From: a virus
Reading direction: 5' to 3' (one strand)
Length of the DNA stretch: 20,884 nucleotides
IMG/VR virus record: IMGVR_UViG_3300017917_004120
Location: 1-20,884 of that record
Position numbers and translations under genes: made by a program. The notes beneath the pieces were generated by a model that made no database searches, had not been told where the DNA came from, and saw nothing but the letters and a program-made list of their open reading frames with translations. Shown here one piece after another: positions 1 through 20,884 of this stretch. Position 1 is the stretch's first letter, and every line of letters starts with the position of its first letter.

Positions 1-138
1 ATTTACGAAAAATGGTTAGATTGGAAACTCAAAAAAGTTTATCCTAATGGGGTATCTGAAGAGGAATACCAAATGGCTATAAGGAAATTATTAAGAAAAA
101 TTGATTTAGATGAGTTAAACAAAGACCCCCATGCCTAA
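1..138 (+). CDS. Partial small hypothetical protein (C-terminal 45 residues)
   Basis: The frame is open from the first base and ends at TAA 136-138; no start codon is visible, so the gene begins outside the window. The 45 residues are charged and helical in character (it begins IYEKWLDWKLKKVYPNG and ends DELNKDPHA). Its last eight bases overlap the ATG of the next gene at 131, the tight packing seen through the whole small-gene cluster up to 1207. I do not recognise a family, and nothing in it indicates an enzyme or a membrane segment. Confidence 0.6.
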   Translation: MYEKWLDWKLKKVYPNGVSEEEYQMAIRKLLRKIDLDELNKDPHA

Positions 139-286
139 AAAAAACACAAAAGATAAGTTTTTCAAAGGTAGGCGTGCTGAAATTGGGAAATGTCTTATTC
201 AGGAACTTGAAAAATGGGATTGTGATTACAAAGTTAAAGACGAAGAATTTTATAGATTAGTAGAAAAATTGTTCAAAATAAAATGA
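131..286 (+). CDS. Small basic hypothetical protein, 51 aa
   Basis: An ATG at 131 opens a 51-codon frame (MPKKNTKDKFFKGRRAEIGK...) that ends in TGA at 284-286, inside the ATGA overlap with the next gene at 283. It overlaps the preceding partial gene by eight bases. The N-terminus is lysine and arginine rich and the rest looks like a small helical domain with two cysteines (residues 21 and 31). Support comes from gene packing and coupled start and stop, not from a known family. A small nucleic-acid-binding or regulatory accessory protein is possible but is only a guess from its charge. Confidence 0.55.
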   Translation: MPKKNTKDKFFKGRRAEIGKCLIQELEKWDCDYKVKDEEFYRLVEKLFKIK

Positions 287-495
287 AAAAAGACACATCA
301 AAAACAGAAACTCATTACTCTTTTACCGTTAAAGTTAACAATGAACTAGAATTGATAGAGATAGTTCAAGAGGAAAATGTAATAGGGAGAAACGCTATCA
401 CAGTTAGATTCAATAGAGAGCGCTGGAGAACATCGCAGGAAATTATTGAATTACTCCAAAAAATTGAGATTGTAATTAAAGAAAATTTCACATGA
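283..495 (+). CDS. Small hypothetical protein, 70 aa
   Basis: The ATG at 283 overlaps the previous stop as ATGA, and its own TGA (493-495) overlaps the next ATG at 492 in the same way, so it is probably translated by coupling. No Shine-Dalgarno sequence precedes it. The 70-residue product alternates short beta-like stretches (HYSFTVKVNNELELIEIV) with a helix at the C-terminus. The first 15 bases of the gene are identical to those of the next gene at 492. I recognise no family. Gene arrangement supports it being real. Confidence 0.6.
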   Translation: MKKDTSKTETHYSFTVKVNNELELIEIVQEENVIGRNAITVRFNRERWRTSQEIIELLQKIEIVIKENFT

Positions 496-761
496 AAAAA
501 GACACACTAATTGAGGAGATATTGGAGGAGTTTTTAGATGAGAAGTATGTTCATTATTTAGATTTTGGACACACATTTAATATTAAAGACTTTCTCCGCC
601 TCTCAGCCGAAAAGATATGTAATGCGATGATAGTTCAAGAAAGAGAACAAATAAAAGCTAAGCCGAAAGGAAAATCTGCTTATGCTTTTTCGGGAAGAAT
701 TGAGGGCTGGAACTCCGCCAGAGAAGCCCAGCTCAAACTTAAAAAGAAGATATTAGGATAA
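492..761 (+). CDS. Small helical hypothetical protein, 89 aa
   Basis: It starts in an ATGA overlap with the preceding gene and ends at TAA 759-761. The 89 residues appear largely helical: an acidic N-terminal half (LIEEILEEFLDEKYVHYLDF) and a basic C-terminal tail ending LKLKKKILG. The central segment with AYAFSGRIEGWNSA is the most distinctive part and resembles short conserved stretches in small phage early or accessory proteins, but I cannot name a family. It lies in a co-directional run of six small genes upstream of the terminase promoter, typical of the gene-dense accessory region next to a packaging module. Confidence 0.6.
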   Translation: MKKDTLIEEILEEFLDEKYVHYLDFGHTFNIKDFLRLSAEKICNAMIVQEREQIKAKPKGKSAYAFSGRIEGWNSAREAQLKLKKKILG

Positions 762-765
762 ATAT

Positions 766-936
766 ATGGATAAAGAACAAATAAGAAAAGAATTTCAAGA
801 ATGGGTAGAAAAAGGTATTTGGCAGGGTGAAAATGAATATACAAAAAATTTTGCTGTTGGTAATGTAGCCGACTGGTGGCTCTCCAAATTTGATACCTAC
901 AAAAAAGAACTATTAAGAATATATAAATTGAAATAA
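766..936 (+). CDS. Small hypothetical protein, 56 aa
   Basis: An ATG at 766, four bases after the preceding stop, opens a 56-codon frame (MDKEQIRKEFQEWVEKG...) ending TAA 934-936, two bases before the ATG of the next gene. The product is rich in aromatic and charged residues with a WQGENEYT...ADWWLSKFD core, consistent with a compact helical domain. It fits exactly between two neighbouring genes, which is the main support. No family is recognised and no function is proposed. Confidence 0.55.
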   Translation: MDKEQIRKEFQEWVEKGIWQGENEYTKNFAVGNVADWWLSKFDTYKKELLRIYKLK

Positions 937-937
937 T

Positions 938-1207
938 ATGAAAAAGAAAAACCAAGAAATTGTGTTCAAAGCTGAATTCAAAACTTATTACCCTAAAGAA
1001 TATAAAAACATTGAGGAACATTTCAAAGATAATCTACTAAAGAAAGGTTATGTCTTTATACTTCGCAAAAAGGAAGAAGTAATAGAGATGTCTGCTAAGG
1101 TTGCCAAAATAAATACCTCGCTGAAAAATCGGATCATAATACAAAAACAGATTGAAGATATTAAACCAGAATTCAAATCGTACCATGTACAACCAATAAA
1201 ATCATGA
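938..1207 (+). CDS. Small basic hypothetical protein, 89 aa
   Basis: ATG 938 follows the preceding stop by one base; the stop TGA is at 1205-1207. The 89-residue product is lysine rich at both ends (MKKKNQEIVFKAEF and the C-terminal PEFKSYHVQPIKS) with a central helical segment. It is the last gene of the upstream small-gene cluster: a promoter on the same strand begins 22 bases after its stop. No catalytic motif, membrane segment or metal-binding cluster is visible. Unknown function. Confidence 0.6.
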   Translation: MKKKNQEIVFKAEFKTYYPKEYKNIEEHFKDNLLKKGYVFILRKKEEVIEMSAKVAKINTSLKNRIIIQKQIEDIKPEFKSYHVQPIKS

Positions 1208-1229
1208 TAACAATATACACAATGCTTAA

Positions 1230-1257
1230 TTGATTTTATTAAAAAAAGTGATATGAT
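1230..1257 (+). promoter_or_regulatory. Promoter P1 upstream of the terminase genes
   Basis: TTGATT (1230-1235) and TATGAT (1252-1257) are separated by 16 bp, and TGA directly before the -10 box makes an extended -10 element. Transcription would start near 1264. This is the first of three promoters in the window that are followed within about 30 nt by a terminator-like hairpin. Its leader shares ATAAGCACAA with the promoter module near 19340. Confidence 0.6.
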
Positions 1258-1285
1258 ATAAGCACAACTGAATAGAAAAGCTCAT

Positions 1286-1306
1286 GGCGCCGTTTTGGCG
1301 TTTTTT
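1286..1306 (+). terminator. Promoter-proximal hairpin with T-tract (module 1)
   Basis: GGCGCC (1286-1291) can pair with GGCGTT (1297-1302), ending in two G-U pairs, around the loop GTTTT. Six T residues follow (1301-1306). It has the form of an intrinsic terminator but lies only about 22 nt after the predicted start of P1, so most P1 transcripts would be about 40-45 nt unless read-through occurs. It would also terminate transcripts coming from the small-gene cluster. Confidence 0.6.
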
Positions 1307-1340
1307 GTTTTTTATTCCGAGTACTACATAACTAATTTCA

Positions 1341-1400
1341 CCACGCGCGGGGTCATAGATGGGGGGCGAAACAAACCCGTGGTTCAGTCTCCCATCTGTG
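1341..1400 (+). other. G+C-rich palindromic island; candidate packaging (cos/pac) site
   Basis: This 60-bp stretch is much richer in G and C than everything around it. Bases 1354-1367 pair with 1387-1400 in an uninterrupted 14-bp stem with three G-U pairs, enclosing a short AACC/GGTT hairpin (1374-1377 with 1381-1384). CCACGCGCGGGG stands just upstream. It lies in the 238-bp non-coding gap immediately before the small terminase gene, the usual place for a cos or pac site. The assignment is positional inference; an RNA structure in the terminase leader or a foreign fragment are alternatives. Confidence 0.35.
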
Positions 1401-1445
1401 TTCCATAACATTTTAATAAATAAAAAAAATGACATAACTCACTTC

Positions 1446-1913
1446 ATGAAAAATAAAGATAAAAAAAATGCCGGTCCCGGTGGCAGGCCTCCAAAATACT
1501 CAAAAGAAATTCTTGATAAAACTAGGGAATACATTGATTTATGTACTGACGGATACGAAGTAATTGAAAGGCCAAAAATAGAAAACGGAATAGATAAGGG
1601 AACTGAATTATTCCGTAAAGAGAAAATTAAAATACCCACCATTGAGGGATTAGCTTTTTTCTTAAAAATTCATAAGGATACAATTTATGAATGGCGTAAA
1701 GAGGTTGACAAGAAAGAGTTTTCCGAGCTTATAGAAGATTTATTAGCCAAACAAGCGGATCAACTAATAAACAAAGGATTGTCCGGTGATTACAGTCCGG
1801 TTATAGCTAAAGTTCTTCTTACTAAGCATGGTTATGCAGATAAAATTGAAACTGATGTAACTTCGCAGGGAGAGAAAATTTTAACTGGAATTGAAATCAA
1901 TGTAAGAAAATGA
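1446..1913 (+). CDS. terS: Terminase small subunit
   Basis: Recognises the phage genome's packaging site and brings the large terminase to it. The 155-residue product begins with a basic tail and GRPPKY (residues 13-18), has a helix-turn-helix-like region at about 65-86 (PTIEGLAFFLKIHKDTIYEW), and ends with a block of the type GLSGDYSPVIAKVLLTKHGY (111-130), which I associate with small terminases of the gp3 kind. The large terminase starts in an ATGA overlap with its stop, which strongly supports the call. I chose ATG 1446: the in-frame ATG at 1359 would lie inside the palindromic island and add 29 residues without family character. The promoter P1 and its hairpin lie upstream. Confidence 0.8.
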   Translation: MKNKDKKNAGPGGRPPKYSKEILDKTREYIDLCTDGYEVIERPKIENGIDKGTELFRKEKIKIPTIEGLAFFLKIHKDTIYEWRKEVDKKEFSELIEDLLAKQADQLINKGLSGDYSPVIAKVLLTKHGYADKIETDVTSQGEKILTGIEINVRK

Positions 1914-3187
1914 AAGTTTCGTTTGAGGTTCATTCATCACATATTCCGCTTTGGGAAAATAAAGATTGGCGCTATGCAATTTTAATGGGTGGCAGAGGTA
2001 ATGGACGATCCGGCACAGCTTCGCGGTATGCAATATCTCAACTGCTCGGAAAAGAATATGTCAGAGGTGCAATTATGCGAGCAACTCGTGAAGATATAAG
2101 GGCATCATGTTGGGGTGAAATTATGGACAGAGTGAATGAACAGCATATTGAAGACCAGTTTAGGATTACGGACAATGACATGTTCATTGAAAGAGGAGAG
2201 AATAGCTTGCGTGCGCACGGATTTAGAGCTTCCAGTGGCTCATTAACGGCTCGGCTTAAATCTCTTGCCGGATATAATTTTATTTGGGACGAAGAAGCAG
2301 AAGAAACAGGAGAGGAAGAGTTCAGAATACTTGACGACACACTAAGAACAGTTAAAGGAAGAATAAGAATAATTTTGACTCTAAACACTCCGCCAAAAAA
2401 TCATTGGCTTTTACAAAAATGGTTTGACCTTGAGCCGTCAAAAGAAGCGCAAGGATTTTATATCCCGCATCTGAAGGCCGATGCAAAAGATGTTCTATAT
2501 ATACCCGGCACATATAAAGAGAATGAGCCGAATTTGAATAAGCACACGATTGAACGATACAAAGAATATAAACAGACAAATCCTAATTATTATTATCAAG
2601 TCATTGAGGGATTATCACCGGAAGAAGTTCGTGGAAAGATATTTAATGGCTGGCAGATGATTGAATCACTTCCGTCTGAAGCCAGACTTGAGAGGTTTGG
2701 AGAGGACTTCGGTTGGTACCCCGATCCGGCTTGCGTAGTAGCAATATATTACTGGAACGGAAGTTATGTAATTGATGAGGTCGCATACGGGACAGAATTA
2801 TCTAATGAATACTTAGCGAGAAAAATCAGAGAGGTTGGTCAAGCAATTACTATCGCAGATTCAGCCGAGCCAAAAAGCATTGCCGAGCAAAATAAATATG
2901 GAATTTTAGTTCAAGGCGCTGAAAAGGGAAGAGATAGCGTAAATTACAGAATCAAAGTCACGGCGCAGAAAAAAATTTATGTAACAAAAAGAAGCATAAA
3001 TGTTTGGAAGTCATACGAAAATTATGCTTGGGCTGAAGATAAAGACGGCAAACCTAAAGGCGAGCCGAACCATACATGGAGCCATCCAATGGATGCTGTA
3101 ACTTATGCCATTGCTTCATTGCACAACAAGCAGTCAGATTTCAGTGCGCCAAGTCAACCAAGAAAAAAAGTAAATATCGCAATATGA
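1910..3187 (+). CDS. terL: Terminase large subunit (packaging ATPase and nuclease)
   Basis: The motor that pumps DNA into the empty head and cuts the concatemer. The ATPase domain shows a Walker A-like GGRGNGRSGT at residues 27-36, with arginine 33 where lysine is usual, a Walker B YNFIWDEE at 122-129 (Asp127, Glu128), and a coupling motif TLNT near 157-160. The C-terminal RNase H-like nuclease shows acidic residues at expected spacing: Asp266 in GEDFGWYPDP, Asp289/Glu290 after a beta strand, Asp317 in IADSAEPKSI, and Asp395 in HPMDAVTYA. At 425 residues it is a normal length for a compact large terminase. Its ATG overlaps the small subunit stop (ATGA), and its stop overlaps the next gene in the same way. 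Confidence 0.93.
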   Translation: MKVSFEVHSSHIPLWENKDWRYAILMGGRGNGRSGTASRYAISQLLGKEYVRGAIMRATREDIRASCWGEIMDRVNEQHIEDQFRITDNDMFIERGENSLRAHGFRASSGSLTARLKSLAGYNFIWDEEAEETGEEEFRILDDTLRTVKGRIRIILTLNTPPKNHWLLQKWFDLEPSKEAQGFYIPHLKADAKDVLYIPGTYKENEPNLNKHTIERYKEYKQTNPNYYYQVIEGLSPEEVRGKIFNGWQMIESLPSEARLERFGEDFGWYPDPACVVAIYYWNGSYVIDEVAYGTELSNEYLARKIREVGQAITIADSAEPKSIAEQNKYGILVQGAEKGRDSVNYRIKVTAQKKIYVTKRSINVWKSYENYAWAEDKDGKPKGEPNHTWSHPMDAVTYAIASLHNKQSDFSAPSQPRKKVNIAI

Positions 3188-3342
3188 AAATTGAAATTAA
3201 CAAATATGAGACAAAAGAAACCGAGATAAAAGAGGTCGATCTTTTTAATTGGCAAATCCCGCAATGTTGTCGTGAGGGCTGGGATAATTGTCCTCATGTA
3301 TTAAAAAAACAAAAAAAATTAAAAAATAATGTCGGACTCTAA
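3184..3342 (+). CDS. Small cysteine-rich protein, 52 aa (possible metal binding)
   Basis: ATG 3184 overlaps the large terminase stop as ATGA, which favours this start over an upstream ATG at 3076 that lies wholly inside the terminase gene. The product has an acidic N-terminal half and then IPQCCREGWDNCPHV, where three cysteines and a histidine at residues 28, 29, 36 and 38 could hold a metal ion. The tail is very lysine rich. I recall similar CC-x-GW-x-CPH stretches in small phage proteins of unknown role but cannot name a family. It probably acts with the neighbouring cysteine-rich protein at 3329, with which it overlaps by 14 bases. Confidence 0.65.
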   Translation: MKIEINKYETKETEIKEVDLFNWQIPQCCREGWDNCPHVLKKQKKLKNNVGL

Positions 3343-3694
3343 AAAAATAAACAAAGATACTTTTCCAAACCAAAAACTTGTGGTTACGCATCCGCTTATT
3401 GCAATGCTACCAGATTATCTTAAAGATCCAGCTAATTTTAAGGAAATTGAAAAATTGATATTGAATACTTTTATATCAAAATGCGACCACAGCGACATGC
3501 TGGAATGGTCAAAATGTAGTGAATGCACGGATAAAATGCTTCAGAGAAGATTGATTTTGAAAAGACTTGGCTTCAAAAATGCAAGGCAGTATATGTTGTG
3601 GAAAAAAATTCACAAACAAATAATTGAAAGGTTTCCCTTAATTGACTGGAAAAAAGAAAATGAAGTTAGAAGACAATTAGACTTAAAAAAATGA
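3329..3694 (+). CDS. Zinc-ribbon-like hypothetical protein, 121 aa
   Basis: The centre carries KCDHSDMLEWSKCSEC (residues 51-66), with Cys52, His54, Cys63 and Cys66 spaced as in a small zinc-binding knuckle. It is followed by a basic helical region (MLQRRLILKRLGFKNARQYM) and a C-terminal helical tail. This pattern of a short metal knuckle plus basic helices suggests nucleic-acid or protein binding, but no function is established. It starts inside the end of the previous gene and its TGA overlaps the ATG of the SET gene at 3691, so the three genes after the large terminase are probably one translational unit. Confidence 0.7.
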   Translation: MSDSKKINKDTFPNQKLVVTHPLIAMLPDYLKDPANFKEIEKLILNTFISKCDHSDMLEWSKCSECTDKMLQRRLILKRLGFKNARQYMLWKKIHKQIIERFPLIDWKKENEVRRQLDLKK

Positions 3695-4104
3695 GCACTC
3701 AAGAAGATTCAATAGCAATGTTAAACACGCTGGTCAAGGTTAAACTGGCGCCGTCCAAGATTGATGGCGTTGGTTTATTTGCTTTATACGATATTACAAA
3801 AGGTCAAAAATTGTATGTAAATATGTTTCCACAGGCATACAGAATACCGAAAGGAAGCATTAAAAAATTATTTCCGTGTGTTAGAGAATTGCTTTGCGAA
3901 CGCTGGCCTCAAATAATGAAAGGTTCCGCATTTATGTATCCGGACACATATCTTGAAGCGTATATTAACCACAGCGACACGCCAAACTACGATTCAGTGA
4001 ATGATGTTGTATTAGAGGATATAAAAGAAGGTGATGAAATTACCAGAGATTACAGAAAAATAGAAAATTGGGAAGAAGTTTATCAGTGGTTGAAAAAGGT
4101 ATAG
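3691..4104 (+). CDS. SET-domain protein, candidate lysine methyltransferase
   Basis: SET domains transfer a methyl group from S-adenosylmethionine to protein lysines. The 137 residues carry the diagnostic set in order: an N-terminal DGVGLFA turn (25-31) after a basic strand, YINHSDTPNY (91-100) giving the Asn-His-Ser cofactor motif, and GDEITRDYR (114-122) with the catalytic-type tyrosine at 121. There is no post-SET cysteine cluster, and the insert between residues 45 and 85 is short, so this is a minimal bacterial or viral-type SET protein. It is coupled by ATGA to the zinc-ribbon-like gene and ends the terminase operon; promoter P2 follows 19 bases later. The substrate is unknown: a virion protein or a host DNA-binding or ribosomal protein are equally possible. 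Confidence 0.82.
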   Translation: MSTQEDSIAMLNTLVKVKLAPSKIDGVGLFALYDITKGQKLYVNMFPQAYRIPKGSIKKLFPCVRELLCERWPQIMKGSAFMYPDTYLEAYINHSDTPNYDSVNDVVLEDIKEGDEITRDYRKIENWEEVYQWLKKV

Positions 4105-4122
4105 TTATCAACAGATTTATCA

Positions 4123-4150
4123 TTTACAAAAATTTTTGAAGTAGTATAAT
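4123..4150 (+). promoter_or_regulatory. Promoter P2 upstream of the portal block
   Basis: TTTACA (4123-4128) and a perfect TATAAT (4145-4150) are 16 bp apart in the 109-bp gap after the SET gene. Transcription would start near 4157. As at the other two modules, a strong hairpin with a T-tract follows closely (4175-4203). The leader AACAACCAAATAGAAAG resembles the leader of module 1. Confidence 0.7.
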
Positions 4151-4174
4151 TTATTTAACAACCAAATAGAAAGA

Positions 4175-4203
4175 CCACGGGCAAAATTTGTTCGTGGTTT
4201 TTT
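4175..4203 (+). terminator. Promoter-proximal hairpin with T-tract (module 2)
   Basis: Bases 4175-4184 pair with 4188-4197 in an unbroken 10-bp stem (two G-U pairs) around a three-base loop, followed by six T residues. It has textbook intrinsic-terminator form. It starts about 18 nt after the predicted P2 start and ends only 10 bases before the ATG at 4214, so it must be bypassed for the portal block to be expressed from P2. The stem matches the one at 19376-19399, with a C-G pair replaced by T-A at the eighth position. Confidence 0.75.
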
Positions 4204-4213
4204 GTTTAAGTAT

Positions 4214-4450
4214 ATGATCACTCATAAATGTATAAAATGCCAGACAGAATATAAAGACAATGATCCGGATGATTACTATTGCAAGTCTTGCGAAGAAATA
4301 AAAAATAAAATTGCAAAGGAAGTAGATAAGAAAATGGCCGGCAAAGTTTCAAAAAATATTAAAAGCGATTTGCAGATTTTTGACGAGCTACGTAAAAGCA
4401 GAGGAAGCAAGTTTATAAACATAAAAGACCTAGGCATATCTCTCCAATGA
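4214..4450 (+). CDS. Small zinc-ribbon protein, 78 aa
   Basis: The N-terminus holds two CxxC knuckles (Cys6, Cys9, Cys23, Cys26; MITHKCIKCQTEY...YYCKSC), a classic zinc ribbon. The rest is a charged helix and a short tail. I start it at ATG 4214; an in-frame TTG at 4202 lies in the T-tract of the module 2 hairpin and is unlikely. It is the first gene after P2 and its TGA overlaps the next ATG at 4447. The ribbon suggests binding to nucleic acid, RNA polymerase or another protein. Being first behind a promoter and terminator, it could be regulatory, but that is inference only. Confidence 0.7.
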   Translation: MITHKCIKCQTEYKDNDPDDYYCKSCEEIKNKIAKEVDKKMAGKVSKNIKSDLQIFDELRKSRGSKFINIKDLGISLQ

Positions 4451-4731
4451 AAACGAAAAGCAAAAAAGTCATAAAAAAAGATGATTACAAGGCAACTGTA
4501 AAGATATTGGGAAAAGAATATTTTGCTTCAGGGAAAAATGTTTTTGACGTTCTGAGTAACCTGAAACCTCTCGGAAAAGTTGCCGGCGCTGCAATTCTGA
4601 CAATAACTCACGGCACTATCACCAGAACCAAAATATTATCAGCTTTTCAATCATGCAGATTATTTTCGGAATCAAGATTAACGAGGGAAATGGCTATTAA
4701 AAATCAGACTTTAATATTTGGAGACATATAA
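4447..4731 (+). CDS. Hypothetical protein upstream of portal, 94 aa
   Basis: ATG 4447 overlaps the preceding TGA, and its own TAA shares one base with the portal ATG (TAATG at 4729-4733), so the three genes are translationally linked. The 94 residues begin with a very basic tail (MKTKSKKVIKKDD), followed by a beta-like segment (YKATVKILGKEYFASG) and a helix. I do not recognise a family. A role in head assembly or regulation is suggested only by location between a zinc ribbon gene and the portal. Confidence 0.65.
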   Translation: MKTKSKKVIKKDDYKATVKILGKEYFASGKNVFDVLSNLKPLGKVAGAAILTITHGTITRTKILSAFQSCRLFSESRLTREMAIKNQTLIFGDI

Positions 4732-6542
4732 TGCCACCGAGCATATACCAATACATCAAGGACGGAGAAAAAAGATTTCAAACTGAAAATATTCCAATAG
4801 GTGATAATTGGTTTTGGAATTTTAGAAACCATGTGCAGATGATTTTTCATCTGACTCACAATGTATTTTTTACCGGTGAGAACAACTGGCTAAGAGTTTT
4901 CAAACAGGTAATGCTTCCTTTAATCCGCTTGTCCATGTGGATTGAGGACTTAGAGAAAAAAGATGTAGTATTTTTTACTGAAGATGAAGATAGCAGAATT
5001 GTCTCATTCATACTTAAAAAATTTCACGAAGAAGTTTATGCAGTAAAGCACGATTTAGACAAACTTTTTGATGACATATCAGAATCAGATATTACATACG
5101 GCGGAATATTAGTTCAAAGAACTGGCGATTTTGCTGAAGCAGTTTATCTAAATTCGGTCGCTATGTGTAACCAGTCCGATGTTCTTAAAGGCCCAATAGC
5201 TTTCAAGTTCACATTTTCACCTGACGGGCTTCGTGAGATGTCAAAAAAAGGTTGGGGAAACAAAAAAAACGGAGCAACGATTTCCATTGAAGATTTGATA
5301 GTTCTGGCAACTCAAGAAAATTCCACAGACGGCAGTAATAATCCGAAACTAATTGAGGTATATATCACCAGAGGCAATTTTCCAGAATCTTATCTCAAAG
5401 ATGACGGAAACGCAGAGAAGTATTACAACCAGCTTCATGTCATTGCTTTTTATGTTGATAAGGAGAGTAAAAAAACTGGCGTAACTTTGTATAGGAATAA
5501 AGAAGATGAAAGTAATCTTAAATTTCACACTACTGATCCGATATATAACAGAGGGTTGGGGTTTGGAGACGGAGAGGCAATTTTACCTCAACAGATTTGG
5601 ACTAACTTTTTGAGTATTCACAAAATGAACCTCTTGGAATCTGGCTCAAAAGTTCCTTTGTACACTGACGATCCAAGTTATGCTGAAAAAAATAAGATTC
5701 AAGATATGGAAAATCTTGAACTAACTAAGATCGGGGAAAACAAAAGGATATATCAAGTTCCGACAGCTTCTCCAATGAATATTCAGCTTTTTGAAAATAG
5801 TATAAATGAGCTTTATCAATCAGCTCAATTAAACTGTGCGGCTAATGATCCATTACTTGGAAAGGAACCGGTCAGCGGTACGACATTCAGAGGACAAGAG
5901 AGATCGGTATATCAAGGTAAAGGTTGGCACGACAGAAGAAAATTGAAAAGAGCCAAGTTCATTGAGGAACTATACAGAGACTGGTTTATTGACGACATAG
6001 TCAAAGAAGTCTCAAAAATTGAAAAGTTTTCAGCTCTTTTATCAAATGACGAAATGATGTGGGTATCTGAACAGGTATCAATCAATATGGCTAACAAGAA
6101 GATAAAAAAGCTAGTTCTTGATGGCAAAAAAATTACAAAGGAAGAACAAAAAGCAATGATTGAATTTTTCCGAAATGATTTTATGAAAAACGGAAATAAA
6201 AAATTGATTTATCTAGTCAAAGACTGGTTAGCAGATAAAGCAGTCAAAGTAAGAGTCAATGTTGCCGGAAAAAGTAAGGATTTGGCTGGTCTATCTGATA
6301 AATTCCTTTCTATTTTTCAAAATATTTTTGCGAATCCAGCCGGATTTCAGCAAGCAATGCAGATTCCGTCATTGGCTAACGCCTTTGCCAATATTCTTGA
6401 GTTCAGCGGAATGTCCATTGTAGATTTCAAGTCCTTATTGCAACAACAGACAGCGATAGACCAAGCGCCGGAATTACCGGCATCACCGGCACCGGAAATG
6501 TTGAACTCAAATATTAAAGTACCAGCTAACGCAATGATGTAA
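4731..6542 (+). CDS. Portal protein
   Basis: The dodecameric ring at one head vertex through which DNA enters and leaves. At 603 residues, placed after the terminase genes and before scaffold and capsid, length and order are those of a portal. Visible features include an acidic helical N-terminal region, a mixed central domain (about residues 110-350), a helical stretch near 384-425 with a TFRGQERSVYQGKGWHDRRK-type basic segment and RDWFIDDIVKEV, which suits the portal stem and wing region, and a low-complexity proline and alanine rich C-terminus (ELPASPAPEM). No nuclease or ATPase motif is present. The call rests on order, size and general similarity to portals of short-tailed phages; I cannot show a diagnostic signature motif. 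Confidence 0.75.
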   Translation: MPPSIYQYIKDGEKRFQTENIPIGDNWFWNFRNHVQMIFHLTHNVFFTGENNWLRVFKQVMLPLIRLSMWIEDLEKKDVVFFTEDEDSRIVSFILKKFHEEVYAVKHDLDKLFDDISESDITYGGILVQRTGDFAEAVYLNSVAMCNQSDVLKGPIAFKFTFSPDGLREMSKKGWGNKKNGATISIEDLIVLATQENSTDGSNNPKLIEVYITRGNFPESYLKDDGNAEKYYNQLHVIAFYVDKESKKTGVTLYRNKEDESNLKFHTTDPIYNRGLGFGDGEAILPQQIWTNFLSIHKMNLLESGSKVPLYTDDPSYAEKNKIQDMENLELTKIGENKRIYQVPTASPMNIQLFENSINELYQSAQLNCAANDPLLGKEPVSGTTFRGQERSVYQGKGWHDRRKLKRAKFIEELYRDWFIDDIVKEVSKIEKFSALLSNDEMMWVSEQVSINMANKKIKKLVLDGKKITKEEQKAMIEFFRNDFMKNGNKKLIYLVKDWLADKAVKVRVNVAGKSKDLAGLSDKFLSIFQNIFANPAGFQQAMQIPSLANAFANILEFSGMSIVDFKSLLQQQTAIDQAPELPASPAPEMLNSNIKVPANAMM

Positions 6543-6546
6543 AAAA

Positions 6547-6789
6547 ATGTTTAATGACGATCTAAAAAAAGCGAAACTAAAGAATTTTATAAACGACAAG
6601 ATGACTTCTGATTTTGTATTTGAATTTATAAAAAATTTTTTCTTGAAACCAAGAACCGAAAAAGATGTGCATTTCCTAGCTGCAAAATCAATAGCCAATG
6701 ATTTATTAAGTGAAAGTTTTAACGAATTGAAAACTTTTGTATCTACTGGCCCAGAAGAGCCGAAGATAACAAAACAGGTCGGTATGTAA
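6547..6789 (+). CDS. Small hypothetical protein, 80 aa
   Basis: It starts four bases after the portal stop and is mostly helical: DDLKKAKLKNFIND...DFVFEFIKNFFLKPRTEKDVHFLAAKSIANDLLSES. There is no signal peptide; the FVFEFIKNFF stretch is amphipathic rather than a full membrane segment. It lies between portal and two membrane-anchored virion-like proteins. Small helical proteins here can be head accessory or assembly factors, but I do not recognise this one. Confidence 0.6.
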   Translation: MFNDDLKKAKLKNFINDKMTSDFVFEFIKNFFLKPRTEKDVHFLAAKSIANDLLSESFNELKTFVSTGPEEPKITKQVGM

Positions 6790-6809
6790 ATTATTATTAA
6801 ACAAAAAAT

Positions 6810-7235
6810 ATGAGAAAAAATATCTTCACACTTATCTTTGTATCAATCGTGGTAATTTCATTCTGTTTGATTAGCGGAACGGTCTGGTACAAATTGCTAA
6901 GTAGAATTGGGGGTCAGACTGGCAGTGTTGCCGTAAGTAATGAATACAATGCAACCACTACCGATTCAAACTGGAACTCATCAGCCGGAAAATTGATAAA
7001 GACTGGTTCGGGAACATTGGGTTCGGTGGTTGTTACATTATCGTCAAATGCGCCACTTTATCTTTATGATGCCACAACAACCGGACCGCACTCTGATCAT
7101 CCAACAACGACTTTGGCCGCATTTTCAAGTACGACCGCAGGAACTTATACATTTGATGTCTCTTTTATGAGGGGACTAATAGTTGTCGGACAGTCTTCTG
7201 TCGGCGTCGCTTCAACTACCATTACAAGCAGATAA
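6810..7235 (+). CDS. Membrane-anchored beta-rich protein, possible virion decoration
   Basis: The 141-residue product starts with a short basic tip and one hydrophobic segment (about residues 5-25; IFTLIFVSIVVISFCLISG), then a Ser/Thr/Gly-rich domain of beta strands. The core GTLGSVVVT...LYLYDATTTG...TYTFDVSFMRGLIVVGQSS resembles a small beta-sandwich family I associate with phage virion surface proteins that usually lacks any membrane segment. The start is fixed by ATG after an A-rich leader. It lies between portal and scaffold. The hydrophobic N-terminus could be an uncleaved anchor or a Sec signal; no clear cleavage site is obvious. A host-type surface protein carried by the phage is the alternative. 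Confidence 0.65.
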   Translation: MRKNIFTLIFVSIVVISFCLISGTVWYKLLSRIGGQTGSVAVSNEYNATTTDSNWNSSAGKLIKTGSGTLGSVVVTLSSNAPLYLYDATTTGPHSDHPTTTLAAFSSTTAGTYTFDVSFMRGLIVVGQSSVGVASTTITSR

Positions 7236-7255
7236 TTATTATTTAATTCGCAAAC

Positions 7256-7396
7256 ATGAGCGTATCAAATGCAAAAATGAGCACTCTTAAAGAAAAAATT
7301 GAGAGTCTCCAGATGGCAAAAGAAAAGGTGTCTGTTGCAGAGGAGGAAGTCAGAAAGGTTGAAGAAAAAATTAAAAGGTCGAAGAAAAAAGTTTAG
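7256..7396 (+). CDS. Short coiled-coil protein, 46 aa
   Basis: ATG 7256 opens a 46-codon frame ending TAG 7394-7396. After a short start (MSVSNAKMSTLKEK) the whole protein is a heptad-like charged helix ending KRSKKKV. It fills most of the 181-bp space between two membrane-anchored proteins and runs in the same direction. Its composition (Lys, Glu, Val, no aromatic residues) is that of a genuine coiled coil, not random A-rich translation. It may bridge or oligomerise with a neighbour; no family is recognised. Confidence 0.55.
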   Translation: MSVSNAKMSTLKEKIESLQMAKEKVSVAEEEVRKVEEKIKRSKKKV

Positions 7397-7416
7397 TTAT
7401 AAATTAACAATATAAA

Positions 7417-7977
7417 ATGAATAAAGTTAGAACAATATTTTTACTTCTTGCGGTGGTGCTTTCTGTGATCGTAGTAATTAAGATATTAAATTTTACAGTT
7501 GCAGAAAATCCTATCAAGACAGAAGTTCAACGCCCCGGCTCTGTAACCAGTCCAGAAATTACATCAAATTATCTTTGTGTCGGAGGAGTATGCAGATATT
7601 ATTACAGAGTTGCAGCAAGGAATATTAGGGCATTGACTGATACAGGGGCTGTGGGTACATCAACAATTTGTGCAATAAAATCGCCCGCGGCAACTTCAAC
7701 ATTGGTTTCAGCTTCGGTTGCATTGTCCACAGGAGCAACGACAACGGCCATACTGGATATGGCAAAAAGTGCCAATGATAACGCAACAACAACGCAGATC
7801 GGAAATACAATCAGTTTGACAGCCGGACAAAAAGTTTATTTGGTTGCTTCCACTACGCCAACCGCCGGAGAAGTAACGACATTCCCGCCATCATATTACT
7901 TCATTGTGAAGATGGCACAACTTGGCAATTCCTTCAGTCCGGCAGGGTATTGCAATACAGTATTTGAAATTCAGTAA
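7417..7977 (+). CDS. Membrane-anchored Thr-rich protein, 186 aa
   Basis: Residues 6-24 form a hydrophobic segment after a basic tip (MNKVRTIFLLLAVVLSVIVV), followed by a Thr/Ser/Ala-rich extracellular-type domain. Three cysteines (CVGGVC and a later TSTICAIKSP) plus one near the C-terminus (AGYCNTVF) could form disulfides outside the cytoplasm. Segments such as ATSTLVSASVALSTGATTTA are typical, in my memory, of surface and phage proteins from Patescibacteria. It shares topology with the protein at 6810. Position between portal and scaffold suggests a virion or export-linked role, but membrane anchoring is unusual for a head protein. The structured RNA at 7995 follows directly. Confidence 0.65.
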   Translation: MNKVRTIFLLLAVVLSVIVVIKILNFTVAENPIKTEVQRPGSVTSPEITSNYLCVGGVCRYYYRVAARNIRALTDTGAVGTSTICAIKSPAATSTLVSASVALSTGATTTAILDMAKSANDNATTTQIGNTISLTAGQKVYLVASTTPTAGEVTTFPPSYYFIVKMAQLGNSFSPAGYCNTVFEIQ

Positions 7978-7994
7978 CTAGTTTCTTGAAATTA

Positions 7995-8102
7995 AAAACT
8001 TCTACATGCTTTGGGGCAATCAGCTGATGCCCGAAAGGAGTTTATGTAGAAGTTTTCTCCTTTCGGACATTAACCGATTGCTCAAAAAGCGATCGGTTTT
8101 TT
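7995..8102 (+). ncRNA. Structured leader RNA with two alternative folds (candidate attenuator)
   Basis: Within the 211-bp gap before the scaffold gene, three long complementary pairs overlap. Helix A: 7995-8007 pairs perfectly with 8044-8056 (13 bp), and its loop holds a small hairpin (8014-8018 with 8028-8032). Helix C: 8027-8040 pairs with 8057-8070 (13 of 14), and its loop contains the 3' arm of A, so full A and full C exclude each other. Helix E: 8014-8021 pairs with 8076-8083 (8 bp, one G-U); it encloses C with a five-by-five internal loop and takes away the 5' arm of the terminator at 8074-8096. One fold leaves the terminator free, the other blocks it. I do not match it to a known riboswitch or ribozyme class. 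Confidence 0.6.
8074..8102 (+). terminator. Intrinsic terminator upstream of scaffold and capsid
   Basis: CCGATTGCT (8074-8082) pairs with AGCGATCGG (8088-8096) in a 9-bp stem with one G-U pair around CAAAA, followed by six T residues (8097-8102). It can be read as the output element of the switch-like RNA directly upstream, since its 5' arm can instead pair with 8014-8021. It would isolate the portal block from the scaffold-capsid block. Confidence 0.75.
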
Positions 8103-8107
8103 GCTGG

Positions 8108-8135
8108 TTATCATTCATCCTCAAAAAATTATTAT
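8108..8135 (+). promoter_or_regulatory. Weak candidate promoter for scaffold and capsid
   Basis: TTATCA (8108-8113) and TATTAT (8130-8135) stand 16 bp apart, the same spacing as the clearer promoters P1 and P2, directly after the terminator. The -35 match is poor and the region is A/T-rich, so this may be chance. A tiny frame (ATG 8142 to TAA 8168, MSSVYPYR) lies between it and the scaffold start. Confidence 0.25.
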
Positions 8136-8188
8136 TAAAAAATGAGTAGCGTTTATCCTTATCGTTAATAAAGGGAACAAAAAAAGTT

Positions 8189-8782
8189 ATGACAACTGAA
8201 ATAAGTCAAGAAGACGGCGCACAGTCTCAAGAGGGCGCAGGAGAAGGTGAACAGATTACTGGTGAAAGCGGAGACGCTGAAATTGTCTCAATCTCTAAAA
8301 CAGATTACGACAAACTAAACCAGACACTCGGTTCTCTTAAAAGGGAACTCAAAGATTTGAAAAAATCTAAAGAGGAAACTCCAAAAGAAACTCCTAAACA
8401 AACCAAACCAGACGAAATTGGATTATTGAAAGAAAGACTGGAGAAGCAAGCAATCCGCGCTGCGGGGCTTACACATCCAGACGATATAGACCTTGCGAGA
8501 AAGACTGCAAAAAAATGGAACTTAGACATTGATGATGTTCTGACTGATGATGATTTCAAAGTAAAACTTGAACGCCAACAGACAGCTAGAGCAAACATTG
8601 AAGCTAGTTCAAATGTTAAAGGGGCAACAGGGCAGTCTCAAATGAAAGATTCGCCTGAATATTGGATTGCAAAAGGCATACCGCCTTCCGCAAAAGATGT
8701 TCCGGATCGCAAAGCAAGAGCCAAAATTGCGAGAGCAATGATGGCAAATGCTAAATCAAGCAAGACATTCTATAACGATTAG
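8189..8782 (+). CDS. Capsid scaffolding protein
   Basis: Scaffolds guide capsid subunits into a closed shell and leave before or during packaging. The 197-residue product has the usual make-up: an acidic, Gln/Gly/Glu-rich N-terminus (1-35), a charged coiled-coil region (about 40-65), a low-complexity Lys/Pro/Thr linker, then a helical block at about 76-140 (IGLLKERLEKQAIRAAGLTHP, then KKWNLDIDDVLTDDDF and RQQTARANIEA) that I recognise as typical of phage scaffolds, and a basic C-terminus likely to touch the capsid protein. It has no hydrophobic core domain or protease motif. The major capsid gene follows 50 bases later, the standard order. Confidence 0.85.
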   Translation: MTTEISQEDGAQSQEGAGEGEQITGESGDAEIVSISKTDYDKLNQTLGSLKRELKDLKKSKEETPKETPKQTKPDEIGLLKERLEKQAIRAAGLTHPDDIDLARKTAKKWNLDIDDVLTDDDFKVKLERQQTARANIEASSNVKGATGQSQMKDSPEYWIAKGIPPSAKDVPDRKARAKIARAMMANAKSSKTFYND

Positions 8783-8832
8783 GTTGATCAATAAACATTT
8801 GTCTGGCTTACCAACATAAAACTTAAAAAGTT

Positions 8833-9699
8833 ATGTCGTACGCCAACACAATAACTTACGAAACATTATACGAGGATGTCCTTCAAGACAGACTTGATCA
8901 CCCGACAACTTGGAAAGAAATGTGCAATGTGTCCATTCAGGATACACGCGTTATTTCCACTTCATACATGTCAACCACGCCTTCGGTTCAATCTGTAACT
9001 AGAGGTACTGGCCATGCTATGCAGACCTTTGTTGAAACTGCGGAAACACTAACAATTTCCACAGGCAGAGACTTGGGTTTGTTTGTTGACTGGGCTGATT
9101 TGGCACAATCGCCGTGGACTAAACCGGCCGAACTATTCGATAGAATAGGCGCTCTTTTGAATGAATATATTGAATCAGGTTTCTTGGGGCAATATGCTTC
9201 TTGGACTGATTTTGATAATTCTTCAATAGGTGGCTCGGCAGGAAATATTTCTGTTTCTGCTCAAAATATTGATGACATTATCAGAGGTATCAAGAGAGAA
9301 ATCAGAGAAGCGAACGGAGGAATGCTGATGAAGCAAAACGGAGTCGGATTTGTCTGGAGAGCTGCTGATTTTGAATATCTTGAGGCATTCGTCCAAGCAA
9401 ACGGTTTCGTATCAGCCGATAAAGCTCTTGCGGATGGAATTACAGAAGGTTTGAAATACATGGGTGCTGATCACTATTGGTCAAATGATCACACTTCAGG
9501 ACACGTATTTGCCGGAGTAAAGAAAATACAGAGACTCGGAATTTTGAGAGGCACATATGGTAGAGCACACACGATTGATTTCCCAGCCGGTGATTCTAAC
9601 TCATACCTTTCAGGAAGATCGTTCTATTCAAGGGTAGATATTGGACATCTTACGCCGACCGCTCATGCGGGACTCGTATTTGATGTGCAAGTTGCATAA
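8833..9699 (+). CDS. Major capsid protein
   Basis: It forms the icosahedral head shell. It is 288 residues, follows directly after the scaffold gene, has no signal or membrane segment, and shows a balanced mix of helices and strands expected of an HK97-fold protein. A long helix lies near residues 93-115 (AELFDRIGALLNEYIESGF), with a strand-rich C-terminal region containing HVFAGVKKIQRLGILRGTYGRA. Order (portal, scaffold, this gene, connector) and size make the assignment strong even though no single signature motif exists for this fold. A stable hairpin follows its stop and may protect the mRNA or reduce read-through. Confidence 0.85.
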   Translation: MSYANTITYETLYEDVLQDRLDHPTTWKEMCNVSIQDTRVISTSYMSTTPSVQSVTRGTGHAMQTFVETAETLTISTGRDLGLFVDWADLAQSPWTKPAELFDRIGALLNEYIESGFLGQYASWTDFDNSSIGGSAGNISVSAQNIDDIIRGIKREIREANGGMLMKQNGVGFVWRAADFEYLEAFVQANGFVSADKALADGITEGLKYMGADHYWSNDHTSGHVFAGVKKIQRLGILRGTYGRAHTIDFPAGDSNSYLSGRSFYSRVDIGHLTPTAHAGLVFDVQVA

Positions 9700-9706
9700 A
9701 TTGCAT

Positions 9707-9756
9707 CCCCGTCTTGTGAGCGGGGAGGAGGAGAAAATGACTCTTGCTCTCCGCTC
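9707..9756 (+). promoter_or_regulatory. Hairpin pair after the capsid gene
   Basis: GAGCGGGGAG (9718-9727) pairs with CTCTCCGCTC (9747-9756) over 10 bp with one G-U pair. A competing shorter stem joins CCCCG (9707-9711) to CGGGG (9721-9725). No T-tract follows, so it is not a standard terminator. It may stabilise the capsid mRNA 3' end, be a processing site, or control the connector gene that starts 13 bases later. Confidence 0.55.
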
Positions 9757-9760
9757 ATAA
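9737..9760 (+). CDS. Seven-codon micro-ORF with strong Shine-Dalgarno (possible leader peptide)
   Basis: GGAGGAGGAG (9724-9733 region) followed by AAA and ATG 9737 is by far the best ribosome-binding site in the window. The frame reads MTLALRS and stops at TAA 9758-9760, eight bases before the connector ATG. Its last codons form the 3' arm of the hairpin 9718-9756, so a translating ribosome would open that hairpin. Real translation is unproven. Confidence 0.35.
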   Translation: MTLALRS

Positions 9761-9768
9761 AAAATATT

Positions 9769-10530
9769 ATGTCTATAAAATTTTCAGACACAACAACAAA
9801 AAAAGGTTTAGTCCAATTTTACGAAAAGGAAATTGGCGCTTCGTATGGTTATGTTTCGGGCAACACAGAACGACTGGCAGAATTTACTGCGCGAGTAAAT
9901 AATGCGATTGATAACTATCTTCTTATCTGGTCAAAAGTCGCCAATAAATGGGGCGGTGAGGACATCAATCATAGTAAATATCCGGTTATAACACTTGATA
10001 TTCAAAGTGGAAAAAGAGACTACACATTTGACAAAGACGAGCAAGATAACAAGATTCAGGACATTTTGAAAGTTTTGATTTTAGAATCGGCAACAGACAC
10101 TGAATATCAGGGCATAGAACCTATTGATGAAACAGACGAAAGCATAAGCGAGATTCTTGTAAATTCAAATACTGGAACACCCACACAATACGGCAAAATG
10201 GCAAATGGAATTTTGCTTGATCCGATTCCGAATTATAACGCGACAGACGGAATAAAAGCTGTCGTGCTTAGAGAGGGTTCATATTTTGTAACCACTGACA
10301 CAGACAAAGTTCCCGGAGTTCCATTCTTTCATGAATATTTTTATTTGAAGCCGGCTTACGAAAAAGCCCGAATTGATGGTTTAGGTAATTTGTCTCAATT
10401 AGAAAAAGCCATCGTTGATCTTGAGGGAAATGAACGCTTAGGAGTTACGGGAAATATAGAAAAAATGCTTTCAACCAGAAGTAAAGACGAGAGAAGAATA
10501 ATGACTCATAAGAAAATTCAATATATCTAA
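9769..10530 (+). CDS. Head-tail connector (adaptor)-like protein
   Basis: This 253-residue protein directly follows the major capsid gene, where short-tailed phages encode the adaptor that binds the portal from below. It has a helical N-terminal half (FYEKEIGASYGYVSGNTERLAEFTARVNNAIDNYLL) and a beta-rich middle with YPVITLDIQSGKRDYTFDKD and DILKVLILESATDTEYQGI, the general pattern I associate with P22 gp4-like and related tail-adaptor proteins (strand, short turn, YxF, then a conserved hydrophobic strand). There is no signal peptide or catalytic motif. The call rests on order plus this weak resemblance. A different head-completion protein is the main alternative. Confidence 0.55.
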   Translation: MSIKFSDTTTKKGLVQFYEKEIGASYGYVSGNTERLAEFTARVNNAIDNYLLIWSKVANKWGGEDINHSKYPVITLDIQSGKRDYTFDKDEQDNKIQDILKVLILESATDTEYQGIEPIDETDESISEILVNSNTGTPTQYGKMANGILLDPIPNYNATDGIKAVVLREGSYFVTTDTDKVPGVPFFHEYFYLKPAYEKARIDGLGNLSQLEKAIVDLEGNERLGVTGNIEKMLSTRSKDERRIMTHKKIQYI

Positions 10531-10550
10531 TTTATTAACTAAAAATAAAA

Positions 10551-11018
10551 ATGAATATAAAACAAAATATAAAAATAAAAGGATATATCAAAGTGGATGT
10601 TGTTAGAAAAGGAAAAATTATTGATACCTCTGGCTGGAAAAGAAACACAATCACAAATGCCGGCTTGGCATTGGTGGCTTCACTTATAGGGGATGCAAGC
10701 GCAGTTCCATTTACATATTTGGCAGTAGGAACTTCAACGACAGCGCCCGCCGCATCTCAAACGGCTCTTGTTGCTGAAATAACAGATACCGGACTAGCAA
10801 GAGCAGCCGGAACAGTATCAAGAGTAACAACAACAGTAACTAACGATACATTTCAGATAACAAAGACATGGACAGCATCCGGCAGTAAAACAGTTGAGGA
10901 AATTGGAATATTCAACGCTTCTTCATCTGGAACGATGCTTGGAAGAGCTTTAACTACAACAAAAACATTAACCAATAATGATCAGTTAGTCGCTACATAT
11001 AAAGTAGTTTTAGCTTGA
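10551..11018 (+). CDS. Tail or virion structural protein with beta-sandwich repeat
   Basis: The 155 residues form an all-beta Thr/Ala-rich protein. NTITNAGLALVASLIGD (32-48) followed by YLAVGTSTTAPAASQTALVAEI and a C-terminal EEIGIFNASSSGTMLGRALTTTKTLTNNDQ is a pattern I know from many phage tail and fibre-associated proteins of unknown detailed function. It has no membrane segment. Its TGA overlaps the next gene's ATG, linking it to the glycine-rich fibre protein. It probably contributes to the fibre or tail surface, possibly as a fibre attachment or tip domain. Confidence 0.65.
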   Translation: MNIKQNIKIKGYIKVDVVRKGKIIDTSGWKRNTITNAGLALVASLIGDASAVPFTYLAVGTSTTAPAASQTALVAEITDTGLARAAGTVSRVTTTVTNDTFQITKTWTASGSKTVEEIGIFNASSSGTMLGRALTTTKTLTNNDQLVATYKVVLA

Positions 11019-12019
11019 TGAAAACATTTTGCATACCAGATAATCAAATATACAGTGAACAAAAAATATTTTCTCGCTTGTTTTCCTATGTAATTTCTGG
11101 AGTATCAGCAAAACCAAAAATTTTAATTTCTACTTTAGTAACGGACACAGTAACAAGCACAGGCACTTGGACAGCCCCGTCCAATATCTTAAACAATGAA
11201 GTTATTGTTGAATGTTGGGGTGGCGGAGGATCTGGTGGCAGGTCAGGATATGAAGCGACTGGTGGCGGTGGTGGGGCATATTCTAAAAAGACACTTACAG
11301 TCGTACCAACAACTGAATATACAGTTACTGTGGGAACAGGCGGAACTGCTATTGATGCAACTACGGTCAGCGGAGGTAATGATGGAGGCGACTCATGGTT
11401 TTCTACTTCTGGCACGGTATTGGCTAAAGGCGGAAAGGGCGGAAAAAATACTGAAAGCACCGTCCTTACTGCAGGAGCACAGGGAGGCCAAGCATCGGAG
11501 GGTGTTGGTGATGTTAAATACAATGGTGGCAATTCTGGGTCTGCTGGTGGTACAGGTATTAACGCAACAGGAGGAGGTGGTGGCGCTGGAGATGCCGCTG
11601 TCGGTTCAAATTCTTCAGATGCGAATAATAATACTGCATCTTCAGGAGCTTCAGGTGGCTCGGCTAATGGTGGAAACGGAGGAGACGGAAAACGAGAAGC
11701 GGGCGACACTAATGCAGGAAGTGGTGCTGTTAGAGGTGGAGGTGGTGGTGCAAAAGTATATAACGGCTCAAATACATATTCTTCCGGTGCCGGTGGCAGG
11801 GGCGAAGTCAGAATGACTTATTACACTTTTACAATTTTAACATCAACAATTTCAGAAACTCTTACTTTAGCCGAAACCGGTTCTCTAACGATAGCCAGTC
11901 TTATTGTAACGATAAGAAACAAAATAAGATTGACTGAAAAATATACTAATGTCTTACAACGCTTGAAAAATATGACTAAGTCCGCTGTTTCAACTTTGAA
12001 AAATATGAATAAAAATTAA
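11018..12019 (+). CDS. Glycine-rich tail fibre or adhesin-like protein
   Basis: I start it at ATG 11018, sharing one base with the previous stop; TTG 11015 is a weaker in-frame option. The 333-residue product has an N-terminal beta domain beginning near WTAPSNILNNEVIVECWGGGG, then about 180 residues very rich in Gly, Ser, Asn and Ala with repeated GGGGG, GGNGGDG and SGASGG clusters. The C-terminus returns to ordinary composition (EVRMTYYTFTILTSTISETLTLAETGSL, then a basic end). Such glycine-rich domains occur in phage receptor-binding tips, where they stack as polyglycine or flat beta layers. Host receptor binding is inferred. Simple GGN-rich DNA creates long false frames on both strands here. 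Confidence 0.65.
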   Translation: MKTFCIPDNQIYSEQKIFSRLFSYVISGVSAKPKILISTLVTDTVTSTGTWTAPSNILNNEVIVECWGGGGSGGRSGYEATGGGGGAYSKKTLTVVPTTEYTVTVGTGGTAIDATTVSGGNDGGDSWFSTSGTVLAKGGKGGKNTESTVLTAGAQGGQASEGVGDVKYNGGNSGSAGGTGINATGGGGGAGDAAVGSNSSDANNNTASSGASGGSANGGNGGDGKREAGDTNAGSGAVRGGGGGAKVYNGSNTYSSGAGGRGEVRMTYYTFTILTSTISETLTLAETGSLTIASLIVTIRNKIRLTEKYTNVLQRLKNMTKSAVSTLKNMNKN

Positions 12020-12295
12020 ATGCCAGATGAAATAGAACAATTAAAAAAAGAAGTTGAGGAACTAAAAAAATGGAAAAGGCAGTTGGAAAATGTTACGACA
12101 ATTCCGTTAAACATAGATCAGGCGTTCAGAGCGCGTTTGGTTGCAGATTTTGCCGTCAGCACTAAAAGTTTATCAAGCGAAAATCAAGCAGTAGATGAGG
12201 CGGGTACTGCAACTTACAGCGTATTAAAAACCCCCGATGGTTTTCTTGAAAGAAAAATAAACAATATTGTCTATTACATACCATATTATTCATGA
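12020..12295 (+). CDS. Small coiled-coil structural protein, 91 aa
   Basis: ATG 12020 directly follows the previous stop. Residues 1-24 are a charged heptad-like helix (MPDEIEQLKKEVEELKKWKRQ), followed by a beta-like region (TTIPLNIDQAFRARLVADFAV and ATYSVLKTPDGF) and an aromatic C-terminus NNIVYYIPYYS. It overlaps the next gene by four bases (ATGA at 12292). A short coiled coil plus a small beta domain suits a trimeric fibre adaptor or tail accessory protein, but no family is certain. Confidence 0.6.
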   Translation: MPDEIEQLKKEVEELKKWKRQLENVTTIPLNIDQAFRARLVADFAVSTKSLSSENQAVDEAGTATYSVLKTPDGFLERKINNIVYYIPYYS

Positions 12296-14121
12296 TATAC
12301 CCACCAAATAAAAAATGGACACAGTTAAATCTTGGCGATATTTTTGGAAGTATATATATATCAAAGAATATTGATCTGGTTGAAAATTTTGCACGATTAA
12401 GGTTAGGGAAAAGACTTGTCCTTAATACCTCTAGTGATGACTTAGCCGAAATAACTGGCGTTCCGGTGGGGTTTAGATATTTCAGTTCCGCCTTTTATAC
12501 AGCATTAGGAAACGGCACAGGTTATATCTTTAAGGCCACTTCCATTGCTAATTCATTTACTAAAGTAGCCAATGGCGGATCTGTTTCTGGTGCGCCCACT
12601 CAAATAAGTTCTGACACTGATGATATTGAGATATTTTCAAACAAAAACGATGCCCCTGAACTATGTGTATCTTGCGCTGCTGATCAAAAAGTGTATTACA
12701 GTACTGATGGTCTGACATGGTCAACTGTGGCCGATGTTGGAGGAGCGGGAGATGCAATGATGCTGTGTTCATACGCTGACAGAATGTACTGCACAAGCGG
12801 AAAAAGAAAAATAAAATCATGGGACGGAGATCATACTTTAGTTTCGCCATCCGCGACTAAGCCAAATGCTAATTCATATGCTGTCTGGCTAAGAGATACT
12901 AATCTTGTAATTACATTTTTGCGTGCGGTTTCAGATGGTATTTGGATCGGCACTGTAAATAATAGTGGTGGAAAAGGATATATGTATAAATGGGACGGTC
13001 AATCGCCTAGCGTAAATACTTCATATAAATTGGAATCTTCCGGAGCTCTTGCTTGCACAATAAAAAATGATATTCCATTTATTATTGACGGATACGGAAA
13101 GCTTCTTGCATTTAACGGAGGAACTTTTAAGGAAGTAGAGGGAGGAAAATTAAACAGAATTAACAACAAACTGTTATACAGTCCTTTTCAGCGAACAAAT
13201 ACAAGATTTATTCATCCGAACGGGCTTGCTCTTATAAACGGAAGAATAAGTGCCGCTATTGACGGAACTAATTATGATGTAGCTAACCATGCAGGAACAC
13301 AGGAAAACACTATCCCGTCCGGTATTTGGGAATATGACGAAAATTGTGGTTTTTATCACAAGCATTCTTTTTCATTGTCAAAATCAACAGGAAACATTAT
13401 TGATTATGGCCAAGTGAGAATTTATGGCGTAGGAGGACTGAATGAGGTGATTACAGCACAATCGCCAATTACTACTGACGGATCATTTCTTGCCGGATGT
13501 TCATATAGAACCGATTCAACAAAATCGTTGACAGGCACGAAGTTTGGAATATTCTACGACAACTTTTTGGATACGCTACAAAAATCTGGATATGTTGTTA
13601 CGACTAAAATTGAAACCGAAAATGTTAAACAGAAATGGAATAAAATTATTGCCTTTTTCAAAAAGTTTTTATCATCAACAGATAAGATGATCATAAAGTA
13701 TCAGACTGAAGATACTGTCAGCACTGAAGCACCTATAACTTGGGGTGATGGTGCGGATTATTTCACTACAACAACGGATATTTCTTCTTATGAAGTTGGT
13801 GATGAGATAGAAGTAATACAGGGCAAGGGGAGCGGTATATGCACTCATATAACAAAAATAACCGATCTTGGCGGTGGAACATCTGAAGTTGAAATAGATG
13901 AGTCAAATTCGGCCATAACTGGCGCAGATACGGCCTTAGTCCGCTTTGATAAATGGATAAAAACTGAAGCATACACCTCACAAGACGATGATTTTCATCC
14001 TTTCCCTATTGATAGCGCTAATTCTCACTATATTAAACTCAAAATTTATATGGTTTTTACAGGAAGAGGTGAATTTAATTATTTAGATTTAATAAATAAC
14101 TTAGGTCAAAAAGCCCAATAA
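12292..14121 (+). CDS. Beta-propeller-like tail nozzle candidate
   Basis: A 609-residue, strand-rich protein without signal or membrane segment. Repeating blocks with an aromatic, a turn with Asp/Gly and a strand recur (KVYYSTDGLTWSTV, KIKSWDGDHTLV, GYMYKWDGQSPSV, KLLAFNGGTFKEV), as in a beta-propeller of about six blades through residues 90-380. A second mixed beta region follows, with DGADYFTTTTDISSYEVGDE and a C-terminal IKLKIYMVFTGRGEFNY strand. In short-tailed phages the nozzle (T7 gp12, P22 gp10) is a propeller protein of this size encoded after the adaptor. Order and fold style support that; a receptor-binding or baseplate-like propeller is the alternative. It is coupled to the preceding gene. 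Confidence 0.55.
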   Translation: MIYPPNKKWTQLNLGDIFGSIYISKNIDLVENFARLRLGKRLVLNTSSDDLAEITGVPVGFRYFSSAFYTALGNGTGYIFKATSIANSFTKVANGGSVSGAPTQISSDTDDIEIFSNKNDAPELCVSCAADQKVYYSTDGLTWSTVADVGGAGDAMMLCSYADRMYCTSGKRKIKSWDGDHTLVSPSATKPNANSYAVWLRDTNLVITFLRAVSDGIWIGTVNNSGGKGYMYKWDGQSPSVNTSYKLESSGALACTIKNDIPFIIDGYGKLLAFNGGTFKEVEGGKLNRINNKLLYSPFQRTNTRFIHPNGLALINGRISAAIDGTNYDVANHAGTQENTIPSGIWEYDENCGFYHKHSFSLSKSTGNIIDYGQVRIYGVGGLNEVITAQSPITTDGSFLAGCSYRTDSTKSLTGTKFGIFYDNFLDTLQKSGYVVTTKIETENVKQKWNKIIAFFKKFLSSTDKMIIKYQTEDTVSTEAPITWGDGADYFTTTTDISSYEVGDEIEVIQGKGSGICTHITKITDLGGGTSEVEIDESNSAITGADTALVRFDKWIKTEAYTSQDDDFHPFPIDSANSHYIKLKIYMVFTGRGEFNYLDLINNLGQKAQ

Positions 14122-14122
14122 T

Positions 14123-15430
14123 ATGAATGAGGACGAGATAAAAAAAATAAATCTTGCAAGAGAAGCAAATATTGCCGCCAAAGCTGACCCCTATTCCGGC
14201 GCCGGCGCAACAGCAACTAATTATGCAATTACTCCTGAAAGTCTGAGAACAAGTAGTCCATACTTAATCCCAGAAACGCCATACTCTACTACCGCATCAA
14301 GAGTAAGCGGTCTAGCTTCTGGTGTCTTGGAAAATACCAAAGCAAACGCGCTGAATACAGAAATAACAAATAAACTGAAAGAAACGGAAAGTGCAAAAGA
14401 CCAGAGCAAAAAAGATATGGAAGATGTGATGAATAGAATTATTGGGGTTCAGGCAAGCGTTCCGAATATTCAGGAAGAATACAAGGTAGCAGAAAAAACT
14501 CAAAAATATAATGACATAACATCTCAACTGGAAAATTCTCAAAGAGCTCAAAAAAAGGAATTGGACGACTTGGCCGGGTCCGGCCTTACAGATGTTCAAA
14601 GAAATGCAAAAGGCAGAGAAATTAACCGAGCGTACGCAAGCGAACAAGCTGATCTTGCATTGATCCAAAGCGCCGCTAATCGCGATATGCTCACCGCATC
14701 AAGTTTGGCAAAGACAAAAGTTGATTTATTGCTTGAACCTCTCAAGACAAAACTTGATTTTGTAAAAACATTTTACGAGGATAACAAAGACTCATTTAAC
14801 AAAGCCGATTCTAATTCATTTCAAGTAAAAATAAAGGAAATGGAACAGGAATATCAAACTAAAGAAAAGGAACAGGAAAATTTGCAAAAAACAAAATTAG
14901 AACTTCTAAAATATGCGACTGAAAACAATGCACCTTCAGAAATTCTTATGTCAATACAAAATTCTAAAACTGCGGATGAGGCAGTTATTGGCGCAGGTCA
15001 ATGGGGTAAAAAAGGAAAAAGTGTGTCTAATAAAAAGTTAGAAACAACTGATATTCAAAGAATTAAGGATTTATATGATATAACATTACCCTACGGAACT
15101 ACCGAAGCGGAAGCAGAAAAAATATTATCTAATAAAAATACTCCGGAAGTTCAAACCAGAGATTTGATTACTTCTGCAAAAGATAACGGTAATGATTACG
15201 AGACTGTTATAAATGAAATTGAAAACGATCCTTCAATTATTGACAAGGAACTTGCAAAAAAAATAGCGAGAGAGGTATATGGAATAAACGAAGAAACAGA
15301 ATTACAAAAAATAATAAATCAAAAAGCTAGTATTGAGAAAGTAAATCCGAACAACAGACCAGCTAATGAATTTGAAAAAAATGGTTTTTGGGGTGGATTA
15401 TACAATACCATGTTCTCATCTAATAAATAA
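14123..15430 (+). CDS. Helical internal virion or ejection-type protein, 435 aa
   Basis: It starts one base after the preceding stop. Residues 60-260 are almost continuous charged helix with Gln, Lys, Glu and Ala repeats (ITNKLKETESAKDQSKKDME, then QEYQTKEKEQENLQKTKLEL). The N-terminal 60 residues are Pro/Ser/Thr rich, and the C-terminal part carries short helical modules ending in an aromatic stretch GFWGGLYNTMF. No enzyme motif is visible. Long helical proteins in this location, just before a very large virion protein, are typical of the internal proteins that podoviruses eject with the DNA. A tape-measure role is less likely given the lack of hydrophobic patches. Confidence 0.5.
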   Translation: MNEDEIKKINLAREANIAAKADPYSGAGATATNYAITPESLRTSSPYLIPETPYSTTASRVSGLASGVLENTKANALNTEITNKLKETESAKDQSKKDMEDVMNRIIGVQASVPNIQEEYKVAEKTQKYNDITSQLENSQRAQKKELDDLAGSGLTDVQRNAKGREINRAYASEQADLALIQSAANRDMLTASSLAKTKVDLLLEPLKTKLDFVKTFYEDNKDSFNKADSNSFQVKIKEMEQEYQTKEKEQENLQKTKLELLKYATENNAPSEILMSIQNSKTADEAVIGAGQWGKKGKSVSNKKLETTDIQRIKDLYDITLPYGTTEAEAEKILSNKNTPEVQTRDLITSAKDNGNDYETVINEIENDPSIIDKELAKKIAREVYGINEETELQKIINQKASIEKVNPNNRPANEFEKNGFWGGLYNTMFSSNK

Positions 15431-15440
15431 TTTAATATAA

Positions 15441-18400
15441 GTGTCTCTAGCTTCATTAGCACAACCAAAAAATACCGGACTAAAAGGATTAGCAGGACTA
15501 GCTAATAAAGGTTCAAATGCTTCTCAAAAAATTGATTTATCTTCTCAAGAGGGTTTAGTTCAAAAGGCACAAGAAGCCGATCTTGGAAAAGATGCTGAAA
15601 AAATTATTGATGAAAAGCCAAAACTTTCGTTTTTACAAAGACTTGGAAAAGGTCTTGGTGCGTTTAATACTGCAAACGCCGTAAATACTGGCCTAGAAAA
15701 GGGTTTAGGTCAAGGGATAATACAATACGGAAAAGACATTATAAGTGGTTTGGGTTCAGCGATAACAGGAAACGATTATGAAAGTGAAAGAAAGTCGTAT
15801 GCTGATATTGCTCAAAAAATTGGAATTGAAAATGGTATTGCAAAGTTTGGTATAGGTTTTGCGGGTGATGTTTTATTAGATCCAACTACCTATTTTGGCG
15901 GAACTCTTGTAAAAGGATTAACTTTAGGTACAAAGAACGCAACCAATATCGCATTAAAAGGAATTGGAAAAGTTGTTCCAGAGACTGAAGCAGGATTACG
16001 ACTTGCTGCAAAAGGACTGAAAGATGCCATAGGTCGCGCATTTGAATACGGATACAAGGCAAGTAAAGGGGCGAAAGAAGATATATTAACTTTTCTTTCA
16101 AAAGAACAGAAAGCAAAACTTGGACTTGCTTCTTCAAATTTGGACAGACTCGGCACTGGTGTACTAACAGAGGCACAACGCGAGGAACTCGCACTTAAAA
16201 TGATTGCCGGTAAAAGAGCAGAGTTTGCAGTTCGCGAAAGTGGTGGAATGATTCTAAGAGAAACTGGCGAGAAACTAGATGAGAATGTTGCTGATGCTGT
16301 ATATAATACCGCAATGGAAATGGATGTTGCTCAAGCTGGTGAAAGGGTTTTTGATGATTTTGGGAATGTTAGAGGTGTTCCATCGACATTTCCAAAGTGG
16401 ATTCCAGAAAATTTAAGATCACGCAAATTATTTAATTCTTTTGACCAAAAACTTGTCAACAAAGTACCTTTCTCTGGTAAAGAATTAGAATTATTTGATG
16501 CTGTAAAAAATAGAGTATCGGAATTAAGCGGGATTGCCGCTGAAGATATTAACCCAGCAACATTACGAGGAGTCAAAGAAGAATTTGTAAGCGGAAATAT
16601 AATTGGTAGAGAAGCAGCAAAATCATCTGATCCGGTTGTTCAAAAAGTTATTGAGTCTCAAATTGAACGATCACAAAAATTTTCCAAAGGAATTACGGAA
16701 AATCCTTATGAAGTTTATTTCCCGTTTATCAAGAAAGATAAGGTTCAAAAATTTCTAAGTGAAACGAGTGGTATTCGTGTAGGTAGTGAAGGATACAGAA
16801 AACAATTTAGAAATTTATTAACTAACGAAAACCTAGAACTTGACCCGGCAAAAGCATTTTTTACACGCGAATCTCAAGTTGTATCTGATAAAATGACTCG
16901 CGATTTCCTTTCTGGTTTTGTAAAAAAATATGGAAAAACTCTTGATGAGTTCAAAAATGTTGATGAGGCAACAAAAGCTGGTTATCAGCTTATAAAAGAA
17001 AAAGGAATATTTGGAAAAGAACTTGGGTATGTCTCAAAGTATGACGGAGCTTTAATTAAAGACTCAATATCGCCGGAATTTCAGACAGTCAATATGCTTG
17101 CTAAAGCTACTGGATTTGATGCATTGACATCCTTATTTAAGAGATCAGTTACTGGTTTATTTGCCCCATTTCATATTAGAAATTTTGCGTCAGGAATGAT
17201 ACAAAATTTTGAAATATTGGGAAAAGACGCCTTGAATCCGAAAAATATTGCGGTCGGACAAAAAATTGCGTACATGATGGGCAAAGGTGAAAAAATCCCT
17301 TCAAGTTTAGAAAAAATATGGAAACCTTTTGTGGACAGATTTTCAGGCGACACATTTTATAACGCAGATTTTGATATAGCATTAAAAAACGGATCGGAAC
17401 TTAAACAATTATCTGGAGCTTTTTCAGGATCGGCTTTGAAAAAAACTCTTGGATTACAGAAAGGTAATATAATTCCAATAGTAGGGCAAGATGCTACACC
17501 AATGAAAATCGGTCGCGCAATAGGGCAATTTATTGAACATCAACAAAAAGCGACAGCATACGCAACAGCATTAGGCCAAGGAAAGTCCATACCAGAAGCA
17601 TTAAAACTTGCGGAAGCAGCAGGGTTTGATTACAGAGCTTTGACAAGATTTGAGAGTCAGATTATGAGGCGAATTATTCCATTTTATTCTTTTACACGAA
17701 AAAATATTGAGTTACAACTTAAAACTCTTAGTGAAAATCCTCAAAGAATAAATCAAGTTCTAAAATTTTTTGGAAATATAGGGCAAGCTAATGGTGGGAG
17801 TATAACAGAAGAGGAAAAAAGAAATCTTCCTGATTTCATAAAAGAATCAATAGGTGTAAAATTGAAGGACACTCCAGATGGCTTAAAACAATATATATCA
17901 TCATTTGGTACTCCTATTGAGGCATTTACTCAACTTTTTGGATCTAATCCTATTTTGAGGACGATCAGCACTTTTAACCCAATATTAAAAGTTCCAATAG
18001 AATTAGGAATAGGAAAAGATAGTTTTAGACAAAGAGACTTAAAAGATGTATATAGTGCAAATGAATATAAACTTGCACCGCAAATAATAAAAGATTTGCT
18101 TGATATAAAGGAAGTTAAAAAACCCATTTATAAAACAGTTAACGGAAAAGCAAAAATTGTCGGAGAAAAAATTGCATATATTGCTGATCCAGAAAGACTT
18201 CTTGTCGCGCGTTCATTATTTACCTCTCGCGGAGTCTCATATATTGACCAAGTATTTGGCAATGATATGAAAGGATTTATTAAATTACTAAAAACAACAA
18301 CTGGTATTAAACCTCAACAGGTAGATATTGAAGCACAGAAATATTTCAATCAGCGAGACAAACAAAGAGCACTTGAAGATTTGTTAATTAGGCACGGAGT

Positions 18401-18443
18401 TGTTAAACAGTTTTCCAAAACTTATATACCAAAAAAGAATTAA
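15441..18443 (+). CDS. Large internal virion (ejection-type) protein, 1000 aa
   Basis: The longest gene of the window, read from GTG 15441 after an A/T-rich leader. The N-terminal 50 residues are Gly/Ala/Asn rich, followed by LQRLGKGLGAFNTANAVNTG-type glycine-rich amphipathic segments (about 65-115) that could contact a membrane. The central part is helical and charged. From about residue 575 on it carries FAPFHIRNFASGM and, at about 729-775, FDYRALTRFESQIMRRIIPF followed by a YSFTRKNIELQLKTL stretch, a block I associate with very large virion proteins of short-tailed phages that are injected with the genome. No lysozyme or protease active site is evident. It ends with TAA 18441-18443, overlapping the stop codon of the convergent minus-strand gene. 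Confidence 0.6.
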   Translation: MSLASLAQPKNTGLKGLAGLANKGSNASQKIDLSSQEGLVQKAQEADLGKDAEKIIDEKPKLSFLQRLGKGLGAFNTANAVNTGLEKGLGQGIIQYGKDIISGLGSAITGNDYESERKSYADIAQKIGIENGIAKFGIGFAGDVLLDPTTYFGGTLVKGLTLGTKNATNIALKGIGKVVPETEAGLRLAAKGLKDAIGRAFEYGYKASKGAKEDILTFLSKEQKAKLGLASSNLDRLGTGVLTEAQREELALKMIAGKRAEFAVRESGGMILRETGEKLDENVADAVYNTAMEMDVAQAGERVFDDFGNVRGVPSTFPKWIPENLRSRKLFNSFDQKLVNKVPFSGKELELFDAVKNRVSELSGIAAEDINPATLRGVKEEFVSGNIIGREAAKSSDPVVQKVIESQIERSQKFSKGITENPYEVYFPFIKKDKVQKFLSETSGIRVGSEGYRKQFRNLLTNENLELDPAKAFFTRESQVVSDKMTRDFLSGFVKKYGKTLDEFKNVDEATKAGYQLIKEKGIFGKELGYVSKYDGALIKDSISPEFQTVNMLAKATGFDALTSLFKRSVTGLFAPFHIRNFASGMIQNFEILGKDALNPKNIAVGQKIAYMMGKGEKIPSSLEKIWKPFVDRFSGDTFYNADFDIALKNGSELKQLSGAFSGSALKKTLGLQKGNIIPIVGQDATPMKIGRAIGQFIEHQQKATAYATALGQGKSIPEALKLAEAAGFDYRALTRFESQIMRRIIPFYSFTRKNIELQLKTLSENPQRINQVLKFFGNIGQANGGSITEEEKRNLPDFIKESIGVKLKDTPDGLKQYISSFGTPIEAFTQLFGSNPILRTISTFNPILKVPIELGIGKDSFRQRDLKDVYSANEYKLAPQIIKDLLDIKEVKKPIYKTVNGKAKIVGEKIAYIADPERLLVARSLFTSRGVSYIDQVFGNDMKGFIKLLKTTTGIKPQQVDIEAQKYFNQRDKQRALEDLLIRHGVVKQFSKTYIPKKN

Positions 18444-18589
18444 CATGTCGTCATACCCGGACCGCAATTTTCTATTCTTGGATCAAAGTTTTGATCATAT
18501 GGTTCAGAGGGGATATAAATTACAGATAAAATTATCAACAATATAATTCCCACTGGAATCACAAGCCAAAAATAATCGTTCCATTTCAT
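18440..18589 (-). CDS. Small single-span membrane protein, 49 aa
   Basis: On the minus strand, ATG at 18589-18587 opens a 49-codon frame ending TAA at 18442-18440. The product begins MKWNDYFWLVIPVGIILLII, which gives one membrane segment at about residues 7-26. A short polar tail follows, with two cysteines near its end (ENCGPGMTTC). It starts eight bases after the stop of the upstream minus-strand gene, so the two form an operon, and its stop overlaps the stop of the convergent 1000-residue gene. Size and topology fit a holin or a small spanin partner as well as many other small membrane proteins. The lysis idea is inference from its pairing with a secreted coiled-coil protein. Confidence 0.6.
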   Translation of the reverse strand: MKWNDYFWLVIPVGIILLIILSVIYIPSEPYDQNFDPRIENCGPGMTTC

Positions 18590-18597
18590 TATATTTT

Positions 18598-19227
18598 TTA
18601 ATTACAATACATTCTAATATCTCTATTTGCCCTATTTTTATCTAAAATAACAGGGTCAATTTTAAGCGACCTCTGATTGTCTAATGCCAGTTTTTGTGCC
18701 GAGCGTTGTACATCAGTTCCTGATCCAATAATTTTCGCATATTCCGTGTTGTACCATTGCTCTATCGCAAACTCTTTATCGGTGGCAATTTTATAATCCG
18801 ATTTTGCTGTTAGGCATTGTTCGGATTCACTTACTGTCGCAGACATTGAACTTGTCTTTTCATATAAATTCGTTTTGCAAGAATTTAATTGATTTTTAAG
18901 AGTATTTATTTGGCTTTGCAGGTTTGAGTTTTCTGTTATCAATGAATTTATTTTTATTTGGAGTTCTGGATTATCGACTGTTATTGTTTGCGTAACAAGT
19001 TTTTCTTTTATTACCGGCTTCTCAATAATTTTTTCTACTACTTTTTCATTAACTGGTGAAGATGTTGAAGTCTGAATAGTTTTAGGTGTTATAAGCATCG
19101 CTTCATTTTTAACTTCAGCAGCTTCATTTTTTTGTTCAAACCATGTCATTGGATTCCACCATGCCGCTAGAGCGAAATATGGTAATAGAATACCGCAAAA
19201 TATGGCTATAAAAAAGAGTTTTTTCAT
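18598..19227 (-). CDS. Secreted coiled-coil protein, 209 aa
   Basis: The only sizeable gene on the minus strand. Residues 1-21 are a clear signal peptide (MKKLFFIAIFCGILLPYFAL, then ALA), followed by WWNPMTWF, a tract I associate with exported Parcubacteria proteins. A Val/Glu/Lys/Ile repeat (VVEKIIEKPVIKEK, 63-76) leads into a coiled coil at about 86-118, then a helical domain with Cys117, Cys138 and Cys208. Its own promoter (-35 TTGACA, -10 TACTAT) lies just upstream. It could be a spanin-like lysis protein, a periplasmic or surface moron that alters host phage sensitivity, or a host-derived cargo gene. No enzyme motif is visible. Confidence 0.75.
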   Translation of the reverse strand: MKKLFFIAIFCGILLPYFALAAWWNPMTWFEQKNEAAEVKNEAMLITPKTIQTSTSSPVNEKVVEKIIEKPVIKEKLVTQTITVDNPELQIKINSLITENSNLQSQINTLKNQLNSCKTNLYEKTSSMSATVSESEQCLTAKSDYKIATDKEFAIEQWYNTEYAKIIGSGTDVQRSAQKLALDNQRSLKIDPVILDKNRANRDIRMYCN

Positions 19228-19252
19228 ATATTTAGTAATTAGCTACTTTTCA

Positions 19253-19280
19253 ATAGTATTCTCCTTTTTTTTATTGTCAA
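19253..19280 (-). promoter_or_regulatory. Minus-strand promoter for the secreted-protein cassette
   Basis: Read on the minus strand, a perfect TTGACA (19280-19275) is followed after 16 bp by TACTAT (19258-19253). Transcription would start near 19246, about 20 nt before the ATG at 19227. It is divergent from the third promoter-hairpin module about 60 bp away, so both share one intergenic region. Confidence 0.75.
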
Positions 19281-19316
19281 CACAATATTAACAAATTGAC
19301 TATTCACAGTTTGAGT

Positions 19317-19345
19317 ATAGAAATAATTGCAGTATGTGATATAAT
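19317..19345 (+). promoter_or_regulatory. Promoter P3 upstream of the tail-fibre genes
   Basis: A perfect TATAAT (19340-19345) with TGA immediately before it (19337-19339) forms an extended -10 element. A -35 box at the 16-bp spacing would be TAGAAA (19318-19323), which is poor, as expected for an extended -10 promoter. The following ATAAGCACAA (19347-19356) is identical to 1258-1267 after P1. Confidence 0.6.
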
Positions 19346-19375
19346 AATAAGCACAATAGAATATAAAGTTTTGAG

Positions 19376-19405
19376 CCACGGGTAAATTTTTACTTGTGGT
19401 TTTTT
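19376..19405 (+). terminator. Promoter-proximal hairpin with T-tract (module 3)
   Basis: Bases 19376-19385 pair with 19390-19399 in an unbroken 10-bp stem (two G-U pairs) with a four-base loop, followed by six T residues (19400-19405). The 5' arm CCACGGG matches that of module 2 while the next pair changes from C-G to T-A, keeping the pairing. It ends 9 bases before the ATG at 19415. Confidence 0.75.
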
Positions 19406-19414
19406 CTTTACAAA

Positions 19415-20161
19415 ATGCCAGCTGAACTCTCTGAAAAGCAAAAAAAAAGATTGGTCGCTCTAAATGATTTTATTAAAAAAGATAAAGATTTAGTTTTTTT
19501 CAACAATCTACTTGAACTTAACGATAAAGCAGAAGAAATTCTTGCTGCGTTTTCAAATTTAGAAAGTGTTCTAAAAAAAAAGTTAGAAAGCGAATTAGTC
19601 TTAGAAATTGATAAAGCAGAATTGAAAGGTGATAAAGGTGATAAAGGAGATGAGGGGAAAAATTATGTTCTTACTGAAAAAGATAAAAAAGAAATCGCAC
19701 AAAAAATACAAGTTCCGATCGTTGAAAAAGAAATAGTAATTGAAAAAACGGAAGTCATAAAAGAACAGCCGGTTGTAAAAGAAATAGTAAAAGAAGTGGC
19801 CGGAATTACGAAAGAGATTGCTGATGAATTCAAAATAATAAACGAAAAAATTCAGCCATTAAAAGACGAAATTAGCGACTTGAAATTGCGATATTCAAAC
19901 AATCCCAGAGTATTTAGCGGATTTTCAAAAATCACTATGGATCAGCACTTTATTGATGATGATATTCCCACCGGTACAGTCAATGGCGTAAATAAAGTTT
20001 TTGTTCTTAACTATTCTCCAAATCCGATAAATTCTCTAAAAGTATTTATGAACGGGCAAAAACTTAAAAAAGACGAAGACTACAGTCTTGTGGGCCGAAG
20101 CATTACATTTAATACTGCTCCGCCAGCCGGAAGCATAATTTTATGCGATTACAGAAAATAA
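19415..20161 (+). CDS. Tail fibre protein with coiled coils and collagen-like segment
   Basis: I start it at ATG 19415; an in-frame TTG at 19394 lies in the module 3 hairpin. The 248 residues comprise a helical N-terminal part (1-70), a short collagen-like GDKGDKGDEG (72-81), long coiled-coil segments with VEKEIVIEKTEVIKEQPVVK repeats (about 101-160), and a C-terminal beta domain (about 181-247) with PTGTVNGVNKVFVLNYSPNP and FMNGQKLKKDEDYSLVGRSI. The last block is one I recognise from phage fibre and neck-type proteins. Trimeric fibre architecture is the natural reading. The next gene begins inside its last 19 bases, so the two are likely co-translated and co-assembled. Confidence 0.75.
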   Translation: MPAELSEKQKKRLVALNDFIKKDKDLVFFNNLLELNDKAEEILAAFSNLESVLKKKLESELVLEIDKAELKGDKGDKGDEGKNYVLTEKDKKEIAQKIQVPIVEKEIVIEKTEVIKEQPVVKEIVKEVAGITKEIADEFKIINEKIQPLKDEISDLKLRYSNNPRVFSGFSKITMDQHFIDDDIPTGTVNGVNKVFVLNYSPNPINSLKVFMNGQKLKKDEDYSLVGRSITFNTAPPAGSIILCDYRK

Positions 20162-20884
20162 AAATATTTATAATTGTATTATTTGGTATTTTCTTCTCTT
20201 CCGGCATATATTCTTTTGCCGGCACCGTCTGCTTTCCTTATCAAGGTTGCACCGGAACTTCTACCGTTCCCACGCTTGGCCAAATTTTAGTAGGTCAATC
20301 AAATGGAATATATGCACCTCAAGCAACATCAACGCTTGGTATTTCCGCTGACCTCTCTGGCTATGTCCCTTACACTGGTGCGACAGGAACGCTTAATTTA
20401 GGCGCACAAGATTTCACCACCACAGGCACACTTGGAGCTGCGGGTTTGGGTATAGGAACAAGCCCGACTGCTAATTACAAAATCAATGTATTGGCTAATC
20501 AGGACTTGTTGCGGTTAGGTTATTACAATGAAAAAAGCACTGGAAGAACGATAGCAGAGTTTGGTATGGCTTCGGGTGGTGGTGATGCGTTTTTTGATAT
20601 GAGAGCACACGGCTCTGCATATTCAGAAACTCTGTTTGATACTTCAATGACTGATGCCGTGGCTTTGATTGCTCAATATGATGCGAACTTTGTCATCGGA
20701 AATTTCGCAAACGCCCCATTGATTTTTGGAACGAACAACACGAAAAGACTGACAATAGAAGCTGACGGAGATTTTGACTTTGCATCGGGCGACCTCACCA
20801 CCACAGGCACAGGGACGTTTGGAAGCGGAACGTCTTTTGAAATAATTTTAGGTAATCCAAGTTCTATTTATGCGGCATACGGGA
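20143..20884 (+). CDS. Tail-fibre-like protein with signal peptide (3' end beyond window)
   Basis: ATG 20143 overlaps the end of the preceding fibre gene by 19 bases; the frame stays open to the end of the window (247 codons seen). Residues 1-26 look like a signal peptide (MRLQKIKIFIIVLFGIFFSS, then GIYSFA). The mature part has Cys30 and Cys36, then TLGQILVGQSNGIYAPQATS, the fibre-type repeat LSGYVPYTGAT (71-81) with LNLGAQDFTTTGTLG, and a later second DLTTTGTGTFG. A 17-base segment (20414-20430) recurs exactly at 20795-20811 under these repeats. Such repeats usually precede a C-terminal intramolecular chaperone, which would lie outside the window. The export signal is unusual for a fibre. 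Confidence 0.7.
   Translation, partial: MRLQKIKIFIIVLFGIFFSSGIYSFAGTVCFPYQGCTGTSTVPTLGQILVGQSNGIYAPQATSTLGISADLSGYVPYTGATGTLNLGAQDFTTTGTLGAAGLGIGTSPTANYKINVLANQDLLRLGYYNEKSTGRTIAEFGMASGGGDAFFDMRAHGSAYSETLFDTSMTDAVALIAQYDANFVIGNFANAPLIFGTNNTKRLTIEADGDFDFASGDLTTTGTGTFGSGTSFEIILGNPSSIYAAYG
20414..20811 (+). repeat. Two copies of a 17-bp repeat in the fibre gene
   Basis: The same 17 bases (TCACCACCACAGGCACA) occur at 20414-20430 and 20795-20811, coding for the FTTTGT and LTTTGT parts of fibre repeats in the same frame. Exact DNA identity over neighbouring repeats suggests recent duplication or gene conversion and could allow repeat loss or gain in the fibre. Confidence 0.6.

Follow-up and report, generated by a model that had tools for sequence, protein, structure and literature searches.

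A putative two-state attenuator ahead of the scaffold and capsid genes in a group of related phages

An element of about 110 bases, located between a 186-aa open reading frame and the probable scaffold and capsid genes of a phage, is best explained as a conditional intrinsic terminator within the structural-gene operon. It is probably a transcription attenuator, composed of anti-antiterminator, antiterminator and terminator, that gates the scaffold-capsid operon. The window analysed was IMG/VR virus record IMGVR_UViG_3300017917_004120, positions 1 to 20,884 (20,884 bases), and the same architecture was found in about 20 related contigs of uncultured phages, in largely unrelated sequence and with one copy each. 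A two-state exchange between terminator and antiterminator had been proposed in the earlier note on this DNA and is supported by comparison, in that the terminators keep competing helices and both folds, strong in the window, covary in the relatives. Stopping and read-through of the polymerase at the element, and the gated capsid expression that would result, are inferred; there are no transcription, probing or read-through data, and the reason for a terminator ahead of a high-copy protein cannot be shown.

Competing folds in the window

The features of the region are listed in table 1. The gene names portal, scaffold and capsid were given by position and conservation only; the three proteins had no PHROG or Pfam match, unlike the large terminase. 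A SET-domain protein is encoded near the portal gene (3691-4104; PF00856, 2.1e-6), and SET domains recur in related phages.

Table 1. Features of the element and its flanking genes in the window.
Feature	Position	Strand	Remarks
Open reading frame upstream of the element	7417-7977	+	186 aa, no family match; stop codon 17 nt 5' of helix A
boxA-like conserved motif	7986-7997	+	TTGAAATTAAAA in the window, TTnACAATTAAA as consensus of the family; overlaps the start of helix A; identity as boxA inferred
Helix A 5' arm (anti-antiterminator)	7995-8007	+	base-by-base check, folding, covariation
Rod (antiterminator) 5' arm	8008-8040	+	8008-8012, helix E 8014-8021, 8025-8029, helix C 8031-8040
Helix A 3' arm	8044-8056	+	apical loop of the rod in state 2
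Rod (antiterminator) 3' arm	8057-8090	+	8057-8066, 8068-8072, helix E 8076-8083, 8086-8090; includes the terminator 5' arm
Intrinsic terminator	8072-8102	+	stem 8072-8082/8088-8098, T-run 8097-8102
Probable scaffold gene	8189-8782	+	197 aa without a family match; named from its location 5' of the capsid gene
Probable major capsid gene	8833-9699	+	288 aa without a PHROG or Pfam match; named from position and conservation

Pairing was checked base by base. The earlier note had described a perfect 13-bp helix A, a 13-of-14-bp helix C interleaved with it, an 8-bp helix E removing the 5' arm of the terminator, and an intrinsic terminator, and all four were borne out (A, 13/13 paired; C, 8027-8040/8057-8070, 13/14; E, 8/8; terminator stem, 11/11, with six T). 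Its competing fold of E plus C stood as regards the two helices, but is longer than described: two helices that had been missed (8008-8012/8086-8090 and 8025-8029/8068-8072, 5/5 each) connect E and C into a single rod, which extends from 8008 to 8090 and takes up the terminator 5' arm. Part of the rod 5' arm forms a small inner hairpin in state 1. Because the A 3' arm is the apical loop of the rod and abuts the rod 3' arm, a full helix A and a full rod should not be able to coexist, an inference from geometry. Two structural criteria for an attenuator are thus present, namely a GC-containing terminator stem with a U-run and a mutually exclusive antiterminator that uses the terminator 5' arm.

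Minimum free energy folding, which had been called for beforehand, placed both folds far below shuffled sequence. Positions 7990-8110 folded as state 1 (hairpin A plus terminator) at -47.2 kcal/mol (z -5.7), and positions 8005-8110, without the A 5' arm, folded as the rod at -44.6 kcal/mol (z -6.1), with 0 of 200 shuffles as good in either case.

During synthesis the A 5' arm emerges first, followed by the rod 5' arm, the A 3' arm, the rod 3' arm with the terminator 5' arm, and finally the terminator 3' arm. Co-transcriptional folding had likewise been named as a check, and minimum-energy folds of the growing transcript gave A first, the rod once the terminator 5' arm was out, and either state at full length (the terminator state in the window and L034, the rod in L113 and L007). 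In 13 members the rod was the more favourable fold at the decision point, by 0.8-17 kcal/mol, but lay behind a direct-path barrier of 15-23 kcal/mol (findpath). This suggests, on modelled energies, a kinetic switch in which hairpin A forms first and acts as a trap, even though emergence of the terminator 5' arm makes the rod the more stable fold. The folding results favour the attenuator, with the reservation that energies were computed for naked RNA and that findpath barriers are rough.

Under the proposed mechanism, the arms of A would pair in state 1 once both have emerged and would block the rod; the downstream hairpin with its U-run would then form and RNA polymerase would halt before the scaffold and capsid genes. 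In state 2, with A delayed or blocked, the rod would form, enclosing the A 3' arm as its apical loop, and would capture the terminator 5' arm, and transcription would go on.

Occurrence and conservation in related phages

The capsid protein had no match in deposited phage genomes; its relatives are encoded on about 100 IMG/VR contigs, to which a portal search added more. TTTS-rich, membrane-anchored small proteins recall Patescibacteria, a resemblance that at most hints at the hosts; a capsid query against the phylum set of a record labelled Nealsonbacteria (genomes of 2-12 Mb, not Patescibacteria-like) gave no match. Most relatives have no element in the gap before the scaffold gene, and three (L007, L034 and L113) have it there with covarying arms. 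A sequence-free descriptor (terminator, E, C and interleaved A) recovered the same architecture, in unrelated sequence, from further relatives, usually in a neighbouring gap. All members read had the element on the coding strand, and it lay nearly always between the portal and scaffold/capsid genes, either behind the approximately 80-aa gene following portal, behind the gene after that one, or immediately 5' of the scaffold gene; this constancy of strand and interval counts towards the attenuator. In three members (G025, G030 and G012) the next start codon follows the terminator stem at a distance of only 20-28 nt, which leaves little room for a second promoter, so that the downstream genes should depend on read-through.

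The exception in position was L475, where the element (L475:2780-2960) stands directly after a TATAAT box and 5' of two small genes (81 and 106 aa) and portal, not of the capsid genes; it can therefore serve another part of the operon. Location also bears on autoregulation, in which a phage structural protein, scaffold or capsid, would bind one of the folds and turn down its own operon, as the P22 scaffold reportedly does. Such control is made conceivable by the position of the element, always ahead of the scaffold/capsid or portal module, and by the ability of protein operators to drift in sequence along with their proteins. It is nevertheless held to be improbable, given the absence of a conserved binding sequence and of a recognised RNA-binding domain, and the L475 element ahead of the portal module.

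In the capsid tree the element was present in 16 of 34 clade-1 records and in 1 of 17 clade-2 records, with at least 10 gains or losses, and L461 and L468 showed a wider spread. Its absence from about half of the clade-1 and nearly all of the clade-2 capsid relatives weighs against the attenuator and implies that the element is dispensable in many phages. One degenerate copy (L407:4810-4960) has kept the rod and a terminator-like hairpin and lost the U-run and helix A, perhaps a step in the loss of the switch.

Chance was assessed on 51 genomes, namely 50 related records fetched whole and the window, with about 1.1 Mb of sequence from related phages and descriptor cut-offs of at least 95 and at least 85. 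At the higher cut-off 12 distinct elements were found, one per genome, with one more at 85; 46 Mb of Markov-shuffled sequence gave no match at the higher cut-off and four at the lower. These counts favour the attenuator, with the caution that a descriptor score alone is no proof: GC-rich bacterial loci preselected for the E pattern scored up to 99, and the argument is therefore carried by synteny and covariation. A DNA-pattern scan of bacterial genomes, followed by the descriptor, gave no convincing element among the matches listed.

A less biased test was started from terminators only. Among 89 intergenic terminators in the 51 genomes, all 13 between the portal and capsid genes scored 66-83 for E, C and A combined, against at most 61 for the other 76. 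G004, which is among the 13, has a minimal form, with a 20-bp A against a 12-bp antiterminator whose loop is the A 3' arm; the 89 do not include the elements of G020 and G026, which an ORF extension covers. According to the earlier note, the switch would be refuted if homologous regions kept the terminator and lost A, C and E; no intergenic terminator without competing helices was found between the portal and capsid genes in the 50 related records and the window, and the refuting condition was thus not fulfilled.

Covariance models were built from four members for the rod (R1) and for A plus terminator (R2). They recovered other members (L341, L358, L332, L338, L311 and L304) and two that the descriptor had missed (L324, 8.6e-8; L313, 4e-4), these matches ranging from 8e-14 to 4e-4. 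Among portal relatives the models found L461 (3.5e-12; portal only 36% identical) and L468, and the descriptor added L475 and L434. A model match at L363:12070 was rejected as not being an element. A MAFFT alignment of four members put helix A of L007 one column off, and the alignment from the model was used in its place.

State 1 was 92% paired over 36 pairs in 14 sequences, and 32 pairs showed double changes (15.9 ± 2.3 in shuffles); state 2 was 91% paired over 30 pairs in seven sequences, and 18 pairs showed double changes (7.6 ± 1.8 in shuffles). The observed numbers were reached in 0 of 500 shuffles for either state, and partners slid as a control were only 36-48% paired. The terminator helix was 94.8% paired across the 14 members. 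The alignments were fitted to the structures, so the numbers are somewhat inflated, and this tempers their support for the attenuator. The covariance search proposed in the earlier note thus recovered relatives in which both folds covary; judged by these comparisons, both folds are kept by evolution while the sequence has changed almost completely.

The same results bear on two other readings. A plain terminator or an RNase III processing site would involve no switch; one fold would matter and the other would be a by-product of the inverted repeats. Between phage genes, long hairpins frequently serve as processing sites, and the rod would be a good double-strand substrate. Little weight is given to this possibility since the terminator, A and rod helices all covary despite shared strands, and since a competitor accompanies all intergenic terminators of the portal-capsid interval and not the other terminators. 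A metabolite riboswitch with an undescribed aptamer would share the expression-platform logic of transcriptional riboswitches, but none of the 36 state 1 pairs is invariant across the 14 members and helix A turns over freely, which makes an aptamer unlikely; with no Rfam match in addition, this reading is regarded as very remote.

Other structured RNA was noted in the same gaps. Small H-type pseudoknots, unrelated to the element, occur in portal-capsid gaps, including those of phages without the switch, in the form stem - TTNT - Y - stem' - A-rich - Y' (e.g. GGGGTTATCACACCCCTCAAAAGTGA), with both helices varying in step. They were located at G001:9510, G007:13031, G011:6234 and 6264, G013:5753, G017:5342, G024:10688, G027:20962, G028:9989, G040:4316, G049:6487 and possibly positions 8104-8150 of the window; a weak descriptor gave 26 matches against 5-11 in shuffles. 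In shape they resemble small pseudoknot riboswitches or the T4 gene 32 leader. Five clade-2 phages without the switch (L101, L106, L081, L091 and L094) have in common a conserved sequence of approximately 30 bases, GAAGYTCNTTYACAATTRAATATGYTATAATG, 5' of the scaffold gene, in which a boxA-like stretch leads into an extended -10-like box. Structured inserts of 200-400 bases, intron-like by eye, precede the scaffold or capsid gene in L123 (=L022), L142, L115 and L148, where one follows a capsid N-terminal fragment; Rfam gave no match for L022.

The upstream motif and possible triggers

The 32 bases 5' of helix A share the motif TTnACAATTAAA (8.1 bits, against 5.35 ± 0.40 in shuffles) at -3 to +13 nt from the helix; going by the sequence comparison, it is the one conserved sequence of the family, beside helix A. 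The position of the motif in the window was assigned by eye, and the motif finder chose another. Members matched the published boxA consensus, GYTCTTTAANA (PMC5725501), better than did shuffled windows (P 1e-4) and better than did sites following the other stop codons in these phages.

A factor that acts at the boxA-like motif next to the A 5' arm is the best single hypothesis for the trigger, although it is the least certain part of the analysis and is advanced only tentatively. Were the motif a genuine boxA, Nus-type proteins bound to it, either NusB-S10 and NusA of the host or a phage protein, could hold the A 5' arm away and favour the rod, so that a nut/rrn-like signal would be coupled to a strand-exchange terminator. 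The information content, position and consensus similarity of the motif speak for this. Against it stand two mismatches to the published consensus in the best matches and four in several, the AT-rich composition of the motif and its resemblance to a -35 box, and the lack of a boxB-like conserved hairpin; there are no binding data. That the element represents a new family of phage leader RNA, in which an antitermination signal of the boxA type is joined to a strand-exchange terminator under kinetic control, is more doubtful still; if so, boxA occupancy during transcription would decide whether the anti-antiterminator folds and hence whether the capsid operon is expressed.

A TTGACA-like motif was rejected as a promoter of a T7-like phage polymerase (no such gene among the Pfam families listed, at most 25 to a list, for the scanned genomes) and as a sigma-70 promoter (the members read have no normally spaced -10 box).

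Alternatively, the ribosome finishing the upstream gene, or one on a leader peptide, could decide whether A folds. The upstream stop codon lies 11-18 nt 5' of helix A in 9 of 13 members, a spacing that hints at translation coupling; in three further members it is 27-38 nt away, and from the footprint of the ribosome, termination at 11-18 nt should leave A free. In L475 and L468 a promoter-like TATAAT stands just upstream and no leader ORF is evident between this box and helix A, which argues against ribosome control of the trp type. Ribosome-coupled attenuation is accordingly judged unlikely. A start-stop mini-ORF (GGAG-TTT-ATG-TAG in the window, GAGG-TTT-ATG-TGA in L007) was discarded, being absent in L034.

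Comparison with known systems

No Rfam family matched the window or 17 records with members at gathering score, and matches below it were at chance level. A hammerhead ribozyme (CUGAUG...GAAA) was excluded, with a core that was not conserved and no Rfam match. No description of such an element was found in the open-access literature, subscription literature being outside the scope of the search; the impression in the earlier note that no phage RNA of this shape had been described holds to that extent.

Late control in phages is usually credited to promoters and protein antiterminators; if the attenuator reading is true, a structurally conserved RNA switch family would act on phage structural genes. 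Two competing folds kept with almost no conserved sequence escape sequence-based and Rfam-style searches, and similar switches may be hidden elsewhere.

Plasmid antisense attenuators of the pT181/pIP501 type have a leader of variable sequence, with a pre-emptor strand as competitor for the terminator 5' arm. The element has both properties, but no antisense promoter was identified in a general promoter scan, made of the window only, and the downstream stretch in G025, G030 and G012 is limited to the 20-28 nt given above. Like a transcriptional riboswitch, it provides a terminator/antiterminator platform in an untranslated stretch, in its case without a conserved aptamer. With lambda nut sites and rRNA leaders (PMC5725501) it shares a boxA-like motif directly 5' of a hairpin and genes located beyond a terminator. 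Unlike these, it carries its own mutually exclusive terminator and antiterminator, its motif only resembles boxA, and no N-like protein or boxB was identified. In attenuators of the trp/his type, three competing hairpins (anti-antiterminator, antiterminator and terminator) decide read-through during transcription. The element has the same three hairpins; it differs in that no leader peptide was found, in that its antiterminator consists of a single long rod whose loop is the A 3' arm, and in that its target is a phage structural operon. By its logic the element is an attenuator; as a family it appears to be undescribed.
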